Positions 1-64,000 of a stretch of 64,000 nt of DNA are shown here, in pieces. The stretch comes from Armatimonadota bacterium (GTDB lineage Bacteria; Armatimonadota; Fimbriimonadia; Fimbriimonadales; Fimbriimonadaceae). The stretch spans positions 62,001 to 126,000 of the forward strand of contig JAFDWU010000008.1 in the NCBI GenBank assembly GCA_018268315.1. The letters are read 5' to 3'. The notes under the pieces are model-generated. The model ran no database searches and was not told the DNA's origin. It was given only the letters and a program-made list of their open reading frames with translations. Made by a program: the position numbers and the translations under genes. Each line of letters begins with the position of its first letter. Position 1 is the stretch's first letter.

Positions 1-345
1 GGCCCGGTTGGGGCTATCGCAAACGTGGAACGGATGCTCATGAAGGGCTTGTTCCCACAGCTTTGCGCCCCGAGCAAGGGCTTCGTTGCTGCGCCACTTG
101 GCATCGTCTGAGGCGCCATCGAACTGGACGTAAATCTCGATCTGCCGGGATGCGCCCGGGGTAATCATGTCCATCCGAGCCTGAGCGAGGTTGAAATTCC
201 CCGCCGCTAAATCGTTCTTCGCCGCCTGCAGCTGCTGAACTAACTCTGGTTGAACACCGCTAAACTGCTCCTGACGGGCGCCGCTGCCCGATGCCACCAA
301 AGTTCCCAGCGTAACGCAGACGACGGCCAGCCGCCGCCGAATCAT
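1..345 (-). CDS. Secreted hypothetical protein, N-terminal part only
   Basis: The frame opens at an ATG at 345 on the minus strand (a GTG lies one codon upstream) and stays open to base 1, so only the first 115 residues are visible. Residues 1-25 look like a signal peptide: a short Arg-rich start, then a hydrophobic run rich in Val, Leu and Ala. After it come Gln-rich and Ala-rich helical residues and a part containing WEQALHEHPF. No family is recognised from this fragment; the catalytic or diagnostic part, if any, lies outside the window. It is codirectional with gpsA, whose stop lies 62 bases upstream. Confidence 0.6.
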   Translation of the reverse strand, partial: MIRRRLAVVCVTLGTLVASGSGARQEQFSGVQPELVQQLQAAKNDLAAGNFNLAQARMDMITPGASRQIEIYVQFDGASDDAKWRSNEALARGAKLWEQALHEHPFHVCDSPNRA

Positions 346-407
346 CACGGGAATTAGGTTCCTTGTGCCGCGAATTCAAGGGCTAGTAGAGTTGCTAGTT
401 TGTAGCG

Positions 408-1400
408 TTACTTGAGATCAAGGAGGGTCTCCGTCCGCGGGATTCGCTCCATCAACGCGGAGACTGCTTGGCGGGCGGGGATGCGCCCCCGCAGTACTCC
501 TTCGATCGCTTCAAATACCGGCATCTGGATGCCGTGGCGTCTTGCCAAAATGAGGGCGCTTTCGCTGGTGGGCACGCCCTCGGCGATCTGCTCGACCCGT
601 TCGATGGCGTCTTTCAGCGAATTGCCCTGGCCGATTGCAAACCCCACCCGGTAGTTGCGCGAAAGGTTGGAAGAGGCGGTTGCGAAAAGGTCACCGACTC
701 CGGCAAGGCCGAGGAAGGTGTCGATCTTCGCCCCCATCGCAAGGCCAAGACGAGTCATCTCGTGCAGACCCCGTGCGAGCAGCGCGCCCTTGGTGTTGTC
801 GCCATAGCCAAGCGCATCGGACATTCCCGCGCCGATTGCAAGCACGTTCTTCAGCGCTCCAGCGAGTTCCACGCCAACAACATCGGTGCTGACGTACACG
901 CGGAAAGTTGCGCACATGAACGCGCGCTGCACAGTTTCGGCGTCGTCGATATCGGCGAACGCTGCGACTGCCGCGGTTGGAATGCCTTTGGCGATCTCCT
1001 TCGCAAGGTTTGGTCCGCTTAAGACGCCCACGCCCACTCCGGGGCGCAGCTCCGCGACGATGTCGGTCGGGATCTGATAACCGGCAGGCTCTAGCCCCTT
1101 CGCCGCCACCACGATGATGGGGGCTTGGGTTTTCAGCTCGGTCACTACCGACCGAACCGCCGCCGCAGGAACCGCGACCACGATCATGTCAGCCTGGCCT
1201 TCGAGGGTTCTCAGCAGCTCAAAACGGACAGAATCTGGAAAGGCGAAGCCGGGAAGGTATTTCAGGTTCTCGCGCAATGAGCGCATGGAGAGGATGTCTT
1301 CCTCATCCTTTCCGCCCAGGATGACCTCATGCCCGTTGCGGGCAAGCAGAACGGTGAGGGCCGAGCCCCAACTGCCACTGCCGACAACGGTGATGTCCAT
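408..1400 (-). CDS. gpsA: Glycerol-3-phosphate dehydrogenase [NAD(P)+]
   Basis: Makes sn-glycerol 3-phosphate from dihydroxyacetone phosphate with NAD(P)H for phospholipid synthesis, in the cytoplasm. The N-terminal Rossmann motif GSGSWGSAL sits at residues 7-15, the family signature SGPNLAKE at about 128-135, and the catalytic Lys lies in ALKNVLAIGAG near residue 184. At 330 residues the length is typical. The start is 9 bases downstream of the M3 peptidase stop (1410), so the two genes are probably cotranscribed. No conspicuous Shine-Dalgarno sequence is seen before the ATG. Confidence 0.96.
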   Translation of the reverse strand: MDITVVGSGSWGSALTVLLARNGHEVILGGKDEEDILSMRSLRENLKYLPGFAFPDSVRFELLRTLEGQADMIVVAVPAAAVRSVVTELKTQAPIIVVAAKGLEPAGYQIPTDIVAELRPGVGVGVLSGPNLAKEIAKGIPTAAVAAFADIDDAETVQRAFMCATFRVYVSTDVVGVELAGALKNVLAIGAGMSDALGYGDNTKGALLARGLHEMTRLGLAMGAKIDTFLGLAGVGDLFATASSNLSRNYRVGFAIGQGNSLKDAIERVEQIAEGVPTSESALILARRHGIQMPVFEAIEGVLRGRIPARQAVSALMERIPRTETLLDLK

Positions 1401-1409
1401 AAGCCTGTC

Positions 1410-3218
1410 TTAAGCCTTCTTATATTCGCGCCAGAAGCCCTCGAACGAGTTGATGAGCTTCTCCAGTGCCTCGAAGCCGCCGAGCCAGAATTTCTCCGAC
1501 TTGAGATCAACGCCGACACTGTGCATCAACTCGGCCGGGCTCTGGGAGCCGCCAAGTCTAAGCAACTTCTCGTATCGACCTGCAAACGACGGACCTTCCT
1601 TCTTTGCCATTTCGTAGAGCGAAAGCACGAGCAGTTCGCCGAAGGAATAGGCGTAAACGTAGAACGGGCTAGCGATGAAGTGGCTTACGTAGCTCCACCA
1701 CAAGGAGTGCTCTTCGCCCAGCGTCAGGCTGTTGCCAAACATCTCCTGGATCTTTTCCTGCCAGATTTCGCCAACGCGCTCTGGGCTCAGTTCGCCTTCT
1801 TCGCGCCGAGCGCGGTGGCACGCCGATTCAAATTGGAACATCGCCGCCTGGCGGAAGATGGTTGCGAAGATGCCTTCGATCTTTTCACCGTACAGCGCCA
1901 ACTTGTCTTCGAGCTTGGCTTCCTTCACCAGGCTTTCGAACACGAGCATTTCACCGAAAGTCGAAGCGAGTTCGGCAAGCGGCAAAGTGCCAATGAAATT
2001 CAAGTAGGTCTGTTCGCGGCTTAGGGATGCATGCACGCCGTGCCCAAGCTCGTGGGCGAGGGTCATCACGTCGTCCATCTTGTTCAGATAGTTCAAGAAC
2101 ACTACCGGATGGAGGTCCGGGGTGTTGTAGGAGCAGAATGCCCCGCCCTGCTTGCCCTTTCGTGGCTCGGCGTCGATCCAGTTGTTATCGAAGAACGCTT
2201 TGGCTTCGCTTGAAAGGGTTGGGCTGAATTTGCCGAATGACTCGAGCACGATCGACTTCGCCTTCTCCCACTCCACCATTTCGTGGGTCTCGAATAGCGG
2301 CGCGTAGCGATCCGCGTGGGTTAGCTCCGGCAGGCCGAGAATTTCTCGCTTGATATTGTAGAAGCGCTCCACGAGGCCATAGTGCTTCTTGCACAGCTTG
2401 ATGACGAGGTCGACGGTTTCCTTATCCAGTTCGTTGGAAAGATGGCGAGCCTGCTCGGGATACTCGAACTTGCGCAGGCGATCATCAACGTTCTTATCCT
2501 GCCAAAGGTTGTTCGAAATGAACGTCAGCACCCGCTCCTGCTCCTTAAGTCCCTTCGAGAGGCACTCGCAGGCGGCTACGCGGGTTTCGCGGTTCGGATC
2601 ACGGAAAAGGGCAAGCACTTCAGACTGAGAAAGTTCCGCAGCGGGCTTGCCGGGCAGCTTCAGGTGATAAACGTGGTTGCTGGTGACCTCCTCAAAGAGC
2701 CGCACCCAGGCCCGGCTCCCGGTATTGGCGGTCTCTTCGAGGATGACCTCTTCTTTCTCGCTCATCCGATGCGGACTGAACTGGCGAGCAACCTTAATGT
2801 AGTGTGAGTAGTTCGCAAGCACCGGGTCGGCAAGCATCTTAGCTGCCTGAGCTTCGGGCAGGGCCTGAATTTCAAGTTCGAAGAATAGGACCTGGACGTT
2901 CAGCTCGGAGGCGTACTCCATCTGCTTCTGCATGAACGCGCCAACCGAGGGGCTGCCGGAATCGCAAGTAAAGAGGAGGCTTGCGTAGCCCGTGGGCTTC
3001 GCCACCGAAACCGCCAAGTCCTCATATTCCTTGATCGCCTTCGCAAGACCGGCGGCATCAAGGCTGGCTACATTTCCTCGATACTTCTTCGCGAATGCAT
3101 CCGCTGTCTTGCGCGCTGCGGCCCACGTTGACTCTATCTTGGGGTCATCGGGGCTTGAGAAAAGACTGGAAAGGTCCCACCGGACCTTAGGCGGCGCGAG
3201 TTCCTGCGCAATGGACAT
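1410..3218 (-). CDS. Oligoendopeptidase F-like M3 family metallopeptidase
   Basis: A cytoplasmic zinc peptidase of the M3 (PepF/thimet) family that degrades short peptides. The zinc motif HELGH is at about residues 389-393, and a downstream Glu-rich helix (LASTFGEML) fits the third ligand region. The length of 602 residues matches PepF enzymes. I use the ATG at 3218 (MSIAQEL) rather than a start ten codons upstream because the upstream residues look unrelated. A CATAAT hexamer lies 6 bases before this ATG with no Shine-Dalgarno sequence, so the message may be leaderless. gpsA follows after 9 bases. Confidence 0.93.
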   Translation of the reverse strand: MSIAQELAPPKVRWDLSSLFSSPDDPKIESTWAAARKTADAFAKKYRGNVASLDAAGLAKAIKEYEDLAVSVAKPTGYASLLFTCDSGSPSVGAFMQKQMEYASELNVQVLFFELEIQALPEAQAAKMLADPVLANYSHYIKVARQFSPHRMSEKEEVILEETANTGSRAWVRLFEEVTSNHVYHLKLPGKPAAELSQSEVLALFRDPNRETRVAACECLSKGLKEQERVLTFISNNLWQDKNVDDRLRKFEYPEQARHLSNELDKETVDLVIKLCKKHYGLVERFYNIKREILGLPELTHADRYAPLFETHEMVEWEKAKSIVLESFGKFSPTLSSEAKAFFDNNWIDAEPRKGKQGGAFCSYNTPDLHPVVFLNYLNKMDDVMTLAHELGHGVHASLSREQTYLNFIGTLPLAELASTFGEMLVFESLVKEAKLEDKLALYGEKIEGIFATIFRQAAMFQFESACHRARREEGELSPERVGEIWQEKIQEMFGNSLTLGEEHSLWWSYVSHFIASPFYVYAYSFGELLVLSLYEMAKKEGPSFAGRYEKLLRLGGSQSPAELMHSVGVDLKSEKFWLGGFEALEKLINSFEGFWREYKKA

Positions 3219-3243
3219 AAAGACATTATGACAATCCGCCGCC

Positions 3244-3282
3244 CACAAAAACGAAAATCGCGCAGAAGCAAATCTGCGCGAT
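3244..3282 (-). terminator. Intrinsic terminator of pckA
   Basis: A perfect 10-bp hairpin (stems 3257-3266 and 3273-3282, six-base loop) lies 24 bases after the pckA stop. On the minus strand it is followed by a T-rich stretch, as expected for a Rho-independent terminator. It sits just upstream of the peptidase gene and separates the two transcription units. Confidence 0.85.
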
Positions 3283-3305
3283 CTTCGCGTTAGGCGTTTG
3301 GTGGA

Positions 3306-4841
3306 TTACTCCATCATCTTTCGGTACTGCTCATCGAACATTGCTTTGAGCTTGCCAGCCTCGGCATCGTAGGCGCCCTTGTCTGCCCAAGTGCTGCGCG
3401 GGGTAAGCACTTCGGACGGGACATTGGGACACTCGGTCGGAATGCTCAGGCCGAATACCGGATCGGTCACGAAAGTTACATTGTCAAGCTGGCCGTTGAA
3501 GGCAGCCTGAATCATTGCGCGCGTATAAGCCAGCTTCATTCGGCTGCCAACGCCGTAAGGACCGCCGGTCCAACCGGTATTAATCAGCCAAACGTGAGCT
3601 TTATGCTGGTCGATCTTCTTACCGAGCAGCTCAGCATATACATGCGGGCGAAGCGGCAAGAACGGCGCGCCAAAGCAGGCGGAAAACGTTGCCTTCGGCT
3701 CCTTGACTCCGGCCTCGGTACCGGCTACCTTGGCGGTGTAGCCGCAAAGGAAGTAGTACATCGCCTGATCGCGAGTAAGCCGAGCGATTGGAGGCAGAAC
3801 ACCCATTGCATCGGCGGTTAGGAACACGATGTTCTTCGGGTGGCCGCCAACGCAGGGGATGGCAGCGTTATCGATGAACTCAACCGGATAAGCCGCGCGG
3901 GTGTTCTCGGTAAGCGTTTGTGCATCGTAATCTGGGGTGCCGTTTGCGTCGAGAATCACGTTTTCAAGCACCGCGCCGCGTCTTATGGCGTTCCAAATCT
4001 GCGGCTCGCCTTCCTTGCTCAGGTTGATGCACTTCGCGTAGCATCCGCCTTCGATGTTAAAGACGCCCTCGTCCGTCCAGCCATGCTCGTCGTCGCCGAT
4101 GAGGTTTCGGTCGTGGTCGGCGGAAAGCGTGGTCTTTCCAGTTCCGGAAAGGCCAAAGAACAGGGCCGTATCTCCACCCTTGCCGATGTTGGCGGAGCAG
4201 TGCATGCTCATGACGCCCTTCAGCGGCAGCAGGTAGTTCATGATCGTGAAGACCGACTTCTTCATTTCGCCGGCATATTCGGTACCTGCAATGAGAACCT
4301 GCTTCTCGGCGAAGTTCAGCGCGATGGTGGCATCGCCCTTCACGTTGTCCGCCTGCGGATCCATGATGCAGCGGCACATATCCACCACCGTCCACTCGGG
4401 AGTGAACGTTGCCAACTCTTCCTGAGTCGGGCGGATGAGGAGCTGCTTGATGAAAATTGCGTGGTAGGGCCGCTCTACGATGAAGCGAACCGCGATGCGG
4501 TGCTTGGGGTCCCAGCCGCCGAAGGTGTCGACGACGTAAAGGGTCTTGCCCTTGGCATAGTTCGCCAGCTTGTCGCGCATGCGATCAAAAGTTTCTGGCG
4601 ACATGGAGTTGTTGTTCTCCCACCAAATATCCTTCTCGGAGCCCGGCTCTCGGACTGTGTGCTTGTCCTTCGGGGTTCGGCCGGTGTACTTACCGGTGGT
4701 GGCAACAACTGCCCCGTTAGAGGCGAGACGACAATTATCAAAATCTAGGCAGTGCTGGATAAGCTCTTCGGTCGAAAGATTGTAATGAACTTTTCCGGCA
4801 AGACTTAGATCGACGGGAGATTTAATCGTTGTAAAAGACAT
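3306..4841 (-). CDS. pckA: Phosphoenolpyruvate carboxykinase (ATP)
   Basis: Converts oxaloacetate and ATP to phosphoenolpyruvate, CO2 and ADP, the entry step of gluconeogenesis. The kinase P-loop GLSGTGKTT lies at residues 230-238 and the metal-binding loop LIGDDEHGW at about 247-255; a conserved Arg/Gly region (TGRTPKDK) is at 53-60. At 511 residues this is the usual length of the ATP-dependent enzyme, not the longer GTP type. An AGGACG element lies 5 bases before the ATG. A strong terminator follows, so the gene appears monocistronic. Confidence 0.97.
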   Translation of the reverse strand: MSFTTIKSPVDLSLAGKVHYNLSTEELIQHCLDFDNCRLASNGAVVATTGKYTGRTPKDKHTVREPGSEKDIWWENNNSMSPETFDRMRDKLANYAKGKTLYVVDTFGGWDPKHRIAVRFIVERPYHAIFIKQLLIRPTQEELATFTPEWTVVDMCRCIMDPQADNVKGDATIALNFAEKQVLIAGTEYAGEMKKSVFTIMNYLLPLKGVMSMHCSANIGKGGDTALFFGLSGTGKTTLSADHDRNLIGDDEHGWTDEGVFNIEGGCYAKCINLSKEGEPQIWNAIRRGAVLENVILDANGTPDYDAQTLTENTRAAYPVEFIDNAAIPCVGGHPKNIVFLTADAMGVLPPIARLTRDQAMYYFLCGYTAKVAGTEAGVKEPKATFSACFGAPFLPLRPHVYAELLGKKIDQHKAHVWLINTGWTGGPYGVGSRMKLAYTRAMIQAAFNGQLDNVTFVTDPVFGLSIPTECPNVPSEVLTPRSTWADKGAYDAEAGKLKAMFDEQYRKMME

Positions 4842-5057
4842 GATTTCGTCCTAGTTCACAGCGCCGTGAATGGATCGCGCTTGGGATGACGGAATTCAGT
4901 CTACCCGCCTAAAGCTTATTTGAATTTGAACCTGGCGTCCGTAGTTTCGGGGACGTTGCGTACGAACTCTGCCTTATCCTATGATCGAAGAAAACAGACT
5001 AAAAGGGGCCGTTCTCCTTTGGATTCGGGTGGATTCATCCTATTCTTTAATATATTG

Positions 5058-5474
5058 ATGGATCGTTCCATGCCCGTTGACTTGGATCCAAGCCAACTTC
5101 CTTCGGGGATGTTTGGATATAGCCGGCCAGCAGTCAAGAGACTGTTGTCGCGCGCGGACGAGCGCATCAAGCAACTCATTAACGACAATCACCAGCTAAG
5201 AATGCAGCTTGAGGCCCGGGAGAAGCAACTCGAAGAGGCGCCGAAGACCCTTGCCAAGATTCAAGCCGAGCCGCAAGCCTATTCGGGCAAAGCGGACAAG
5301 ACTGATCCAGCCCGCGGAAGACTGCACGAGCTACGAAAGGAAATTGAACGGCTGGAGCGCGAGAAGGATCGCTACCTTGACGACCTGCGCACCATGATGG
5401 AACGCCATCTGATGGACTTGACCGAGGACTATGAACGAATTGAGCCGGTCAAAACCAACCCGAAGGGATATTGA
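5058..5474 (+). CDS. DivIVA-like coiled-coil protein
   Basis: A 138-residue protein whose N-terminus (PSGMFGYSRPAVKRLLSRAD) resembles the membrane-binding start of DivIVA/GpsB proteins, where a short FGY-type motif precedes a coiled coil. Residues from about 25 to 120 are heptad-like and rich in Glu, Arg and Leu. DivIVA proteins mark curved membrane and guide division or polar growth; that role is inferred. The frame runs open upstream to 4920 but those residues look non-coding. I use ATG 5058; a second ATG at 5070 is possible. A TAATAT hexamer at 5048-5053 lies right before the start, again suggesting little or no leader. Confidence 0.7.
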   Translation: MDRSMPVDLDPSQLPSGMFGYSRPAVKRLLSRADERIKQLINDNHQLRMQLEAREKQLEEAPKTLAKIQAEPQAYSGKADKTDPARGRLHELRKEIERLEREKDRYLDDLRTMMERHLMDLTEDYERIEPVKTNPKGY

Positions 5475-5496
5475 CCGGCCCATTTCAACCTGTTCT

Positions 5497-5934
5497 TTAA
5501 GAAGTCGTTCGCGCTTCCATTCTAAGGCTGCGAACATAAGCGTAGGCAGCGCCAATGATCATGATCCCTCCGGACGGGTACATCCAAAGCGGATGCACTC
5601 GATTCGAAAGATTGGCCGTTGCCAAACCGATTAAAGCTACGCCGACAACGGAAAGTACGAGCGCGGAAATCTTCAGATACGGAATCAGGAATTCATCGCC
5701 CAGGTATTCCGGGGTCATTGGGGCGTTTTCGTCGCAGTAGGTTTCCACCACGGCAAGCGCCTCTTTGCGCGGCAACTGCTGGGAATCTGCCAAGAGCAGG
5801 GACAACGCATGTCGTGAAACAGGCTGGTTCGACTCTCGAGAAAAGAGCAACTGGTCGTAAACGAATCTCTCAAGTTCGTTTTCCGGCGGCGCCGGTGTAA
5901 CCGATCCTACAACAGGTTTATACCGCGTGCGCAT
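5497..5934 (-). CDS. Small membrane protein, unknown function
   Basis: 145 residues. Residues 1-80 are hydrophilic and helical, and two adjacent hydrophobic segments at about 88-108 and 115-135 are probable membrane helices, so the protein is likely a hairpin anchored in the inner membrane. A good ribosome site (GAGGT, 5 bases spacing) precedes the ATG. It converges with the DivIVA-like gene, leaving 22 bases between stops. No known family is recognised. Confidence 0.72.
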   Translation of the reverse strand: MRTRYKPVVGSVTPAPPENELERFVYDQLLFSRESNQPVSRHALSLLLADSQQLPRKEALAVVETYCDENAPMTPEYLGDEFLIPYLKISALVLSVVGVALIGLATANLSNRVHPLWMYPSGGIMIIGAAYAYVRSLRMEARTTS

Positions 5935-6010
5935 TACTACCTCTTACTAGGTTATATCACGCTTTTGTTAAGAAGATCAAAAAATCAAGAACTTGGACCT
6001 AGTTTCCGAG

Positions 6011-8155
6011 TTATTCCACCAGGCTTCTGATGAAATCGTTAAGCGCTTCCGGCACTTTCTTGTCCTCATACACCGCACGTACATCCATGTGTTTCATCGC
6101 TTCGCGTCGGCGATCTTCATTGGCAATCAAATCGACGAAATCATCTTCGTCTTTCGCGATTAACCCTTCTGCGTTAGCCTGCTTCAAGAATGCCAACGAG
6201 TGACGTCCGCGCATCCACTTGCCAGGCAGAGTGACGACCGGCACACCTACATCCAGCGCTTCGATCGTGCTGTTACCACCGCTCCACTCAAGCGGATCGA
6301 AGGAGCATTCGCTCAGCGAAAGCAAGCGGTTAAATTCGTGCATCGGCAGACGGGGCAACAGGACATATGGAGTGCCGAGAGCCCCAAGCCTTTCATGCCA
6401 AATCTTTCGCTGGCTCTCAAAGTTCGGTCCCGCAATGACAACCGGGCACTTGGTGGCTTCATAGATCTTCGCAAAGAGGTGGTCGTGACGCGGGAGCCAT
6501 TTCAGCAGCGTTTGACCCATGAAATGGACCTTGTGATTCAACCCAAAATCGGCTAACGTTTTGCGGCTCGGTTCAATGGGCCACTTCTCGTAATACAGGC
6601 CACTGCCCGGCAAGCGAATTAGCTTTTCCGTGTACTCGTTCTGGGCGTCCTCTGGCTCCATCAAGTCGGAGCTGAGATAGAAGTCCATGGTGTCCAGACC
6701 GCATGTGACCGGGTGCCCCCACGCGGTGGCCTGGTATCGAGCTAGTCGGAGCGCGCCGAATTGGAATGGGCGCGAGGTCATGCCGATATCGGGAAAGATC
6801 AGCAAGTCGAGATCAAGGTCCTTTATGAACTGTGCGGCAAGATCGACGCCGCCCATGATGTGATAGTAATGGTCCGCGACCAGCTTAAATTTAAGGCTAA
6901 CAAGGTCCGGGCCAAGACCTACGTTGAAGACATAACTCTCAATATCGTCGCTGTGGTTCGCAATCCAACCAAGCGCCCACCGTGCGCCGTTGGAGTTACG
7001 GATGTTCTCGCTGATGTAGCCAACTCTAATCTTGCCGGGCTTTCGCTTGGTTGTGATGGGCTCGCACAGGTGTGGCAGCGCCCTCTTTGCGACCCCGTTG
7101 TGAAGGAACTGGCCATGCTTAGCCATAAGCTCTTTGACTGAGCGCCCCATATACGCAATTGCGAAGGTTTCGTGCGCGGCAATCGCGTTGAAGGTTTCAA
7201 TCGGATCGTAATCCGATTCCATGAGGCGAGTCAGGTCTGCATCCCACTTTTCCCAAGTCTCGGTGATGTGCTCTTCGGACCGGAAAGCGTACGGCAGCCT
7301 CATCATGGAGAACTTCGCTGGCTCGGTATCGATCGTGAGCTGGGCTTTAGCCTGCTCCAGTTCACCTTTTAGCGCCAGCTCGCGGAATTGAAGAAGTTGA
7401 GGATGAGAACGCGCATATCCGTTAGCCTTGTTCTCGATGATTGGAAACTCCGTCGGAGGCACCCGATCAAGCATCGGCGGGAACAGATTCGGCTTGGTCA
7501 TCAAGTCTTCGAAGGTGTAGCGCTTTTCAAGGATCGCCTTAACGGCCGGACCAAGCTCAAAGAACCCTGGGTTCAGATTGACTTCTTGCGCCGATGCCGA
7601 TATACCTTGCGCAGCCGCTACCGCAAGGCCGACATAGGGCGGATCGAGATCGATCTTCTTGCCCATATAGGGGCCCTCTTTGTACTCCTTGCACGTATTT
7701 GCGGTTTGGGCGTTTGCGCTACGGCAGACAAACGGGCGCACCTCGTAGATCGAACACTGACGGTCGATAAGAAACGGGCATTTGGACCGCATGACATAAG
7801 CGCAGCCATCCCTAAAGGGAGCGGTCTCCTTCTCGTACTCGTCGACCCGCTCGAAAAGGGCTTTCTTCTCATCCTCTGAGAACTTTTCTTCAACGAACTC
7901 GGCAATCGCCTGCACTTCCGGCCCGCTTGGCATCACGATCCGATAGCAGCAATGATCGCAGCCTGGCTTACACGCATGCCTTAACCTGAAATCTTTCTTG
8001 AGAGACTCTTGCTCGGTATCCACCATCACATCAAGCTTGCGAATCAACTCAACGGCCTTCTCCTTATCTGGACCGCCGACAAAAGCGGCACGGGCCATTC
8101 GGCGCGTGTCTTCCAACATGCCTTGAACGCGCAAATCAGGAGATAAGGAACTCAT
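6011..8155 (-). CDS. YkgJ-type Cys-cluster domain fused to OGT/SPY-like glycosyltransferase
   Basis: About 714 residues. Near residues 62-70 is a CxxxCxxCC motif, followed by further cysteines at about 126, 134, 144 and 155: the YkgJ-type metal-binding (zinc/iron) domain. The C-terminal half (from about residue 370) resembles the catalytic part of O-GlcNAc transferase-like proteins (GT41 family), with KIRVGYIS, HPVTCGLDTMDFYLSS and a sugar-nucleotide-binding end containing EWSGGNSTIEALDVGVPVVTLPG. No TPR array is obvious between them. It probably transfers a sugar to protein in the cytoplasm, but acceptor and donor are unknown. ATG 8155 is used; a GTG at 8188 would add 11 residues. Confidence 0.8.
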   Translation of the reverse strand: MSSLSPDLRVQGMLEDTRRMARAAFVGGPDKEKAVELIRKLDVMVDTEQESLKKDFRLRHACKPGCDHCCYRIVMPSGPEVQAIAEFVEEKFSEDEKKALFERVDEYEKETAPFRDGCAYVMRSKCPFLIDRQCSIYEVRPFVCRSANAQTANTCKEYKEGPYMGKKIDLDPPYVGLAVAAAQGISASAQEVNLNPGFFELGPAVKAILEKRYTFEDLMTKPNLFPPMLDRVPPTEFPIIENKANGYARSHPQLLQFRELALKGELEQAKAQLTIDTEPAKFSMMRLPYAFRSEEHITETWEKWDADLTRLMESDYDPIETFNAIAAHETFAIAYMGRSVKELMAKHGQFLHNGVAKRALPHLCEPITTKRKPGKIRVGYISENIRNSNGARWALGWIANHSDDIESYVFNVGLGPDLVSLKFKLVADHYYHIMGGVDLAAQFIKDLDLDLLIFPDIGMTSRPFQFGALRLARYQATAWGHPVTCGLDTMDFYLSSDLMEPEDAQNEYTEKLIRLPGSGLYYEKWPIEPSRKTLADFGLNHKVHFMGQTLLKWLPRHDHLFAKIYEATKCPVVIAGPNFESQRKIWHERLGALGTPYVLLPRLPMHEFNRLLSLSECSFDPLEWSGGNSTIEALDVGVPVVTLPGKWMRGRHSLAFLKQANAEGLIAKDEDDFVDLIANEDRRREAMKHMDVRAVYEDKKVPEALNDFIRSLVE

Positions 8156-8246
8156 AGATGGTTCATAAATGTACCCGTTTGAAGCCACGGACCAACTTTC
8201 AATTATTTCTGAAACTTCCGAATACTGTGAGGTATAAACCCATTAG

Positions 8247-8966
8247 ATGCCGGTTCAAACGGATTCCCAGCCGATATGGAAAACCGAGGGCGATGCCAAA
8301 CGCTCTGCGGTTCAATCCATGTTTGCCGAGATTGCGCCCACTTATGACCTCATGAACTCGCTGATGACGTTTCGTCAGCACTACCGTTGGCGCGCCTTGG
8401 CGACCCAGAAGCTGAACCTGCGACCTGGGGACACCGCGATCGACATCTGCTCCGGCACCGGAGATTTCCTGCCCCTGCTTCGCAAGGCGGTAGATAAGGG
8501 AGTGGTGCTTGGCCTCGATTTCTGCGCGCCGATGCTGCAGCTTGCAAGGCCAAAGGGCGCGGATGGCCTGACGGTCGGAGACGCTTGCCGCCTTCCCGTA
8601 CGAGCTAACGTAGCTCATGGAGTAACGGTTGGCTGGGGGATCCGCAATGTGCCCGATATCGACCTTGCCCACCGAGAGATTTATCGCGTTCTTCGCCCTG
8701 GCGGCACGTTCGTGAGCATCGACATGGCCCGTCCGCGCAACCCGCTGGTTCGATGGGCCGCGGAAACGGTGAACGTCGCCATTCTGCCGCTGCTCGGCTC
8801 GCTTTTCCGCCGCCGAGAGGCTTACAAGTACCTTCCGGAAAGCGCGAAGCTGTTCAAGTCCCGCGAAGAGCTAATTGCCTCGATGGAGCGCGCTGGGTTT
8901 GTGGCTACCGGTTTTCGCGATCTTATGCTCGGCACGGTCTGCATGCATTGGGGGATGAAGGCATGA
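8247..8966 (+). CDS. ubiE: Demethylmenaquinone methyltransferase
   Basis: A 239-residue class I SAM methyltransferase. The SAM-binding motif DICSGTGDF is at residues 66-74, and the UbiE/MenG signatures FAEIAPTYDLMNSLM (26-40) and GWGIRNVPD are present. It methylates the quinone ring in the last step of menaquinone synthesis. The downstream polyprenyl synthase starts inside its stop codon (ATGA), which links ring methylation to side-chain synthesis. TATAAA at 8233-8238 lies 8 bases before the ATG with no clear Shine-Dalgarno sequence, a probable near-leaderless start. Confidence 0.94.
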   Translation: MPVQTDSQPIWKTEGDAKRSAVQSMFAEIAPTYDLMNSLMTFRQHYRWRALATQKLNLRPGDTAIDICSGTGDFLPLLRKAVDKGVVLGLDFCAPMLQLARPKGADGLTVGDACRLPVRANVAHGVTVGWGIRNVPDIDLAHREIYRVLRPGGTFVSIDMARPRNPLVRWAAETVNVAILPLLGSLFRRREAYKYLPESAKLFKSREELIASMERAGFVATGFRDLMLGTVCMHWGMKA

Positions 8967-9973
8967 TTTCTTCCGCGCTGATGGAGCGCTTCGACGACGA
9001 CACTCGGCTTCAACTTGACGAAGTGATGAGGGAAATGAAGCATGTGGAGCAGGAGCTGCAGCTTCAGGTCGGCTCACGGGTGGAACTCGTAACCAGCGTT
9101 TCACGACACACTCTCGATGGAGGCGGAAAGAGGCTTCGCCCCGCGTTTGTTTGGCTTGCCGCGAAGGCAACCGGTCTGCCCTACGATATCGAGCGCACCC
9201 GCAAGCTTGGCGCCTGCATGGAAATGATCCACATGGCGACCCTGATCCACGACGACGTCGTGGATAACTCGCCGATGCGACGGGGCCGCGAGACCGCGCA
9301 CGTAGCCTACGGCTCGACCGCAAGTGTGCTCGCCGGAGATTGCCTGCTAGCCAAGGCGATGGACATCCTCGCGGAAGATGGTGATCTGAACATCATCCGC
9401 TGCGTTTCAAAATCGGTGGTGGGCATGGCGGAAGGCGAGGTTCGCGAAGTGGAGACCCGCAACCGATTCGACCTCTCGCTTCAGGACCACTTTGAAATCC
9501 TAGACCTGAAGACCGCCGCTTTCATTGAGTCTTGCTGCGAGGTTGGCGCGCTGATCGCTGGCGCAGACAGCGAATCGCGCGACGCACTGAAGCATTACGG
9601 CAAGAACATCGGCCTTGCCTTCCAGATCGTCGACGACCTGATCGATTACCAGGGCCCCGCCAGCGTGACCGGCAAGACCCCCGGCACGGATTTCCGCGAG
9701 GGCTGCGCCACCTTGCCGTTGATTTTGCTTCGCGACCATTTAAGCGAGCAGGAATTCGAGGTCGCCAGCCGCAAGTTTGGCAATGGAGTGGGGGACGATG
9801 AAATCCAGATGATCATCAACTGGATGGAAACCCGAGGCGCATTCGCTGAATCCGCCGCCTATGCGGGTGAATATCTGGAAGCCGCCTTGCAAGACCTGCA
9901 GCGCCTTCCGGACAGCCCAACACGGGACTTGCTTGGGCTGATGGCGCAATTCGTAGTCAACCGCTCGGCCTAA
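8963..9973 (+). CDS. Long-chain polyprenyl diphosphate synthase
   Basis: A trans-isoprenyl diphosphate synthase of 336 residues that extends allylic diphosphates with isopentenyl diphosphate. The two Asp-rich motifs are DDVVD (97-101) and DDLID (224-228), and GGGKRLRP is at 53-60. Small residues at the fourth and fifth positions before the first Asp motif fit a long-chain (heptaprenyl/octaprenyl type) product, consistent with a menaquinone side chain. The ATG overlaps the ubiE stop by four bases, so the pair is translationally coupled. Its stop overlaps the stop of the convergent methyltransferase. Confidence 0.93.
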   Translation: MISSALMERFDDDTRLQLDEVMREMKHVEQELQLQVGSRVELVTSVSRHTLDGGGKRLRPAFVWLAAKATGLPYDIERTRKLGACMEMIHMATLIHDDVVDNSPMRRGRETAHVAYGSTASVLAGDCLLAKAMDILAEDGDLNIIRCVSKSVVGMAEGEVREVETRNRFDLSLQDHFEILDLKTAAFIESCCEVGALIAGADSESRDALKHYGKNIGLAFQIVDDLIDYQGPASVTGKTPGTDFREGCATLPLILLRDHLSEQEFEVASRKFGNGVGDDEIQMIINWMETRGAFAESAAYAGEYLEAALQDLQRLPDSPTRDLLGLMAQFVVNRSA

Positions 9974-10728
9974 GCCTTGCGGCAAACGTACATCGCCTCG
10001 ATCTCATCCAGCGAAAGCGGCCGCCTGCCCCAGTGCCCGGCGGTGCCGCCGTACACGTTGTCGCACCTTAGGCCCGCCTGCGCGAGCAGCTTGACCGTCT
10101 CCGGTGGCGTGAATAGCCTTTCCCGAATGCGGGCGGCATATTTGCCGCCAGGAATGTCCCACTCATCGACGTAATTGGCCAGCATGGTGGCGGGATCGAA
10201 AAGGCCATCGCGAATCATTTCGTCGTTCATCTTGCGGATCGCGCTGTAGCCGTTTAGCGAAGTCAGCACGAAGCCGCCTCCGGGCTTCAGGGCGCTGGCG
10301 ATTCGCTTGAAGATTTGCAGGTCGTGGGTTTCGGGGTCATCGCTTGAGCCGAGCAGGCCCACCGCGCCTTCGCAAAGGCAGATGGCAAGGTCAAAACTAT
10401 CGTCAACTGTGAACTCTTTGGCATCGGCTTGAATGAAGGTGGGCGTGACCCCCGCTTCCTTCGCCTTCCTCTCTGCTTGGGCAAGCATTCCCGTGCTGAG
10501 GTCGACGCCGGTGACCGCGTAGCCCCGCTTAGCAAGCTCAATGGAGTGGCGGCCGGTGCCACAGCCGACGTCGAGAATTTTCGCGCCTTTCGAGATCGGG
10601 AAGAGTTCCAGCAGGAAGTCGACCTCCGCCACGGTGTTGAAGGTGAACGGGTTCTCGTCGTAGCGCGGGGCGTGGCTATCGAAGAAGGTTCGCCAGTCGG
10701 TGATGGTCAGCGGCAGGTCCTCGGACAT
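9970..10728 (-). CDS. Class I SAM-dependent methyltransferase
   Basis: A 252-residue methyltransferase with the SAM-binding motif ILDVGCGTGRHSIELA around residues 49-64 and acidic residue GVDLS after the second strand. The substrate cannot be deduced; the N-terminus (DSHAPRYDENPFT) fits the small-molecule methyltransferases of the ubiE/cyclopropane type. The gene is convergent with the polyprenyl synthase and divergent from the amine oxidase. Both stops of the convergent pair lie in the four bases 9970-9973. TAGCAT lies 7 bases before the ATG and no ribosome site is visible. Confidence 0.85.
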   Translation of the reverse strand: MSEDLPLTITDWRTFFDSHAPRYDENPFTFNTVAEVDFLLELFPISKGAKILDVGCGTGRHSIELAKRGYAVTGVDLSTGMLAQAERKAKEAGVTPTFIQADAKEFTVDDSFDLAICLCEGAVGLLGSSDDPETHDLQIFKRIASALKPGGGFVLTSLNGYSAIRKMNDEMIRDGLFDPATMLANYVDEWDIPGGKYAARIRERLFTPPETVKLLAQAGLRCDNVYGGTAGHWGRRPLSLDEIEAMYVCRKA

Positions 10729-10761
10729 TTCATAGATGCTACCGCTTCATAATCAAACGCG

Positions 10762-11883
10762 ATGAACTCGTACGACGTGATCGTGATTGGCGGCGGAGCG
10801 ATGGGCAGCTCGGCGGCGATGCATGCCGCCCGACGCGGCGCAAGCGTGCTTTGCCTGGAGCGGTTCGGCTTTCCCAACACCATGGGAAGCTCCCACGGCG
10901 ACACGCGCATCATTCGCAAAGCCTATTTCGAGCATCCTGATTACGTCCCCCTGCTGGAAAGCGCCTATGCTCTTTGGGATGAGCTTCAGGAGGAGGTGGG
11001 TGAGCAGCTTAAGATCATCACCGGCGCGCTTTACGCCGGACCAAAGGGTTGCGAGGCGGTAGAAGGCAGCCGAGAATCGGCGCGCAAGTACGGCATTCCG
11101 ATTCAAAACCTGACCCACGAGGACTTGAAGGAGGGCTTTCCTGGGTTCTCTCTCCCCGAAGATTACGATGCCATCTTTGAGCCCAGCGCGGGCATTCTAA
11201 GGCCGGAGCGCTGCATTCTTGCCGCCCACAAAGAAGCCCTGAAGGCGGGCGCGGAGATGCGCGCAGGCGAGCAGCTCATTTCGCACAAGACTACGCCGAG
11301 CGGCGTCGAGGTCACCACCAATAAGGGAACCTACTCCTGCGGCCAAATCATCTTTTCGGCGGGGGCATTCACGGATAAGCTTCTAAGGGATAGAAACTTG
11401 CCGCTGCGCGTCACACGCCAGCCGATCATGTGGAGCCAGCCACTCCAGCCAGACCTGTACCCGCTTGGTAAGTTCCCTGTTTTCGGGATCGAGGACGAGC
11501 AAACGAATTTCATCTATGGCTTCCCGGTCATGCCGGATGGCCCTGGCCTTAAGGCTGGCAACCACTCGGTGGTCGAACCGTTCGACCCTGAAACGCCTAC
11601 CCGCGAATTCTTGCCGCACGACCAAGCCTCGATCCACGCCCACCTAAAGCGAATTGCCCCACAAGCGGCAGGAGAGTTCCTGAAAGGAGTGTTATGCCTT
11701 TACACGCGCACGCCGGATGGGCATTTCATCATCGATAAGCTGGATGAGCGGACGTCGATTGCCTGCGGATTCAGCGGACACGGGTTTAAGTTCGCCACCA
11801 TCATGGGCGAAGTACTGGCTGACCTTGCCCTTGAAGGCAAAACGAAGCACCCGATCGGATTCCTTAGCCACGGGCGATTCTAG
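10762..11883 (+). CDS. solA: FAD-dependent N-methyl amino acid oxidase (sarcosine/N-methyltryptophan oxidase type)
   Basis: A monomeric sarcosine oxidase-like flavoenzyme of 373 residues that oxidatively demethylates N-methyl amino acids. The dinucleotide-binding motif GGGAMGSSAA is at residues 10-19. The C-terminal CLYTRTPDGHFIID carries Cys312, the residue that binds FAD covalently in this family. The closing GFSGHGFKFA is also typical. The exact substrate (sarcosine, N-methyltryptophan or another) cannot be told. CATAAT lies 8 bases before the ATG. Its stop TAG shares the tetranucleotide CTAG with the WD40 gene on the other strand. Confidence 0.88.
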   Translation: MNSYDVIVIGGGAMGSSAAMHAARRGASVLCLERFGFPNTMGSSHGDTRIIRKAYFEHPDYVPLLESAYALWDELQEEVGEQLKIITGALYAGPKGCEAVEGSRESARKYGIPIQNLTHEDLKEGFPGFSLPEDYDAIFEPSAGILRPERCILAAHKEALKAGAEMRAGEQLISHKTTPSGVEVTTNKGTYSCGQIIFSAGAFTDKLLRDRNLPLRVTRQPIMWSQPLQPDLYPLGKFPVFGIEDEQTNFIYGFPVMPDGPGLKAGNHSVVEPFDPETPTREFLPHDQASIHAHLKRIAPQAAGEFLKGVLCLYTRTPDGHFIIDKLDERTSIACGFSGHGFKFATIMGEVLADLALEGKTKHPIGFLSHGRF

Positions 11884-12851
11884 CCGCGGCGGCGCTTCTT
11901 GGTTTTGCCCGTTTGTGCTGTATAGCCCTGCGCAGGATCGACCTTGTTCACCTGAAGGTGATCGTCAACCGCAACGGTTAGCAAAGAAGTGCCATCCGGC
12001 GTCCAGCACAGGGGTGAGCCGATGCTGCACTGCTGGTCAAGCTCCGCGACCTTGTTCCCTTTGATATCGAACACGCGAACAAAGTGGTCCGTGCTGCTGG
12101 TGGCCACGTACTGGCCGTTCGGTGAAAATCGAACGCAGCACACCCAATCCTGATTACCACTGAGAGTCGCACGCGGAGAGCCGTCCGGATTCCACAGAAT
12201 GACCTTGTTATCCTTACCTGCCGAAGCCATGAGGCCGTTGGGGCCGCTATCCACATCGAGTACGCCAAGCCCTTGATGGCCGCTAAACGATGCCTTCTTG
12301 TCCGGGCTGCCGAATGAATATAACCGGGCGCCTTCGGCTAGCGTGCCCGTAAGTATCGTGTTCGTACCTGGACGGAAAACGCCACCGTAAAAGTTTGCGC
12401 CGGCGCCGGCAATCTTCTGCGCTTCCTTTGGTTTAGTGGTACGCAAATCGTAGACGTCGATGACATCATCCTTCCCCGTGCTTGCCAGCAAGTTGCCGGT
12501 GCTGCTGTAGCTCAGGCGCTCCACGCCGCGGATATGGACGCGATACTCGCGCAGCTTCTTGCCATCAGTGCTCCACAAGATGACGCGGCCGCTTTCATCG
12601 CCAGTGGCAATCTGGTTACCCTTCGGACTCCAAGCGATCGCGTACGCTGGCTGCGGCGTCTTGCCAACCACCCTTACGGTGTGACCGGTCGTGCCATCGA
12701 TGATGCGAAAGCTCATATCCTCCATCGTGGCAACGATATTCTTGCCAGCGGCGGGGGCCATCGCGAGCGGCTTAAGCTGAGTAAGCGGAGTTGGAAGCAC
12801 CACCAAGGGTTTCTCGGCTGTTGCGAGGAGGGTTAGGAGCGGGAGCAGCAT
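11880..12851 (-). CDS. WD40-repeat protein, probably secreted
   Basis: 323 residues with at least five WD40-like repeats, each ending in patterns such as VILWSTDGK, VIDVYDLRT, VILWNPDGS and VRVFDIKGN, which should form a beta-propeller. A short hydrophobic start (MLLPLLTLLATAEK) looks like a signal peptide, placing it outside the cytoplasm. The C-terminus is basic (KTKKRRRG). Such propellers are scaffolds; no partner is evident. The gene starts 6 bases after the stop of the next upstream small membrane protein, and both may share an operon with YceI. Confidence 0.8.
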   Translation of the reverse strand: MLLPLLTLLATAEKPLVVLPTPLTQLKPLAMAPAAGKNIVATMEDMSFRIIDGTTGHTVRVVGKTPQPAYAIAWSPKGNQIATGDESGRVILWSTDGKKLREYRVHIRGVERLSYSSTGNLLASTGKDDVIDVYDLRTTKPKEAQKIAGAGANFYGGVFRPGTNTILTGTLAEGARLYSFGSPDKKASFSGHQGLGVLDVDSGPNGLMASAGKDNKVILWNPDGSPRATLSGNQDWVCCVRFSPNGQYVATSSTDHFVRVFDIKGNKVAELDQQCSIGSPLCWTPDGTSLLTVAVDDHLQVNKVDPAQGYTAQTGKTKKRRRG

Positions 12852-12857
12852 TGCCTA

Positions 12858-13289
12858 TTAAGACGCGTTGCCGGGTGACGCCGCTTCGTCCCCTTTTCTA
12901 GGGACGCGACGGCCAAGCACATAACCAAGAACGAAGAGGATGACAAAGGCTGCGCCGGAAGCTAAGCGCGTATAGCGAGCAAAGAAATCGACGGTTTGCA
13001 ACTGAAGCGGATAGATGTTGTTCTGCTTCAGATAGTTGTCACTCACCTGCTCGGCCCCGTCCGCGCTCTTGGTTGGCAGGAACGCCTTAGGGTCGTCGAT
13101 GATCATCATCTGCGGGGAGCCTATGGGAGTTCCGCCATCGCCGAACAAGTCGTCGGACTGCTTATCGACCTGCACGCGCTGAATCATCTTGGCCCGAGAG
13201 GCATAAGCCCCTCGGACCGGAAACGTTGCCACGAACACGATTCCCGCAAGCGCAGCGAGAAAGAGAAGGAACTTGGAGAATCCTTTCAT
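12858..13289 (-). CDS. Small protein with N- and C-terminal membrane helices
   Basis: 143 residues. A hydrophobic helix at about 6-24 and another at about 112-128, followed by a short basic and acidic tail, flank a hydrophilic periplasmic-type middle of roughly 85 residues. No family is recognised. It lies 4 bases after the YceI stop and 6 bases before the WD40 gene, so the three minus-strand genes (YceI, this, WD40) look like one transcription unit. Confidence 0.72.
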   Translation of the reverse strand: MKGFSKFLLFLAALAGIVFVATFPVRGAYASRAKMIQRVQVDKQSDDLFGDGGTPIGSPQMMIIDDPKAFLPTKSADGAEQVSDNYLKQNNIYPLQLQTVDFFARYTRLASGAAFVILFVLGYVLGRRVPRKGDEAASPGNAS

Positions 13290-13293
13290 GGCC

Positions 13294-13890
13294 TTACTTC
13301 GAGCTTGCGTAGGCGTTCACTGAGATCGTTACATCCTCAGCTACCTTGCCCTTCACCATGTCCGGAAGCTTGATTCCGTACGTTGCAAGGTTGATGTTGA
13401 ACTTCGTGCTCAGCTTGATGACATCGCCCTGGTACATCACTTTGCGGGTTTGATCGCTCTCGGCTCGGTAGAGGACAGTGGCGGTCGTAGTGATCGACTT
13501 CGTTACGCCGTGCAACGTGAAGTTGCCCTTTACGCGGTAGTTATTGCCGCTGAGGTGGCTGACGGAAGTCGTCGAAAACGTGATGGTCGGATACTTCTCG
13601 GCATCCAGCCACATCGGGCTTGCCAAGTGCTGATTTCGCAGCGGGATTCCGGTATCGAGTCCCTTAACCTGCACGGTGATTTGGCCATGGCCGGTCTTGG
13701 CAACCGGATCGAAAACGATTGCGCCGGAGACTTCATTCGTCTTTGCGGTGAAGGTTTCGAATTCAGCGACCGACTCCGCGGAAGCCAAATTGCGGTACGC
13801 CAGCTTGTCGCCGACGATATGAAAATTGGTCGGGCTAGCCAAGAGTGAGGCAGCGCTAGAAGCCAGAACGAGCATTGCGAAGGTTTTCAT
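13294..13890 (-). CDS. YceI family periplasmic lipid-binding protein
   Basis: 198 residues with a clear signal peptide (hydrophobic residues 4-19, ending LLASP). The rest is the lipocalin-like YceI barrel: VVGDKL-type start, GHGQITVQVKGLDTG, AEKYPTITFSTTSV and the closing DVTISVNAYAS. YceI proteins bind polyisoprenoid chains in the periplasm, which would suit a cell that makes long-chain quinones. A good ribosome site (GGAGA, 8 bases spacing) precedes the ATG. It appears to be the first gene of a three-gene operon. Confidence 0.9.
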   Translation of the reverse strand: MKTFAMLVLASSAASLLASPTNFHIVGDKLAYRNLASAESVAEFETFTAKTNEVSGAIVFDPVAKTGHGQITVQVKGLDTGIPLRNQHLASPMWLDAEKYPTITFSTTSVSHLSGNNYRVKGNFTLHGVTKSITTTATVLYRAESDQTRKVMYQGDVIKLSTKFNINLATYGIKLPDMVKGKVAEDVTISVNAYASSK

Positions 13891-14024
13891 AAGTCTTTCT
13901 CCAGAATTTGTTGCTTAGACAACTATTTCTTACACCGGTTTACCTGATGGTGTTGCACTTCTCACAAATTTTGCGAAAAGAATCTTCGAGCGCGGCTGAT
14001 ATAATAGTAGAAGCAAGTCTACTC

Positions 14025-15284
14025 ATGGAACTGAGCCTGCGCTACCTGTTCTTGGACCTCAACAGCTACTTCGCCTCGGTGGAGCAGCAGGAGCATCCTG
14101 AGCTACGCGGCAAGCCGATTGCGGTTGTTCCGGTGGAAGCGGATTCTTCATTCGTCATCGCTGCTTCTTATCCGGCGAAGGCGTTTGGCGTGAAGACGGG
14201 AACGCGGATCGGCGACGCGAAGCGCATGTGCCCTGGCCTTCAGTGCGTTCAGGGGAACCACAGCGTTTACATGGCCTACCACCAGCGGATATTGGAAGTG
14301 GTCGAGAATGTGCTGCCAATCGAAGAGGTTTGCAGCGTGGACGAGATGCGGTTCCGGCTGCTGGGAGAGGAGCGAACCCGGAAACGAGCGACTGAGATCG
14401 CCCACGAGTTCAAGCGAGTGCTGCGGGAGCAAGTTGGCGAGTGCATCTTGTGCTCAATCGGGGTTGCGCCAAACCCGTTCCTTGCCAAGGTGGCTTCGGA
14501 CATGCAGAAGCCCGATGGCCTGGTGATTCTGGAGCGGCACGAGCTTCCTGAAGCTTTGCTTGGGCTGGAGCTGATGGATTTCGCCGGCATCAACAAGCGG
14601 ATGGCCGCGCGGCTGAAGGCTGCGGGCATCTTCACCACCGCCGATATGCTTGCCCGCTCGGAGCAGGAGCTTCGCGAGGCGTTCGGAAGCGTGGTGGGGG
14701 CGCGCTGGTATCACCTTCTGCGCGGCACCGAGCTTGAGGAAAAGACCCGCACCCGCCAATCGCTTGGCCATTCCCACGTGCTTGCCCCGGATTTGCGCAA
14801 CGACGATGGCGTGTACAAGGTAATGCTGCGCCTTATTCACAAGGCCACCGCCCGACTGAGGGCGCACGGGTTGCACGCAGGGCATATCAGCTTCGGGGTG
14901 CAGGGGATGGTGGAAAGTTGGGAGGAGAAGTTGCACCACGACCCAACCCAGAACACCGACGTCGTTGCATCCGAATTCGCCAAGCGCTGGGCAAGAAGGA
15001 ATTTCAAGTCACCGCGGATGTGCTGGGTGAACTTCCACGACTTGAAGGAGCCGAACCACATCACGCCTTCCCTCTTTGGCGAGCGCACTGATTCCGCGGA
15101 AATGGGCAAGGCGGTGGATGCCATCAACCAGAAGTTCGGCAAGAACAAGGTTTACTTGGCAGCGCTCGGCGAGGCCAAGGACGCCGCCGAAGAAAGGATC
15201 GCGTTCAACAAGACGTGGCTCTTTTCGGAGGGCAAGGGCGATCACGAAACCCCCGGCCTTTTCGAGCAGCCTGAACAGCCATGA
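14025..15284 (+). CDS. Y-family DNA polymerase (Pol IV/UmuC type)
   Basis: 419 residues; a translesion polymerase. The first catalytic segment reads LDLNSYFASVEQ (residues 9-20) and the second SVDEM (near residue 104-108), supplying the acidic triad seen in DinB (DxDxFYASVE and SxDE). The palm and the helix-hairpin-helix thumb (DFAGINKRMAARLKAAGI) follow, then a little-finger domain. ATG 14025 is preferred; the frame extends upstream but into the intergenic region. TATAAT at 14000-14005 is a good -10 but has no convincing -35. No LexA-type box was seen. A small gene overlaps its stop by four bases. Confidence 0.9.
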   Translation: MELSLRYLFLDLNSYFASVEQQEHPELRGKPIAVVPVEADSSFVIAASYPAKAFGVKTGTRIGDAKRMCPGLQCVQGNHSVYMAYHQRILEVVENVLPIEEVCSVDEMRFRLLGEERTRKRATEIAHEFKRVLREQVGECILCSIGVAPNPFLAKVASDMQKPDGLVILERHELPEALLGLELMDFAGINKRMAARLKAAGIFTTADMLARSEQELREAFGSVVGARWYHLLRGTELEEKTRTRQSLGHSHVLAPDLRNDDGVYKVMLRLIHKATARLRAHGLHAGHISFGVQGMVESWEEKLHHDPTQNTDVVASEFAKRWARRNFKSPRMCWVNFHDLKEPNHITPSLFGERTDSAEMGKAVDAINQKFGKNKVYLAALGEAKDAAEERIAFNKTWLFSEGKGDHETPGLFEQPEQP

Positions 15285-15691
15285 TCGACGCCAAACCAAC
15301 TCCGATTTTCAAGGAATGGAGCCTTCGCTACACCGAGCTCGCCTTCGCACAGGCGGTCCCGAAATCCCACAAGCTTGAGAAGATGCTTGCGCCGGATTTC
15401 GTGGTCGTGTTTCACGATGGCGGCAAGGTGCGCAGGGTCAGCCGCGCCGAATTCATCAAGCTGAACTCCAAGGAAGAAACGGACAAATACGAGAACCACC
15501 TGCGCTATTCGATCAGCGGCATGAGCGTTAAAGGCTCGCGCGCAAGCATCTTGGTGAAGCTGGAAACCCAAGCCGTCCAGGAGGATGGCCACGTGCTTGG
15601 CTATGCCACCGCCTTTTGGCAAGACACCTGGGTCAAGCAGGCAGCGGTCTGGAAGCTGTCAAAGCGAGTGAACTCGGAGAAGAAGCGCTAG
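15281..15691 (+). CDS. NTF2-like small protein
   Basis: 136 residues. The pattern of a long N-terminal helix (YTELAFAQA), a hydrophobic FVVVFHDG strand, a central YSISGMSVKGSRASILVKLE sheet and a WVKQAAVWKLSKR ending resembles SnoaL/DUF4440-type NTF2 folds, often small-molecule binding or enzymatic. No catalytic residues can be assigned. It starts in the polymerase stop codon (ATGA), so it is translationally coupled to it, and its own stop lies in a CTAG shared with the convergent YggU gene. Confidence 0.65.
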   Translation: MIDAKPTPIFKEWSLRYTELAFAQAVPKSHKLEKMLAPDFVVVFHDGGKVRRVSRAEFIKLNSKEETDKYENHLRYSISGMSVKGSRASILVKLETQAVQEDGHVLGYATAFWQDTWVKQAAVWKLSKRVNSEKKR

Positions 15692-15969
15692 CGGCTTGCC
15701 AGCCGGCTTTGAATTTCTTCGATTGTGATGCCCTCAATACGGAGGCGCTTCTGCCGACCGGTGTCGCCAGAAACAATTGAGATCGCCGACTTGCGAATCT
15801 TCAGGGCCTTGGCCACCGTTTCGATCAACGCTTCGTTCGCCTGGCCGTCAACGGGTGCGGCACGAACCCACACCTTCAGGCTGCCATCGGGCTGCATGGC
15901 TACGGCGGATTTTGTGCTGCGCGGGGTGACCCGTACCGCGACATTGCAGCTTTGCTCCTCCATGTCCAA
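15688..15969 (-). CDS. DUF167 (YggU) family protein
   Basis: 93 residues. The sequence VRVTPRSTKSAV near the start, VWVRAAPVDGQANEALIE in the middle and ISIVSGDTGRQKRLRIEG near the end are the conserved blocks of the YggU/DUF167 family, a small alpha/beta fold of unknown function. The length is normal for the family. It lies behind the terminator of the 16017-16430 gene and ends within the stop codon of the convergent NTF2-like gene. Confidence 0.9.
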   Translation of the reverse strand: MDMEEQSCNVAVRVTPRSTKSAVAMQPDGSLKVWVRAAPVDGQANEALIETVAKALKIRKSAISIVSGDTGRQKRLRIEGITIEEIQSRLASR

Positions 15970-16005
15970 AAAAGCAAAGCGGGCCGAAATTCACTTCGGC
16001 CCGCT
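15966..16005 (-). terminator. Intrinsic terminator after the secreted CxxC protein
   Basis: A perfect 11-bp hairpin (15978-15988 with 15995-16005, loop of six) stands 11 bases after the stop at 16017. On the minus strand it runs into TTTTTT at 15973-15968. It lies just before the start of the YggU gene, so it overlaps that gene's promoter region. Confidence 0.85.
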
Positions 16006-16016
16006 GCTGCTTAACC

Positions 16017-16430
16017 TTAGTTGCCGCTTCCGCCAGCGGTCTTCTGCGTGGCCGGTTTTGGTCCCTTCTTCTTTGAGAACTTCGACTTCAGGCGCTGCAT
16101 CATCGAAGGCTTCTTCTTGGCGGGCGCAGCCTCAGCTTTGCCAGTCATCCTGTCAGTATTTGGTGTGACTCGCCCCATAGGCTTCGCCTGAGTGGGTTTG
16201 GTAGCTTTGGAAGTAGTCATTCCGCCGCCAGGCTTGCATATCTTGCAGGCGGCATAGCCAGCCTTCTGCGCAGCCGAAATCGACATCGCCTTCTTCGTCT
16301 TCGATCTGGCGATCGAACTGCAGTTAGCAAGGTGATACGACTTGCCTTCCTTCGTCACATAAACGGTTTGCGCCATGGCGACCGCCATGAGCGACATTGC
16401 CAATGCTCCGGTAACGAGAACCCTCTTCAT
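16017..16430 (-). CDS. Secreted protein with Ada-like/nuclease-tail CxxC domain
   Basis: 137 residues from ATG 16430 (a start 3 codons upstream is possible; a longer frame reaching back into the next gene is not used). Residues 1-20 are a signal peptide ending AMA. Residues 21-65 hold a C...C...CxxC module with HLANC and CKICKP: the small metal-binding domain often found at the end of secreted nucleases and in Ada proteins. The last 70 residues are Lys-, Ser- and Pro-rich and low in complexity, perhaps a surface- or nucleic-acid-binding tail. Function unknown. Confidence 0.68.
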   Translation of the reverse strand: MKRVLVTGALAMSLMAVAMAQTVYVTKEGKSYHLANCSSIARSKTKKAMSISAAQKAGYAACKICKPGGGMTTSKATKPTQAKPMGRVTPNTDRMTGKAEAAPAKKKPSMMQRLKSKFSKKKGPKPATQKTAGGSGN

Positions 16431-16455
16431 AACGCCCATTCTATCTGATCGCCAA

Positions 16456-17220
16456 TCAACCGGCAACCTTTTCAATTTTGTAAACCTTGACCTCCACGCC
16501 ATCGCTGAAGGCGGTGTGGATGAAGGGCTTTCCTGGGATGCCGCTGGCATCGGTGAGGGTTTGCTCGCAGCTTTCAACCGTTGCCGTGCGCAGGGGATAA
16601 GGCGTATGCCACACCCGTCCGGTAAAGAGCTCGCCACCCCGTGCGGAGTAGAGCAGGTAGCGCTCCACCAGGAAGTACTCCAGCGTGCCGGGCTGGGCAA
16701 AGTACGGCTTACCCGCGGCTGTGGCTGTGGCCTTGCAAATCGCAGACGATCCTTCCAGGCGGATTGATTGATACTCAAGGCGGTCTAGAGTTCGTTCGGT
16801 AGACATCCGCGCGTACCAGTAGGGTAAAGCGTAGGTTAGGCGGGCGATTTTGCAGGCAAGCCAGTTGGCGGCGTCCAGGCTGAAGAACCAAACGCCAGGC
16901 TCTTTGCCTTCCCGATGCACATAGGTGCGAACGTTGAACTCAGGAAACTTGGAGACCCCGGGAACACTGGGCGACCATGTTGGCCGGACGCCCGACATCC
17001 AGAAAAGCACCACCCCAATCCAAGCCATTGGTTTTCCGCTAGCGTCTGGGTGAAGATCAAGCGATAAGCCCGCAGGCAGCAGAGGCTGAATTTCATCAGG
17101 ATTGGCGGTGAAGTGCAGGAATAGAAGATCGTGCCACTCCTGGTACATCACGGGCTTGCCGCCAGGAAGGCTTCTGAGCAGTTCCTGCTCTGCCGGATCA
17201 ATCTGGAAGGTGTTCGCCAT
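16456..17220 (-). CDS. DUF2071 (YqjF-like) family protein
   Basis: 254 residues. The opening MYQEWHDLLFLHFTANPDEIQPLLPAG is close to the conserved start of the YqjF/DUF2071 family, and WIGVVLFWMSGVRP, FPEFNVRTYVHREGKEPGVWFFSLDA and the final part fit the acetoacetate decarboxylase-like fold of that family. The activity is unknown. It is codirectional with, and 25 bases upstream of, the secreted CxxC gene. The promoter area 17221-17382 holds no other recognisable element. Confidence 0.88.
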   Translation of the reverse strand: MANTFQIDPAEQELLRSLPGGKPVMYQEWHDLLFLHFTANPDEIQPLLPAGLSLDLHPDASGKPMAWIGVVLFWMSGVRPTWSPSVPGVSKFPEFNVRTYVHREGKEPGVWFFSLDAANWLACKIARLTYALPYWYARMSTERTLDRLEYQSIRLEGSSAICKATATAAGKPYFAQPGTLEYFLVERYLLYSARGGELFTGRVWHTPYPLRTATVESCEQTLTDASGIPGKPFIHTAFSDGVEVKVYKIEKVAG

Positions 17221-17382
17221 GGTGCCGCCTCGCGGCGATCCCCGTTATGTTACTAGTTTATGAACCCTCGTAGAACTCACGGGAAAGGAAAGTGCCAGAA
17301 GGGGGCTAAACCGCAATATTGCCCGCTCCGAAAATTACCTGTATCAGCCCGGGTGAGCCCGGCGCGTTTAAGGGGGTAGAGA

Positions 17383-18432
17383 TTGCGATTTAGCAAGAAA
17401 TCTTTAATATTTTTAGGACTCGCCGTGGTGGGAAGCTACGGCCTTATTGGATGCGGAGGCGCAGGCGCATCTGGCGCGGCGGCAACCGCAACTTACTTGG
17501 GAACCCAGCGTCCGGGAGACGTTTGGAGCTGGACCCTGAACGCGGACACGTTCACCGCTACCAACTCGACGCTTGGTTACACGTACAGCGGAACCAAGAG
17601 CACGCTATCGACCGGCTTCTTGAAGCTGACGATCACTTCCACCAACGACCCGGGCGTCACCGTCGGACAGTCCGCCTATGCGCTGGAATATCCGAACACC
17701 GCGCTCATCATCAAGCCGATGGGCGCCGACACTCGGCCGCCAATCTTCGCTGGAAGCCTTGGATCTAATCCGGCAGGCCCGACCGTAACCTTCAACTATG
17801 TTAAGGTGCCGAAGAACGGCTGGCTTAGCACCGACGAAGCGTACGGTTATGTCACGTTCAACGTCAGCGGCAACAACTACGACGGCACGACCAACACCTA
17901 CGACATCAACGGCAATTTCCTGGGTAACAACCCTTCCCAGTTCGTCGGCAATAACGGCGAAATGACCGACCTTAACCCGCAGGGCGGAATCCAAACCACC
18001 GGCGCAATGACCCCGAGCGGTGTCTGCGTTCTGGACTACGGCCCCGGCAATGGCGGCGCGATTGGCGTTAAGCAGCCCGCAGCTCCGGTTGACCTTACTT
18101 CTCTTGGCACGAAGTCATTCCGTGGCTACCTCGTCAACCAGGGCAAGACCCAGTGCGTAACTGTCACGCCGAACGGCGATGGCACCTTGCATGGCGCGGG
18201 CTATCAGAACCCGACCGGCGTCGAAACCGGCACCCTTGACGGTGGCGGAGGCGTTACCGTGACCTTCACCGGACAGCCAGCTCCGGGCCTGGTTTCGATC
18301 GACATTGCTACCAGCGGAGGCGCAGAGCACATCGTTGCGGCGATCAGCAGCGTTGGCGGCAAGTTCATGATCTTCGGCGTAGGCATCGATAGCGGCGGAA
18401 GCGGCTACAACGTCGCTCTTGCTGAGAACTAA
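17383..18432 (+). CDS. Lipoprotein, unknown function
   Basis: 349 residues. It begins with TTG at 17383, placed 6 bases after an AAGGGGG ribosome site. The N-terminus is a lipoprotein signal: positively charged start, hydrophobic core and lipobox LIGC with the modified Cys near residue 24. The mature chain is rich in Gly, Thr, Asn and Ser with short beta-type segments and contains no recognised domain. It is probably an exported, membrane-anchored beta-rich protein. A bidirectional terminator follows. Confidence 0.75.
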   Translation: MRFSKKSLIFLGLAVVGSYGLIGCGGAGASGAAATATYLGTQRPGDVWSWTLNADTFTATNSTLGYTYSGTKSTLSTGFLKLTITSTNDPGVTVGQSAYALEYPNTALIIKPMGADTRPPIFAGSLGSNPAGPTVTFNYVKVPKNGWLSTDEAYGYVTFNVSGNNYDGTTNTYDINGNFLGNNPSQFVGNNGEMTDLNPQGGIQTTGAMTPSGVCVLDYGPGNGGAIGVKQPAAPVDLTSLGTKSFRGYLVNQGKTQCVTVTPNGDGTLHGAGYQNPTGVETGTLDGGGGVTVTFTGQPAPGLVSIDIATSGGAEHIVAAISSVGGKFMIFGVGIDSGGSGYNVALAEN

Positions 18433-18449
18433 GAGCTAGAAAAAGAGCG

Positions 18450-18484
18450 AAGGGGCATCCAGATGGACGCCCCTTTTGCTTTTT
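18450..18484. terminator. Bidirectional intrinsic terminator between lipoprotein and gdhA
   Basis: The hairpin 18450-18475 pairs AAGGGGC with GCCCCTT and has an inner TCC/GGA pairing, followed on the plus strand by a T-rich stretch. On the minus strand the complementary side is also followed by T residues, so it can end both the lipoprotein gene and the convergent gdhA. Confidence 0.8.
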
Positions 18485-18496
18485 CCTCCTACCGGA

Positions 18497-19756
18497 TCAG
18501 GGGAAGATTCCTCGGACCATCGTGGCTTCTGCCACGCGCTTAACGCCGATAATCATAGCGGCGGTTCGCATATTGGTCTTATGCTGTTCCATCGTCGAGC
18601 GGACGGCGCCGAACGAATGCCTCATCAACTTCTCGAGCTTGACATTGACTTCGTCCTCATCCCAGAAGAAGTTCTGGAGGTCCTGCACCCACTCGAAGTA
18701 GCTGACAACCACGCCGCCGGCATTCGCGAGAATGTCCGGGCAGACGAGAATGCCCTTGTCTTCAAGGATAGCGTCTGCATCCGGCGTAAGCGGGCCGTTC
18801 GCGCCTTCGACAACCAGCTTGGCCTTGACCTTGCCGGCATTCTCCTTCGTAATCGAAGCGGAGAGCGCAGCCGGGATCAAGATGTCGCAATCGAGACCGA
18901 ATAGGTCTTCGTTCGTGATCTGGTCGGCATCCTTGTAATCGGCAAGCGAGCCATCACGGCCGGCATAGCGACCGTAAAGCTCTTTCGCAATTGGAAGGCC
19001 ATCCTTTCGGTAGATACCGCCTCGGGCATCGCTAACCGCGATGACCTTCGCGCCCATGTCTTCGATGAGCTTCGCGGCAACCGAACCCACGTTTCCGAAG
19101 CCTTGAACCGCCACGCGAGCGCCTTCCAGCTTCATGTTCATGATCTTGCAGGCTTCTTCTGCGGTAACTACGACGCCTCGGCCAGTGGCCTCAACGCGGC
19201 CCAAAGAGCCACCAAGCTCGATCGGCTTACCGGTGACGACGCCAAGGGACGTCTGGCCGCGCTGCATGGAAATCGTATCCATGATCCAGGCCATCGTCTG
19301 CGGGTTCGTTCCAACGTCCGGAGCAGGAATGTCGCTGCGCTCGCCGAGAATGATGTTGATTTCGGTTGCGTAGCGTCGGGTCAGCCTTTCAAGTTCCCTG
19401 TCCGAAAGCTGCTTCGGGTCCAACTTGATCGAACCCTTGGCGCCGCCGTAAGGAATGTTGGCAACCGCGCACTTCCAGGTCATCCACATTGCCAGCGCCG
19501 ACGTTTCAAAAATGTCGACCTCTGGATGGTAGCGAATACCGCCCTTGGTTGGACCTCGGGAGGAGTTGTGCTGGACTCGGTAGCCTTGGAAAACGCGAAC
19601 GCTTCCATCGTCCATCACTACCGGGAAGTTCACAGTCAACTGCCGCATGGGCATTGCGAGAACGTCAATTAATCCGGGAGTCAGGCCATCCAGGTGTCGC
19701 GCCGTCGCGCGGAGCTGGGACTGCGCCATTTCAAATACGTTTATGTGTTGGCTCAT
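18497..19756 (-). CDS. gdhA: Glutamate dehydrogenase
   Basis: Interconverts glutamate with 2-oxoglutarate and ammonia. 419 residues, the size of hexameric bacterial enzymes. Substrate-binding K-containing segments appear early (GGIRYHPEVD, MTWKCAVANIPYGGAKGSI), and the Rossmann motif VQGFGNVGS lies near 217-225. Whether it uses NAD or NADP cannot be decided by eye. It is the last gene of a minus-strand run after mreC and mreD, 22 bases downstream of mreD, without a terminator between. Confidence 0.95.
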   Translation of the reverse strand: MSQHINVFEMAQSQLRATARHLDGLTPGLIDVLAMPMRQLTVNFPVVMDDGSVRVFQGYRVQHNSSRGPTKGGIRYHPEVDIFETSALAMWMTWKCAVANIPYGGAKGSIKLDPKQLSDRELERLTRRYATEINIILGERSDIPAPDVGTNPQTMAWIMDTISMQRGQTSLGVVTGKPIELGGSLGRVEATGRGVVVTAEEACKIMNMKLEGARVAVQGFGNVGSVAAKLIEDMGAKVIAVSDARGGIYRKDGLPIAKELYGRYAGRDGSLADYKDADQITNEDLFGLDCDILIPAALSASITKENAGKVKAKLVVEGANGPLTPDADAILEDKGILVCPDILANAGGVVVSYFEWVQDLQNFFWDEDEVNVKLEKLMRHSFGAVRSTMEQHKTNMRTAAMIIGVKRVAEATMVRGIFP

Positions 19757-19778
19757 GATGATTCAATTGTTCGGCCGA

Positions 19779-20246
19779 TCAAACCCTAAGTTCGGCGATT
19801 GGCCGCGCGAGCACATACACGGGGATCGCGATCACTCCGTTGTACATCGCAGTCTTGATTGTAGCTCCTAAGAACGGAATGATTTCTGGCGGGGGAGCGA
19901 TGAACATGAGGATAACCTGGGCTGCAAGCGTCCCGCCGACGGTCGTTAGGACAGCCAAAAGCACGCTACGCTGTAGTTTAAGATCGTTCATCCAACCTAA
20001 AATGAAGCCCGTTATCACCCTTGAAGCGATGTAATGGGTTAGGTTGATTCCAACCAGAGAACCTTCGATCGCGCCACAAAAAAAGCCGACAATTGCGCCG
20101 CCTTTTCGGTCGCTGAAGATGGCGACGATGGCGAGGAGCACCAGCAGGTAATTGGGTGTCAGCGAAAAAACCGACAAGCGTGACGGTAATCCCATTTGGA
20201 AACAGCCGAAAAGCACGACGGCGAGGGCAACGATAAGGCGTTTCAC
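19779..20246 (-). CDS. mreD: Rod shape-determining protein MreD
   Basis: 155 residues with four or five hydrophobic segments, characteristic of MreD, the membrane partner of MreC in the elongation complex that guides side-wall peptidoglycan synthesis. The assignment leans on the position: it overlaps the end of mreC by four bases (20243-20246). mreB is not in the window. Confidence 0.85.
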   Translation of the reverse strand: MKRLIVALAVVLFGCFQMGLPSRLSVFSLTPNYLLVLLAIVAIFSDRKGGAIVGFFCGAIEGSLVGINLTHYIASRVITGFILGWMNDLKLQRSVLLAVLTTVGGTLAAQVILMFIAPPPEIIPFLGATIKTAMYNGVIAIPVYVLARPIAELRV

Positions 20247-21058
20247 TTGAGGATCACCACCTCGTGCAACCGCCCGATTGCCACGCTGGGATACACCTTT
20301 GCCACGAGCTGGCCCGACTCCAGGTTTTCAATCTTCTGGATGACCTTGCCAATGACAATGCCGCGCGGAATGTACTCTGAGAAGCCGCTGGTGACCACGA
20401 GGTCGCCGGAATCGACCGCCGCCTGGGGGTCGCCAAACTGCAACGTGAGTATCTGGCCGCCGTCTCCGTGAATCAACCCTGCCGAAGGCGGGTTGCGCGC
20501 GGAAAGGAGCGCGCCAATTGCCGGCTTGGGAGAGGAAATGAGGGTGACTACTGAAAAGCCCTTATCTGAGCTTTGGATGGTCCCCACGAGGCCATCGCCG
20601 CTCACTACCGCAAGTCCTTGATGGAGCCCCTTCTCTGTTCCTGCTGAGATCAGAATGCGGTTCTCTTCGGCATAAAAGCCAATAACATCCGCGTACACCT
20701 TGGTTTTGCCAAGCGATGGCATGTCGATCAGCTTTCGCTGGGAATCCAGATCGTTGCGGAGCAGAGCGACGGTGTCGTTGTAAACGGAAAGCGCCCGAAG
20801 CTCTTTCTTGAGCATTTCGTTCTCGCGCTCTAGTCTGCGGGCGGAGAAGATGCCGCGGCTGAAGTCGTTTAGCGCGTCGGCGGCGCTGCCGAAAATGTGT
20901 GCTCCAGGCGACAAGACGCCGACAAATATACGGCTGACGAAGTCCTCCCGGCCAACAAGGCGCGCCGACGACTGGGCGCGGCCCAGAATCGCGCCGAGCG
21001 CGAGGAGCACGATGAGAGTTAGCCAATCCGGGCTGATGCGGTTGCGGCGCACATTCAC
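20243..21058 (-). CDS. mreC: Rod shape-determining protein MreC
   Basis: 271 residues: a short cytoplasmic basic start, a membrane helix at about 12-30, a coiled coil at about 55-100 (rich in Arg, Glu and Leu) and the periplasmic beta-domain with VVSGDGLVGTI and VVTSGFSEYIPRGIVIG, which are MreC signatures. It anchors the elongation machinery. The start is GTG at 21058. mreD follows with a four-base overlap. Confidence 0.92.
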   Translation of the reverse strand: MNVRRNRISPDWLTLIVLLALGAILGRAQSSARLVGREDFVSRIFVGVLSPGAHIFGSAADALNDFSRGIFSARRLERENEMLKKELRALSVYNDTVALLRNDLDSQRKLIDMPSLGKTKVYADVIGFYAEENRILISAGTEKGLHQGLAVVSGDGLVGTIQSSDKGFSVVTLISSPKPAIGALLSARNPPSAGLIHGDGGQILTLQFGDPQAAVDSGDLVVTSGFSEYIPRGIVIGKVIQKIENLESGQLVAKVYPSVAIGRLHEVVILK

Positions 21059-21158
21059 GTTTTCGGCCCCGGAGACTACCCGCTACGCAACCCCGCTAGG
21101 CTTAAAGACTGCTTCAGGCGAAGCAGAAAAGGGGTTGCGGGTCATAATCTGCCCAGGG

Positions 21159-22661
21159 ATGGATCCACGCCAAGAACTCGAACTGCTTATCCGCGCGAAG
21201 TACCCGATCATCTCGATCAACTCGTGGGAAGAACGTCGCGTGGAAGAAGCGCTCTCCAGCGTCTGCGGCACGCTTAAGCGCAAGCTGCACGTTTGGACCG
21301 TAACCCAGGGCATGAAGCCGCCCGTTGGCGGCAAAGACAGCAAGCTTCTGCCGGAACTTGAGGCGCTTGTCCAGGTTTCCGAGGCCGCCGAGTTCACTGT
21401 CTTTCTGCTGAAGGATTTCCACCCGTACCTGCGCGATCCTCGCGTAGTGCGTCTATTACGCGATTTGGCATCCTCGCTACGCGGCAAATCTACAACGCTA
21501 ATTCTGCTCAGCCCAAACCTGCAGTTGCCTACCGAGCTTGAGAAAGACGTCTCGATTCTCGATTTCGGGCTGCCAGGGAGGGAGGAGATCGAGAAGGTCC
21601 TTGACCGCACGATCGATTTCATCAAGAACAACACCCAAATCAACTCCGAGCTTGCGGAGGAGAACCGAGACCGGATTGTGCAGAACGCTCAAGGCATGAC
21701 CCTCGACGAGATCGAGTCCGTGCTTGCTTTGGGAATCGTCGCCAACCGCGCGATCGACGTGGATGCGGTGCTGGTCGAGAAACAGCAGATCATCCGCAAG
21801 TCGGGATTGCTAGAGTACATCGCGCCGGAAGAGGCACTTGCCAACGTCGGCGGCATGAACCTGCTGAAGGAATGGCTGGAGAGGCGCACGAACTGCTTTA
21901 GCGACGAGGCGCGCAAGTTTGGCATTCCAGTGCCACGCGGAATTCTTCTGCTAGGCGTTCAGGGATGCGGTAAGTCGCTTGCCGCAAAGGCAGTAGCCTC
22001 CGAGTGGCGATTGCCGATGCTGCGGCTCGACGTCGGGCGCATCTTTGGCTCCCTGGTCGGAAAGAGCGAAGAGAACATACGCCGGGCGATCCAGGTAGCA
22101 GAATCGGTCGCGCCGTGTATTTTGTGGGCGGATGAGCTTGAGAAAGGTTTTGCCGGAGTTACCGGCGGAGGAGCAGGCGATAGTGGCACCTCCTCGCGCG
22201 TGTTTGCCACGTTCCTGACCTGGATGCAAGAGAAGACCGCGCCGGTGTTCCTCATCGCCACAGCGAACGATGTAAGCGCGTTACCGCCGGAAATGCTGCG
22301 CAAGGGGCGCTTCGATGAAATCTTCTTTGTCGATCTGCCTTCCGCTGCCGAGCGGGAGCACATCATCGTGATCCACTTGAAGAAACGCAATCGCGACCCG
22401 GGCAAGTTCAATATCCGGCAGCTTGCCGATGCTTCGAAGGGCTTTAGCGGCGCGGAGATCGAGCAGGCGATTATTGCCTCGCTGTACACGGCGTTCGCCG
22501 ATAACCGACGAGAGATCACCGATGCGGATATTGAGGCGGAGATGAAGGCGACTGTGCCGCTAAGCGTGATGATGCGGGAAGAAATCGATGAGCTGAGGAC
22601 CTGGGCGCAGCTTCGCACTCGCCCGGCGGCGAAGGCACCGGAGCCTCCTGCTACCGCTTAG
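21159..22661 (+). CDS. Ycf46-like AAA+ ATPase
   Basis: 500 residues. The N-terminus (ELELLIRAKYPIISINSWEE) is close to the Ycf46 family of cyanobacteria and red-alga plastids. It is followed by a AAA+ core with Walker A GVQGCGKS, Walker B ILWADELEKG and the arginine-finger region EMLRKGRFDEIF, then a C-terminal helical lid. ATG 21159 is chosen; the frame is open further upstream but that part overlaps mreC. Ycf46 is linked in cyanobacteria to inorganic-carbon or photosynthesis regulation; its job here is unknown. It is divergent from mreC. Confidence 0.85.
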   Translation: MDPRQELELLIRAKYPIISINSWEERRVEEALSSVCGTLKRKLHVWTVTQGMKPPVGGKDSKLLPELEALVQVSEAAEFTVFLLKDFHPYLRDPRVVRLLRDLASSLRGKSTTLILLSPNLQLPTELEKDVSILDFGLPGREEIEKVLDRTIDFIKNNTQINSELAEENRDRIVQNAQGMTLDEIESVLALGIVANRAIDVDAVLVEKQQIIRKSGLLEYIAPEEALANVGGMNLLKEWLERRTNCFSDEARKFGIPVPRGILLLGVQGCGKSLAAKAVASEWRLPMLRLDVGRIFGSLVGKSEENIRRAIQVAESVAPCILWADELEKGFAGVTGGGAGDSGTSSRVFATFLTWMQEKTAPVFLIATANDVSALPPEMLRKGRFDEIFFVDLPSAAEREHIIVIHLKKRNRDPGKFNIRQLADASKGFSGAEIEQAIIASLYTAFADNRREITDADIEAEMKATVPLSVMMREEIDELRTWAQLRTRPAAKAPEPPATA

Positions 22662-22672
22662 CCTGAAGGTTT

Positions 22673-22702
22673 TTGCCATTCCTGCCAATGAGAAGGTATT
22701 AT
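22673..22702 (+). promoter_or_regulatory. Likely promoter of tRNA-Ile
   Basis: TTGCCA at 22673-22678 and TATTAT at 22697-22702 are 18 bases apart and end 13 bases before the tRNA start, a good sigma-70-type arrangement. Confidence 0.55.
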
Positions 22703-22715
22703 CGACGTTCCGTAT

Positions 22716-22792
<77 letters not shown>

Positions 22793-22890
22793 AATTCTCC
22801 TTTTGTCCGTTGCGGACACATGGGTAACGTTCCTAAGACATCGGTAACGCCCTCTCCTTCTGCTGGTCCTTTCCTTGGCCTCTCGATCTG

Positions 22891-22973
22891 CCCTCTGTGT
22901 ATTCTGCGGTTTCTGTGGTTGCAGCCTCGTTCAGGCAGGAATTAACCACTGAGGGCACAGAAGGCGCTGAAGG
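22891..22973. repeat. Degenerate inverted repeat in the intergenic region after tRNA-Ile
   Basis: The stretch 22793-23084 has no gene. Inside it, 22891-22922 and the reverse complement of 22942-22973 agree at 20 of 32 aligned positions, including an exact GTGGTT/AACCAC core, with a 19-base spacer. The sequence resembles the CTCTGTG...CTGTGGTT type of dispersed palindromic element seen in several environmental bacterial genomes; that resemblance is from memory and unverified. Confidence 0.4.
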
Positions 22974-23084
22974 TTCCTCACCGCCGATCCCCGAATTCGT
23001 CCCGGAATGCGCTGGGCCTTTATCCTGGGTCTTAACTTGTTCGCGTGAAAGCACGCGTCACAATCAGGTTAAGGAATTCAAATT

Positions 23085-23927
23085 ATGTGCTCGCCTTTTA
23101 GACTTGTTGCCATCATGGCGTTGACCGCCTGCTTCACTGCTGGATACTCACAGGGAGTCCAATGGCGGACGGATTTCACCAAGGCGCAGGCTGAGTCGAA
23201 GCGAACCGGCAAACTCATTGTCGTCGACTTCTTTTCCGACAACTGCGTTGCCTGCGTTCGCCTTGACAAGTACACGTTTCCGGACTCCACGGTAGCCCGC
23301 TCGCTGACCGGCTTTATTCCGGCCAAAATCAACGCTGACCACGAGGGCAAGCAGCTTGCCAAGAGATACGAGGTGACCGGCTTCCCCAACATCGTTTTTA
23401 TTCGGGCCAACGGGAAGATGGTCGGGCGCATCGTCGGCTATATGGGTCCGGACATGTTCAATCGCAAGCTGGCCCAGATAAAGACGATCGACTCAAATCT
23501 ACCGAAATGGCAGGCTGCGTTTCGGCAGAACCACGCGGATATTCACGCGCTTGTCGGACTCGGATTAGCGAGCACGTTCCAAGGTAATGCTTACGAAGCC
23601 GAGAAGTACCTCTCGTTAGCTGAGAGCAAGCCATCCAAGGGCCAGGGAAACGTCGCCGACCTTTATATCGCGGTAGGGGACATCTACCGGGACACGGACG
23701 GCGGACAAGCCAAAGGAATCGCGCTGTACAAGAAAGCCCTCGCGACTGCCACGGAGAGAAGCCAAGGCGTCTACTCCCGCCTAATGCTGACCTACCTTTA
23801 CGCCATGAGCAAGGACGGCAAGCCGCTCGCTCAGGAGCAAGCAAGTTTCTTGAGCAAGATGAAGTTGGGTGAGGCAGACCAGGTCATGCTCTCAATGCTC
23901 CAGCAAATGCTGAGTCAGCAACCGTAA
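23085..23927 (+). CDS. Secreted thioredoxin-like protein with TPR-like tail
   Basis: 280 residues with a signal peptide (hydrophobic residues 7-20). The thioredoxin fold follows: LIVVDFFSDNCVACVRLDKYTF with the redox pair C54-V-A-C57, and the cis-Pro segment TGFPNIVF. Residues 150-280 are helical and repetitive (YLSLAESKPSKGQG, DLYIAVGDIYRD), resembling TPR repeats. It is probably a periplasmic thiol reductase or chaperone. An AAGGA element precedes the ATG, and a strong terminator follows. Confidence 0.82.
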   Translation: MCSPFRLVAIMALTACFTAGYSQGVQWRTDFTKAQAESKRTGKLIVVDFFSDNCVACVRLDKYTFPDSTVARSLTGFIPAKINADHEGKQLAKRYEVTGFPNIVFIRANGKMVGRIVGYMGPDMFNRKLAQIKTIDSNLPKWQAAFRQNHADIHALVGLGLASTFQGNAYEAEKYLSLAESKPSKGQGNVADLYIAVGDIYRDTDGGQAKGIALYKKALATATERSQGVYSRLMLTYLYAMSKDGKPLAQEQASFLSKMKLGEADQVMLSMLQQMLSQQP

Positions 23928-23928
23928 A

Positions 23929-24012
23929 GGTACGAAAAAGCAAAACCGGCCGGGATGAACCCGGCCGATTTTCGTTTTGAAGTTGAAACTTCCTATTTGC
24001 GGCGCTTGCGGA
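23929..24012. repeat. 84-bp repeat, copy 1 (terminator plus PEP-CTERM gene 3' end)
   Basis: These 84 bases recur at 25018-25101 with a single difference (23993, C to T, which changes TAG to TAA). The repeat contains the terminator hairpin and the last codons of the PEP-CTERM gene, encoding the basic C-terminal tail. Confidence 0.9.
23942..23974. terminator. Bidirectional terminator between thioredoxin-like and PEP-CTERM gene
   Basis: A perfect 8-bp hairpin, CGGCCGGG (23947-23954) with CCCGGCCG (23960-23967), loop ATGAA, is flanked by A and T runs on both sides. It can end the plus-strand thioredoxin-like gene and the minus-strand PEP-CTERM gene. An identical copy serves the next gene. Confidence 0.85.
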
Positions 24013-24892
24013 TGAGACCCGCAATCGCAAATCCCAGCACCGCCATCGAAGCGGGCTCAGGCACGGCGGTATTTCGGTAGTCGAATCCCGAACTTGACGA
24101 ATATCCCGCTCCGTTTACAAGATTGCCCTGAGAATCCCTCAAATTGCGGATTCCGCCCCAATAGCTGGAATTCCCAAGGTCAATCACCGAGTCCAACGTG
24201 CCACCGACACCCGACAGCTGATTATCGAACATGGTGTCCACCTGAAGGAAATTGTCCATGAAGATGGACTGCCCGTAGATGAATTCAAAAGTCACTGTCC
24301 GCTGATAAACGTTCAACTCGTCGCCAAAGTAATCCAGCGTTGTGGAATCGAAGTCTTTGCTCCACTCTCCGGCATAGTAAGCCGATTGAACCGGATTCCC
24401 ATTGATGTCGGTGACGCCATCAACGGTGACGTTGATCACCGCGTGCCAAAAGGCGTCGAACTGAGTATCCGGCGATGTACGATAGCCGTCGCTCAAGAAG
24501 GTAGTTCCGCTGCCCGCAACGTAGAGCGTCGCGTCGAAGAAACCATGCGTCCCATTGAGGTCCGCCTTGTCGAATTGGAAGGAATCTTGATAGCGGGAGG
24601 AAGCAAACCCGTACTCGAAGCCTAGCGGATTGTCGGGATTTGTACCGCTTAGATCGATCCTTGCCTTATTGACACCAAAACCGACATTGGCAACCCCAGC
24701 TACCCGTCCATAGCCGTCAATTACCTGCTCATGGGTTATCGCTCCAACCGGCTCTGGACCCTGTTCATAGTGTTCGTAGTAGGTATCGCCCAAAGAAAGG
24801 TTCATCCCATACTCAACCCAGTGCTGCGCATTAGCAAACGAGGCCGTCAGCGCCAGTGCGCCAACAAGTGGCCAACGATATTTCATAACCAT
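23993..24892 (-). CDS. PEP-CTERM sorting domain protein (exported)
   Basis: 299 residues: a signal peptide (residues 5-22, ending SFANA), a Tyr-, Asn- and Ser-rich extracellular body with beta-type segments, and a C-terminal signal starting VPEPASMAV, followed by a hydrophobic helix and the basic tail RKRRK. This is the PEP-CTERM layout, in which the Pro-Glu-Pro motif is the recognition site for an exosortase and the helix is removed. The exosortase gene is not in the window. A strong AAGGAGAG ribosome site precedes the ATG. The last codons belong to a repeat shared with the next gene. Confidence 0.9.
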   Translation of the reverse strand: MVMKYRWPLVGALALTASFANAQHWVEYGMNLSLGDTYYEHYEQGPEPVGAITHEQVIDGYGRVAGVANVGFGVNKARIDLSGTNPDNPLGFEYGFASSRYQDSFQFDKADLNGTHGFFDATLYVAGSGTTFLSDGYRTSPDTQFDAFWHAVINVTVDGVTDINGNPVQSAYYAGEWSKDFDSTTLDYFGDELNVYQRTVTFEFIYGQSIFMDNFLQVDTMFDNQLSGVGGTLDSVIDLGNSSYWGGIRNLRDSQGNLVNGAGYSSSSGFDYRNTAVPEPASMAVLGFAIAGLIRKRRK

Positions 24893-25017
24893 CTCTCCTT
24901 ACAAGTCCAACCGGACCTTTAACGAGTGTAAGTTGAATTTAGCGAATTCGCTTGAGGTTATATCCAATGACGTTATGCCATGGTACTGACAGCCCAGCCC
25001 AATTTGTTGCGGTGACG

Positions 25018-25101
25018 GGTACGAAAAAGCAAAACCGGCCGGGATGAACCCGGCCGATTTTCGTTTTGAAGTTGAAACTTCTTATTTGCGGCGCTTGCGG
25101 A
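25018..25101. repeat. 84-bp repeat, copy 2
   Basis: Matches 23929-24012 at 83 of 84 positions. Like copy 1 it spans a terminator hairpin and the 3' end of a PEP-CTERM gene. Confidence 0.9.
25036..25056 (-). terminator. Intrinsic terminator of the second PEP-CTERM gene
   Basis: Identical hairpin to the one at 23947-23967, placed 25 bases after the stop of the minus-strand PEP-CTERM gene. Confidence 0.8.
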
Positions 25102-25717
25102 GGAGGCCAACCGCGGCAATACCGAGCGCAGCCATCGAGGTGGGCTCAGGAACTGCAACCGTGCCATTCAGCTTTGCGGAACCACCGTTCGGCAGACCCT
25201 GCATGTGGACCATTGCGTAAATGTCCCTTGGGTTATCACCCTGCGGGGTTGCGAACGTAAGGAAGTGATTCGCATCTAGGCCGGTGCCCTTGACATCCCA
25301 GCTGACCGAGGTTCCACCAATAACGCGCTTGCCATTATTCGGAATGTTGAATGTTGCGTCGTAGTCAAACTTCTCACCAGCGTCGTTAACGAAGTTACTT
25401 CCGTGACTGTCTCCGGTGAAGCGACCCGACGGAGTGTCGGAGCCGGTAACGAAGGCAAAATCGCTCGGGATCGAGGTTAGATTCAGCAACAACTCCGTAA
25501 TGAACTGGCCCGAAGCGGGATCGGTCAGGTTCGTGAGAGTGAACTTAACCTTGTTCAGGCCGCTAACCGTACCATCGTTCACGATAGTCAACGATGCCCA
25601 AGCGGGAGGGCCGGACGGGGTGTCTCCAGAAAAGACGTTCGAAAAGTTAAACGTGATGGCCTGAGCGGACACAGCGCCAATCACAGCAAATGACAGCATC
25701 AAAAATTTCAACTTCAT
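25082..25717 (-). CDS. PEP-CTERM sorting domain protein (exported)
   Basis: 211 residues from ATG 25717, chosen because a GGAG ribosome site lies 11 bases upstream and a clear signal peptide (residues 3-20, ending VSAQA) follows. The body is beta-rich with Asp/Asn/Ser/Gly-rich segments and no recognised domain. It ends with VPEPTSMAALG, a hydrophobic helix and RKRRK, the PEP-CTERM signal. It is 32-odd percent shorter than its neighbour, and apart from the tail the two look unrelated. Confidence 0.88.
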   Translation of the reverse strand: MKLKFLMLSFAVIGAVSAQAITFNFSNVFSGDTPSGPPAWASLTIVNDGTVSGLNKVKFTLTNLTDPASGQFITELLLNLTSIPSDFAFVTGSDTPSGRFTGDSHGSNFVNDAGEKFDYDATFNIPNNGKRVIGGTSVSWDVKGTGLDANHFLTFATPQGDNPRDIYAMVHMQGLPNGGSAKLNGTVAVPEPTSMAALGIAAVGLLRKRRK

Positions 25718-25808
25718 ATAATTACTCCGAGGCAATTGTGAAACCAAAAACGCCAAAGTGTGACGACAAAACCGCGTTTTTGGCAGTTTTACTGGGCGAT
25801 TCCAGTAC

Positions 25809-27248
25809 TTATACTGGCTCTTTAAAGCTAGGATTGAGCACGCCACCCGCCAGCGAGTAGGCGTTGCTGATGCCTTGGGCGCGACACTGAGAAGCGACTT
25901 GATAGCTCCGCACCCCGTGGGCGCAGATGAAGACGGTTGGGGTCTCCGATGGCTCCCAAGTGAAGCGCGAGAGCGGGCTAACCTCGTGCTTTACCTTGAG
26001 TCTCGGAAGCTCATCGGATTCGCGAACATCAACGAGCCGGAACTCTCCCAGCTTTGCCTGGGCTTCTTCCAATGTTGCGACTTCAAGATCATTCGACGGC
26101 ATTTTGTAATCTCCCTGGCAGGCTGGGCAATATTCTCGCTTCTGGCGCGCCAGCCGTTGCGATTCGCCTGTTCGCAAATCGAAAAGCATGAGTTCCTGGC
26201 TAAGAACTTCTCCATATCCTAACAGCCCCTTGAGTACTTCATTTGCCTGCAAAATGCCAAATAGGCCGGGAGTTAAGCCCAGCACTCCTTCCTCCGCACA
26301 GGTTCCCACGCACGCATCGGGTGGCGTTTCCGGGAAGAGGCACTGAAGGCACGGCCCGTCGGGCATCACTGTCAGGATTTGGCCCTCGAAGCGGTGCACG
26401 CTCGCCGTGGTAAATGGCTTCCTAAGGCGCTTACATGCGGCGTTTAGGAGGAATTTGACTTCTAGCGAGTCGGTACCGTCGACGACCCAGTCGAACTGCT
26501 CCACCAATTCGTTAATGTTTATTTTTGATAACTTGTATGGAATCGTCGTGATGTTGATTGTCGGGTTTAAGCGTTTGGCAAACTCCGCTGCTCGCTCTAC
26601 TTTGATTTTGCCCTCATCCTGAGCGCGGTAGAGAATCTGGCGATGGAGGTTCGAGACGTCCACCACATCGTCGTCTACCAGCCCAATCGTGCCGATTCCC
26701 GCCGCCGCAAGATAGGGCAATGAGCCCGAGGCCAACCCACCGACGCCTACCAACAGAACTCGGGCTTCGCGCAAGCGCTGCTGGCCCGCCTCGCCGACCT
26801 CGGGTAGACGCAGCTGGCGCTCGTAGAACCTCTCGTCAATCGGCGCCACTGGTTCAACGGCGACCCAGCCCGAATCGCCATCAGCATAGAACTCCTTCTT
26901 CCAAATCGGTACCCGCTTCTTCAGCTCATCGATCAGCCACTCGCAGCCCTCAAACGCCGCCTTGCGATGCGCGGCGGCAACCTGAATCAACACCGCAGTC
27001 TCGCCAATTTCTAGCCTTCCCGTGCGGTGGATAACGCGAACATCGAGGAGTCTAAACCGCTGCATCGCCTCCTGGCAAAGCAGTTCCCCTTCACTGACGG
27101 CAAGCTCATCAAACGCCTCGTATTCTAGACGCAAAACCTGGCGGCCACCGGCATGATCTCTTACCTTGCCCTCGAAGGACACGAAACCGCCCGCGCTTGG
27201 CACTTCTCGTGCGGTTGCTGAGATGGGCTCTGGGGTGAGTGAGAACAC
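25809..27248 (-). CDS. MoaE-MoeB-rhodanese fusion protein
   Basis: 479 residues, three enzymes in one chain. Residues 1-128 are MoaE (large subunit of molybdopterin synthase, with the conserved HRK and PIWKKE segment at about 94-118). Residues 138-375 are a MoeB/ThiF adenylyltransferase: GVGGLASG at 168-175 for ATP, and zinc Cys pairs 300/303 and 374/377. Residues 385-479 are rhodanese with active-site Cys442 in CAHGVRS. MoeB adenylates the MoaD C-terminus, and the rhodanese could pass sulfur to it; MoaE then uses the MoaD thiocarboxylate to make molybdopterin. The start is GTG 27248, 5 bases after the moaD stop; a longer frame exists but would overlap moaD. Confidence 0.92.
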   Translation of the reverse strand: MFSLTPEPISATAREVPSAGGFVSFEGKVRDHAGGRQVLRLEYEAFDELAVSEGELLCQEAMQRFRLLDVRVIHRTGRLEIGETAVLIQVAAAHRKAAFEGCEWLIDELKKRVPIWKKEFYADGDSGWVAVEPVAPIDERFYERQLRLPEVGEAGQQRLREARVLLVGVGGLASGSLPYLAAAGIGTIGLVDDDVVDVSNLHRQILYRAQDEGKIKVERAAEFAKRLNPTINITTIPYKLSKININELVEQFDWVVDGTDSLEVKFLLNAACKRLRKPFTTASVHRFEGQILTVMPDGPCLQCLFPETPPDACVGTCAEEGVLGLTPGLFGILQANEVLKGLLGYGEVLSQELMLFDLRTGESQRLARQKREYCPACQGDYKMPSNDLEVATLEEAQAKLGEFRLVDVRESDELPRLKVKHEVSPLSRFTWEPSETPTVFICAHGVRSYQVASQCRAQGISNAYSLAGGVLNPSFKEPV

Positions 27249-27252
27249 GGTT

Positions 27253-27492
27253 CTAGCCCCCCGACACCGGCGGCAGGAGCACGACTTCATCGCCATCCGA
27301 CAGCTTGTCACCATCATTGGCAAATGATCCATTCACCGCGGCGCGAATCAACGAAGGGGGCAGGCCCAGCGAGTGCTGCCGAATAAGGCTTTCCACCAAT
27401 TCCCGTACCGTTCTCACATCGGTTTCAATCAGTTCCTCGCCAACACCACGGCGGTCCCTCAGAACGGCAAAATATCGAACTTTGATCTTCAT
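27253..27492 (-). CDS. moaD: Molybdopterin synthase small subunit (sulfur carrier)
   Basis: 79 residues of the ubiquitin-like fold with the C-terminal Gly-Gly (PPVSGG) that is adenylated and thiocarboxylated by a MoeB-type enzyme. The sequence FAVLRDRRGVGEELIE and DGDEVVLLPPVSGG is typical. It overlaps the moeA gene by four bases and is followed at once by the MoaE-MoeB-rhodanese gene, whose product modifies it. Confidence 0.93.
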   Translation of the reverse strand: MKIKVRYFAVLRDRRGVGEELIETDVRTVRELVESLIRQHSLGLPPSLIRAAVNGSFANDGDKLSDGDEVVLLPPVSGG

Positions 27493-28649
27493 GCCGGGCT
27501 CCAGGGCAACGCTATGAACTGAACTGCATCGCCCACGTTAAGCTTCACCGCGCCTTCGGGAAGGCGCGCCAGCCCATCGGCGCGTGGAAGTGAGAAGGTG
27601 GCGTGGCTTCCAACCGTCGGCAGCAGTTCAAGACCTGCCTCAACGTGGCGCGCGGGGATGAACCGCTCCCTTCCATCCTCTTCCTGATAGCCTTCGGCCA
27701 AGCGGCGCATTTGGAAATTTGGCGCATGCCCCAAGTACGCGCGAACGAATACAGAGAACATGACGAGCGCGGACATTGGGTTACCCGGCAAGCCAAACCA
27801 GGCTTTATCGCCCTTGATACCAAAGCAGGTCGGCCGGCCCGGACGGACGGCGATGCGTCCAACCAATTGCTTAAATCCTTCCGCAAGCATTACCTGACGA
27901 ACGAAGTCGTAATCGCCCACCGATGCGCCGCCGATAGTCAGCAGCAGGTCACAGGATTCCAACAGCCGCCTGATCGCTGTCGAAGTCTTCGTCAGATCAT
28001 CCTCCACCTGCTCGTGAACAACCACGCAACCCATCTGCTGAAGCAACGCGACCAGCGTTGCCGAGTTGGATTCGAAAATCTTTGCGGGTTCCGGCGGGCT
28101 TCCCGGAGATAATAGTTCCGAGCCGGTGCTGAGTATGGCTACGCTCGGCATCCGCGTCACCGGCAACGCCGCATAACCGGCGGCGGCAAGGCTGCTAAGC
28201 ATAGGCGGGTTGACGATCTGGCCCGCACGGGCAAGGTGAAAATCGGCGGGGTATTCCTCTCCCGCTTCGCGGATAAACGCCCCTGGGCGCGCTTCAACGG
28301 TGGCAACAAGCGAGTCGCTATCAACCGCTGCATTCTCTTGCGGCAGCACCGCTGCCGTTCCACTTGGAAGCATTGCACCAGTGAATATCCGTACCGCGCA
28401 GCCCGATTGCAGACCCGTTGCAGGCGCCGTCCCCGCCATCACTTCCCCGCTCAAGCGCCACGGTCCGCTGCCTGCAGGGTTCACGGCGTAACCATCCATC
28501 GCGCTGTTATCGAACGGCGGCGAGGGTTGGCTGGCAACAATGTCCTCGGCTAGAATTCGGCCCACGGAACTGGCGAGTGGAACAGACTCGCAGCCACCCT
28601 GCCAACGGTTGGCCTCGACGATGCGAAGGGTTTCGTCAACCGAGATCAA
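27489..28649 (-). CDS. moeA: Molybdopterin molybdenumtransferase
   Basis: 386 residues. MoeA inserts molybdate into adenylated molybdopterin. Conserved blocks are the N-terminal ILAEDIVASQPSPPFDNSAMDGYA, the sugar-binding-like TGSELL, GGASVGDYDFV and the closing PGNPMSALV segment (each read from the sequence). It overlaps moaD downstream and moaC-moaB upstream by four bases each, so it is translationally coupled in the operon. Confidence 0.93.
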   Translation of the reverse strand: MISVDETLRIVEANRWQGGCESVPLASSVGRILAEDIVASQPSPPFDNSAMDGYAVNPAGSGPWRLSGEVMAGTAPATGLQSGCAVRIFTGAMLPSGTAAVLPQENAAVDSDSLVATVEARPGAFIREAGEEYPADFHLARAGQIVNPPMLSSLAAAGYAALPVTRMPSVAILSTGSELLSPGSPPEPAKIFESNSATLVALLQQMGCVVVHEQVEDDLTKTSTAIRRLLESCDLLLTIGGASVGDYDFVRQVMLAEGFKQLVGRIAVRPGRPTCFGIKGDKAWFGLPGNPMSALVMFSVFVRAYLGHAPNFQMRRLAEGYQEEDGRERFIPARHVEAGLELLPTVGSHATFSLPRADGLARLPEGAVKLNVGDAVQFIALPWSPA

Positions 28650-29545
28650 TGCCCGCCTCCGGCGATCATTTCCTTCGCATGAAGAACGGCGGGGAAAAGG
28701 GCGTTCAAGGCATCCTTGCAGGCAGCCGGTGAACCAGGCAACGAGATGATCACGGATTTGCCTGCCAACCCTGCCACGGAGCGACTAAGCAGCGCAGTTC
28801 GCGCGCGCTCCTGGCTGTAGCTTCGAAATGTTTCGGCAATACCCGGCAGCGGCTTATCGATGATGCTTGAAAGCGAGTCTGGCGTGATGTCTCGCGGACC
28901 AACGCCGGTGCCGCCGGTGATGAGAATAAAGTCGACGCCCTGTGCAACCCACTGCGTTACCGCTTCCTGGATGGCGTGGACATCGTCAGGCACAACCGTT
29001 GGGCCGGGAACCTGGCCTCCCAACTCAGCCAACCCGGCGGCAAGAATTGCCCCGGAAACATCCTTTGACTCGCCCCGCGAGACTCGATCCGAAACCACAA
29101 GAACGGCAGAGGTCCAGCCGTTCGGCGCGGGGAAATCGCTTTTGCCGCCAGTTTTCTTCATGAGGCGGACGGAGCCAATCTCCATCTCCTCATCGATGGC
29201 CTTCAGCATGTCGTACAGGTTCAAAACCGCTGCGGAAGCCGCGGTGAGGGCTTCCATCTCAACCCCGGTTTTGGCAATGCTGACCACTTCAACCTCCACA
29301 TTGATGCCCGCCTCATGAACTTCGAACCGGACATCGACGAACTCGATCGGGATGTTGTGGCAGTAGGGAATCCACTCGGTGGTGCGCTTTGCAGCCATGA
29401 CTGCCGCGACCTTCGCAACCGGAAGCGGATCGCCCTTGGGGACCTTGCCTTCCCTTATCGCTCGCATCGTTTCGGGCGAAGCCTTGAGTTCGGCCCGCGC
29501 TAACGCGACACGCTTTGTCGAGACCTTGTGGCTAACATCCCTCAT
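28646..29545 (-). CDS. MoaC-MoaB fusion protein
   Basis: 299 residues. Residues 1-138 are MoaC, the cyclic pyranopterin monophosphate synthase (blocks PYCHNIPIEFVDV, KTGVEMEALTAASAA, LYDMLKAID). Residues 143-299 are MoaB/MogA, which adenylates molybdopterin (VVSDRVSRGESKD, TGGTGVGPRDITPD, SLPGSPAA). The two catalyse non-consecutive steps of the same pathway. The gene overlaps moaA upstream and moeA downstream by four bases each. Confidence 0.93.
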   Translation of the reverse strand: MRDVSHKVSTKRVALARAELKASPETMRAIREGKVPKGDPLPVAKVAAVMAAKRTTEWIPYCHNIPIEFVDVRFEVHEAGINVEVEVVSIAKTGVEMEALTAASAAVLNLYDMLKAIDEEMEIGSVRLMKKTGGKSDFPAPNGWTSAVLVVSDRVSRGESKDVSGAILAAGLAELGGQVPGPTVVPDDVHAIQEAVTQWVAQGVDFILITGGTGVGPRDITPDSLSSIIDKPLPGIAETFRSYSQERARTALLSRSVAGLAGKSVIISLPGSPAACKDALNALFPAVLHAKEMIAGGGH

Positions 29546-30597
29546 CCGCCGATTTGCACCATGCTGAGGTTATCGTACTGCTTCCACGCGCCCATCGGCG
29601 GGTGCCCTGCCCACTTTGTTTGCAAGCCGCTATGGATGGCAGCGGCGATTTCCTCATCGCACGATCCTGTGCGCGCCATGTCGCGAAGGCTGTTCTTAGG
29701 GGCGAGGAAAAGGCAGGTCTTCAGGCGACCGTCTGCGGTCAGGCGCACCCGGTTGCAATCGCTGCAGAAGTCCTCCGTCATGCTGGTGATAAACCCAACC
29801 GTCCCTTTGAAGCCTTCAATTCTGAACTCTTTTGCCACTTCGCTGGGCTCGCCGTCTCGTTGCAGCAATGCGTACTTCGCCTCGATAACCGAGCGCATTT
29901 CGCGGTAGCCGAACACCTTGTCCGCCTTCCACTCGTTGCCGCTGAACGGCATGAATTCGATGAACCTTACGGTAATCGGCTTGCTGCGTGTCAGCTCCAC
30001 AAAATCGAGCAACTCGTCATCGTTGACACCCGGCATCACCACCACATTCAGCTTCACCGGGATGCCAGCTTCCAGCGCCGCCTCGATCCCTGCCAGGACT
30101 TCACTTAGGACGTCGCGGTGCGTGATGGTCTTGAAGCGCTCGGGTTGAAGGGAGTCAATGCTGATGTTCAGGCCATCCAGGCCCGCCCGGTGCAGCCTTT
30201 CCGCGTTTGCCCGAAGCGCGGTTCCGTTCGTCGTCATCAGCAGCTTCTCCACACCGGGAATCGCCTTGATGCGCCCGACCAACTCGACGAAGCCCTTGCG
30301 GATGGCGGGCTCGCCGCCGGTCAGGCGAATCTTCGTGACCCCGAGCCGAGCGAACACCGATGCAAGCCGCACAACTTCATCGTCGCCAAGAAGCGATTTC
30401 GAAGGCATCCATTCGATGCCCCGTTTTGGCATGCAATAGGTGCAACGAAAGTTGCAGCGGTCGGTGAGAGAGACGCGAAGGTAGGTGTGCGTACGCCCAA
30501 AGCGATCCACCAGGGGGGACCAAACTGACTCGCTTTGGCAAAGCGTTTCCATTCCGTTCAATTCTAGACCGTTATCTGCAAGCGTAGTCCTACCCAC
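29542..30597 (-). CDS. moaA: GTP 3',8-cyclase
   Basis: 351 residues. A radical SAM enzyme that begins molybdenum-cofactor synthesis from GTP. The N-terminal cluster motif CNFRCTYC lies around residues 48-55, the second cluster motif is CSDCNRVRLTADGRLKTC near 270-287, and the chain ends in Gly-Gly as active MoaA proteins do. The start is GTG 30597, with an AGGAGAG ribosome site 5-6 bases before it; an ATG 15 codons later has no such site. It is the first gene of a five-gene operon. Confidence 0.95.
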   Translation of the reverse strand: MGRTTLADNGLELNGMETLCQSESVWSPLVDRFGRTHTYLRVSLTDRCNFRCTYCMPKRGIEWMPSKSLLGDDEVVRLASVFARLGVTKIRLTGGEPAIRKGFVELVGRIKAIPGVEKLLMTTNGTALRANAERLHRAGLDGLNISIDSLQPERFKTITHRDVLSEVLAGIEAALEAGIPVKLNVVVMPGVNDDELLDFVELTRSKPITVRFIEFMPFSGNEWKADKVFGYREMRSVIEAKYALLQRDGEPSEVAKEFRIEGFKGTVGFITSMTEDFCSDCNRVRLTADGRLKTCLFLAPKNSLRDMARTGSCDEEIAAAIHSGLQTKWAGHPPMGAWKQYDNLSMVQIGG

Positions 30598-30847
30598 GTG
30601 ATCTCTCCTACGGCCGAAATCAGCCGTTCGCGGCCCAAGTCATCACAGGATTTCGACGGCAAGGATTATTACGCCTTGCTTAACAGTGAAAACTCTGAGT
30701 TCTGTCGAAAGTCGCTAGACCTCACCTGATCTTTCGGTCGCATCGCAGACTTTAATTTGTGAAAAGGTCGTGCGATATGACGCCCGTCATAGTAGGGCAT
30801 CAAAACGGGCCTGATAATCGGTTGCAACCCTCACAGGACACATATCT
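30598..30847. other. Divergent intergenic region between moaA and the molybdoenzyme operon
   Basis: 250 bases with no gene. It holds the moaA ribosome site at its left end and the AGGACA element before the molybdoenzyme ATG at its right end. I looked for a molybdenum-cofactor riboswitch fold and for ModE/NarL-type palindromes and found nothing I can support. Confidence 0.5.
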
Positions 30848-33289
30848 ATGGCAACCCGACATCAAGTACCCGGACGCGCGCCAACAAAATCTCCGAGCGA
30901 AAAAGTCCGCGTTGTGCGCACGACCGATAGCCCGAATTGCACGGGTGCGTGCGGTTGGCTAGCAACCGTTGTCGATGACGTTATCGTCGACCTCAAGCCA
31001 GCGGCGGACTATCCCTGCCAAGAATACAACCCACGGGGATGCCTCAGGGGCATGTCGATGACCCACATCATTTATGGGCCCGATCGCATCCACACTCCAC
31101 GGATTCGCGAGGGAGCCCGTGGGGAAAACAAGTGGCGCGACGTTTCCTGGGATGAGGCGTTGGATTACATCGCAACGCGAATGATCAAGATTCGCGATGA
31201 ACATGGCCCGGAGTCGATGCTCTTATTCAATCAGGTCGTCGGCACCGGTTACGTCCAGAAGGGCGCGCAAGTGCGCACTGCCGCACTTCTCGGAATGTCG
31301 TTTGCAACCGCGTACGACTTCAACGGCGACATTTCGATGGGATTCACCCAAACCGTCGGCATCGACTGTGTTGAGTGCGAAACCAAGAGCTGGGCCCATT
31401 GCAAGACCGCGATTCTGTGGTCCAGCAACATCTTCCAAACCCGAATTCCAGATGCCAAGTTCTTAACAACCTACGCCAAGCAGCGCAACAACTGCGAAAT
31501 TATCTCCATCGATCCGCGATGTAGCCAGACCTCCAAGGGAGCAGACCAATGGCTACCGATTAACCCCGGAACGGATGGGGCGCTCGCCCTGTCCATGTGC
31601 CAAGTCGTGCTCGAAGCGGGCCATGTTGACTGGGCCTTCCTGCAAAAGAACACCGACATGTGCACGCTTGTGCGCGATGACAACGGGATGCGGCTTCGAG
31701 CCTCGGATGTGGGCATGGGTACCGATGCCGAATTCGTCGCCTGGGACAAATCCTCTGATGGCCCTTTCAAGCTGCCGATGGATTCCCTTCGCCTCCCCGA
31801 TGGCATTGAATTAGCTTTCATTGGCGCCCGCGAGGTTCTATTGCAGAACGGCCAGCGGATCAAAGTCACCCCTGTTTTCGAGTTGATTCAACAAGAGGTG
31901 ATGCAGCCGCAATACAGCCCCGAAGCAGTGGCCAAGGTTTGCGATATCCCCGCCGAGACCATTCGTAGCGTAGCGATCCGATACGCGACCGAGCGTCCAA
32001 GCTCGATCATCATTGGGATGGGGATCAACCACCGCCTTCACGGTGACCTAACGATCCGAAGCGTCTTGTTGCTGGCCACACTGGTGGGCGCGCACGGGCG
32101 TCCCGGCGAATCGGTTTCAATCTACTCGGGCCAACATCACTTTCGTCTCGACGTCTCGCCGTGGTGGTTCCCGGGAGGAAAGCGCCCGAATAGCGTCCCG
32201 ATGCACTACTTTGTCCTGGGCGAGCCAACCAAATCGATCAACCCCAAGATTAAGTTCCCGAAGAACGGCTTCAAGGCGCTCATCGTAAGCCACGCCAACC
32301 CCCTCGTGACGGAATTTTCTGCGCCACTCAAGCGGGCGATCGATAACCTCGACCTGTTCGTAGCAATCGATTTTTCCATGACGCCAACCTGCGAATACGC
32401 CGACATCGTTCTGCCCGCGCCTACATTCTGGGAGAAGGTTGACCTCGTCGGCACGAGCTGCCACCCGTATCTGCAGATTCAACAAGCCGTTGTGCCTCCG
32501 CAGTACGACAGCCGAACGGAGATGTGGATGATGCAGGAGATTCTCAAGCGCGTCGATCCCGAAAAGGCGGCAATGCTCGACTATACCGAGCAGGATGCGA
32601 TTCGGATCATGCTCGAGGGCGGGGGTAAAGAGGTCGAAGGGATTACCCTTGAACAGCTTGAAAAGGGCCCGGTTCGCCTCAAGGTGCATGATCCGGAATG
32701 CGGTTTGGACGAGCAGCTTCATGAAGACAAGCTGTTCCCACCTCGGGCATATCCTTTCCCCGAAGGCGCCCAGCGGGAGTTCCTTAAAACCGGCCGCATG
32801 GAGTTCTACAAGGAGGAGGACATCTTCCAAAAGATGGGTGAGACGATCCCCACGTTCCACTGGGCGTTCGAGCATCTTCCGAGATCGGCCCAGGAGATGC
32901 CGCTAGCAATCGTCACGCCGCACAGCAAGTGGCGCGTTCATAGCACGCACTGCAACAATCCATTCCTGCGGAATTTGAATCGCAAACCAGTCGTCGAAAT
33001 CAATCCGCGGGATGCAGCTCAGCGTGGGATTAACGATGGCGACAAAGTCGAGATCTACAACGAGTTCGGCGCCTATGAGCTGTGGGCTCTGGTCACAGAG
33101 ACAATCAAGCCCGGCGTCGTCTGCGTTGACCACGGCTGGTGGGACCGATACTTGGCTTCAGGAAAGTATCACAGCGTCCACACTTACCAGAAGGTCAAGC
33201 CGACCCACGAAGCCTACTTTCTGCCGGCGGTCTATGCCCCCGGGCAGCACTGGAAGGACACCCGAGTTGACGTAAGGAGGGCCAAGTAA
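30848..33289 (+). CDS. NarG-like type II molybdopterin oxidoreductase, catalytic subunit
   Basis: 813 residues. It belongs to the DMSO-reductase family. The N-terminal Fe-S segment reads D27-x3-C31-x3-C35-x29-C65 (with NCTGAC and NPRGC), where NarG has His at the first position. Asp161 in YDFNGD aligns with the Mo-ligand Asp of NarG, marking type II. Blocks QTRIPDAKF and INPGTDGALALSM also follow NarG. It is shorter than NarG (about 1240) and other type II enzymes. No Tat signal is seen. The substrate is unknown. It heads a five-gene operon, divergent from the cofactor operon, with an AGGACA element before the ATG. Confidence 0.85.
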   Translation: MATRHQVPGRAPTKSPSEKVRVVRTTDSPNCTGACGWLATVVDDVIVDLKPAADYPCQEYNPRGCLRGMSMTHIIYGPDRIHTPRIREGARGENKWRDVSWDEALDYIATRMIKIRDEHGPESMLLFNQVVGTGYVQKGAQVRTAALLGMSFATAYDFNGDISMGFTQTVGIDCVECETKSWAHCKTAILWSSNIFQTRIPDAKFLTTYAKQRNNCEIISIDPRCSQTSKGADQWLPINPGTDGALALSMCQVVLEAGHVDWAFLQKNTDMCTLVRDDNGMRLRASDVGMGTDAEFVAWDKSSDGPFKLPMDSLRLPDGIELAFIGAREVLLQNGQRIKVTPVFELIQQEVMQPQYSPEAVAKVCDIPAETIRSVAIRYATERPSSIIIGMGINHRLHGDLTIRSVLLLATLVGAHGRPGESVSIYSGQHHFRLDVSPWWFPGGKRPNSVPMHYFVLGEPTKSINPKIKFPKNGFKALIVSHANPLVTEFSAPLKRAIDNLDLFVAIDFSMTPTCEYADIVLPAPTFWEKVDLVGTSCHPYLQIQQAVVPPQYDSRTEMWMMQEILKRVDPEKAAMLDYTEQDAIRIMLEGGGKEVEGITLEQLEKGPVRLKVHDPECGLDEQLHEDKLFPPRAYPFPEGAQREFLKTGRMEFYKEEDIFQKMGETIPTFHWAFEHLPRSAQEMPLAIVTPHSKWRVHSTHCNNPFLRNLNRKPVVEINPRDAAQRGINDGDKVEIYNEFGAYELWALVTETIKPGVVCVDHGWWDRYLASGKYHSVHTYQKVKPTHEAYFLPAVYAPGQHWKDTRVDVRRAK

Positions 33290-34015
33290 ATGCCCCGCCT
33301 GTCCATGCTCATCGACCTGACCCGTTGCATAGGATGCGACGCCTGCACTCTGGCATGCAAGCAAGAAAACGGGACTCCCTTCGATACATTCTTCGCGCGA
33401 GTGCTCAATGTGGAAGTCGGCACTTACCCGGACGTCAAGCGGCTTTACATCCCGGTTCTTTGCAATCACTGTGACGACGCGCCGTGCCTGAAATCTTGCC
33501 CGAACAAAGCGATTATCCGGCGTCCAGACGGGATTGTTCTCGTCGACCAGGATCGATGCCGAGGAACCGGCGCATGTGTCTCGGCTTGCCCGTACGGGAA
33601 CATCATTCTCAATCGGGAGCCAGACTCCTGGTATCTGGACGAAGATGAGCCTTATGAGAAGGATTTCGTCAAGGCCCGACTCAAGCCCAATGTGGCGCGA
33701 AAGTGCACTTATTGCGCTCATCGCGTAGATCAGGGCTTAAAGCCCGCTTGCGTCGTGGCCTGCCCAACCACCGCGCGCATCTTTGGCGATCTTGAGGACG
33801 AAGCGAGCGACATTTCGCAATACGTCGCCCAGGAGCGCGAGACGACACAACGCAAGCCATTCCACCTTTTGGAAGAAGCCGGAACCAAGCCAGCCGGCTG
33901 CTACCTCGGACCCATGTCAAAGCAGGACCCACATACCCTTCACCAGACCGATGCCATTGGAGATGCGAAAACGGCTGAAATGGCACGCGTACCGCAACAG
34001 GGAGCTAAGAAATGA
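33290..34015 (+). CDS. Fe-S electron-transfer subunit (NarH/PsrB-like)
   Basis: 241 residues with four cysteine motifs: C13-C16-C19-C23, C58-C61-C66-C70, C90-T93-C96-C100 and C139-C142-C154-C158. The third has Thr93 where a cysteine would normally sit, the same position where NarH has Trp, which gives a [3Fe-4S] cluster there. It should carry electrons between the molybdoenzyme and the membrane partners. It starts directly after the catalytic gene's stop (TAAATG), so the two are coupled. No signal peptide is seen. Confidence 0.9.
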   Translation: MPRLSMLIDLTRCIGCDACTLACKQENGTPFDTFFARVLNVEVGTYPDVKRLYIPVLCNHCDDAPCLKSCPNKAIIRRPDGIVLVDQDRCRGTGACVSACPYGNIILNREPDSWYLDEDEPYEKDFVKARLKPNVARKCTYCAHRVDQGLKPACVVACPTTARIFGDLEDEASDISQYVAQERETTQRKPFHLLEEAGTKPAGCYLGPMSKQDPHTLHQTDAIGDAKTAEMARVPQQGAKK

Positions 34016-35130
34016 ATGCAAGGCTCGTTTATCTGACTATCCTCGCTGGGCTCACCGCTACGATATTCGGCCAGACGCCCACGAGGGATGTCTTTGGAGG
34101 CAGCAGCTGTATGGGTTGCCACGGCCAAAGCGCGATGGGAGGCTTAGGCCCGCCCCTTGCGAAAACAAAGCTGTCCATTGAGGAGTTTCAGAAGATCGTT
34201 CGAAGCGGCAAAGGAATGATGCCGGCGATCAAAGAGAACGACTTAAGCCCTGGCGACCTTCAAGAGGTTTACACCGAAGTCTCCAACAAGCCTTGGTTGG
34301 AGGACCAGATACCGATCGCCTATAAGGTAGGCAGATTCCTGAGCCCCACGAGCGTTAGCCACATTTTCATGGTGGCATTCCTCTTCTGCGGCATTTTCGC
34401 GGTTAGAGGGATCACCTATTGGCTGAGGTGCGCCGGATTCAAGCAGCTATTGCCGAGTCTAGCCAAGTTGGGCTGGGCTAAGGCAATCGGTATTGCCTTA
34501 AAGTCCCTCATCGTAGATGGGTTCCTTGTGGGTTCCCTTTGGAAGAACAACAAGAAGCGATGGGTCATGCATGGCCTCCTCATTTACGGGTTCTGTGGGC
34601 TCCTCCTTGCTGATATCCTGATCGCCATTTTCAATCCGCAGCGCGGACAGCTTCCCTTGACTGATCCCCTGAAGTTGCTCCCCATCGTTAGTGGCTTCGC
34701 AGTCGCCCTCGGAGTGTGCTATGTGATGTACCGCTACAAGAAGGACGAGTACATCGACAACGGGCTTACTCTCGGCAAGGACTTTCTGTTCGTAAATCTC
34801 CTCTTTCACGTCGCGATAAGCGGGTTCCTGGTGGTCACCCTCAAGCGCCTTGGGATCAACGACTGGGTGATGACGATTTATCTCTACCACCTAGCATCTG
34901 TGTTTCTCTTGATCGTTACTGGACCATTCACCCGATTCCAGCACATGTACGTTGTCCCAATAATGGTCGCAGTTACACGGCTAACCGAAGCGGTAACGGC
35001 AACAGGCGTCGAACTGGGATTTCAACGGGAGCCTTCGCCCGGCCGTCACCACAAGTCCGCGCGAATTGCGGAGGATGTGCTTAAGCAAGTTGGCCTTGAA
35101 GGCAAGGTCGTTATGCGCTACTACCCCTAA
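34012..35130 (+). CDS. Cytochrome c fused to membrane cytochrome b-like domain
   Basis: 372 residues. After a signal peptide (5-20) comes a haem c site, C33-M-G-C36-H37, with a possible Met ligand in GKGMMPAI around residue 70. From about residue 115 the chain has several membrane helices with histidines (HIFMVAFLFCG, MHGLLIYGF, HVAISGFLV, YHLASVFLLI), resembling NarI-type b-haem subunits. It may accept electrons from quinol or pass them between haem c and the Fe-S subunit. It overlaps the previous gene by four bases and touches the Rieske gene. Confidence 0.8.
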   Translation: MNARLVYLTILAGLTATIFGQTPTRDVFGGSSCMGCHGQSAMGGLGPPLAKTKLSIEEFQKIVRSGKGMMPAIKENDLSPGDLQEVYTEVSNKPWLEDQIPIAYKVGRFLSPTSVSHIFMVAFLFCGIFAVRGITYWLRCAGFKQLLPSLAKLGWAKAIGIALKSLIVDGFLVGSLWKNNKKRWVMHGLLIYGFCGLLLADILIAIFNPQRGQLPLTDPLKLLPIVSGFAVALGVCYVMYRYKKDEYIDNGLTLGKDFLFVNLLFHVAISGFLVVTLKRLGINDWVMTIYLYHLASVFLLIVTGPFTRFQHMYVVPIMVAVTRLTEAVTATGVELGFQREPSPGRHHKSARIAEDVLKQVGLEGKVVMRYYP

Positions 35131-35637
35131 ATGGATCGAAACATGTCACACGAAGAAACCAATCCAGACAGCATTCAAATCTCTCGCCGCAAGATGATGG
35201 GCGTAGTGGTTGGCGTGATCAACCTCGGACTCATTGCGTCGGTAGTGGGCCCCGTCATCGGCTTTGCGGCGGCGCCGCTTGGGCAAAAGCGCAAGCAACA
35301 ATGGATCGCCCTGATGGACGAAAAGTTGATCGGTCCAGGCGAAGTGAAAGAAGTCACCTATTCGCTCAAGATCGTCGACGGCTACCACGAAGTCGAGCAG
35401 ATGTACACCGTATATCTGAGGCGCGGAACCGATGATGTGATCTGCATTGACCCCACCTGCACCCACTTGGGATGCCGCGTGAAATATCAGACCGAGCACC
35501 ACAAGTTTGTTTGCCCATGTCATGGAGGCGTCTTCGACGACGAGGGCAACAACAAGAGCGGCCCACCGCCCAAGCCGCTCGAACGACATCCAGTCAAGAT
35601 CGAGGGCGGCAAAGTTTGGATATCAAGGGACGTTTAA
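35131..35637 (+). CDS. Rieske [2Fe-2S] protein
   Basis: 168 residues. The [2Fe-2S] ligands are C110-T-H112-LGC115 and C128-P-C130-H131. An N-terminal SRRKMMG motif followed by a hydrophobic helix (24-47) is a twin-arginine signal anchor, placing the cluster on the outer face of the membrane. It pairs with the following cytochrome b as in bc-type complexes. The ATG directly follows the previous stop; an alternative ATG at 35143 would shorten it by four residues. Confidence 0.92.
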   Translation: MDRNMSHEETNPDSIQISRRKMMGVVVGVINLGLIASVVGPVIGFAAAPLGQKRKQQWIALMDEKLIGPGEVKEVTYSLKIVDGYHEVEQMYTVYLRRGTDDVICIDPTCTHLGCRVKYQTEHHKFVCPCHGGVFDDEGNNKSGPPPKPLERHPVKIEGGKVWISRDV

Positions 35638-35638
35638 A

Positions 35639-36844
35639 GTGGAAGGCAAGAAAACTCTCGAACTGGAAGAATCTCGGACACTCAGCCCTGAAACCAGGTT
35701 CAATCAAACTCGCGAAACCGGAAGCGAGCAAGAGCGATTGGTCATAGATCGACCGAAATTAAGCGATTGGCTCGAACTTCGTTTAGGTTGGTACGGATTC
35801 GTTCGAAAGAATCTGGATGAGCCAATGCCTCCTGGAGTGGGCTGGTGGCAAACGCTGGGCAACCTTATCATGACCTTGCTCATCTTCCAGTTCGTAACTG
35901 GATTCGCGCTTGCTATGTACTATTCTCCGAGCCCCGAGGCGGCGCATGCAAGCGTGAGGCACATCACCTATGATGTGACCCTCGGCTCATTTATCCGTGG
36001 ACTGCACGCTTGGGGCTCCTCGGTTATCGTTTTCGTGGTCGCCTTGCATACCATGCGCGTCTTCTTCTGGGGCTCCTACAAGAAGCCCAGAGAGGTCACG
36101 TGGCTCGCTGGCGTTGTGATTTTCCAAATCGTGCTGGGTTTCTCGTTCACGGGATACCTTCTGCCGTGGGATCAGCGCGCTTATTGGGCGACGGTTGTGG
36201 GAACTCGCATCGCGGCAACGGTTCCGCTCATTGGGCATCAGCTTCTGGTGTTCATCCGGGGTGGCGAAGAGGTGGGGGCGCTAACCTTGACCCGCTTCTT
36301 CTCGTTCCATGTGATGCTGCTTCCCGCGTCCCTGATGGCCTTCATGCTTGCCCACCTCTTCTTGGTTCGCAAACACCATATTGCCGGCCCGGTTGAGCCG
36401 CAAAAGGGTCCGCCGGTTCCGTTCTATCCGAATCAGCTATTCAAAGATGCGATAGTTCTGCTTGTCGGCGTAGGGCTGCTCATCTACCTCGCCATCGCGT
36501 TCCCGCCGGCTCTTGAGGCGGTTGCGAACCCGACTGGAACGGACTTTAGCCCGCGACCGGAGTGGTACTTCCTGGGTCTTTACGAGCTACTCAAGATAAT
36601 GCCTCCAGGGTGGGAGGTAGTCGCCGCCGTCATTATTCCTACCACTGTCACAATCGGCATGATTCTGTTGCCATGGCTCGACCGGAGCCGAAGCCGACAC
36701 CCTGCCAAGCGGCAATGGGTAATTTTTTCAGGCATAGCCGTAATTCTTTTGATCGGGCTAATGACGCTGAAGGGAATTTTGGAAACACCCCCGGAGCACA
36801 AAGCGGCCTCAACGGAAGCAGTCGCCGGGAAGCAAACACCTTGA
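35639..36844 (+). CDS. Cytochrome b of bc/b6-type
   Basis: 401 residues with about seven to eight membrane helices. The b-haem histidines are H123 and H137 (13 residues between) and H224 and H239 (14 between); the second spacing is the cytochrome b6 type. PEWY at 307-310 marks the quinol oxidation site. The start is GTG 35639, one base after the Rieske stop, with AAGGGA ahead; a longer frame into the Rieske gene is rejected. With the Rieske protein it should oxidise menaquinol. The chain is one piece, unlike split b6/subunit IV. Confidence 0.9.
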   Translation: MEGKKTLELEESRTLSPETRFNQTRETGSEQERLVIDRPKLSDWLELRLGWYGFVRKNLDEPMPPGVGWWQTLGNLIMTLLIFQFVTGFALAMYYSPSPEAAHASVRHITYDVTLGSFIRGLHAWGSSVIVFVVALHTMRVFFWGSYKKPREVTWLAGVVIFQIVLGFSFTGYLLPWDQRAYWATVVGTRIAATVPLIGHQLLVFIRGGEEVGALTLTRFFSFHVMLLPASLMAFMLAHLFLVRKHHIAGPVEPQKGPPVPFYPNQLFKDAIVLLVGVGLLIYLAIAFPPALEAVANPTGTDFSPRPEWYFLGLYELLKIMPPGWEVVAAVIIPTTVTIGMILLPWLDRSRSRHPAKRQWVIFSGIAVILLIGLMTLKGILETPPEHKAASTEAVAGKQTP

Positions 36845-36889
36845 GGGGTTAGGTTCGGGCCCTACTGGTGCCCCAGAATGTGGTTCCCC

Positions 36890-37771
36890 TCAGTCGTGGC
36901 CGTGATACGCCTTTTCGCCAGCCTTGATGGCGACCTTCAGCCGATTCGCGGGAGGCGGGAGCGGGCACGTGGCGAAGCTAGTGAATGCGCACGGCGGGTT
37001 ATAGGCGTAATTGAAATCTAGCGTCACGTAGCCATCGACCGGCTTATCGGTATCGAGGAATCGCCCCGCTCCATAGGTCGTGTTGCCGCTGGTCGCGTCC
37101 TTGAAAATGAGAGAGAATGTGCCATCGCCGCCGTCCAGCGCCTCCATCGAGCATTCTTTGCCGTCAACCTTAAAGGTGAGTGTGCCCATGGAAGGAGAAT
37201 CCGATGTGTCGCCAAGCACGTTGGTGATTGGCACCATCTTGGGCTTGGCGTAAGGCGTGAATTTGGCCTTGATGCGGTACGCCTCAGTAACCGGATACCA
37301 GTTCAAGCCGGTGAAGTTCTTGCGGCTATCGCACTGGGGGTCCCAAAGCCGAATCCCCGTTCGCTTGCCACGCTGAATGACTCCAAATACGCAATCGCCG
37401 ACCGCAACGCGATCCGGCTTGCCACTCACATCAGGCTGCAGCACTGCGCTCTCAGGCGCGGGCTTGCCATTGATCTTAAAGATCGCCGCCGATTCGGTGC
37501 GGAACGTGACCACGCCACCCTCCAAATGGAGAACGCCAGCCATCGCTGGCGCCACCCGATATGGAAGCAGCACTGCGCTGCCTTTTGCCGAGCCGATCAC
37601 GTTGTCGCCATTTGAGAGCCAAAACAGCCCGGCCACGCTTAGCCAGCCGGTCGGGCGCTTAAGGCTTTCCTCGCGCTTGGCGCGCCAATCCTGCACTTGC
37701 TTGCTGTAGTCGCCATCAACCGCGGAAACCGCGAGAATGGATAGAGCGATCGCGGCAGGAAGCAGGTTCAC
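36890..37771 (-). CDS. DUF1684 family secreted protein
   Basis: 293 residues with a short signal peptide ([17 protein letters not shown]). The core has the DUF1684 blocks: [43 protein letters not shown] and [19 protein letters not shown]. The function of the family is unknown. It overlaps pdxS by four bases (37768-37771) and so is probably cotranscribed with it, though no biochemical link is known. Confidence 0.9.
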
Positions 37772-38673
37772 CAGCCCCTCGTAGCAAGCAGCTCCTCTTC
37801 GTGGAGCGAGCTGACATTGATTCCAACCATCGGCTCGCCGAGATTTCTGCTGATTTCCGCAAGCTTTGCCGGTTCTTTGTAGAACAGCACCGATTCCACG
37901 ATCGCCTTCGCGCGCTTCGCAGGGTTGCCGGACTTGAAGATGCCAGAGCCGACGAACACCGTCTCCGCGCCGAGTTTCATCATCAGAGCCGCATCGGCGG
38001 GAGTGGCGATGCCGCCGGCGGAAAAATTCGGAACAGGCAGCTTGCCCAGTGCTTTCACTTCGCGAATCAGGTCCAACGGAGCCTGGTGCTCCTTTGCAAG
38101 CACGTAAAGCTCATCTTCGCGAGCATTCTGGACAACTCGGATCTGAGATGTAATCGCGCGCATGTGGCGGACTGCCTCGACCACATCGCCGGTGCCGGCC
38201 TCGCCCTTGGTGCGGATCATCGCCGCGCCTTCCGCGCATCGCCTTAGGGCCTCGCCCAGATTTCGCGCCCCGCACACAAAAGGAACCGTGAACGGGTGCT
38301 TGTCGACGTGGTTCTCTTCGTCGGCAGGAGTCAGGACTTCGCTTTCGTCAATGAAGTCCACTTCAAGTGCTTCAAGGATTTCCGCCTCGACGAAGTGGCC
38401 GATGCGGCACTTGGCCATGACAGGAATCGTGACGGCTTCCTTGATGCCGATGATGAGCTCAGGATCGCTCATGCGGGCTACGCCGCCCTCGCGGCGAATA
38501 TCGGCGGGAACGCGCTCCAGCGCCATTACCGCGACTGCGCCGGCATCTTCGGCGATTCGTGCCTGTTCAGCGTTGACGACGTCCATAATGACGCCACCCT
38601 TCAGCATTTCCGCAAGTCCAACTTTCTCGCGCCAGGTCTTTTGACTTCCAGATGAATTCTTCAAGTTACTCAT
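37768..38673 (-). CDS. pdxS: Pyridoxal 5'-phosphate synthase subunit PdxS
   Basis: 301 residues. PdxS makes pyridoxal 5'-phosphate from ribose 5-phosphate, glyceraldehyde 3-phosphate and ammonia; the ammonia normally comes from the glutaminase PdxT. The conserved start [24 protein letters not shown] and AVMALERVP are present, as is the phosphate-binding [20 protein letters not shown]. PdxT is not adjacent. A TATAAT on the minus strand at 38733-38728 is a possible -10, though no convincing -35 lies at the right distance. Confidence 0.96.
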
Positions 38674-38772
38674 AGCAAATCGTTTCGTTCAAACTAAGTT
38701 CGGGGCCAAGGGGAATTGCCCCACAGCATTATACGAAGATTAAGAAGTACAACGCTCACCGCCAATACAGTT

Positions 38773-39897
38773 ATGGACGCACTGTACTCTTTAGCACTGG
38801 AACTCGCACAGAATCTGAAGGCGACGCCCTCCAATATTAGCCGGATTGCAACCCAAACGTCTGCTGAAGCGGCGCGTTGGGCGTTCGTCCAGTGGGAGCT
38901 TCGCGAGAAGGGGCATAACAAGTTTGCGCGCGCTGCGGAGATGATCTTCGTGCGCGAAGCGCTGGAGCAGGCCACCAACGAGCGTGTGGCACAGTACCAC
39001 GCCTCCTGCTTTCCCGGAGGTCAGCTGGTGGCGGATTTGACGGCGGGCATCGGCGGCGATCTTCTTGCGCTTGCCGCGCGGGGGCCCGCAGTTGCGTACG
39101 AGCTTGATGAGGAGCGTTTGGAATGCGCCCGCTGGAATCTTCAGGCTTACGGTCTGAAGGCGGAGCTTAGGCTTAAGGATGCGCTTGAAGAGAAGTGGGA
39201 TTTTGAATACGCCTTCGCCGATCCGGGACGGCGAGAAGGTGGAGCGCGAATCGCGAAACCGGAAGACTACGCCCCCAACCCCTTACTGCTTGCCGAACGA
39301 ATGAAACGGATAAAGAAAGGCGGGATCAAGCTTTCGCCGATGAACGACGATGCGTTCCTCGAAGCCCTCGGACCGCGCATAGAGTTTGTGAGCTACGAAG
39401 GCGAGTGCAAGGAGGCGCTGGTGTGGATGGGCGCCGAAACGCAACCAGGCCGCTTTGCCGTCTTGCTGGATGGTAAGGAACCTCTTTGGCTTCAGGCGGG
39501 TGGCTCGCCGCCGTCGGTTGACGAGCCTGGCGCGTACCTGTACGAAGCCGATCCCGCCGCGATTCGCGCCCACTGCGTGGGCTCGCTCTGCGCGCAGCAT
39601 GACCTTGCCGTGCTGGGCACGTCTCACGGCTATCTGGTAGGTGATCAAGCGCTTCGCGACCCTTGGCTAACCAGCTATGAAATAGTCGCTGCCGCGAAAG
39701 ATGTGGGCGACCTTGGCAAGCGTTTCAAAACCGAAAGCAAGGCAAAAGCAGTGGTAAAGAGTCGCGTTCCCGGGCTTGATCTTGCGAAGGTTAGCCGCGA
39801 ACTGAAGGGTTTCGACCCGAACTTGGTTGCAATCGCCTACCCGGTGGGTAGAAGCGTGAGGTTTCTCGCCGCCAGGCGAATGGTTACTCCTGGGTGA
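38773..39897 (+). CDS. Methyltransferase with C-terminal THUMP-like domain
   Basis: 374 residues. The N-terminal part (ARWAFVQWELREKGHNKF) and the class I SAM motif LVADLTAGIGGD around residue 93-104 are followed by AFADPGRREGG, an NPPY-like catalytic region. The C-terminus (KSRVPGLDLAKVSRELKGFD) resembles the THUMP-like domain of this family, which suggests an RNA substrate. ATG 38773 is used. The gene overlaps the convergent DUF4349-like gene by 14 bases. Confidence 0.8.
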   Translation: MDALYSLALELAQNLKATPSNISRIATQTSAEAARWAFVQWELREKGHNKFARAAEMIFVREALEQATNERVAQYHASCFPGGQLVADLTAGIGGDLLALAARGPAVAYELDEERLECARWNLQAYGLKAELRLKDALEEKWDFEYAFADPGRREGGARIAKPEDYAPNPLLLAERMKRIKKGGIKLSPMNDDAFLEALGPRIEFVSYEGECKEALVWMGAETQPGRFAVLLDGKEPLWLQAGGSPPSVDEPGAYLYEADPAAIRAHCVGSLCAQHDLAVLGTSHGYLVGDQALRDPWLTSYEIVAAAKDVGDLGKRFKTESKAKAVVKSRVPGLDLAKVSRELKGFDPNLVAIAYPVGRSVRFLAARRMVTPG

Positions 39898-40855
39898 TGG
39901 TGATGCGGACCACCGACATGTTATCGGGCAGGCTGACGTTCTTCAGCACATCCAGAGCAGCGGTTTGATGATCGATATCCTCGTTGATATCGCGCACGTT
40001 CGGCGCGGTTTCCAGATACTTGATCAATAATTCTTCGCGGCGCTTTCGGAGTTCGTTCAGCTTGGTCTTGTAAGAGCGTGTTAGCCTCGCGCGCCGGTCC
40101 TCAGAATCGCCCTGCCATTCCTCAACGATCGTCGCGCCAATCTGCTTTAAGAAAGCCTGCACCTTCGCGGGTGGCAGCAATACGACCAATGCCGGCATGC
40201 CTTTTCCGGCAGCGCTATCCCAATCCTCAAAGCGCGTTACGCTTGCTCCAGCGGCTCTTGCCGCGCTTGCGATTCGCGATACCCCAGATGCCACATCGGC
40301 TGGGCTAACACGGCAAAACGTAATTTCGCCCTGCGCGGTTGGAGGGAGCACTTGCTGTTGATTGAGCTTAGAACCATCCGCAGGCGGCAGCATCCCGGGT
40401 AACGGCTGCATGCCGTGGCCAAACGGATCCATGGGGGGTGTTTTCTTTCCCTTGCCCTTCTTGTCGGCAGACGCAGCTGCAATTGCGGCGGCCGCCGCAT
40501 TTCTCGTGGCGTCTGGCTTTGGCGAAAAGTCGTCGGTTGGCGCAAGATTGCCAGGCGTTTTGGGAATCTCCAGGGGCTTTTGTTTGGTGACGTCAAACTT
40601 CGGCTCGGTCTCAATCGGAGCGGAAACTGCTGGCGGCGCAGAGATCGTCGGCCGCGGAGTCATCTCGTCGATTCGGCTGTTAACGCGGGCGGTGCGCTGC
40701 ATGGCCGCTGTCTTCTCCCGCTGCATCATCGGCATATCCACCATGCCGTAGATAAGGCCGCCGATAATTCCGCCCGCCACGAGGACGATCACGGCTGCCG
40801 ACCAAGGGATCGGCTCTGGCCGCGGCGGTAATTCTGCGTGCTCCATATCTTCCAT
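39884..40855 (-). CDS. Membrane-anchored protein with DUF4349-like C-terminus
   Basis: 323 residues. A helix at about 18-40 anchors it; residues 50-160 are Pro-, Ala- and Lys-rich (low complexity). The C-terminal third has the pattern of DUF4349 proteins: a CRVSPADVASGVSRIASAA strand-helix, a coiled coil (LRKRREELLIKYLET) and the closing MSVVRITITQE strand. Function is unknown. It is divergent from the EtfD-like gene and overlaps the methyltransferase by 14 bases. Confidence 0.65.
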   Translation of the reverse strand: MEDMEHAELPPRPEPIPWSAAVIVLVAGGIIGGLIYGMVDMPMMQREKTAAMQRTARVNSRIDEMTPRPTISAPPAVSAPIETEPKFDVTKQKPLEIPKTPGNLAPTDDFSPKPDATRNAAAAAIAAASADKKGKGKKTPPMDPFGHGMQPLPGMLPPADGSKLNQQQVLPPTAQGEITFCRVSPADVASGVSRIASAARAAGASVTRFEDWDSAAGKGMPALVVLLPPAKVQAFLKQIGATIVEEWQGDSEDRRARLTRSYKTKLNELRKRREELLIKYLETAPNVRDINEDIDHQTAALDVLKNVSLPDNMSVVRITITQE

Positions 40856-40947
40856 TATTGGTTTCTAACAGTTTAAGACGATGGGAGAACTCCCGTGTGT
40901 CGCCCCCGTATGGTACAACGACCCAAGTTCGAATCGGAGGAGTGAGG

Positions 40948-43050
40948 TTGGAGCCAACAAGGCAAGAGTTTTTCGGGTTTTTGCTTCCAGAGAAGCTGCT
41001 GTTCTACTTCCTTGCATTCCTTTCGCTTGGAATTTGCTTCTGGCAGATTCGCTCGCGCATCGCGCTTTGGCTATCCGGCAAGCCGCTTGGCCCTATTCGG
41101 GAAGGCATTAAATATTGGCTTCCGACCCGCGAGGGGCTTGGGCGCTGGGCGAACAACGTTGGACTCTACGTAATCGGCCAAAAAAAGGTGCGATCCAGCA
41201 GGCCGCGTAGCGGCGCGCCGATGCACTTGATGCTGTTTTACGGCTTTCTGACACTCTTCATCGGCACTACGCTGCTTGCCATCAACACCTACTCCCCGTT
41301 CAAGTTCCACAAGGGTCTCTACTATCTGATCTACGAAATGGCCCTGGACGTGATGGGCCTTGGCTTCCTTATTGCGTGCGTTTGGGCATTCTTCCGACGC
41401 CTTGCGATGACCCGGGCCGAACTTGGCTGGGCGGACTATCACGGCGATCAGGACGAGAAGCAGTGGCGTGAGGGCCGTCGCCGCCCGATGTCCGGCACGA
41501 TGAACGACTACGCCGTGCTGGGACTGCTCTTCATCACCGGCTTTACCGGCTATCTGGCGGAAGCCGCGCGAATGGCGCTGAATCCCCAGCCATTTGATTG
41601 GAGCGCGCCCGTCGGCCATGCCCTTAGCCTAGCGCTGCCGCAGTTGAGCGTGGAGCAGTACAAGTTTGTTTGGTGGTTCCACATGGCATGGGTGTTCGCC
41701 TTCTTCATGCTGATTCCCCGCTTCCGGCTGCGCCACATCGTGATGGCGATCCTGGTTTCGGCGGGATACGAGAAGAAGCCGTGGGGCGAACTAAAGCCGA
41801 TCACGATGGAAGAGGTCGAGACGACCGGCCAGATCGGTGTGACGCTGGCAAAGGATTACAGCCGATGGCAACTCATGAGCATGGACGCCTGCATGGAGTG
41901 CGGACGCTGCACCGAGGTCTGCCCCGCGTGGAACGTGGGCAAAGTTCTAAACCCCAAGCTGGTGGTGCAGGATATTCGCGGCTCGATGGCCTCGGGTGTT
42001 GCCGTGGCTGAAGCGGTTTCCGAAGAAGCGTTGTGGGCGTGCACGACGTGTAACGCCTGTGTTGAGGCGTGCCCAGTTCTGATTCCTCATGTCGACCTGA
42101 TCGTAGGCGCGCGAAGGAGCCTCGTTGCCGAAGGCAAGCTTTCCGGCACCGGGGCGACGATGCTGCGCCAGGTTGGCAGCACGGGCAGCGCCTGGGGACA
42201 GGCGGCGATTGATCGCGAAGACTGGATGAAAGGGCTGGACGTTCCCCTTTGCCGCGATGGCGTTGAGTTTGAGTATTTGATGTGGGTTGGGTGCGCGGGC
42301 GCGACTGATCCGGGAGCAATCCGCACCACGAAGGCGGTCGCCCAACTGCTGAAGAGGGCGGGAGTGAAGTTCGCCTGCCTGGGCAAAGAAGAGGCATGCA
42401 CCGGAGACCCGGCGCGGCGCATCGGAGAGGAATTCCTTTTCCAGGAAAAGGCGATGCAGAACGTCTCGGTCTTCCAGAAGTACAAGGTGAAGAAGATCGT
42501 CACCGCCTGCCCGCACTGCATGAACACGTTTAAGAACGAGTATCACCAGTTCGACGGCGACGTGGAGGTGGTGCACCACACGCAGCTGCTTTCGCAGCTT
42601 GTGGACGATGGCAAGCTGGCGGCATCCAACCCGAATAAGGGCGAAGTGACCTACCACGACCCTTGCTATCTGGCTCGAGTGAACAACGAGAGCGACGCGC
42701 CTCGTTCGCTTGTTGGCGACGCCACGAATTTGAACAGCGAAGCCATCGACCTCGTCCAGTGGCTACAAAACGGACCGTCTTCTGGCGGCGCTTTGGCGGA
42801 GCCCGAGCATCGCGGCCGCAAGACGCTTTGCTGCGGCGCGGGCGGCGGGCGCATGTGGATGGAAGAAGAGCCAAACCAGCGGCCCGGAAACCGGCGCGCG
42901 GAGGAGCTACTGGCGACCGGCGCAAAGACGGTCGCGGTGGGCTGCCCATTCTGCCGAATCATGCTTGATGCCAGCATCAAACAGGTCTCGGAAGAGGAGA
43001 TTCGGCTAGTAGATCTTGCCGAAATGCTTCAGGAAGCAAACGCCGAATGA
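40948..43050 (+). CDS. EtfD-like membrane Fe-S oxidoreductase (ETF:menaquinone type)
   Basis: 700 residues from TTG 40948, which has GGAGG 7 bases upstream; a longer frame is open but not used. Residues 1-260 hold about five to six membrane helices of the NarI/HdrE kind. Two [4Fe-4S] motifs follow, CMECGRCTEVCP and CTTCNACVEACP, then two CCG-type domains (CPHCMNTF, CCGAGGGRMW). This layout fits the electron-transfer flavoprotein:menaquinone oxidoreductase (EtfD) family, which feeds electrons from fatty-acid or amino-acid oxidation into the quinone pool. No etfAB is adjacent, so the role is inferred. Confidence 0.82.
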   Translation: MEPTRQEFFGFLLPEKLLFYFLAFLSLGICFWQIRSRIALWLSGKPLGPIREGIKYWLPTREGLGRWANNVGLYVIGQKKVRSSRPRSGAPMHLMLFYGFLTLFIGTTLLAINTYSPFKFHKGLYYLIYEMALDVMGLGFLIACVWAFFRRLAMTRAELGWADYHGDQDEKQWREGRRRPMSGTMNDYAVLGLLFITGFTGYLAEAARMALNPQPFDWSAPVGHALSLALPQLSVEQYKFVWWFHMAWVFAFFMLIPRFRLRHIVMAILVSAGYEKKPWGELKPITMEEVETTGQIGVTLAKDYSRWQLMSMDACMECGRCTEVCPAWNVGKVLNPKLVVQDIRGSMASGVAVAEAVSEEALWACTTCNACVEACPVLIPHVDLIVGARRSLVAEGKLSGTGATMLRQVGSTGSAWGQAAIDREDWMKGLDVPLCRDGVEFEYLMWVGCAGATDPGAIRTTKAVAQLLKRAGVKFACLGKEEACTGDPARRIGEEFLFQEKAMQNVSVFQKYKVKKIVTACPHCMNTFKNEYHQFDGDVEVVHHTQLLSQLVDDGKLAASNPNKGEVTYHDPCYLARVNNESDAPRSLVGDATNLNSEAIDLVQWLQNGPSSGGALAEPEHRGRKTLCCGAGGGRMWMEEEPNQRPGNRRAEELLATGAKTVAVGCPFCRIMLDASIKQVSEEEIRLVDLAEMLQEANAE

Positions 43051-43111
43051 TCGTCGGTATTCAGAAACCAAGCAAGCCCGCAGCTTGGAGGGCTCCTGAA
43101 ACATGTAAACA

Positions 43112-45799
43112 CTAGGCGTTTGCGTCATGCTCAAGCGCTAACGAAAGAAATTCAGCACCATTCACATGCGAATTAAGCTGCGACCTAGAAGGCAAATCAG
43201 ATCTTTCGAACTTGCGTTTGCCACTAATGGAGCAGGTGTGCACCAACTTCTTCATTGACCGCGTGTTGTGGAAGTACTCGGGGACCAGCAGAAAAGCTCG
43301 CGTAACGCCCTCGGAAACATAGAACCCTCCCTCTTTTGACTTAAGCGACGGATACTCGCGGAGAAAGTTTCGCAGAGTCAGCATTCTCTGTAGGATGAAG
43401 AGTGTGTCATCTGGACCTACCTTGTTCAACCCAACGACAGAAAGTCTTCCGTCGAATCGAGACTCAAAGTCCCTCCCTTTCCTCTTCCTAAGTTCCTCCC
43501 TAACCGTATCTGGAATGTTATCAGCTGGCAACGAGGCATCCCGACAAGCGCGACTAAAGACATCGGCATTTTCAAATCGTGAGCCAACAAATATGAAGAC
43601 GGCGGACCCGACCTTCTGCATCATATCCCCGGTCAAGAACAAACCTTCCTCCATTGGTGAAAGCAAGAACGGCAACCACCCAAATTCACGGTCGTGTAGC
43701 GGAGAATCAAATTCGTCAAATACAACAACGGGAATCTTGCCGCTAAGTCCTTGATTTCTTACGCCCTGCATCATGTTTCCAAGCTGGGCAATATCCTGAA
43801 CCTGGCTCAAGTTGATTGGCACCGTGTCTCCACATAGATCACCCAGCACTTTGCGCGTGATCATCCTGGTTGCCGTCGTTTTTCCAGCACCCGGTGCGCC
43901 AAAGCAAAGCAGGTTAAGAGGTGTACCATCCCTTAAGCTGAGCCTACTTTGAATATGCCGAGATCGATACTCTGCGATTCGCGTCTCAATGTCACGCAGA
44001 CCCTCAATCTCCTCACGCCTCACGGCAAAGTAATCTGGACCATCTCCAGTTACGCGGTAATGTGGGATTGAACTAAGTATTGCCTCTAGGTAATCGTCGC
44101 CCCCCTTCAGTGTGTCTCGTGCAATTTCCTCAACTTTTGCCTCTTCGTTAACCAGCGCATAATTTGAGATTGTCCAGGGATTCCGCCTAAACCTATCCAG
44201 TTCAGGATCAAGACTTGGCTTACTCCTCTTCAACTCCTTCTCGTAGTCATAATGCGTCTGGAGAATTCGAGCGACAAAGTCCTTGTCGGGACTAAATGCT
44301 GCGAGGGGAGCATATCTTCTTCGACAATCTTGATCCAGTACTCCGCTTCCAACACCGGTACTCGCTGTTGCCCCTTTTGCTTTCTCCCAAACCAGGGAAT
44401 AGAAGTATCCGTCCTCACGGTAATGATCCATGTCCCGTATGAAATCTATTTCGCCCTTGGCGACTTCCAGCGCCACGCTCCTAAAGTGGTCGTTAAACCC
44501 CTGCGAATTCACGTAATGAACCCAACTCTCATCATTACCCTTCTCGAAATTAAGCGTTGCCAGGTCAAGTCCCGTTCGAGTCCATGCGACGATGTGATCA
44601 GAAAGCCGTGCTTTCGGTACCCGAGCCGACGATTTAGCTACATATGAAGCAAGCCGGTATGCAAGATAGGCTGTAAGTACGCTAACAGTCCCCGGAACAT
44701 ATCCTTCGGTAGGCGAGACCGTCCTATCAGACGAATTGGCTCTAAATAACAAGGAGTATCGCTTCGATCGGTTGTTTTCGAGTTTCCTAATAAGCTGTTT
44801 GCTTGGCTCGGCCTCCCAAATTTCTTCAAGCACTTTGTGTATGGAGAGGCGGAGATCGATTGTCGGCTTACCTACACGAATGCTGTGATACGTGTCGCGA
44901 ATCTTTTCGAAGAGATGCTTATTCTCTCTATCGTTGGTTGGCCGAGCTCTCACGCACGCCCCATTGTGGCCAAAGGTGACGACCAGGTACTTTGCCAGGC
45001 GCCGGAATGCGAATCTGGAACTTCGTCCCTTTGAAGTTATCAAGTCTTGCAGGGTGCGCTCCCACGACCGACCAGAATTGATTACAATGTCATCTTCTCG
45101 GAGAGCAGCTCCCTCAGTGACGCATATAACATGCTCTGAGCGCTCCTGAAGCCAGTAAAAAAGCCAAAGGGGCCAGTGGGGAGCGACGCTGTCACCGGGC
45201 CTGAATTTGAAGATTATGTAAGCATCCTTCTTAAGCTCACCTAGCCAAGAAGTTCCTGCAAAATCATGGCCATTCCACCAAGGGTCATCCAAAAATTGGA
45301 GGGAATGCCCTTCGAAATTAATTATTAGGATATCGATTTCCTTGAAGTCGAGCGTGGCCGGGTTCCCGTTTGCGTCCTCGATCGAGGGTGGGCCCTCAAG
45401 AGGCTTCGTATTGGGCTTCAATGGATCAAGGTTGCTTATCGCAAGCGTCTGGACTGCCCGCAAGCTCTTGTCAACCTTGGCCCACTTACGCTCAACCCGC
45501 GGCAACCACGTTGAATTTGAGAAGGAAAGATCGGCAATCGGGGGCACAACCGCCGAATAGACCTCGATTTCGGAACCCACGGGTGCAGGCTGAGTCACGT
45601 CAATCCCAGATTCTGCCTTCAAAAGGCTCACTATCACTTCGCGAATGAATGGCACTCCGCCATATCTCCGCATCGTTTTTGCCTTGGGCACGTGGATATC
45701 GCGATGACTTGCCGTGCTGTGGTCAGAATCAAGAAGAACTGCCTCCTCCAGGATTACGTCCCCCCAACAGAGTATCTTTACTTTCCGACCGGCAACCAT
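43112..45799 (-). CDS. PfkB-like/AAA+ ATPase fusion, accessory gene of unknown function
   Basis: 895 residues. Residues 1-390 are sugar-kinase (PfkB/ribokinase)-like: a WGD motif near residue 12, DILIINFEG at 156-164, YLVVTFGHNGACV at 271-283 and a GYVPGTVSVLTAYLAYRLAS block near 366-385 where the catalytic Asp of ribokinases is missing. Residues 400-600 are helical and unassigned. A AAA+ core follows: Walker A GAPGAGKT at 634-641, Walker B VVVFDEFD at 691-698, then SAVFIFVGSRF. Composition is lower in GC than neighbours. TTGAAA-N18-TAAGCT lies directly upstream of the ATG. The function is unknown. Confidence 0.78.
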   Translation of the reverse strand: MVAGRKVKILCWGDVILEEAVLLDSDHSTASHRDIHVPKAKTMRRYGGVPFIREVIVSLLKAESGIDVTQPAPVGSEIEVYSAVVPPIADLSFSNSTWLPRVERKWAKVDKSLRAVQTLAISNLDPLKPNTKPLEGPPSIEDANGNPATLDFKEIDILIINFEGHSLQFLDDPWWNGHDFAGTSWLGELKKDAYIIFKFRPGDSVAPHWPLWLFYWLQERSEHVICVTEGAALREDDIVINSGRSWERTLQDLITSKGRSSRFAFRRLAKYLVVTFGHNGACVRARPTNDRENKHLFEKIRDTYHSIRVGKPTIDLRLSIHKVLEEIWEAEPSKQLIRKLENNRSKRYSLLFRANSSDRTVSPTEGYVPGTVSVLTAYLAYRLASYVAKSSARVPKARLSDHIVAWTRTGLDLATLNFEKGNDESWVHYVNSQGFNDHFRSVALEVAKGEIDFIRDMDHYREDGYFYSLVWEKAKGATASTGVGSGVLDQDCRRRYAPLAAFSPDKDFVARILQTHYDYEKELKRSKPSLDPELDRFRRNPWTISNYALVNEEAKVEEIARDTLKGGDDYLEAILSSIPHYRVTGDGPDYFAVRREEIEGLRDIETRIAEYRSRHIQSRLSLRDGTPLNLLCFGAPGAGKTTATRMITRKVLGDLCGDTVPINLSQVQDIAQLGNMMQGVRNQGLSGKIPVVVFDEFDSPLHDREFGWLPFLLSPMEEGLFLTGDMMQKVGSAVFIFVGSRFENADVFSRACRDASLPADNIPDTVREELRKRKGRDFESRFDGRLSVVGLNKVGPDDTLFILQRMLTLRNFLREYPSLKSKEGGFYVSEGVTRAFLLVPEYFHNTRSMKKLVHTCSISGKRKFERSDLPSRSQLNSHVNGAEFLSLALEHDANA

Positions 45800-45892
45800 C
45801 TGCCTAGCTTAATGAAACCATAGAAGATGTTTCAACAGCAAAATTTACAGGTTTCCCATCCCCATGAGCGCGGGTTTGCGATTTGATGGCGA

Positions 45893-47194
45893 TTAGGCTT
45901 TGTTTTCCGCCGTGCGCGGCCCCTCGGCGCCAAGCAACTGCTCTGGCGTTTCGCTGTCTCTGGCATCCACGATGCGCTTGGGCAGGAAGTAAACCAGTGG
46001 AATCGTGATGAAGGTGGTCAGCGTGTTGAGGATGATCAGCATCGCCAACGACACCGTCTTCTGATCCAGCAAGTGCGAACCGAACTTGTCCGTTCCAAAA
46101 AGGGCCAGGTTGCGCACGCTCATCATTAGCGAAAATCCAAGTCCCTCATTGCCCTTGGGAGTCGCCCGAATCGCGAGGTCCATCAGGGCAAGCTCAGCCA
46201 GCGTGTAACCCCAACCATTGAACGTGTCGATGATCTGCGCGATCGAGTAAGAGTTGTAGGCAAGATAGAAGATGTTGGCCGCCGTGCCTGCAAAAAGGCA
46301 GACGTAAAGCAAATGGCGCAGTGAGAACTTCTTGCAGACGAAGCCGTACATAAGCGCCGCAACGATTCCACCTGCGCCGCTTAGGAACGTTAGAAAGCCC
46401 TGCTGCTGAGTATTCAGCTTGAGAACATCTTGCTGAAGATAGAAGATTCCGGTGGAGATTCCCGGGGCGAGATAGAAAAGCAGCATGAGCCCGGCCGCCC
46501 CCCACATCGTGCCCGCTCGGGCCAAGTTATTTAGCTGCCGACCGGCGTTTTCCAGAACCTCCGCGCTCGACGTCTTACGGCGCTGCTCAATAAGGAATAG
46601 GATCGTAATTGGCGCGACAAGGAACATGATTCCGCCGCACATGTAGCCGGTGACCGCCAACGGAATGGAGGCGAGGTAGCCACCTGCCGGACCCTGAATA
46701 AGGGTGCAGACTTGCTGAACGAAATTTCGAACTGAGGTCAGCCGCCCGGAACCTGACGTGGCCTGCGCAACTTCCACCATATAGCCGCCAATAACCGTGC
46801 TGGCAATGACCATGAAGGTGTTGATGAAGAGGCAAATCCAAAGGAGGGTGCTGTACTGGTGAGGTGCGTTTGCCAGGGCAATCCAGCCTACAACTGCCAG
46901 CACCGTGCTAATAAGAATGTAAGCGCGACGGCGGGTGCCAAATATCGGGAAGGCATCCGTGAAGACTCCTGCGAAAGGCTTCAGATACCAGGGGAAACCT
47001 ATCCAAAAGAAGAAGCCAGCGTTTCCTTCACGTCCAACGTGGAGCTCGTTCTTCAATAGGTTCTGCAAAGGGATGCGCGCAAGAACCTGCGGCTGAGCGA
47101 GAGTGGTGGCAAAAACGCCGACGATGATGATGATTGCAGCGAAGAGCATCGCATTGGACTGCGGCTCTTTTCGGGGATATTCAACTGTGGCCAT
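45893..47194 (-). CDS. MFS-type transporter (folate-biopterin/BT1-like)
   Basis: 433 residues with about twelve membrane helices. Segments FPWYLKPFAGVFTDAFPIFGTRRRAYIL and GGYMVEVAQATSGSGRLTSVRN resemble the BT1 family of folate-biopterin transporters within the major facilitator superfamily. The substrate cannot be deduced. ATG 47194 is used; a start 11 codons upstream gives a non-matching N-terminus. It follows the AAA+ gene and is flanked by a lytic transglycosylase. Confidence 0.8.
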   Translation of the reverse strand: MATVEYPRKEPQSNAMLFAAIIIIVGVFATTLAQPQVLARIPLQNLLKNELHVGREGNAGFFFWIGFPWYLKPFAGVFTDAFPIFGTRRRAYILISTVLAVVGWIALANAPHQYSTLLWICLFINTFMVIASTVIGGYMVEVAQATSGSGRLTSVRNFVQQVCTLIQGPAGGYLASIPLAVTGYMCGGIMFLVAPITILFLIEQRRKTSSAEVLENAGRQLNNLARAGTMWGAAGLMLLFYLAPGISTGIFYLQQDVLKLNTQQQGFLTFLSGAGGIVAALMYGFVCKKFSLRHLLYVCLFAGTAANIFYLAYNSYSIAQIIDTFNGWGYTLAELALMDLAIRATPKGNEGLGFSLMMSVRNLALFGTDKFGSHLLDQKTVSLAMLIILNTLTTFITIPLVYFLPKRIVDARDSETPEQLLGAEGPRTAENKA

Positions 47195-47279
47195 ACGGTT
47201 AACCGGCAAACAAATTAGAAGCGGCAAAGATTACACTAGGTTACGGGGAATTCGCGCTACAAGCTGAAAAATAGCTTCA

Positions 47280-48269
47280 TTAACCTGGCCCGGCAAGAGC
47301 CCGGTAATAGCGAATGACCTTGCGGACGTAAGCCTGGGTCTCTCGATAGGGCGGGATACCGTGATATTTCTTCACCGTCCCATCGCCCGCGTTGTAGCCA
47401 GCGAGAGCAAGCGCCAGGGTTGTGATGTCCTCGCGGCCGGTTTGCTGACGATACTTATCAAGATGTCCGCGAACCAGCTGCACTGTGCCGTATAGATTCT
47501 CGTACACGTTGTAGGCGTTCGATAGCCCCAGTTCCTGCACATTGCTGGGCATGAGCTGGCCGAGCCCCATCGCTCCCGCGTGGCTCTTGCAGAGAGGGTT
47601 GAAATCGCTTTCCGCCATGAGGATCGCCATGATCAGGCGGGCGTCAACGCCGAAGCGAAGGCTGTTGCCGATAACCGCATTGGCGATGTGGAGGGACTCC
47701 CGCTTGCTCAGCCGCTTATTCCAGTTCTTGATGAAATCCGCGTAGACTTGCAGCACCTCGCCCTGCGAAGTCGGCATGGCCGTGTACTTGTTGTTTCGCT
47801 GCCTGGTTGCGGAGGCTTTCCGAGCTGCTTCGGCTTCTTCTTTTGCCTCAAGCGGTGAGATGTCCTTTTCCGGGGCGGCGGACATCATGGAGACCTTGAC
47901 CTCGGAGGCAGCCGAGGCTCGGCGAACCTTGACAATCATGCGGGTCGGGATTTCGCCGCCCAGCATCCATTCCTCGCCGCCGTCTGGACATTCTATGAAG
48001 AGGGTCGTGGCGCCGTCGTACGGCTCGAACAGGGCCATCTGCTGGCCCTTCACCGCCATCATGCCTTTCACAAGGCCCTTGAGTTCCATCACACGCTCAC
48101 CGACGAAGGAATCGAGGGCGGGCCCGCCCACCGCGCGGTGAATGCCGTACTTGGCGCGAAGGTTCAAATAGCCGGACAGGCCATCCGCCTGAAGCGTGGC
48201 TACGCAAGCAATTGCAACGAACCAAAGGGCGAATCTTGCGCGCACGAACTGTATTTTAGGCTTTTTCAA
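47280..48269 (-). CDS. Lytic transglycosylase (SLT domain), exported
   Basis: 329 residues with a signal peptide (hydrophobic residues 11-27). The C-terminal SLT family 1 domain carries the catalytic Glu in LMAESDFNP, followed by GAMGLGQLMP and the closing LALAGYNAGDGTVKKY. It cleaves the glycan backbone of peptidoglycan in the periplasm. The middle is Lys/Ala-rich and unassigned. It lies 12 bases after the MscS stop. Confidence 0.9.
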   Translation of the reverse strand: MKKPKIQFVRARFALWFVAIACVATLQADGLSGYLNLRAKYGIHRAVGGPALDSFVGERVMELKGLVKGMMAVKGQQMALFEPYDGATTLFIECPDGGEEWMLGGEIPTRMIVKVRRASAASEVKVSMMSAAPEKDISPLEAKEEAEAARKASATRQRNNKYTAMPTSQGEVLQVYADFIKNWNKRLSKRESLHIANAVIGNSLRFGVDARLIMAILMAESDFNPLCKSHAGAMGLGQLMPSNVQELGLSNAYNVYENLYGTVQLVRGHLDKYRQQTGREDITTLALALAGYNAGDGTVKKYHGIPPYRETQAYVRKVIRYYRALAGPG

Positions 48270-48281
48270 GTTCGAACTCGG

Positions 48282-49394
48282 CTAACTGTTCTTCTTTCGC
48301 TCCGATTCGGCGGCAATAGCCGGATGCACGAGCTGATTTGGCATCCGCAGGCCCGCGCCTTGAAGCTCTTTGATGATGAGTGAAATGATCTCGCCACGCA
48401 AGCGCATCTCATCGTTCAAGTTGTCGACCTCCAAGAAGCATTGAACCAAGACGCCGAGCGAGAGTTCGCTCAGATCGTTCATTTCCACTATCTGTCGGTC
48501 CGGGTGCACCTCCGGGATACCGCGCAGGGTTTTGCGGATGTTGTCGAGCGCCTGGTTGATGGAGCCAATGCTGTCGTCATATGCCACGCGGACAAAGAAG
48601 CGCTGCCGCCGCATGCGCCGCGCACCGTAATTCTCGACCGCTGCCTTGATGAGGTTCGAGTTGGGCAGCGTGACGACAGAGTCCTCGAAGGTTCTGATTC
48701 GGGTTGAGCGCAAATTGATCTGCTCGACCACGCCCTCAATCCCGTTCACCTTGATCCAATCGTCGATCGCAAACGGCATGTCCAGAAGGATCGTGACGGA
48801 GCCGAACAAGTTCTCAACGCTATCCTTTGCCGCCAGCGCCAGCAGCAAGCCGCTGATGCCAAGGCCAGTGATGACGCCTGCCACATTCACGCCGTAAGCC
48901 GCAAGCGCAACCAAGAATCCGGCGGTGATGATGACTCCGCGCACCATCTTGCGGGTTAGCGGAATGAGGAGCTTTTCCGACTTCTTATCGCCGGTTGAGC
49001 GCTGACTCAAGTGATCGCAAAACGCATCCCACACGCCAAGACCCAGCATCAGCAAGCCGAGGATGATCGCGCCCCGAGCGATGAAGATGAACTCGCGCTC
49101 GATCCGGGTGGAAAGATACAACTCATCGATCAGCGCAAAGCTGAGAATTCCCGCGAAAAGAAGGCTGATTGCCCGCCGCATGCCTCGAACGGTGGACATT
49201 TCGATGGTCGCATGCTCCAGGCGCTCGCGAATCTTGAAAATGGCAGTGATGAGGCTAGACGTCAGCTTGCCGGTAACGTAAGCAAGCCCAAGAATGACCA
49301 GCAGCCCGATGTACTGCCACACCTGAACGTGAAGGTAGCTATCGGACCAAGGCGCGCTCAGTTCAGGTGGCCACTCGAAGGCAAATAAGGTCAT
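48282..49394 (-). CDS. mscS: Mechanosensitive channel of small conductance family
   Basis: 370 residues. Three to four membrane helices at the N-terminus are followed by the MscS pore segment, ALAAKDSVENLFGSVTILLD, and the beta domain (VVEQINLRSTRIRTFEDSVVTLPNS). The channel opens under osmotic downshock. The start is the ATG at 49394, which overlaps the mutS stop (ATGA); the longer start 7 codons upstream would overlap mutS more. Translational coupling to mutS is probable. Confidence 0.9.
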   Translation of the reverse strand: MTLFAFEWPPELSAPWSDSYLHVQVWQYIGLLVILGLAYVTGKLTSSLITAIFKIRERLEHATIEMSTVRGMRRAISLLFAGILSFALIDELYLSTRIEREFIFIARGAIILGLLMLGLGVWDAFCDHLSQRSTGDKKSEKLLIPLTRKMVRGVIITAGFLVALAAYGVNVAGVITGLGISGLLLALAAKDSVENLFGSVTILLDMPFAIDDWIKVNGIEGVVEQINLRSTRIRTFEDSVVTLPNSNLIKAAVENYGARRMRRQRFFVRVAYDDSIGSINQALDNIRKTLRGIPEVHPDRQIVEMNDLSELSLGVLVQCFLEVDNLNDEMRLRGEIISLIIKELQGAGLRMPNQLVHPAIAAESERKKNS

Positions 49395-51952
49395 GGGGTG
49401 TATTTTCGCTTCCACTCGTCGAGAAGGGCAAGGGCTTGCAGCGGCGTTAACTGATTAACGTCTAGTTCTCCAAGACGGCGCACCACTTCCGGAGACTCCG
49501 CCTCGAACAGTTTTAGCTGCACTTGCTGCGTAACCGGAATGCGCGCTTCAGGAGCATCGCTACGATTTTCGAATTCCTTGAGGAGCTCCTGGCTGCGCTC
49601 CAGCACCGATCGCGGGATACCCGCCATGCGGGCGACGTGAATGCCGTAGCTACGATCCGCGCCGCCGGAGACCACCTTGTGGGTCCATACAATGTCGTCG
49701 CCGATTTCCTCCACATCCACGCGGTAGTTGGCCACGCCTTTTGCTTGCGCGGCAAGCTGGTTCATCTGGTGGTAGTGGGTGGCAAACATGGTCTTCGCGC
49801 CAATCGCCGCCAGATACTCAGTGATCGCCCAGGCAATGGCAAGACCGTCGAACGTGGAGGTTCCACGCCCGATTTCGTCAAGGATAACTACCGAGTTGCG
49901 CGAGGCGTGGTTAAGGATGTTTGCGCTCTCCGCCATCTCCACCATGAAGGTGCTTTGCCCAAGAGCAAGCTCATCACGCGCGCCGATACGGGCAAACACG
50001 CGGTCGACCAGGCCTATGCGGCAACTTGTGGCGGGGACGAAGGAGCCAATTTGGGCCATGAGGCAGATGAGCGCCACCTGGCGAAGGTAGGTGGATTTGC
50101 CGCTCATGTTGGGTCCGGTAAGGACAATCACTCGCGAATCTGCGGTGAAGGAAACATCGTTTGGCACAAAGCCGTTGCGGCTGGCCTCCACTACCGGATG
50201 ACGCCCGCCTTCCACTTCGAAAACGTCCTCTTCGGCCAGTTCCGGCTCCACGTAGCCGGAGCGCAGGGCGACCTCGGCAAGGTTGCTCAGCACGTCGATC
50301 TCCGCGATTGCGCGGGCGGTTTGCAGTAACGTGTTGCTGTCTCCCGCGATTCGGGTTCTTAGGCGGTTGAAGAGATCGTTCTCAAGGGCCAGCGCCTTCT
50401 CTTCGGCGCCAAGCACGCGGGACTCGTGCTCCTTCAGCTCGGCGGTGATGTAGCGCTCGCTGTTGGCGGTGGTTTGCTTGCGGATGTAGTTCTGGGGCAC
50501 CTTCTCGACCTGCGATTTGGGGACCTCAAGGTAGTAGCCGAACACCGCGTTGTAGCCCACCTTCAGGGTGGCGATGCCGCTTGCCTCTCGCTCGGCCTTT
50601 TCAAGCGAAGCGATGTAGCCTTTTCCGCTCTTGCTTAGCTCCCTCAGTTCATCCAGCTCACGATCGAAGTTGGCGCGGAAGATGCCGCCTTCTCGCACCG
50701 AGTGAGGTGGGTCTTGAACCAGCGCCTTGTCCAGCTCGCGGGCCAGCATCGAATGATCGCCGAGCGACTGCTTGAGCTCCGCAAGGCGGCCAACCGCCAC
50801 CAAATGCAACGCCTCTTGCAGCGCGGGAAGGGCGATAAGCGAGTTTCTTAGCGCGGCAAGGTCTCGCGGGCCAGCAAGGTTCGCGGCGACGCGGGAAACC
50901 AACCGCTCAAGATCGCTGAAGCGCTTCAGCGCCTCTCTGAGGTCGGCCCGCGCCAGGGTTTGCGCCTTCACCTTGCGCACCGCTTCCAGGCGCTTCTTAA
51001 TTGGCTCGATGCTGATGAGCGGCTGCTGAATCCAGTTTCGCAGCAACCGCGAGCCCATCGGGGTGACGGTGGAATCCAAGACTTCGAGCAGGGTCATCCG
51101 GCGCGAGCCGTCGCTCAGGTTCGTCGTCAGCTCTAGCGATCTTCGCGTGGCAAGGTCCAGGTGCATGAACGAATCGGTCGAATAGGTGGAAATCGAGTGT
51201 ACGTGCGAAAGCGAAAGCTTGATCTTCTCGGCGTAAGAGAGGATCATCGAAGCCGCAACCTGGCCGCTGGTCTGGCCATCAAAGCCGAAGCCCTCCAGGC
51301 TGGAGACCTGGAACTGGCGCATCAGCGCGCGCTCTGCGCGGTCTGGGCTAGCGGCTTTCTGAGGAGTAAGCGCGGTGGCAAGGCCGCTTTCCTTCCAAGG
51401 CGCGAATTCTTCCAGTTCCGGCGTGACAAGCAGCTCACTTGGCCTGATGCGGGCAAGCTCCTGGATCAGCCTTTCCGCCGAGCCTTCCGGAATCTCGGTA
51501 ACCGCGAACTCGCCAGTGCTGGGATCAAGCGAGGCAAGCCCGATGCGCCCGCCGAGGTTGCAGATGGCGGTCAAGTAGTTGTTCTGCTCGGGCGAGAGCA
51601 TGGAGTCATCCAGCAGCGAGCCGGGAGTAAGCACGCGGGTGATTCCCCGCTTAACCAGGCCCTTGGCCTGGCGAGGATCCTCTAATTGATCGCAAAGCGC
51701 GACCCGAAAGCCTTTATGAACCAGCTTGGCGAGATACTTCTCAACGCTGTGAAACGGCACCCCCGCCATCGGGATGCGGCCATTCTCGCCATCCTCGCGG
51801 CCGGTTAGGGTGATCTCGGCGGCAGAGGCGGCAAGCTCGGCGTCCTCGCCGTAAAACTCGTAGAAGTCTCCCACGCGCATAGCAAGCAGGGCCTCGGGGT
51901 TTTGCTGCTTGATCTCAAAGTACTGCCGGAGCATCGGCGTGCGCGCAGTCAC
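49391..51952 (-). CDS. mutS: DNA mismatch repair protein MutS
   Basis: 853 residues. The N-terminal mismatch-recognition motif GDFYEFYG with F30-Y-E32, the connector and lever domains, the Walker A GPNMSGKST near residue 613-621, and the Walker B/signature region (VVILDEIGRGTSTFDGLA) are all present. It binds mismatches and recruits MutL. The start is GTG 51952, with GATACT six bases before it, again leaderless-like. The stop overlaps the MscS start. Confidence 0.97.
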   Translation of the reverse strand: MTARTPMLRQYFEIKQQNPEALLAMRVGDFYEFYGEDAELAASAAEITLTGREDGENGRIPMAGVPFHSVEKYLAKLVHKGFRVALCDQLEDPRQAKGLVKRGITRVLTPGSLLDDSMLSPEQNNYLTAICNLGGRIGLASLDPSTGEFAVTEIPEGSAERLIQELARIRPSELLVTPELEEFAPWKESGLATALTPQKAASPDRAERALMRQFQVSSLEGFGFDGQTSGQVAASMILSYAEKIKLSLSHVHSISTYSTDSFMHLDLATRRSLELTTNLSDGSRRMTLLEVLDSTVTPMGSRLLRNWIQQPLISIEPIKKRLEAVRKVKAQTLARADLREALKRFSDLERLVSRVAANLAGPRDLAALRNSLIALPALQEALHLVAVGRLAELKQSLGDHSMLARELDKALVQDPPHSVREGGIFRANFDRELDELRELSKSGKGYIASLEKAEREASGIATLKVGYNAVFGYYLEVPKSQVEKVPQNYIRKQTTANSERYITAELKEHESRVLGAEEKALALENDLFNRLRTRIAGDSNTLLQTARAIAEIDVLSNLAEVALRSGYVEPELAEEDVFEVEGGRHPVVEASRNGFVPNDVSFTADSRVIVLTGPNMSGKSTYLRQVALICLMAQIGSFVPATSCRIGLVDRVFARIGARDELALGQSTFMVEMAESANILNHASRNSVVILDEIGRGTSTFDGLAIAWAITEYLAAIGAKTMFATHYHQMNQLAAQAKGVANYRVDVEEIGDDIVWTHKVVSGGADRSYGIHVARMAGIPRSVLERSQELLKEFENRSDAPEARIPVTQQVQLKLFEAESPEVVRRLGELDVNQLTPLQALALLDEWKRKYTP

Positions 51953-52012
51953 CTAATTAGTATCGCAGATTCCTGGCTACCCCAAGTCAGACTGAATCGC
52001 ATCGCATGAGCA

Positions 52013-52330
52013 CTAGCCCTGGTTAGCGGCGGGCAAGCTGATTTTCGTTTTCAGGACAGCCAAAGCAATTACTGCCGCAACCGCCAATGTTCCGCCGGTC
52101 ACTCCTATGCTGATTCCCACGTTACGCATCACTATGAAGCTCGTCATAGCGGCGGTTATCCAGTAGCCCCAGAGCACATATCTCCGAACCGATAGCTGGA
52201 TGGCATGTCGCTTAGCCGCTTGTTCCAACACCCTTTGGTCCCAATCCGCCTTAAGGGTCGGCACAGGCGCCTTCAAAGCACTCTGCAGCAGTGCATCCAT
52301 CTTCTCATCTCGGAATTCATTCATCGGCAT
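52013..52330 (-). CDS. Small membrane protein next to an ECF sigma factor
   Basis: 105 residues. The first 40 are hydrophilic (DEKMDALLQSALKAPVPTL) and two hydrophobic helices follow at about 50-68 and 73-92. It overlaps the end of the sigma factor gene by 14 bases. Its position and membrane anchor suggest an anti-sigma role, but no zinc-binding motif is present, so this is inference. Confidence 0.68.
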   Translation of the reverse strand: MPMNEFRDEKMDALLQSALKAPVPTLKADWDQRVLEQAAKRHAIQLSVRRYVLWGYWITAAMTSFIVMRNVGISIGVTGGTLAVAAVIALAVLKTKISLPAANQG

Positions 52331-52880
52331 AACCTCTTCCTCGTAGCATGCTGTTAAGCAGCTGTCTTGATCGATATAAATGCGATTTCACGGTGTTCTC
52401 TGGCATTTCTAACATTTCGCCAATCTCCGCTAGGCCGTAGCCCATCCAGTAATGCAGTCGAAGGGCAGACTGATAAGCATCTGGCAGCTGAGCAATGCAC
52501 TCTGCGATGACTTCATCGCGCTCTGAATTCTCTACCTGTTCGGCAGGTCCTTCGCGGTCAATCGCAACGTGCGCCAGCGCCTCACTGCCAACATGCGGAC
52601 GGCGGTATCGGAAGCGCGACTTCAGATTTACGGCTTTGTTGAACGTAATTCGATAGAGCCAGGTGCCAAATTGCGAGTCCGCTCGAAATTGCGAGAGCGC
52701 ATCAAATGCCTTCAGGAACACCTCTTGCGCAATGTCCTCCGCCTCGGGGACGAACTCTTTGCCCAAAACCGAAACCGCCAAGCGGAATACCCGGTCGCTG
52801 TATCGCCGCATCAACTCGGCGAAGGCTTGTTGGTCACCGGACTGAGCCCGAATGACCAACTGGGATTCGGGTGTGTTCAA
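52317..52880 (-). CDS. ECF-type RNA polymerase sigma factor
   Basis: 187 residues. Region 2 (AFAELMRRYSDRVFRLAVSVLG, EDIAQEVFLKAF, FGTWLYRITFNKAVN) and region 4 (LPDAYQSALRLHYWMGYGLAEIGEMLEMPENTVKSHLYRSRQLL) identify a sigma-70 family, extracytoplasmic function type. It recognises promoters of an unknown stress regulon. The start is TTG 52880, 3 bases after the stop of the upstream membrane protein; a membrane protein follows with overlap. Confidence 0.93.
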   Translation of the reverse strand: MNTPESQLVIRAQSGDQQAFAELMRRYSDRVFRLAVSVLGKEFVPEAEDIAQEVFLKAFDALSQFRADSQFGTWLYRITFNKAVNLKSRFRYRRPHVGSEALAHVAIDREGPAEQVENSERDEVIAECIAQLPDAYQSALRLHYWMGYGLAEIGEMLEMPENTVKSHLYRSRQLLNSMLRGRGYADE

Positions 52881-52882
52881 CG

Positions 52883-53263
52883 TTATCGACCAGCGCCTTC
52901 GCTCAAATAGTGGTAGGCAAGGAATCCTGCTCCTAGGAAGGCAAAGGGCATGGGCAAGATCGCCATATGCTTGCTAGCTTCCGGCAGAATCAGGGTTAAG
53001 GTCACCATCGTTCCCACGGAGAGGCTGAAAAGAACCAATCCGAGTAAAGGGAGGACGGTTCGATCCTGTTCTTTTTTGCCAAACAGGTTCTCGGGAAACT
53101 CAGGAAGAGGGATTCCCTTATCCATCGCCGCCATCCGCTCTTCATGGACCACTTCCAGCTTACGCTTGCGCCATTGAATGTAAAAGTAGACTAAGCCAAG
53201 GATCAGCGCAACTTGCGCGATTGCAACTAGACCATCGCCGACCGTGTTGTTTGTTACCTGCAT
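52883..53263 (-). CDS. Small membrane protein upstream of ECF sigma factor
   Basis: 126 residues from ATG 53263 (13 codons fewer than the longest frame). Three hydrophobic segments at about 10-30, 67-90 and 95-115 make a probable inner-membrane protein; the middle has a Glu/Lys-rich stretch. It is the first gene of the three-gene sigma-factor operon and resembles DUF6249-type proteins in layout, a weak assignment from memory. Confidence 0.7.
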   Translation of the reverse strand: MQVTNNTVGDGLVAIAQVALILGLVYFYIQWRKRKLEVVHEERMAAMDKGIPLPEFPENLFGKKEQDRTVLPLLGLVLFSLSVGTMVTLTLILPEASKHMAILPMPFAFLGAGFLAYHYLSEGAGR

Positions 53264-53326
53264 TACGATCTTGTGACAAGGCGTCCTTGAAGACGGTTGC
53301 AAGAATCTTTCTTGGGACTCCCTGGC

Positions 53327-54115
53327 TTATCTCAGGCCAGACTGAATCGCATCCTCTTCCATCCGCGTGCGCGAGTAGTACATCGAGGTGAACATCCCTG
53401 TCTCTCGAAAGCCGACGTGGTGATAGACGGAAACCGAACGCTTGTGCGAGATGAGGGCTGCCGTGTGGCAACCCTCATCTCTTGCGGTAGTAAGCAGGAG
53501 TTGGAGCACAGCCCTCGCGCCGCCTTTGCGGCGGTGCTCGGCTTTCGTCACCACGTCATAAATGCCCGCAATCCCATCGGCCATGAACATGGTTGCGGAT
53601 GTGGTGAGAACGCCATCGATGTGGACGATCGCCAGGCGAATATCGGGGCGCTTGCCGATGGCTTTGGCGGTCTCAAGGTATTTGGCTCTTCCCGCTCTAG
53701 GAACCCAAAATAGCCCTGGGAAGCCTTCCTCTTTGACCGTGTCCCAATCCTTGAGCAAGGACGCATTCTTAGGCACTGGCCCCTCGAAGTCCTTCAAGTG
53801 CATCTGCATTTCGGGAAGGTACATCGGACCCATCATCCGGCGGTTGTTTCGAAGGAACTTCGCCAGCCCGGGCGGGGTGGCGCTTGGCCCGATGGACCAG
53901 TTCGCGCACTGCCGCTCTTCTTGGCAGCGGCGAAGGACGTTGTTCACCTGGGTCTGAAAAGTAAGGGGATCAAACCGGCAGTTGTAGATGGATGCCGCCC
54001 CATTGGGATCGTTTGAGTACGAAACCATGGCGCCATCCTCCTGAACGAAGCGCGCGCCGGTCGTCTCGCAAAGCGCCCGCACGTACGCGAGCTGATTCCG
54101 CTCCATGGAGGTCAT
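53327..54115 (-). CDS. GNAT family N-acetyltransferase
   Basis: 262 residues. The C-terminal half is a GNAT fold with the acetyl-CoA-binding motif EHRRKGGARAVLQLLL and the following HTAALISHKRSVSVYHHVGF, a standard GNAT ending. The N-terminal half (about residues 1-130) is another, degenerate GNAT-like or unassigned region. The acceptor is unknown. The gene stands alone between the sigma-factor operon and marC. Confidence 0.85.
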   Translation of the reverse strand: MTSMERNQLAYVRALCETTGARFVQEDGAMVSYSNDPNGAASIYNCRFDPLTFQTQVNNVLRRCQEERQCANWSIGPSATPPGLAKFLRNNRRMMGPMYLPEMQMHLKDFEGPVPKNASLLKDWDTVKEEGFPGLFWVPRAGRAKYLETAKAIGKRPDIRLAIVHIDGVLTTSATMFMADGIAGIYDVVTKAEHRRKGGARAVLQLLLTTARDEGCHTAALISHKRSVSVYHHVGFRETGMFTSMYYSRTRMEEDAIQSGLR

Positions 54116-54140
54116 CTGCGGCGAGTTTTACCCGCCGCAC

Positions 54141-54761
54141 TTAGCGCGCGTGATGCAGAAAGCCGATCGCAACCGCAGTAAGGCCGTTGATGATGAACTG
54201 GACGCCCAACACCGCCGCCAGCAGTCCAAACACCTTCGAGAGAGCCTCTTGACCGCTATCACCCAGCTTCCTGGCAAGCATCGGCGAAACCCTCAGCACC
54301 AGAAACACAATGAGAATGTTGACCAGGATCGCCCCGCCAAGCGCAGCCTGCAGCCACGAATTGCGAGCCTGGCCGCTCAGCACCATCACGGTAGAGATCG
54401 AGCCCGCTCCTGCAATCAGGGGAATGCCGATAGGCACGATCGAAGGATCGCTCGGCGCAGCCTGCGAAGCATGGCTTTCATGGCCATGGAGCGCCTTGAT
54501 TGCAGACAGCAGGAATAGCAACCCTCCCGCAATCTGAAAAGCGGGGACGGTGATCCCGAAGAAACTCAGGATCACCCCGCCGGCAACAGCAAACAGCCCG
54601 AGAGCCACAAATGCGGCAATCGAGGCTTTAAATGCCACCTCGCGGCGGCGCTCAGGCCGACCGGAGGTGAGCTGCAAGAAAACGGGCGCCGCGGCAATGG
54701 GGTCAAGCATCGCAAGCAGTGAGGAAAAGGCAAGAATGCCAAATTGCACGGCAGAACTCAT
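54141..54761 (-). CDS. MarC family inner-membrane protein
   Basis: 206 residues with about six membrane helices. The start, FSSLLAMLDPIAAAPVFLQLTSG, and GIPLIAGAGSISTVMVL match the MarC family (UPF0056), whose function is unsettled. It overlaps the Lrp-family regulator by four bases (54758-54761), so both are translated from one message. Confidence 0.9.
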   Translation of the reverse strand: MSSAVQFGILAFSSLLAMLDPIAAAPVFLQLTSGRPERRREVAFKASIAAFVALGLFAVAGGVILSFFGITVPAFQIAGGLLFLLSAIKALHGHESHASQAAPSDPSIVPIGIPLIAGAGSISTVMVLSGQARNSWLQAALGGAILVNILIVFLVLRVSPMLARKLGDSGQEALSKVFGLLAAVLGVQFIINGLTAVAIGFLHHAR

Positions 54762-55243
54762 TGCCTTGCCCCCAGCAATTGCCCACGGATCGGCACCTTG
54801 GTCTCGGTTTTTGGAGAGCTAAGGACGATGATCGACTTCACTCGCTGAACATCCTGGATTTCGAGGATGCGCTCGAGCACATGAAGCTCGTAATGGCGGG
54901 CGTTCTCTGCCACGACCTTTAGCAGGTAATCCTCATCACCAGCGATGTGGTGGCACTCAAGAACCTCAGGGATGCCTTGGATAGCGTTCAGGAAGTTCTG
55001 CTCAACCACCCGGCCATTGGCGCGCATGATAACCGACACAAAAGCTGTAAACGGAAGTCCGGCAGCATCGCGATCGACGATCGCCGCGTAGTTCTTGATC
55101 ACGCCCGCACTCTCAAGCTTATTCACGCGAGCAAGGACCGGTCCCGGAGTAAGACCGATCCTTGCAGCCAGGTCTGCATTCGTGATCCGGCCTTCTTCTT
55201 GGAGGGTTTCGAGGATGCGGATATCAGTTGCGTCGAATGCCAT
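54758..55243 (-). CDS. Lrp/AsnC family transcriptional regulator
   Basis: 161 residues. An N-terminal winged helix-turn-helix (ETLQEEGRITNADLAARIGLTPG) is followed by the RAM domain (PFTAFVSVIMR, HIAGDEDYLLKV) that binds an amino acid. It lies divergent from a saccharopine-dehydrogenase-like gene, a common arrangement for Lrp and its target. TATAAT lies 5 bases before the ATG (see the promoter entry), so the message may lack a leader. The marC gene overlaps its stop. Confidence 0.93.
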   Translation of the reverse strand: MAFDATDIRILETLQEEGRITNADLAARIGLTPGPVLARVNKLESAGVIKNYAAIVDRDAAGLPFTAFVSVIMRANGRVVEQNFLNAIQGIPEVLECHHIAGDEDYLLKVVAENARHYELHVLERILEIQDVQRVKSIIVLSSPKTETKVPIRGQLLGARQ

Positions 55244-55248
55244 ACCCT

Positions 55249-55281
55249 ATTATACGCCGTAAATATCATGATTTGCAGATG
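55249..55281 (-). promoter_or_regulatory. Promoter of the Lrp-family gene, apparently leaderless
   Basis: On the minus strand an exact TATAAT spans 55254-55249, five bases before the ATG at 55243, leaving no room for a Shine-Dalgarno sequence. CTGCAA with an 18-base spacer is a partial -35. Transcription would start at about the first base of the ATG. Confidence 0.5.
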
Positions 55282-55424
55282 ATTATTCTGTTAAATCGTC
55301 TTAACGTAGCATTTTCTAATAGCAGGAAGCCCAGAAATGGGGTATCCTTTCATTCATTAGGGAAAGAGCCTCTTTTAACGAAGATTCGATTCTGACCCGA
55401 TAGATATTCAGAGAGTTAGGAACA

Positions 55425-56687
55425 ATGAAGATCCTTGTTATTGGGGCTGGCAAAATGGGCTCCGCAGCTGCGCAGTTTCTCGCTTCTTTCCCGGAAGTCT
55501 CCGCCATTCGGGTTGTCGACCACAACCAGGCCAACCTCACCGCGCTGGAAAAGATCATCCGGGCGACCGGCAAGGGCTTTGAAAGTGTGAGTCTGGACAT
55601 CGCCAACGCCGCTAAAAGCGGCGAGCTTGGAAAAGCCATGGACGGTTGCGCGGCGGCGCTCAACGCCCTGCCGAACCGGCACGTGAGCTACCTCTCCCTC
55701 GAAGCCGGCATCAACGCGGGCACCCCGATGGTGGACATTCTTGAGGAGTATCACCGCCGCCCCGATAAGCACGAGATTGAGAACTTAGAAGTGCCGAGCG
55801 GGATGTCGCTGGACGAGTACGGCGAGTCGCTGTATCAGAAGGCGCTTGCAAAAGATCTTACGGTCATGAGCGGGATGGGCTTTGCTCCCGGCCTGAGCAA
55901 TATCACTACCGCCCACGCGATGAAGCATTTTAAAGGCGCGGTGAAAGCAGTTGCCCGCGTAGGCGGCATCCCCGCCCCCATGCACCGAGGCAAGTACCCG
56001 CTACAGTACACCGTCACATGGTCGTTCAACCACGTACTTCGCGAGTATATGGTGAAGGTTCCGGTCTTGAAGGACAACGAGATAATCGAAGTCGAATCGC
56101 TGACCGAGCATGAGGAGTTCCTCTTCACCGAGTTTGGCCAGAATGCCGACCTTGAGTGCGCGATTACTCCGGGCATGCCAAGCTTCATCTACACGCTTCG
56201 CGATCGACTCACCGACTTCAGCGAAAAGACGGTCCGGTGGAACGGCCACTACGCGGGCGTTCAGACCCTCAAGGATTGCGGCCTGCTTGATCTCAAGCCG
56301 GTTGAAATTGAAGGCTCATGCGTAGTGCCGCGCGAGCTTCTGTTCAACGTTCTTAATACTCGCCTCCGCCGCAAGGAAGGCGATCACGATGCCTGCGTGA
56401 TGTACAACACCGTTGAAGGGGTCACCCACGACGGCAAGCGCGGGCGCGCCGAAATTTTTATGTGGGACGAAGAGCCGAGCAGCCCATTCAGCGCAATGGC
56501 GCGAGTTACCGCCCTTCCCGCCGCTGCCGCTGTTGCTCTAGTTGGGCTGGGCGAGATTAAGTGCCCCGGCGTGGTGGCGCCTGAAGAAGCGTACGACGAG
56601 AACGCTTACCACCACCTGCTGAAGATGCTCGAAACCCACAACGTGCGGATTATTGAGCGCCTTTCAGTCGACGAGCCTTTGGTCTAA
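55425..56687 (+). CDS. Saccharopine dehydrogenase family (lysine 6-dehydrogenase-like)
   Basis: 420 residues. A Rossmann motif VIGAGKMGSAAA at 5-16 and the saccharopine dehydrogenase core (DCGLLDLKPVEIEG, SGMGFAPGLSNI) identify the family. The size and the early glycine motif fit lysine 6-dehydrogenase or saccharopine reductase; the substrate is undecided. AGGA lies 6 bases before the ATG. The Lrp-type gene sits divergent upstream and could regulate it. Confidence 0.85.
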   Translation: MKILVIGAGKMGSAAAQFLASFPEVSAIRVVDHNQANLTALEKIIRATGKGFESVSLDIANAAKSGELGKAMDGCAAALNALPNRHVSYLSLEAGINAGTPMVDILEEYHRRPDKHEIENLEVPSGMSLDEYGESLYQKALAKDLTVMSGMGFAPGLSNITTAHAMKHFKGAVKAVARVGGIPAPMHRGKYPLQYTVTWSFNHVLREYMVKVPVLKDNEIIEVESLTEHEEFLFTEFGQNADLECAITPGMPSFIYTLRDRLTDFSEKTVRWNGHYAGVQTLKDCGLLDLKPVEIEGSCVVPRELLFNVLNTRLRRKEGDHDACVMYNTVEGVTHDGKRGRAEIFMWDEEPSSPFSAMARVTALPAAAAVALVGLGEIKCPGVVAPEEAYDENAYHHLLKMLETHNVRIIERLSVDEPLV

Positions 56688-56693
56688 AACAGC

Positions 56694-56720
56694 GAAGCCC
56701 CGCCGTTCTGGCGAGGCTTC
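56694..56720 (+). terminator. Hairpin after the saccharopine dehydrogenase-like gene
   Basis: GAAGCC (56694-56699) pairs with GGCTTC (56715-56720), and CGCC with GGCG inside, with one mismatch. Only a weak T-rich tail follows. Probable terminator, also placed after the small convergent gene. Confidence 0.5.
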
Positions 56721-56744
56721 ACTGCCTTATTTAACCGATTCGAC

Positions 56745-56984
56745 TCAGGTTACCGGCGTGGCGTCCACCACATCGTTCCATCCATCGAACATCTCTTGCC
56801 TTGTTTGCCATCGGCTGCGCAGTAATTGCGCCTGCGTGAGCTTTCCGGCTTTATGTCGCTTCCGAGCCTCCTTCGGTTGCTTCCGATCTACAATCTGTGA
56901 AATAAGCCACTCTTTGGTTGACTTAATCCTCACAGCAATCAGTCGAGACTTTTTGCGACGCCAGGCTCGATTACGGTTGATCAT
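56745..56984 (-). CDS. Small basic protein, unknown function
   Basis: 79 residues from ATG 56984, which has a strong GGAGGT ribosome site 7 bases upstream; this is the main support for a real gene. The chain is very rich in Arg and Lys (RNRAWRRKKSRL, KEARKRHKAGKLTQ) and helical, suggesting RNA or DNA binding. No family is recognised. Confidence 0.6.
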   Translation of the reverse strand: MINRNRAWRRKKSRLIAVRIKSTKEWLISQIVDRKQPKEARKRHKAGKLTQAQLLRSRWQTRQEMFDGWNDVVDATPVT

Positions 56985-57142
56985 CTTTATGACCTCCAAC
57001 GGAGCGCATTCCGCTCTCCTATAAGGGCACAGTGCGTCTTGTGTGTGGCGCGCCGTGCTTATCTTGATAGACCGTCTTTTGCGCCCCGATCTCCTTCATT
57101 ATTTACTGATTTTTTGCACGGTTGGCAAATAATCTGGGTCTA

Positions 57143-57170
57143 TTGCCTGGATCGGGCTGGCTCGTATAAT
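57143..57170 (+). promoter_or_regulatory. Promoter of the GNAT/FemAB-like gene, apparently leaderless
   Basis: TTGCCT (57143-57148), a 16-base spacer and an exact TATAAT (57165-57170) precede the GTG at 57177 by six bases. The expected transcription start coincides with the start codon. Confidence 0.6.
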
Positions 57171-57176
57171 CAAGCG

Positions 57177-58259
57177 GTGCTACAACTCCGCATCAGCAAC
57201 CGCCCTGAGCGGCTTGCGGAATTGAAGGAGTCGTGGAGTGATCTCGTCCTTGCGAGCGAATCTGCGAGCCCATTTCAAACCTGGGAGTGGCAGTCTAGCT
57301 GGTGGAATCATTTCGGCTCTGGCAAGAAGCTGCACTTAGTTGAGTTGACGGAAGGCGGCGACCTTGTAGGGCTGCTGCCGCTTGTGCAGTCCTTTTCACC
57401 ATGGCGCACGCTGCGGATGCTGGGCACCGGACCCAGCGACATCTTACGCCCGATTATCCGGCCGGGCTCTGAAACCGCTTGCTGCCAGAAGCTTGCCGAG
57501 TATTTGCAGGATGAAGCGAAGCGTAGGCTGATTGACCTTCACCAGATTCCCGCCAGCGACGGCTTGCTTGCGGGCTTGCCGTCGATGACGCAGGCAGCGC
57601 GGCTGCTTCTAGACTTGCCATCGAGCTACGACGAGTATCTGAAAGGCTTGAGCAAGAGCCTGCGACAGGACGTCCTGAAGGGCCAGAAGAACGCCTCGCT
57701 GAAACTGGTGGCGGTAAACGAGGGGAACCTTTCCCAAGCCCTTGACGCCTTCTTCGAGCTTCATGCCGCCCGGTGGCGAAGCCGAGGCTTGCCGGGGGCG
57801 TTTGTGGGAGGCCGGGTTAAGCGCTTTCACCAACAGTGGCTGGGACTTGCGACCCCTCTTGGCATGAACCGGATGCAGCTATTGGAACTTGATGGGCAGA
57901 TTATCGGTGTGATTTATGTGATGGGCCTGAAAAACCGCAGCTATTTCTACCAGGCAGGCATGAACCCCGAGCATAAGAGCCTCTCGCCGGGCACAGTGCT
58001 GATAAGTGGGGCGATTCAAAAGTCGATCGAAGAGGGCCATGTCCTCTTTGATTTTCTGCGAGGAGATGAGCCCTATAAGCGCCGCTGGAAGCCGCAACGC
58101 GTAGAAGAAAACAAGCGTATTTTGCTTGCCGAGCGCTCTCCGATTGCGCTTGCCGGCAAGAAGTGGAACCTGATGGGCAGCCAAATTGAGACCAAGGTGC
58201 GAGACCGATTGGAAGGGGGTAGCCTAAAGAGCGCGCCCAAATCCAGCGCAAATCCATGA
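57177..58259 (+). CDS. GNAT/FemAB-like acetyltransferase (BioF2/CelD type)
   Basis: 360 residues from GTG 57177. The N-terminal region (SPFQTWEWQSSWWNHFG) and the closing FLRGDEPYKRRW are the hallmarks of the CelD/BioF2-like acetyltransferase domain found in polysaccharide and cell-envelope gene clusters. It may acylate a sugar or peptide. The frame extends upstream to 57039 but the promoter lies inside that stretch. It overlaps the next gene (a glycosyltransferase) by four bases, consistent with a joint envelope function. Confidence 0.82.
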   Translation: MLQLRISNRPERLAELKESWSDLVLASESASPFQTWEWQSSWWNHFGSGKKLHLVELTEGGDLVGLLPLVQSFSPWRTLRMLGTGPSDILRPIIRPGSETACCQKLAEYLQDEAKRRLIDLHQIPASDGLLAGLPSMTQAARLLLDLPSSYDEYLKGLSKSLRQDVLKGQKNASLKLVAVNEGNLSQALDAFFELHAARWRSRGLPGAFVGGRVKRFHQQWLGLATPLGMNRMQLLELDGQIIGVIYVMGLKNRSYFYQAGMNPEHKSLSPGTVLISGAIQKSIEEGHVLFDFLRGDEPYKRRWKPQRVEENKRILLAERSPIALAGKKWNLMGSQIETKVRDRLEGGSLKSAPKSSANP

Positions 58260-58972
58260 AGCAACCGAAGGCAGCGATCATCATTCCGGCCTATAACGAG
58301 GCGCCGAGGATCCAGACCGTGCTCCAAGCGGCGGTCGGCTCCAAGCTGGCCAGTGAGGTCATTGTGGTGAGCGATGGAAGCAAAGACGGCACCGCCGAGG
58401 TCGCAGCGAGAATTCCCGGCGTCACCATCATCCCCCTGCCCCACAACGTGGGCAAAGGCGGCGCGATGGTTGCCGGAGTTGGCAGCACGAACGCCGACAT
58501 CATTGTGTTTGTGGATGCCGACCTAAAAGGGCTGACGCCCAAGCACATCGACGACATCCTCGCCCCCATCTTCCGCAACGAATGCGACATGTGCATTGGC
58601 GTCTTCCGGGGAGGCAAGTTCTGGAGCAACACCGCCCAGCGCATCGCTCCCTACACCAGCGGCCAGCGCGCGATGAAGCGCGAGATGTTTGAATCCATCC
58701 CCTACATGCACGAACTGCGAATGGGGGCGGAGATGGCAATTACGCGCACTTCCCGCCGCATGCGCTGGCGTACCGCGAGCGTGGTTCTTCGAGGCGTAAG
58801 CAACAGCCATAAAGAGGCGAAGATGGGCCTGATGAAGGGCGCGGCCGCGCGCGCGAAGATGTACCGAGAAATGGCTCGAGCAACGCTGCGCGAGCAGCGT
58901 CGAATGCAAACCAAGCGCCGCTTGAACGTCCGTTGGGAGCCGCCGACCCGCAAGCGGAAGAAGAAGGACTAG
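58256..58972 (+). CDS. Family 2 glycosyltransferase
   Basis: 238 residues. The GT-A fold start (AAIIIPAYNEAPRI), the nucleotide-binding VVSDGSKDGT and the DxD metal motif VFVDADLKG are present, as in dolichol-phosphate-mannose synthase-like enzymes. The C-terminus is strongly basic (RKRKKKD) and lacks extra membrane helices. The sugar and acceptor are unknown. It is coupled to the acetyltransferase upstream and touches pnuC downstream. Confidence 0.9.
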   Translation: MKQPKAAIIIPAYNEAPRIQTVLQAAVGSKLASEVIVVSDGSKDGTAEVAARIPGVTIIPLPHNVGKGGAMVAGVGSTNADIIVFVDADLKGLTPKHIDDILAPIFRNECDMCIGVFRGGKFWSNTAQRIAPYTSGQRAMKREMFESIPYMHELRMGAEMAITRTSRRMRWRTASVVLRGVSNSHKEAKMGLMKGAAARAKMYREMARATLREQRRMQTKRRLNVRWEPPTRKRKKKD

Positions 58973-59659
58973 TTGGCTTTCCTGCCCGCCAAGGGGATCA
59001 AACCCGTCGAGGCGGGCTTGTTCTATTTGGGCCTTGTTGCCTCAGCCTTTCTGATCTATTTGGCGGCGCAGGGGCGAGCCGCCGAGATTGGTCTTTGGGA
59101 AGCGCTGGGCGTGGTCACCGGCGTGTATTCGGTCTGGTATCAGGCGCGGGAGAATATCTGGCTCTTTCCGGTAGGGCTGTCGAACAGCCTCGTTTACATG
59201 CTCATTTTCTGGAAAGGAAGGCTGTTGGGCAACTTTAGCCTCCAGGTGTTTTACGCGGTCACAGAAGTGGCCGGCTGGTGGTGGTGGATCTTCCGTGGTC
59301 ATAGCCGTGGCACGTACCGCACATCTTGGATGCCGTGGCAGCAGTGGCCCCTTTGGCTCCTAGTGGGCGGCGGCATCACCGCAGGGCTCGTTCCCCTCTT
59401 CAGGTCTTGGCAAGACCCTTCGCCTTTATTGGACGCCGGCACGATGGCGTTCAGCTTCGTAGCGCAGTATCAGCTTGCGCGCAAGTACACCGATAACTGG
59501 CTGACTTGGGTGGTGGTGGACGCGGTTTCGGTTGGCTTGTTCTGGTCGCAGCACCTTTATGCCACGGCCATGCTCAGCGTGTTTTATCTCGCGCTCTGCC
59601 CGCCGGGGATTAGAACCTGGATCGCCAACTCGAAGATTCCTGACCAAGCCATCGCGTAA
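58973..59659 (+). CDS. pnuC: Nicotinamide riboside transporter PnuC-like
   Basis: 228 residues, about seven membrane helices. VVTGVYSVWYQARENIWLFPVG, NFSLQVFYAVTEVAGWWWW and NWLTWVVVDAVSVGLFW are PnuC blocks. It would import nicotinamide riboside for NAD salvage. The start is TTG 58973 directly after the glycosyltransferase stop, with AAGAAGGA ahead. No NAD riboswitch is seen upstream. Confidence 0.92.
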   Translation: MAFLPAKGIKPVEAGLFYLGLVASAFLIYLAAQGRAAEIGLWEALGVVTGVYSVWYQARENIWLFPVGLSNSLVYMLIFWKGRLLGNFSLQVFYAVTEVAGWWWWIFRGHSRGTYRTSWMPWQQWPLWLLVGGGITAGLVPLFRSWQDPSPLLDAGTMAFSFVAQYQLARKYTDNWLTWVVVDAVSVGLFWSQHLYATAMLSVFYLALCPPGIRTWIANSKIPDQAIA

Positions 59660-59671
59660 GGAAGCTGCCGT

Positions 59672-60340
59672 ATGTGTTATACGCAGAAGATTGAAACCTT
59701 AATCCAAGCGGCAATATGCATTGTTGCCGTCGTTGTGGCTCTACTCTTTAGTGTCTCACCGAATCTAAGTCGTGCCTACCAGACCCCCGAGCTAATGCTC
59801 ATCAGAATCTATCTAGCGATGGGCTGCTTTGGGTTCGTTTTGTGGTGTTGCATCATGAAAGCCCTCCTGGTCTCACCTCTGAAGGGGCCGGGATCAGGCT
59901 GGCGACGCCTTGGCGGTTATGGGAACATCAAGAAAGTGGCATTGGCTCTGCAGTCTAATTACGCCGCGGCCCAAACCTCTCGAACATACGCGGTTTGCTT
60001 GAGCGTTTCCCTTTCTGGCTTCCTGATGCTCCTCATCGTTAGCAACGCGATGAAGAACCACCCCTTACGGCAATTTGCAGCAACTGCAATTCGCCCACCA
60101 TGGGACATGAGACTAGAGGATTATCAAACATGGTGGGCTAATTGCACGTGGATGGTCCTAGCCTTGAGCGCCATTGGCACATTCACGGCCTACTCAATTC
60201 TGAAGAGCAGGGATTTCTATTTGAAATTAGAACTGACGCCGAGGATCGACGAGCAAATCTTGCAAGACATTTCCATATCTCCGGAACTAGAAGGCGTGTT
60301 AGCTCGCGCAGACAAAATCAAGGCATCGGAAGAGGTCTAA
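59672..60340 (+). CDS. Membrane protein, unknown function
   Basis: 222 residues with four hydrophobic helices at about 10-30, 42-66, 104-124 and 155-178. The rest is hydrophilic with a C-terminal acidic helix. No family is recognised. It follows pnuC by 12 bases and converges on glyS (17 bases between stops). Its codon use is slightly more AT-rich than its neighbours. Confidence 0.65.
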   Translation: MCYTQKIETLIQAAICIVAVVVALLFSVSPNLSRAYQTPELMLIRIYLAMGCFGFVLWCCIMKALLVSPLKGPGSGWRRLGGYGNIKKVALALQSNYAAAQTSRTYAVCLSVSLSGFLMLLIVSNAMKNHPLRQFAATAIRPPWDMRLEDYQTWWANCTWMVLALSAIGTFTAYSILKSRDFYLKLELTPRIDEQILQDISISPELEGVLARADKIKASEEV

Positions 60341-60357
60341 GAGCCGCGATGTTAGCG

Positions 60358-62451
60358 TTAACCTTCGATGACGATCTTGCTGAAGTCGCCCGCACGGAGG
60401 AAGCACTTTCGGGCGGCGTTGACCAGCGCGAGACGCGCCGCGCGGGCCTTCTCTTCCTCCGCCATCACCATCGTCTCCTCGAAGAAGAGGTTGACGGGGT
60501 TGGTGAGACCCTGCAATAGCTGGCAAAGCTCGTCGATGTCCCGTGTTTGAGCCGCCGCGTCGATCTTCGACGCCACGCCGTTAAGGTGCTCAAGCAGCTT
60601 CTCGCCGGTAGCAGAGCCCAAGTCGCCCTTATTCACGGCTTTCAGCGGATCGTCTTCCGGAATCGAAATGCCTTTCTTGCGCGCCGCCTCGATAATGTTG
60701 AGGGGTCGAGTGGCAGTCTGCACGAACGGAATGAACTCAGCAAGGCGGGTCAGCGCCTTGCAGCGGAACTTCACAGCTTGCGGATCGAGGGCTTCCACTG
60801 CGTCCGATTTCAGGATCGCCGCCTCCAGGATGTCGTGCCGAATCTCATCGGCAAGCGCGGCGTAGCGCGAGGCGAAGATTTCGACCAGCTTATCTACGGA
60901 ATCCGGCGTTTTAAGCTCGATCTGCTGGCCAAAGTAGTGCTTGGATGCGCCCTTGAACAAATCGTGGTAGCTCGGCATTTCACCTGGCCACTGCCAAGCC
61001 GCTTCGATCAGCAACGTGGCCGCCCGGCGAAGCCCGAATGGGTCGCTACTGCCCGAAGGCTGCAAGCCCATGCCCAGGAAACCCGCCAGTTTATCAAGCT
61101 GATCCGCAATCAGCACGCGCACCGCGGTTCGTCCGCCGGCGCAACTCGGATTTGGGTTCAGGCTCAAATCGTAGTGGCTGAACATCGCCCAGCAAACCGG
61201 ATCGGGCAGGTTCTCACGCCGTGCGTACTCGCCGCCGACCTTGCCCTGAAGCGAGGCAAGCTCGCTGACGAGCCCAGAACTGAGGTCGGCCTTACATAGC
61301 CTTCCAGCCCTAGCCGCGTGGTTTGATTCTTCCTCATCCGCGCCGGTTGCCATCGCAACCTCTCGGGCTAGCTTTTCAAGCCTTTCCGCGCGAAGCCGAA
61401 TGCTTCCAAGGCCCTCTTGGAACAGCATGCCTTCGGTCTTTTCCAGGAACTCCTCAAGCGTGAATTTCTTGTCTTCATCGAAGAAGAACTTGGCGTCGTT
61501 GAAGCGCGCGTTCAGCACCCACTCCGCGCCTCGGCGGACGGTTTCATCCTCGCCGGAATTGCGGATGAACACGAACTGGTTCGTCAGCTTCCCGTCTTCG
61601 CCCCGGACAGGAAACATCTTTTCGTGCTTGGCCATCGCGGTTTCCAGCACGATGTCGGGAAGCTCCATGAATTCGCTCTTGAAGCTGCCAACGATGGCAG
61701 TCGGCCATTCGGTGAGATAAACATTCTCATCGAGCAGGGCCTCGGTCACGACAGCTCTGCCACCAGCGACTTTGGCGGTCTGCTGACTGATTTCTTCACG
61801 GCGCTGTTCGGGATCCGGCTCAACTTTGCGGCCCCGCAACTCTGATTCCAGGTCGGCGAAGGTGGAGACTTCGAACGCTTCGGGGTCGTAGAACCGGTGG
61901 CCCTGACTGCTGAGGCCGCTGGCTAAACCTTCAACCTCAAACGGGATGTGCTTGCCGCCAAGGCTGGCAAGAATCCATCGGATGGGCCGGGCAAAACGCA
62001 TACGCCCGCCGCCCCAGCGCATGGTCTTATCAAACGAAAGCGACCTAATGGCTTCCGGCAGGATTTCGGCAAGGATTTCACCGGCGGGGCGGCCAGCAAT
62101 GTGCTTCTTCGCCCACACATACTGCTCGTCTTTCCGCAGGCTCTCGGGAGTGACGCCGCTGCTCTTGCAGAATCCCAGCAGGGCAGGGGTCGGCGCTCCG
62201 TTAGCATCATGGGCAGCCTTCAGGGCAGGTCCGCGGACCTCTTTCTCCTCATCTTCCTGGCGCTCGATGATGTCGTTAACGCTGACGATCAGCCGTCGAG
62301 GCGTGCCTAATGAGCGGCTTGTGTAGCCGGGAGTGAGCAGTTTTGCAGCTTCGAGGCGCGTAAGAACGGCCTCTTCTAAATCTTTGAAAGCGCGCTCCAC
62401 AAACGTGGCCGGCAACTCCTCGCACCCAACCTCCAACAGCAATTCAAGCAT
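60358..62451 (-). CDS. glyS: Glycyl-tRNA synthetase beta subunit
   Basis: 697 residues, the usual length of the beta chain of the two-subunit enzyme. The start ELLLEVGCEELPATFV and blocks GLGSIRLRAERL and GFLGMGLQPSGSSDPFGLRRAA are characteristic. It binds and charges tRNA-Gly together with GlyQ, which is not in the window. A Doc-like gene lies 23 bases upstream of its start. Confidence 0.96.
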   Translation of the reverse strand: MLELLLEVGCEELPATFVERAFKDLEEAVLTRLEAAKLLTPGYTSRSLGTPRRLIVSVNDIIERQEDEEKEVRGPALKAAHDANGAPTPALLGFCKSSGVTPESLRKDEQYVWAKKHIAGRPAGEILAEILPEAIRSLSFDKTMRWGGGRMRFARPIRWILASLGGKHIPFEVEGLASGLSSQGHRFYDPEAFEVSTFADLESELRGRKVEPDPEQRREEISQQTAKVAGGRAVVTEALLDENVYLTEWPTAIVGSFKSEFMELPDIVLETAMAKHEKMFPVRGEDGKLTNQFVFIRNSGEDETVRRGAEWVLNARFNDAKFFFDEDKKFTLEEFLEKTEGMLFQEGLGSIRLRAERLEKLAREVAMATGADEEESNHAARAGRLCKADLSSGLVSELASLQGKVGGEYARRENLPDPVCWAMFSHYDLSLNPNPSCAGGRTAVRVLIADQLDKLAGFLGMGLQPSGSSDPFGLRRAATLLIEAAWQWPGEMPSYHDLFKGASKHYFGQQIELKTPDSVDKLVEIFASRYAALADEIRHDILEAAILKSDAVEALDPQAVKFRCKALTRLAEFIPFVQTATRPLNIIEAARKKGISIPEDDPLKAVNKGDLGSATGEKLLEHLNGVASKIDAAAQTRDIDELCQLLQGLTNPVNLFFEETMVMAEEEKARAARLALVNAARKCFLRAGDFSKIVIEG

Positions 62452-62474
62452 GAAGGGTAAGGATACCTAGCGGC

Positions 62475-62948
62475 TTAAGCGCCGACAGATTGGGAGTCGG
62501 CTTCGGAAACCAGGTGCTCGATCGTCTGCGGGAAGTCCGCGAGGACTCCGCCCACAATCGCGCGCAGATCCGGCTCGTGGCCAGCATCGAAGTCTTCGAC
62601 AATCGCTTCAATCGACTCTCGCCCGGTCTTGCGCTTGGCGGAGATTTCCGCGAGCCACTGCGCGGCATCCGAATCAGAAAGTTTGATGTTCTTGCCGTTC
62701 ATCCGAAGGAAGGCGATACCAGATACGAAGGCAGTCGCCTCGTTGCCGCTGGCGATGGGATGCATGCGTAGGAAGCCGGACATGAAGCGGCCCGCTTGCG
62801 GCACAAGGCCGGTGCTGTCGCCATAAGCGCACTGGTAAAAAGTGGCTTCTTCCAAGCGCGCCTCGTTAAAGTGGTTTACGCGCTTGGTGACGGTGAGGTT
62901 CACCCACAAGACATCTTGCACCGTTAGGTAATGCATCATCGCGGACAT
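62475..62948 (-). CDS. Doc/Fic-fold protein with degenerate active-site motif
   Basis: 157 residues. The motif H63-P-I-A-S-G68-N69-E-A-T72 and the following AFLRMNG match the Doc family block (HxFxDGNKRT...FLxxNG), but Asp is replaced by Ser, and Lys-Arg by Glu-Ala. YLTVQDVLWVN and ARLEEATFYQ also fit Doc. Fic/Doc enzymes move AMP or phosphate onto proteins; without the Lys/Arg this copy is probably altered or inactive. No antitoxin gene of Phd type is adjacent. It lies between metG and glyS, all on the minus strand. Confidence 0.75.
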   Translation of the reverse strand: MSAMMHYLTVQDVLWVNLTVTKRVNHFNEARLEEATFYQCAYGDSTGLVPQAGRFMSGFLRMHPIASGNEATAFVSGIAFLRMNGKNIKLSDSDAAQWLAEISAKRKTGRESIEAIVEDFDAGHEPDLRAIVGGVLADFPQTIEHLVSEADSQSVGA

Positions 62949-63003
62949 CTGATTTTGACTTTACTCTCCAATTGCTTTACTGCGATCAATTGTTAACAAA
63001 TCT

Positions 63004-64000
63004 TTACCTGACCTGTGCACCCTCGGGCGATTCCCGGTCCGGCTGAAGCAGAATGGCCTTTCCATCCTCGTCCACCGCGGCGAGCAGCATGCCTTGGCTT
63101 TCCACTCCGCGGAGCTTGGCCGGCTTTAAATTTGCCACCACAACCACTTGACGGCCGATGAGATCGATTGGTGCGTATCCGGCACGGATGCCTGCCACAA
63201 TCTGACGGCGCTCCTCGCCGATTTGCACCTGAAGCTTGAGCAATTTATCGCTGCCTTCAAGATTCTCCGCCTCCACCACGCGGCCAACCTTCAGTTGGAC
63301 CTTCATGAAGTCTTCGATGCCGATAGGCGCGGGCGCCTCTGCGGCAGGCTTCGGTGGTTCGGGTTTCTTTACTTCTGTTTCCATATCCTTTTCTTTGTGC
63401 TCAGTGTGAATCCGCGGGAAGATCGGCTCCGGCTGCTTTAGGGCAGTGCCAACCGGCAAAGACGCTTCACTTCCAATTTTGGACCAGTCGTCGAGGGGCA
63501 CTAGGCCCAACTGGTCGGCAATCGCATCGGCCGCGCGCGGCATGATCGGGCGAACGAGCCCTTCCGCGGAGCGGATGGCGAACAGCATTGAGCGCAGCAC
63601 GTTGCCCAGGGCGGCATCGCCAGTTTTGGCGAGTTGCCAGGGTGCTCGCTGATCGATGTACTTATTGAGGAACCGGACGAGTTCAAAAGCGCTATCCTGG
63701 GCTTCGTCGATCCGGAACGTCTCCATCGCCTTGTCGAAGCCGTTGCGGGCTTTGGTTACCGCCTGCTTAACATCTGGTTCGATGTCGCCTTCAGGCACGC
63801 CGCCATCAAAGAACTTGTGCGCCATCGCCAGCGAGCGGTTTAGTGCGTTGCCGAGGTCGTTCGCGAGGTTCGAATTGTAAACACGGTCGAAATCGCTGTA
63901 GGTGAAGGTGGAATCGCCGTTGATCGGCAGCACGCCCATCATGTAAGAGCGCACGGCATCGATCGCCATCGCCTTGGTCGCGCCGGTTCGTGCGACCAGG
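63004..64000 (-). CDS. metG: Methionyl-tRNA synthetase, C-terminal part
   Basis: The frame is open to the window edge, so only the last 332 residues or so are seen. They cover the anticodon-binding helical domain (SNLANDLGNALNRSLAMA), a Pro/Glu-rich linker and a C-terminal tRNA-binding (EMAP/Trbp111) domain (VQLKVGRVVEAENLEGSDKLLKL, LRGVESQGMLLAA). The catalytic HIGH and KMSKS motifs lie outside. The C-terminal extension binds tRNA and is usual in many bacterial MetG proteins. Confidence 0.95.
   Translation of the reverse strand, partial: LVARTGATKAMAIDAVRSYMMGVLPINGDSTFTYSDFDRVYNSNLANDLGNALNRSLAMAHKFFDGGVPEGDIEPDVKQAVTKARNGFDKAMETFRIDEAQDSAFELVRFLNKYIDQRAPWQLAKTGDAALGNVLRSMLFAIRSAEGLVRPIMPRAADAIADQLGLVPLDDWSKIGSEASLPVGTALKQPEPIFPRIHTEHKEKDMETEVKKPEPPKPAAEAPAPIGIEDFMKVQLKVGRVVEAENLEGSDKLLKLQVQIGEERRQIVAGIRAGYAPIDLIGRQVVVVANLKPAKLRGVESQGMLLAAVDEDGKAILLQPDRESPEGAQVR

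Follow-up and report, generated by a model that had tools for sequence, protein, structure and literature searches.

Analysis of a 64,000-nucleotide stretch of DNA (the window) from a genome of the class Fimbriimonadia (Armatimonadota) revealed five genes on the forward strand at 30848-36844. In order, they encode a catalytic Mo-bisMGD subunit (30848..33289; 813 amino acids), an Fe-S electron-transfer subunit (33290..34015; 241 amino acids), a membrane protein with haem c (34012..35130; 372 amino acids), a Rieske [2Fe-2S] protein (35131..35637; 168 amino acids) and a b6-type cytochrome b with a fused subunit-IV-like C-terminus (35639..36844). The GTG at 35639, giving 401 amino acids, is most likely the start of the cytochrome b gene; the TTG at 35507 taken from the ORF list, which overlaps the Rieske gene and adds an extension with no domain, was rejected. 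Adjacent genes abut (0 bp) at the first and third junctions, overlap by 4 bp at the second and are 1 bp apart at the fourth, bearing out the first-pass annotation, which had described five tightly coupled genes of these protein types and had given the same sizes for the catalytic and Fe-S subunits. The operon is present in 32 of the 113 genomes of the class, and the five-gene order, Rieske and cytochrome b included, was found in 19 of 20 class loci checked; these are real, conserved genes and not chance ORFs.

A block of Moco genes lies divergently on the reverse strand (25809..30597). Named from their sequences, its ORFs encode a MoaE-MoeB/ThiF-like fusion (25809-27332), MoeA (27489-28649), a MoaC-Mog fusion (28646-29545) and MoaA (29542-30597), and the promoters of both MoaA and the operon are presumed to lie in the intergenic region at 30598..30847. 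Homologues of Moco genes occur near the operon in several relatives. The earlier description of a divergent and complete cofactor operon is confirmed in its orientation but not in its completeness, since a MobA-like gene sits elsewhere, away from the block (L127), and MoaD was not found. The absence of narJ extends beyond the operon, as a search with PF02613 (NarJ/TorD) gave no match in the whole genome.

The catalytic subunit matches the Molybdopterin (5e-51) and dinucleotide-binding (4e-25) Pfam domains. The best-scoring NCBIfam model is DMSO_red_II_alp (TIGR03479) at 485 bits, under its curated cut-off of 985, and the narG model TIGR01580 scores 228 bits against a cut-off of 1084. Phylogenetic analysis, proposed in the first-pass annotation as a check on this subunit, placed it in none of the characterised clades of known substrate: in a tree built without NxrA, SerA and DdhA sequences (NxrA being compared by fold only), the catalytic subunits of Armatimonadota, Bacillota and Chloroflexi form a clade of their own, sister to NarG, PcrA, ClrA and EbdA together and inside none of them. 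Plasmid-borne homologues belong to other lineages and were used solely as references in the tree.

Comparison of residues revealed an aspartic acid, D161, invariant in 28 of 28 homologues and aligned with the Asp of NarG and PcrA; it is the predicted Mo ligand. Two residues before it, Asn159 replaces the Tyr of NarG and PcrA in all 28. His430 occupies the position of the NarG Glu and PcrA W461; F164, Y168 and W461 of PcrA correspond to A155, N159 and H430 in the Armatimonadota enzyme. The predicted N-terminal [4Fe-4S] site consists of D27/C31/C35/C65, and the column of the NarG FS0 His holds Asp27 in the Armatimonadota and Bacillota members and Cys in two Chloroflexi. The AF2 fold is nearest to PcrA, EbdA, NxrA and NarG, and PcrA (4ydd/5e7o; 32% identity) is the closest solved structure by both sequence and fold. 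Unlike this enzyme, predicted to be cytoplasmic, the perchlorate reductase PcrA is periplasmic. A comparison of the active-site funnel on the AF2 model was dropped, pLDDT being under 50 for residues 155-169, 428-432 and 692-711. Judged by eye, no Tat signal is present in the catalytic subunit of the window or in the listed Armatimonadota and Bacillota homologues; two Chloroflexi relatives have twin-Arg N-termini.

The Fe-S subunit (Fer4_11, 4e-24) was earlier described as a four-cluster protein. It has 15 motif cysteines rather than 16, conserved in 31 of 31 relatives. In motif III, Thr or Ala takes the place of the second Cys in Armatimonadota and Bacillota, which makes three [4Fe-4S] and one [3Fe-4S] cluster, as in NarH, the likely content; two Chloroflexi have CxxC at this place. 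The third protein starts with an N-terminal TM/signal segment and one c-type haem site (CMGCH), followed by NarI/QmoC-like helices (Cytochrome_CBB3, 8e-11; QmoC, 6e-16). Its profile matches NarI (1q16_C) at E=0.002, and H187, H293 and H311 are invariant in the helices, three histidines only versus four in NarI. Foldseek placed NarI at the top, but weakly (E=0.05, rmsd about 11 A), so the NarI likeness is drawn from the profile match and His conservation. The Fe-S subunit and this protein form one polypeptide in many relatives, with a hydrophobic segment between them, an arrangement that fits Fe-S clusters inside and haem c outside.

The Rieske protein (Rieske, 3e-10) has an RRKMMG-type N-terminal anchor and CTHLGC/CPCHG motifs, whose ligands (CTHxxC/CPCH) are invariant in 23 of 23 sequences. 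Cytochrome b (Cytochrome_B, 7e-54; Cytochrom_B_C, 2e-10) likewise keeps its His ligands, 123/137 and 224/239, and PEWY in all 23 aligned sequences, in agreement with the PEWY noted earlier. It is the sole PF00033 match in the window genome, where an ACIII-like cluster is found upstream at the COX1 locus and an aa3-type oxidase is present.

The first-pass annotation saw no obvious substrate for the complex. Genome comparison alters this view, and nitrate is the probable substrate, on the strength of NarK linkage, NrfA enrichment and the lack of another candidate enzyme in some genomes. As raw counts from genomes that are largely MAGs, uncorrected for phylogeny, NarK (TIGR00886, E<=1e-30) is found in 31 of 32 enzyme-bearing genomes versus 19 of 81 without the enzyme, and NrfA in 15 of 32 versus 9 of 81. 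Among the 68 genomes without NasC and NarG, NarK is present in 12 of 12 with the enzyme versus 1 of 56 without it. NarK lies within 15 kb of the operon in 22 of the 32 genomes; it follows the operon directly in the same orientation in G052, G007, G042 and G011 and precedes it directly, also in the same orientation, in G183. In G037, G060, G070 and G071 the two diverge, about 0.2-0.3 kb apart. G052, with two copies of NarK plus NrfA, has no MopB protein other than this enzyme and NuoG; G041 adds a YdeP-type protein to the same pair. A single one of the 113 class genomes carries canonical NarG, and that genome is without this enzyme. NnrS-like and FNR/CRP-type genes recur near the operon. In Desulfosporosinus relatives Hcp is encoded next to the enzyme; one of them also has a NIR_SIR-domain protein nearby, and another a SLAC1-type channel. 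A NirK-type nitrite reductase was considered as a partner and rejected, with one weak match in the class. Against nitrate, a NasC-type enzyme is found in many of the same genomes, where NarK serves NasC too; in the window genome NarK adjoins NasC on a different contig from the operon; G070 and G071 carry a second, Tat-exported type-II enzyme; and the active site, with residues unlike those of either NarG or PcrA, matches no known nitrate reductase. No biochemistry for any member of the clade was found in the literature.

Since a Tat signal is absent and NarK is present, the catalytic and Fe-S subunits are strongly predicted to face the cytoplasm. The complex has features of several known systems. 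Like the haloarchaeal pNar of Haloferax and Haloarcula (narB-narC-narGH-narJ), for which a Q-cycle is proposed, it joins a type-II molybdoenzyme and Fe-S subunit with a Rieske protein and cytochrome b (PMC2483277; also L088). In pNar, however, the catalytic side of NarGH is outside (PMC2483277) and a NarJ/TorD-type gene is present, whereas the Armatimonadota enzyme has no NarJ or Tat signal, is predicted to be cytoplasmic, falls outside the NarG clade and has the haem-c/NarI-like subunit in addition. The earlier reading of a quinol-linked, type-II-like complex stands: the arrangement resembles that of haloarchaeal NarB/NarC, but the enzyme is not a NarGH and its predicted orientation differs. 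With bacterial NarGHI it shares a predicted cytoplasmic active site, the Mo-Asp, a likely [3Fe-4S] cluster, a NarI-like subunit and NarK neighbours; it differs in its 28% identity to E. coli NarG, its length (813 versus 1247 amino acids), the lack of NarJ, Asp27 in place of the FS0 His, and the extra haem c and Rieske/cytochrome b. An unusual Rieske/cytochrome b complex was also proposed to feed nitrate respiration in Methanoperedens (PMC4683180); there, unlike here, Nar is archaeal, carries a Tat signal and comes with NarJ, while a separate cluster holds the Rieske/cytochrome b genes. Nearer homologues are three-gene sets of Desulfosporosinus, Peptococcaceae CEB3 and Bacillota Bu12, with catalytic subunits 54-59% identical that share D27, N159 and H430; their NarI-like subunit is 26-27% identical overall, and neither haem c nor a Rieske/cytochrome b neighbour was found.

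Overall, our analysis favours, with reasonable though incomplete confidence, a membrane-bound quinol:nitrate oxidoreductase with a cytoplasmic active site, fed through a dedicated Rieske/cytochrome b complex. Oxidation of quinol would take place at PEWY in the Rieske/cytochrome b module, and one electron would pass from the Rieske centre to haem c on the outer side of the third subunit. The b haem(s) of the NarI-like helices would then carry it back across the membrane and, by way of the Fe-S subunit, to the Mo centre for the reduction of NarK-imported nitrate to nitrite. The order of carriers and the stoichiometry are put forward with less than even confidence. Should a Q-cycle be linked in series to NarI-type electron transfer across the membrane, more charge would be conserved per nitrate than in NarGHI.

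A different electron path, in which quinol reduces the NarI-like subunit directly and the Rieske/cytochrome b pair is a separate, co-transcribed bc-type complex serving other acceptors, leaves the substrate unchanged. The Bacillota relatives, with catalytic, Fe-S and NarI-like subunits only, speak for such a path, but the near-constant five-gene order in the class, the single PF00033 cytochrome b in a genome whose O2 respiration has the ACIII-like complex, and the gained haem c, an acceptor for the Rieske centre, make it fairly unlikely. Reduction of another oxyanion (chlorate, perchlorate, selenate, or a sulfur or arsenic oxyanion) would suit the best solved relative, PcrA, and active-site residues unlike those of NarG. 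It is set against the NarK linkage and the position of the enzyme outside the ClrA, PcrA and EbdA lineages; in the tree it falls in neither the PcrA nor the ClrA clade. The plasmid homologue adjoining a chlorite dismutase-family gene is of a different lineage, only 33% identical, and no Cld was recognised among the neighbouring ORFs read by eye. We regard this reading as unlikely.

The complex might also run in reverse: it would then oxidise nitrite in the cytoplasm and hand the electrons to haem c and on to an oxidase. Type-II enzymes include NXR, the fit of the AF2 model to NxrA is about as good as that to NarG, and both haem c in the complex and an aa3-type oxidase in the genome would suit this direction. 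It fits the context less well and appears very unlikely, as NrfA co-occurs with the enzyme, the quinol-oxidising module in the operon points to quinol as donor, and the nearest relatives beyond the phylum are those of Desulfosporosinus, which are known as anaerobic sulfate reducers and have Hcp as a neighbour.

Returning to the quinol:nitrate oxidoreductase, we suggest tentatively that it represents an additional kind of respiratory nitrate reductase, distinct from the Nar, Nap and Nxr lineages, in which a Rieske/cytochrome b Q-cycle, a trans-membrane haem wire and a cytoplasmic Mo centre would stack a Q-cycle and a redox loop in one complex. To our knowledge, the proposed electron route through the enzyme's own Rieske/cytochrome b complex is new. 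Literature searches, outside whose scope most subscription journals fell, so that an earlier description is possible, found no account of the complex, and a MopB survey (PMC10100899) mentions neither Armatimonad- nor Desulfosporosinus. If correct, this assignment would provide a candidate nitrate-respiration enzyme for a class rich in uncultured members, with canonical NarG found in just 1 of 113 genomes, and one that would escape surveys using narG as marker gene. It would likewise offer a testable case of a Q-cycle and trans-membrane transfer in series, with a bearing on the recruitment of Rieske/cytochrome b into anaerobic respirations. Desulfosporosinus strains are reported that reduce nitrate but have no close homologue of NarG or NapA (PMC10949509, Table 1), and as a lead only, the same enzyme core may help to explain their nitrate reduction.

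Analysis of the open reading frames read from the window sequence confirmed the five closely coupled genes reported in the first-pass annotation at 30848-36844 on the forward strand. Domain search of the catalytic subunit (30848-33289, 813 amino acids) revealed Fe4S4, molybdopterin and dinucleotide-binding domains; among NCBIfam models it matched the type II DMSO reductase alpha subunit best, with a score (485 bits) that falls far short of the cut-off of 985, and the narG model scored 228 bits (cut-off 1084). The Fe-S subunit (33290-34015) is followed by a protein (34012-35130) in which domain and profile matches identified a single CxxCH haem c motif and then QmoC/NarI-like helices. Every expected ligand of the Rieske protein (35131-35637) and the b6-type cytochrome b (most likely from GTG 35639 to 36844), plus PEWY, is invariant in 23 of 23 aligned sequences.

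Alignment of the catalytic subunit showed that the Mo-ligand aspartic acid position is retained as D161. The FS0 ligand position, histidine in NarG, PcrA, ClrA and EbdA, is occupied by aspartic acid (Asp27) in Armatimonadota and Bacillota and by cysteine in both Chloroflexi. Asn159 replaces the tyrosine found two residues before the Mo-Asp, the PcrA Phe164 gate position is Ala155 (glycine in some Bacillota), and His430 stands at the position of E. coli NarG Glu and PcrA Trp461 (tyrosine in Chloroflexi). The substrate therefore cannot be named from sequence alone, and the active-site loops of the AF2 model are too uncertain for a substrate reading. In the Fe-S subunit one cysteine of motif III is replaced by threonine or alanine, except in Chloroflexi, which suggests a single [3Fe-4S] cluster as in NarH. 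The invariant histidines of the NarI-like part are H187, H293 and H311, with H293 and H311 spaced by 18; the NarI ligands H187 and H205 are likewise 18 apart. Three histidines would suffice for one b haem and, with a further ligand, perhaps for a second. A fusion protein of H1_ARM1 (L067, 11505-13586) carries two CxxCH motifs, a diheme haem c domain.

The catalytic subunit was found in 32 of 113 Fimbriimonadia genomes and 22 of 47 genera (70-84% identity), and the family profile matched 40 of 291 phylum genomes, some more distantly; the genomes compared are largely MAGs. Records of close relatives bear the names Fimbriimonadaceae, Fimbriimonadia and other Armatimonadota, and the five-gene order is identical in 19 of 20 class loci examined. 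The nearest relatives found outside the phylum share 54-59% identity (Desulfosporosinus, Peptococcaceae CEB3 and Bacillota Bu12) or 45-47% (two Chloroflexi). Since the Bacillota relatives have catalytic, Fe-S and NarI-like genes only, and their NarI-like protein has no haem c, we infer a gain of both modules, haem c and Rieske/cytochrome b, in the Armatimonadota line.

In a 23-sequence phylogeny of the catalytic subunit, the check proposed in the first-pass annotation, the family (support 98/97) branched as the sister of a group with NarG, haloarchaeal NarG, PcrA, ClrA, EbdA and a plasmid-borne homologue, and thus outside every characterised clade that the tree covered. Solved-structure and fold searches found PcrA nearest, followed by EbdA, NxrA and NarG. 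The plasmid-borne homologue (L085, 6672-12201, on a conjugative Alisedimentitalea plasmid) is a type II enzyme 33% identical to the window catalytic subunit; it adjoins genes for a chlorite dismutase family member, a TorD-type chaperone and a cytochrome c, and is a possible new chlorate/perchlorate reductase branch. Another Armatimonadota type II enzyme (L144, genome G229), with a Tat-like N-terminus and the glutamic acid of nitrate reductases, groups near PcrA and haloarchaeal NarG. The operon-bearing genomes G071 and G070, each a single contig, additionally encode a Tat-exported type II enzyme of about 1171-1201 amino acids (L170/L171), with 328 bits to TIGR03479 and no narG match, which is possibly NxrA-like.

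The first-pass annotation saw no obvious substrate; this view did not hold, as genomic context, through NarK linkage and NrfA, names nitrate as the probable one. With presence calls for NasC and NarK dependent on threshold and associations computed ignoring relatedness, a NarK-family transporter occurs in 31 of 32 class genomes with the enzyme vs 19 of 81 without, and NrfA in 15 of 32 vs 9 of 81. Many of these genomes also have the NasC-type assimilatory enzyme, which by itself could explain NarK presence. In the 68 genomes that lack both NasC (absence threshold E<=1e-150) and NarG, 12 of 12 enzyme-bearing genomes have NarK vs 1 of the 56 others (Fisher p ~2e-12, ignoring phylogeny). Canonical NarG appeared in a single class genome, one without the operon enzyme. 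Nitrate as substrate is also consistent with gene placement: NarK lies within 15 kb of the enzyme in 22 of 32 genomes, downstream or upstream on the same strand or divergently. G052 has NrfA and two NarK genes, and its MopB proteins are the operon enzyme and NuoG only; those of G041 are the operon enzyme, NuoG and a YdeP-type protein. Recurrent neighbours in relatives are NnrS-like, CRP/FNR-type and Moco genes. In Desulfosporosinus, Hcp is among the neighbours; one strain adds hemerythrin and a SLAC1-type channel, another a NIR_SIR-domain protein. Nitrate-reducing strains of this genus are listed with a 30-31% NarG match only, or none (PMC10949509). In the window's genome NarK adjoins NasC on a different contig from the operon, and may therefore serve both enzymes. 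That second nitrate-type locus (L127, contig C2, 8442-18846) comprises NasC-like, NarI/QmoC-like membrane protein, CRP-type regulator, NnrS-like, NarK, ferredoxin-like, alginate-export-type porin and MobA-like genes; a NasC of assimilatory type makes an odd combination with a NarI-like membrane protein.

No Tat signal was seen by eye in the catalytic and Fe-S subunits of the operon, which, taken together with NarK, favours an active site in the cytoplasm. Many relatives have the Fe-S subunit fused to the haem-c/NarI-like protein, and a hydrophobic segment separates the Fe-S domain from haem c, so the natural reading is Fe-S inside and haem c outside. Profile search identified the operon cytochrome b as the sole PF00033 match in the window's genome, and the aa3-type oxidase locus carries a gene set that is ACIII-like by gene order and sequence; the Rieske/cytochrome b module thus appears dedicated to the operon enzyme. 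On these grounds we propose that quinol would give electrons to Rieske/cytochrome b, from which they would pass to haem c, the NarI-like b haem(s), the Fe-S subunit and the Mo centre, with nitrate as final acceptor; we infer both this serial path and its stoichiometry.

The closest known arrangement is that of haloarchaea, whose operon includes a Rieske gene (narB) and a cytochrome b gene (narC) and for which a Q-cycle was proposed (PMC2483277); the Methanoperedens model has a separate Rieske/cytochrome b complex (PMC4683180). The nitrate reductase faces outside in both systems, whereas the Fimbriimonadia enzyme is predicted to face the cytoplasm, and its operon has an extra haem-c/NarI-like subunit. 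Profile search of the window's genome found no NarJ, in agreement with the earlier reading of the operon. On present evidence the enzyme would function in the manner of a respiratory nitrate reductase; it belongs neither to NarGHI nor to pNar, because defining features of these were looked for and not found in it.

Fused Moco genes are present at 25809-29545, one joining MoaE, MoeB/ThiF and a rhodanese-like end (507 amino acids) and the other MoaC and a Mog-type domain (299 amino acids). Two PEP-CTERM-type secreted proteins with GLxRKRRK ends lie side by side at 23993-25846. A 730-amino-acid protein (40858-43050), in which N-terminal membrane helices are combined with one [4Fe-4S] and two CCG domains, resembles fused HdrDE or EtfD-type quinone oxidoreductases.

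What the first reader, a model, noticed from the sequence alone, without database searches (positions are those of the whole stretch)
43112..45799. Lone PfkB-like/AAA+ protein in a lower-GC island: candidate new defence or signalling system
A single 895-residue gene combines a sugar-kinase-like N-terminus, apparently without the catalytic Asp, with a long helical middle and a AAA+ core. Its base composition differs: one hand-counted 60-base line inside (44701) is 47% GC and one in the gene before it (42301) is 67%. Housekeeping genes flank it. A sensor domain joined to an ATPase in an isolated, foreign-looking gene is what many single-gene immune proteins look like, but no effector is recognised.
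Basis: partly seen in the sequence, partly recalled or inferred. Interest (0 to 1): 0.7.

Follow-up and report, generated by a model that had tools for sequence, protein, structure and literature searches.

The report
Pseudo-sugar-kinase AAA+ protein, orphan immune-family member
A lone, probably acquired bacterial gene encodes a ring-type ATPase fused to a dead sugar-kinase-like domain; it belongs to an unnamed family whose other members often sit beside antiviral-type signalling genes, although this member has lost or never had those partners.

Summary
The gene is real. It encodes 895 aa on the minus strand, with GC 0.503 against 0.578±0.025 and the lowest GC3 of the window's larger genes. 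AlphaFold plus structure search confirm a ribokinase/PfkB fold at residues 6-453 (Z 18.6). The helix-start position expected to hold the PfkB catalytic Asp is Thr here and is never Asp in 98 relatives. Residues 551-892 are an intact AAA+ module. The family is unnamed in NCBIfam and PADLOC; Pfam sees only generic AAA and RyR. It is sporadic (17 of 291 genomes of the phylum) but spans many phyla and archaea (193 relatives in one scan). Most relatives also carry a RyR domain. Genes for SLOG-like, TIR, TrkA-RyR or DUF4062/NACHT-type proteins crowd within 2 kb of them, at about 9 times the density further out. The window protein is a diverged, RyR-less member with no such partner, in a genome without any detectable RyR, so function for this copy is inferred. 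Best reading: a sensor-gated AAA+ remodeller from an ADP-ribose-type conflict network, here working alone. Rivals: a private stress ATPase or a stranded remnant.

The parts
43112..45799 (-). whole gene, 895-aa pseudo-PfkB/AAA+ protein
   Evidence: ORF; relatives; low GC
44441..45784 (-). residues 6-453: ribokinase/PfkB-fold domain, predicted non-catalytic sensor
   Evidence: AlphaFold; Foldseek E about 1e-6; VIA-align Z 18.6
44687..44704 (-). residues 366-371 GYVPGT, counterpart of the PfkB GxGD motif; T371 in place of the catalytic Asp
   Evidence: helix 371-389 starts here; no Asp in 98 relatives
44150..44440 (-). residues 454-550: window-specific, low-confidence helical linker
   Evidence: pLDDT below 50 at 452-512 and 525-549
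43124..44149 (-). residues 551-892: AAA+ module of the pre-sensor-1 beta-hairpin type
   Evidence: separate model pLDDT 89.1, pTM 0.87; nearest NtrC1/FleQ and Clp NBD2, Z 15-16
43877..43900 (-). Walker A GAPGAGKT, residues 634-641
   Evidence: G634, P636, G639, K640 invariant
43706..43729 (-). Walker B VVVFDEFD, residues 691-698
   Evidence: D695, E696, D698 invariant; family DNA pattern rests on it
45893..47227 (-). upstream same-strand MFS-type transporter, 93 bp away; neighbour, not shown to be a partner
   Evidence: in 6 of 61 relatives

Best explanation
A horizontally acquired, stand-alone member of an unnamed family of pseudo-PfkB/AAA+ proteins. Proposed working: the dead ribokinase-fold domain no longer phosphorylates but still binds a nucleoside-, sugar- or nucleotide-type ligand (inferred). 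Binding gates a ring-forming AAA+ ATPase (ATPase motifs shown; ring and activity inferred), which remodels a target protein (inferred). In most relatives a RyR domain and a SLOG-like partner add sensing of ADP-ribose-type signals, with TIR proteins as likely signal makers and TrkA-RyR membrane proteins or NACHT proteins as likely outputs (neighbourhood shown; pathway inferred). The window copy lacks RyR and partners, so its pseudo-PfkB domain and private linker would be the only sensor.
For: PfkB fold Z 18.6; no Asp at the catalytic position in 98 relatives; AAA+ hallmarks K640, D695, E696, R781, R847 invariant, window included, although the window branch is long (2.94), which argues that the ATPase is under constraint. 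RyR in relatives. TIR, DUF4062-NACHT, SLATT, TrkA_N-RyR next door. These labels run at 20.6 per 100 kb within 2 kb of the gene against about 2.3 beyond; 37 of 79 loci have one. SLOG-like gene immediately downstream in 19 of the 20 loci that have it. RyR proteins bind or cleave cADPR signals of Thoeris defence (PMC13232231). Mobility: a G005 relative in an element with serine recombinase, RadC and a TraG-like gene, two plasmids, low GC.
Against: No partner or RyR at this locus, and no RyR detected in this genome (four positive-control genomes gave hits). About half of the loci are lone. Six Chlorobiaceae loci share a conserved neighbourhood. Several residues near-invariant elsewhere in the PfkB domain are changed in the window (D162F, D232A, S241N), so its ligand pocket may be altered or lost. 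PADLOC has no model for the family. No phage or expression data.
Confidence: 0.5

Rival explanations
1. A lone regulatory or stress AAA+ remodeller controlled by a metabolite bound to the pseudo-PfkB domain, with no role in immunity; the TIR/SLOG/RyR loci are one specialised branch.
For: Lone copies in Clostridium, Desulfosporosinus, Streptomyces, Methanosarcina and the window; shared neighbourhood in six Chlorobiaceae loci; nearest AAA+ folds are NtrC-type regulators and Clp unfoldases.
Against: Sporadic distribution, low GC, plasmid and mobile-element copies, strong enrichment of conflict-type genes near relatives.
Confidence: 0.27
2. A stranded remnant: one gene of a former multi-gene system, its RyR and partners lost, now drifting.
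For: Longest real branch in the tree (2.94), changed PfkB residues, no partners.
Against: Full-length frame and every invariant AAA+ residue kept; genomes of three other RyR-less relatives in the same family (G005, G170, G143) also lack RyR, so RyR absence looks like a sub-branch trait and not local decay.
Confidence: 0.15
3. An active sugar or nucleoside kinase with an ATPase tail.
For: Ribokinase fold and conserved GD and GG motifs.
Against: No Asp at the catalytic position in any of 98 relatives.
Confidence: 0.03

Closest known systems
RyR domain-containing proteins of bacteria (e.g. WP_264051538.1, Methylobacterium plasmid pA)
   Same: Same PfkB-like plus AAA+ order; homologous over the AAA+ part (31.5% identity).
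   Different: That protein has a C-terminal RyR domain (PF02026, E 1e-14); the window protein ends after the AAA+ module.
Thoeris and other TIR/SLOG ADP-ribose signalling systems
   Same: Relatives lie beside TIR and SLOG-like genes and carry RyR, a domain shown to bind cADPR signals (PMC13232231).
   Different: No TIR, SLOG, SIR2 or RyR in or beside the window gene; no ThsA or ThsB here.
Ribokinase/PfkB family
   Same: Fold of residues 6-453 (Z 18.6).
   Different: Catalytic Asp replaced; fused to AAA+; no PfkB hit by Pfam or by profile against the PDB.
NtrC-type sigma-54 activators and Clp/ClpB NBD2 AAA+ domains
   Same: Nearest solved folds of the AAA+ module, Z 15-16.
   Different: Only 13-17% identity; no receiver, DNA-binding or ClpP-docking part seen.
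TIR/SLOG/RyR nucleotide-centric conflict network of Burroughs et al. 2015 (recalled; paper not held)
   Same: Same set of neighbour domains.
   Different: I could not check whether this pseudo-PfkB/AAA+ family was described there.

Membership tests
pseudo-PfkB/AAA+ (RyR) family | AAA+ module with invariant Walker A, [FW]DE[FY]D Walker B, GxDFxSR and RSM motifs | tested here: met
   family-specific DNA pattern hits once per member locus
pseudo-PfkB/AAA+ (RyR) family | N-terminal ribokinase-fold domain without the catalytic Asp | tested here: met
pseudo-PfkB/AAA+ (RyR) family | C-terminal RyR domain (common, not universal) | tested here: not met
   protein ends 3 residues after the AAA+ part; no RyR in the genome
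active PfkB kinase | GxGD catalytic Asp | tested here: not met
   T371; position placed by motif and helix start, not by a residue-level structural alignment
Thoeris or other TIR/SLOG signalling system | TIR signal maker in the same locus | tested here: not met
   neighbours; the genome's two TIR genes lie on other contigs
Thoeris or other TIR/SLOG signalling system | sensor for an ADP-ribose signal (SLOG, RyR, macro) | tested here: inconclusive
   no SLOG, RyR or macro hit; a pseudo-PfkB domain could bind one, untested
anti-phage defence system | protection against phage | not testable with these tools
   needs a plaque assay
NtrC-type activator | GAFTGA sigma-54 loop and DNA-binding domain | tested here: not met
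   absent from the translation; no such Pfam hit

The most novel reading that the evidence does not exclude
The family is an undescribed ADP-ribose-signalling immune system in which a dead ribokinase domain is a new sensor for a TIR- or phage-derived nucleotide and drives an AAA+ ring; the RyR-less branch, with the window protein, is a single-gene version.
Probability: 0.2. Interest if true: 0.75.

Novelty: new variant of a known kind. Interest (0 to 1): 0.45.

Why it matters
It ties an unnamed, widely scattered protein family (bacteria and archaea) to the TIR/SLOG/RyR signalling network. It offers a testable idea: a pseudo-sugar-kinase used as a small-molecule sensor on an AAA+ machine. The RyR-less branch makes a minimal construct for asking what that domain binds.

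Tried and rejected
Pfam, NCBIfam and PADLOC on the window protein gave only weak generic AAA/Orc/Lon/IetA-type P-loop matches. Phage records: no match. Viral contigs: a single hit, contig IMGVR_UViG_3300048597_000653, so phage spread is not supported. Empty-site comparison failed: no relative keeps the local gene order and none of the relatives searched is in the same genus. Profile-profile comparison with PfkB enzymes and profile search of the PDB did not recover PfkB by sequence; only structure did. Repeats, tRNA and promoter scans around the gene gave no insertion boundary. The tree row L135_16247 was a wrongly chosen ORF and was left out of all counts. Viral structure library: only weak AAA matches. 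Two paper searches found no description of this pseudo-PfkB/AAA+ family, but most subscription papers are not held.

Full report
Observation. The ORF at 43112-45799 (minus) is an uninterrupted 895-aa frame. It is the clear low-GC feature in its stretch of the window: 1-kb GC falls to about 0.50 across it. Among 43 ORFs over 200 aa its GC3 is the lowest (0.529 against 0.693±0.044). It lies 93 bp downstream of a same-strand MFS-type transporter and convergent with an Fe-S oxidoreductase gene. The oxidoreductase is in all 61 relatives searched, the transporter in 6.

Anatomy. AlphaFold with 60 sequences gives pTM 0.76. Residues 6-453 match ribokinase-family enzymes (Foldseek E about 1e-6; VIA-align Z 18.6 over 283 residues). 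In PfkB enzymes the catalytic Asp ends a GxGD motif at the start of a helix (established knowledge). Here the motif is GYVPGT and T371 starts helix 371-389. The column holds Tyr, Leu, Lys, Thr and others but no Asp in 98 relatives. I placed this position by motif order and helix start; sequence profiles could not align it to true PfkB enzymes. Residues 551-892 modelled alone reach pLDDT 89 and match NtrC1, FleQ and Clp NBD2 (Z 15-16). A strand pair at 720-729 precedes the sensor-1 strand, as in that AAA+ superclade. Walker A 634-641, Walker B 691-698, R781 and R847 are kept in every relative and in the window. Residues 454-550 are poorly predicted and private to this protein.

Distribution. 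One copy in the genome; 2 of 61 near relatives; 17 of 291 genomes of the phylum, which is Armatimonadota because L065 and L107 hold the same sequence and L107 is named so. Two plasmids, no phage record, one viral-collection contig. One scan of 84,980 species genomes confirmed 193 relatives in Clostridia, Chlorobiaceae, Chloroflexota, Acidobacteriota, Streptomyces, Methanosarcina and others. The window protein is a long branch, best identity about 41% over the AAA+ part, weakly placed with two genomes of its own family.

Context of relatives. Most full-length relatives continue past the AAA+ module into RyR (PF02026), some also into SLOG-type domains (YAcAr matches). Neighbours include TIR_2, DUF4062 with NACHT or AAA_16 and TPR or WD40 repeats, SLATT/DUF4231, TrkA_N-RyR and a SLOG-like protein beginning VGVTGHR. 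The SLOG assignment of the last is by motif, by similarity to the fused domains and by a PADLOC ShosA match (E 6e-5), not by a Pfam family above cut-off. Density of these four labels is 20.6 per 100 kb in the first 2 kb and 17 genes in 725 kb beyond, about 9-fold. The control is internal (near against far) and the 79 loci are not independent. 37 of 79 loci have at least one label; the rest are lone, among them most clostridial, streptomycete and methanosarcinal copies, and six Chlorobiaceae loci share neighbours.

The RyR-less branch. The genomes of the window, G005, G170 and G143 contain no detectable RyR, while four genomes with RyR-type members gave strong RyR hits in the same search. So the absence is a trait of a sub-branch, not a failed search. 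These proteins are longer before the AAA+ module (587-820 residues against about 430), which may hold a replacement sensor; untested. G005's copy lies in an element with a serine recombinase, RadC, an Mrr-type nuclease gene and a TraG-like gene.

Mechanism. Shown: predicted fold of both parts, missing catalytic Asp, intact ATPase motifs, family context. Inferred: ligand binding by the pseudo-kinase, ring formation, remodelling of a target, a link to ADP-ribose signals. RyR domains bind and can cleave 2'/3'-cADPR in phage proteins that counter Thoeris (PMC13232231); SLOG and TIR are parts of the same chemistry (PMC9503650; PMC7159879). For the window copy the conflict role is an extrapolation from relatives that have what it lacks.

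Verdict. The family looks like an unnamed arm of a known signalling network; the window gene itself is an orphan member of unproven function.

Noticed in passing
L006:11897-13522 (minus): 541-aa gene upstream of the G005 relative with a Nudix-like stretch (GGSAEYY...RELTEEL) and no Pfam hit; possible partner of the RyR-less branch.
   Followed up: partly
L144:2240-10000, also L172, L106, L177, L178: Recurrent order pseudo-PfkB-AAA-RyR, SLOG-like, TrkA-RyR (TIR follows in L106, L144 and L172; upstream in L177): a candidate multi-gene signalling system.
   Followed up: partly
L069, L070 (Armatimonadota): Family members that end in SLOG-like repeats in place of RyR, beside TIR-NACHT-TPR and WD40-repeat proteins (seen at L069).
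   Followed up: partly
L179, L180 (own genome, contigs C3 and C7): Two TIR-domain genes elsewhere in the genome; possible partners in trans.
   Followed up: no
L080/L098: Only viral-collection contig with a member (117,624 bp); an ArdC-like gene nearby (by eye) suggests a plasmid or integrative element, not a phage.
   Followed up: no
L138, L145, L148, L158, L161, L164: Chlorobiaceae copies share one neighbourhood (a QueD-like gene, by eye, and RadC-like gene downstream), suggesting vertical inheritance there.
   Followed up: partly
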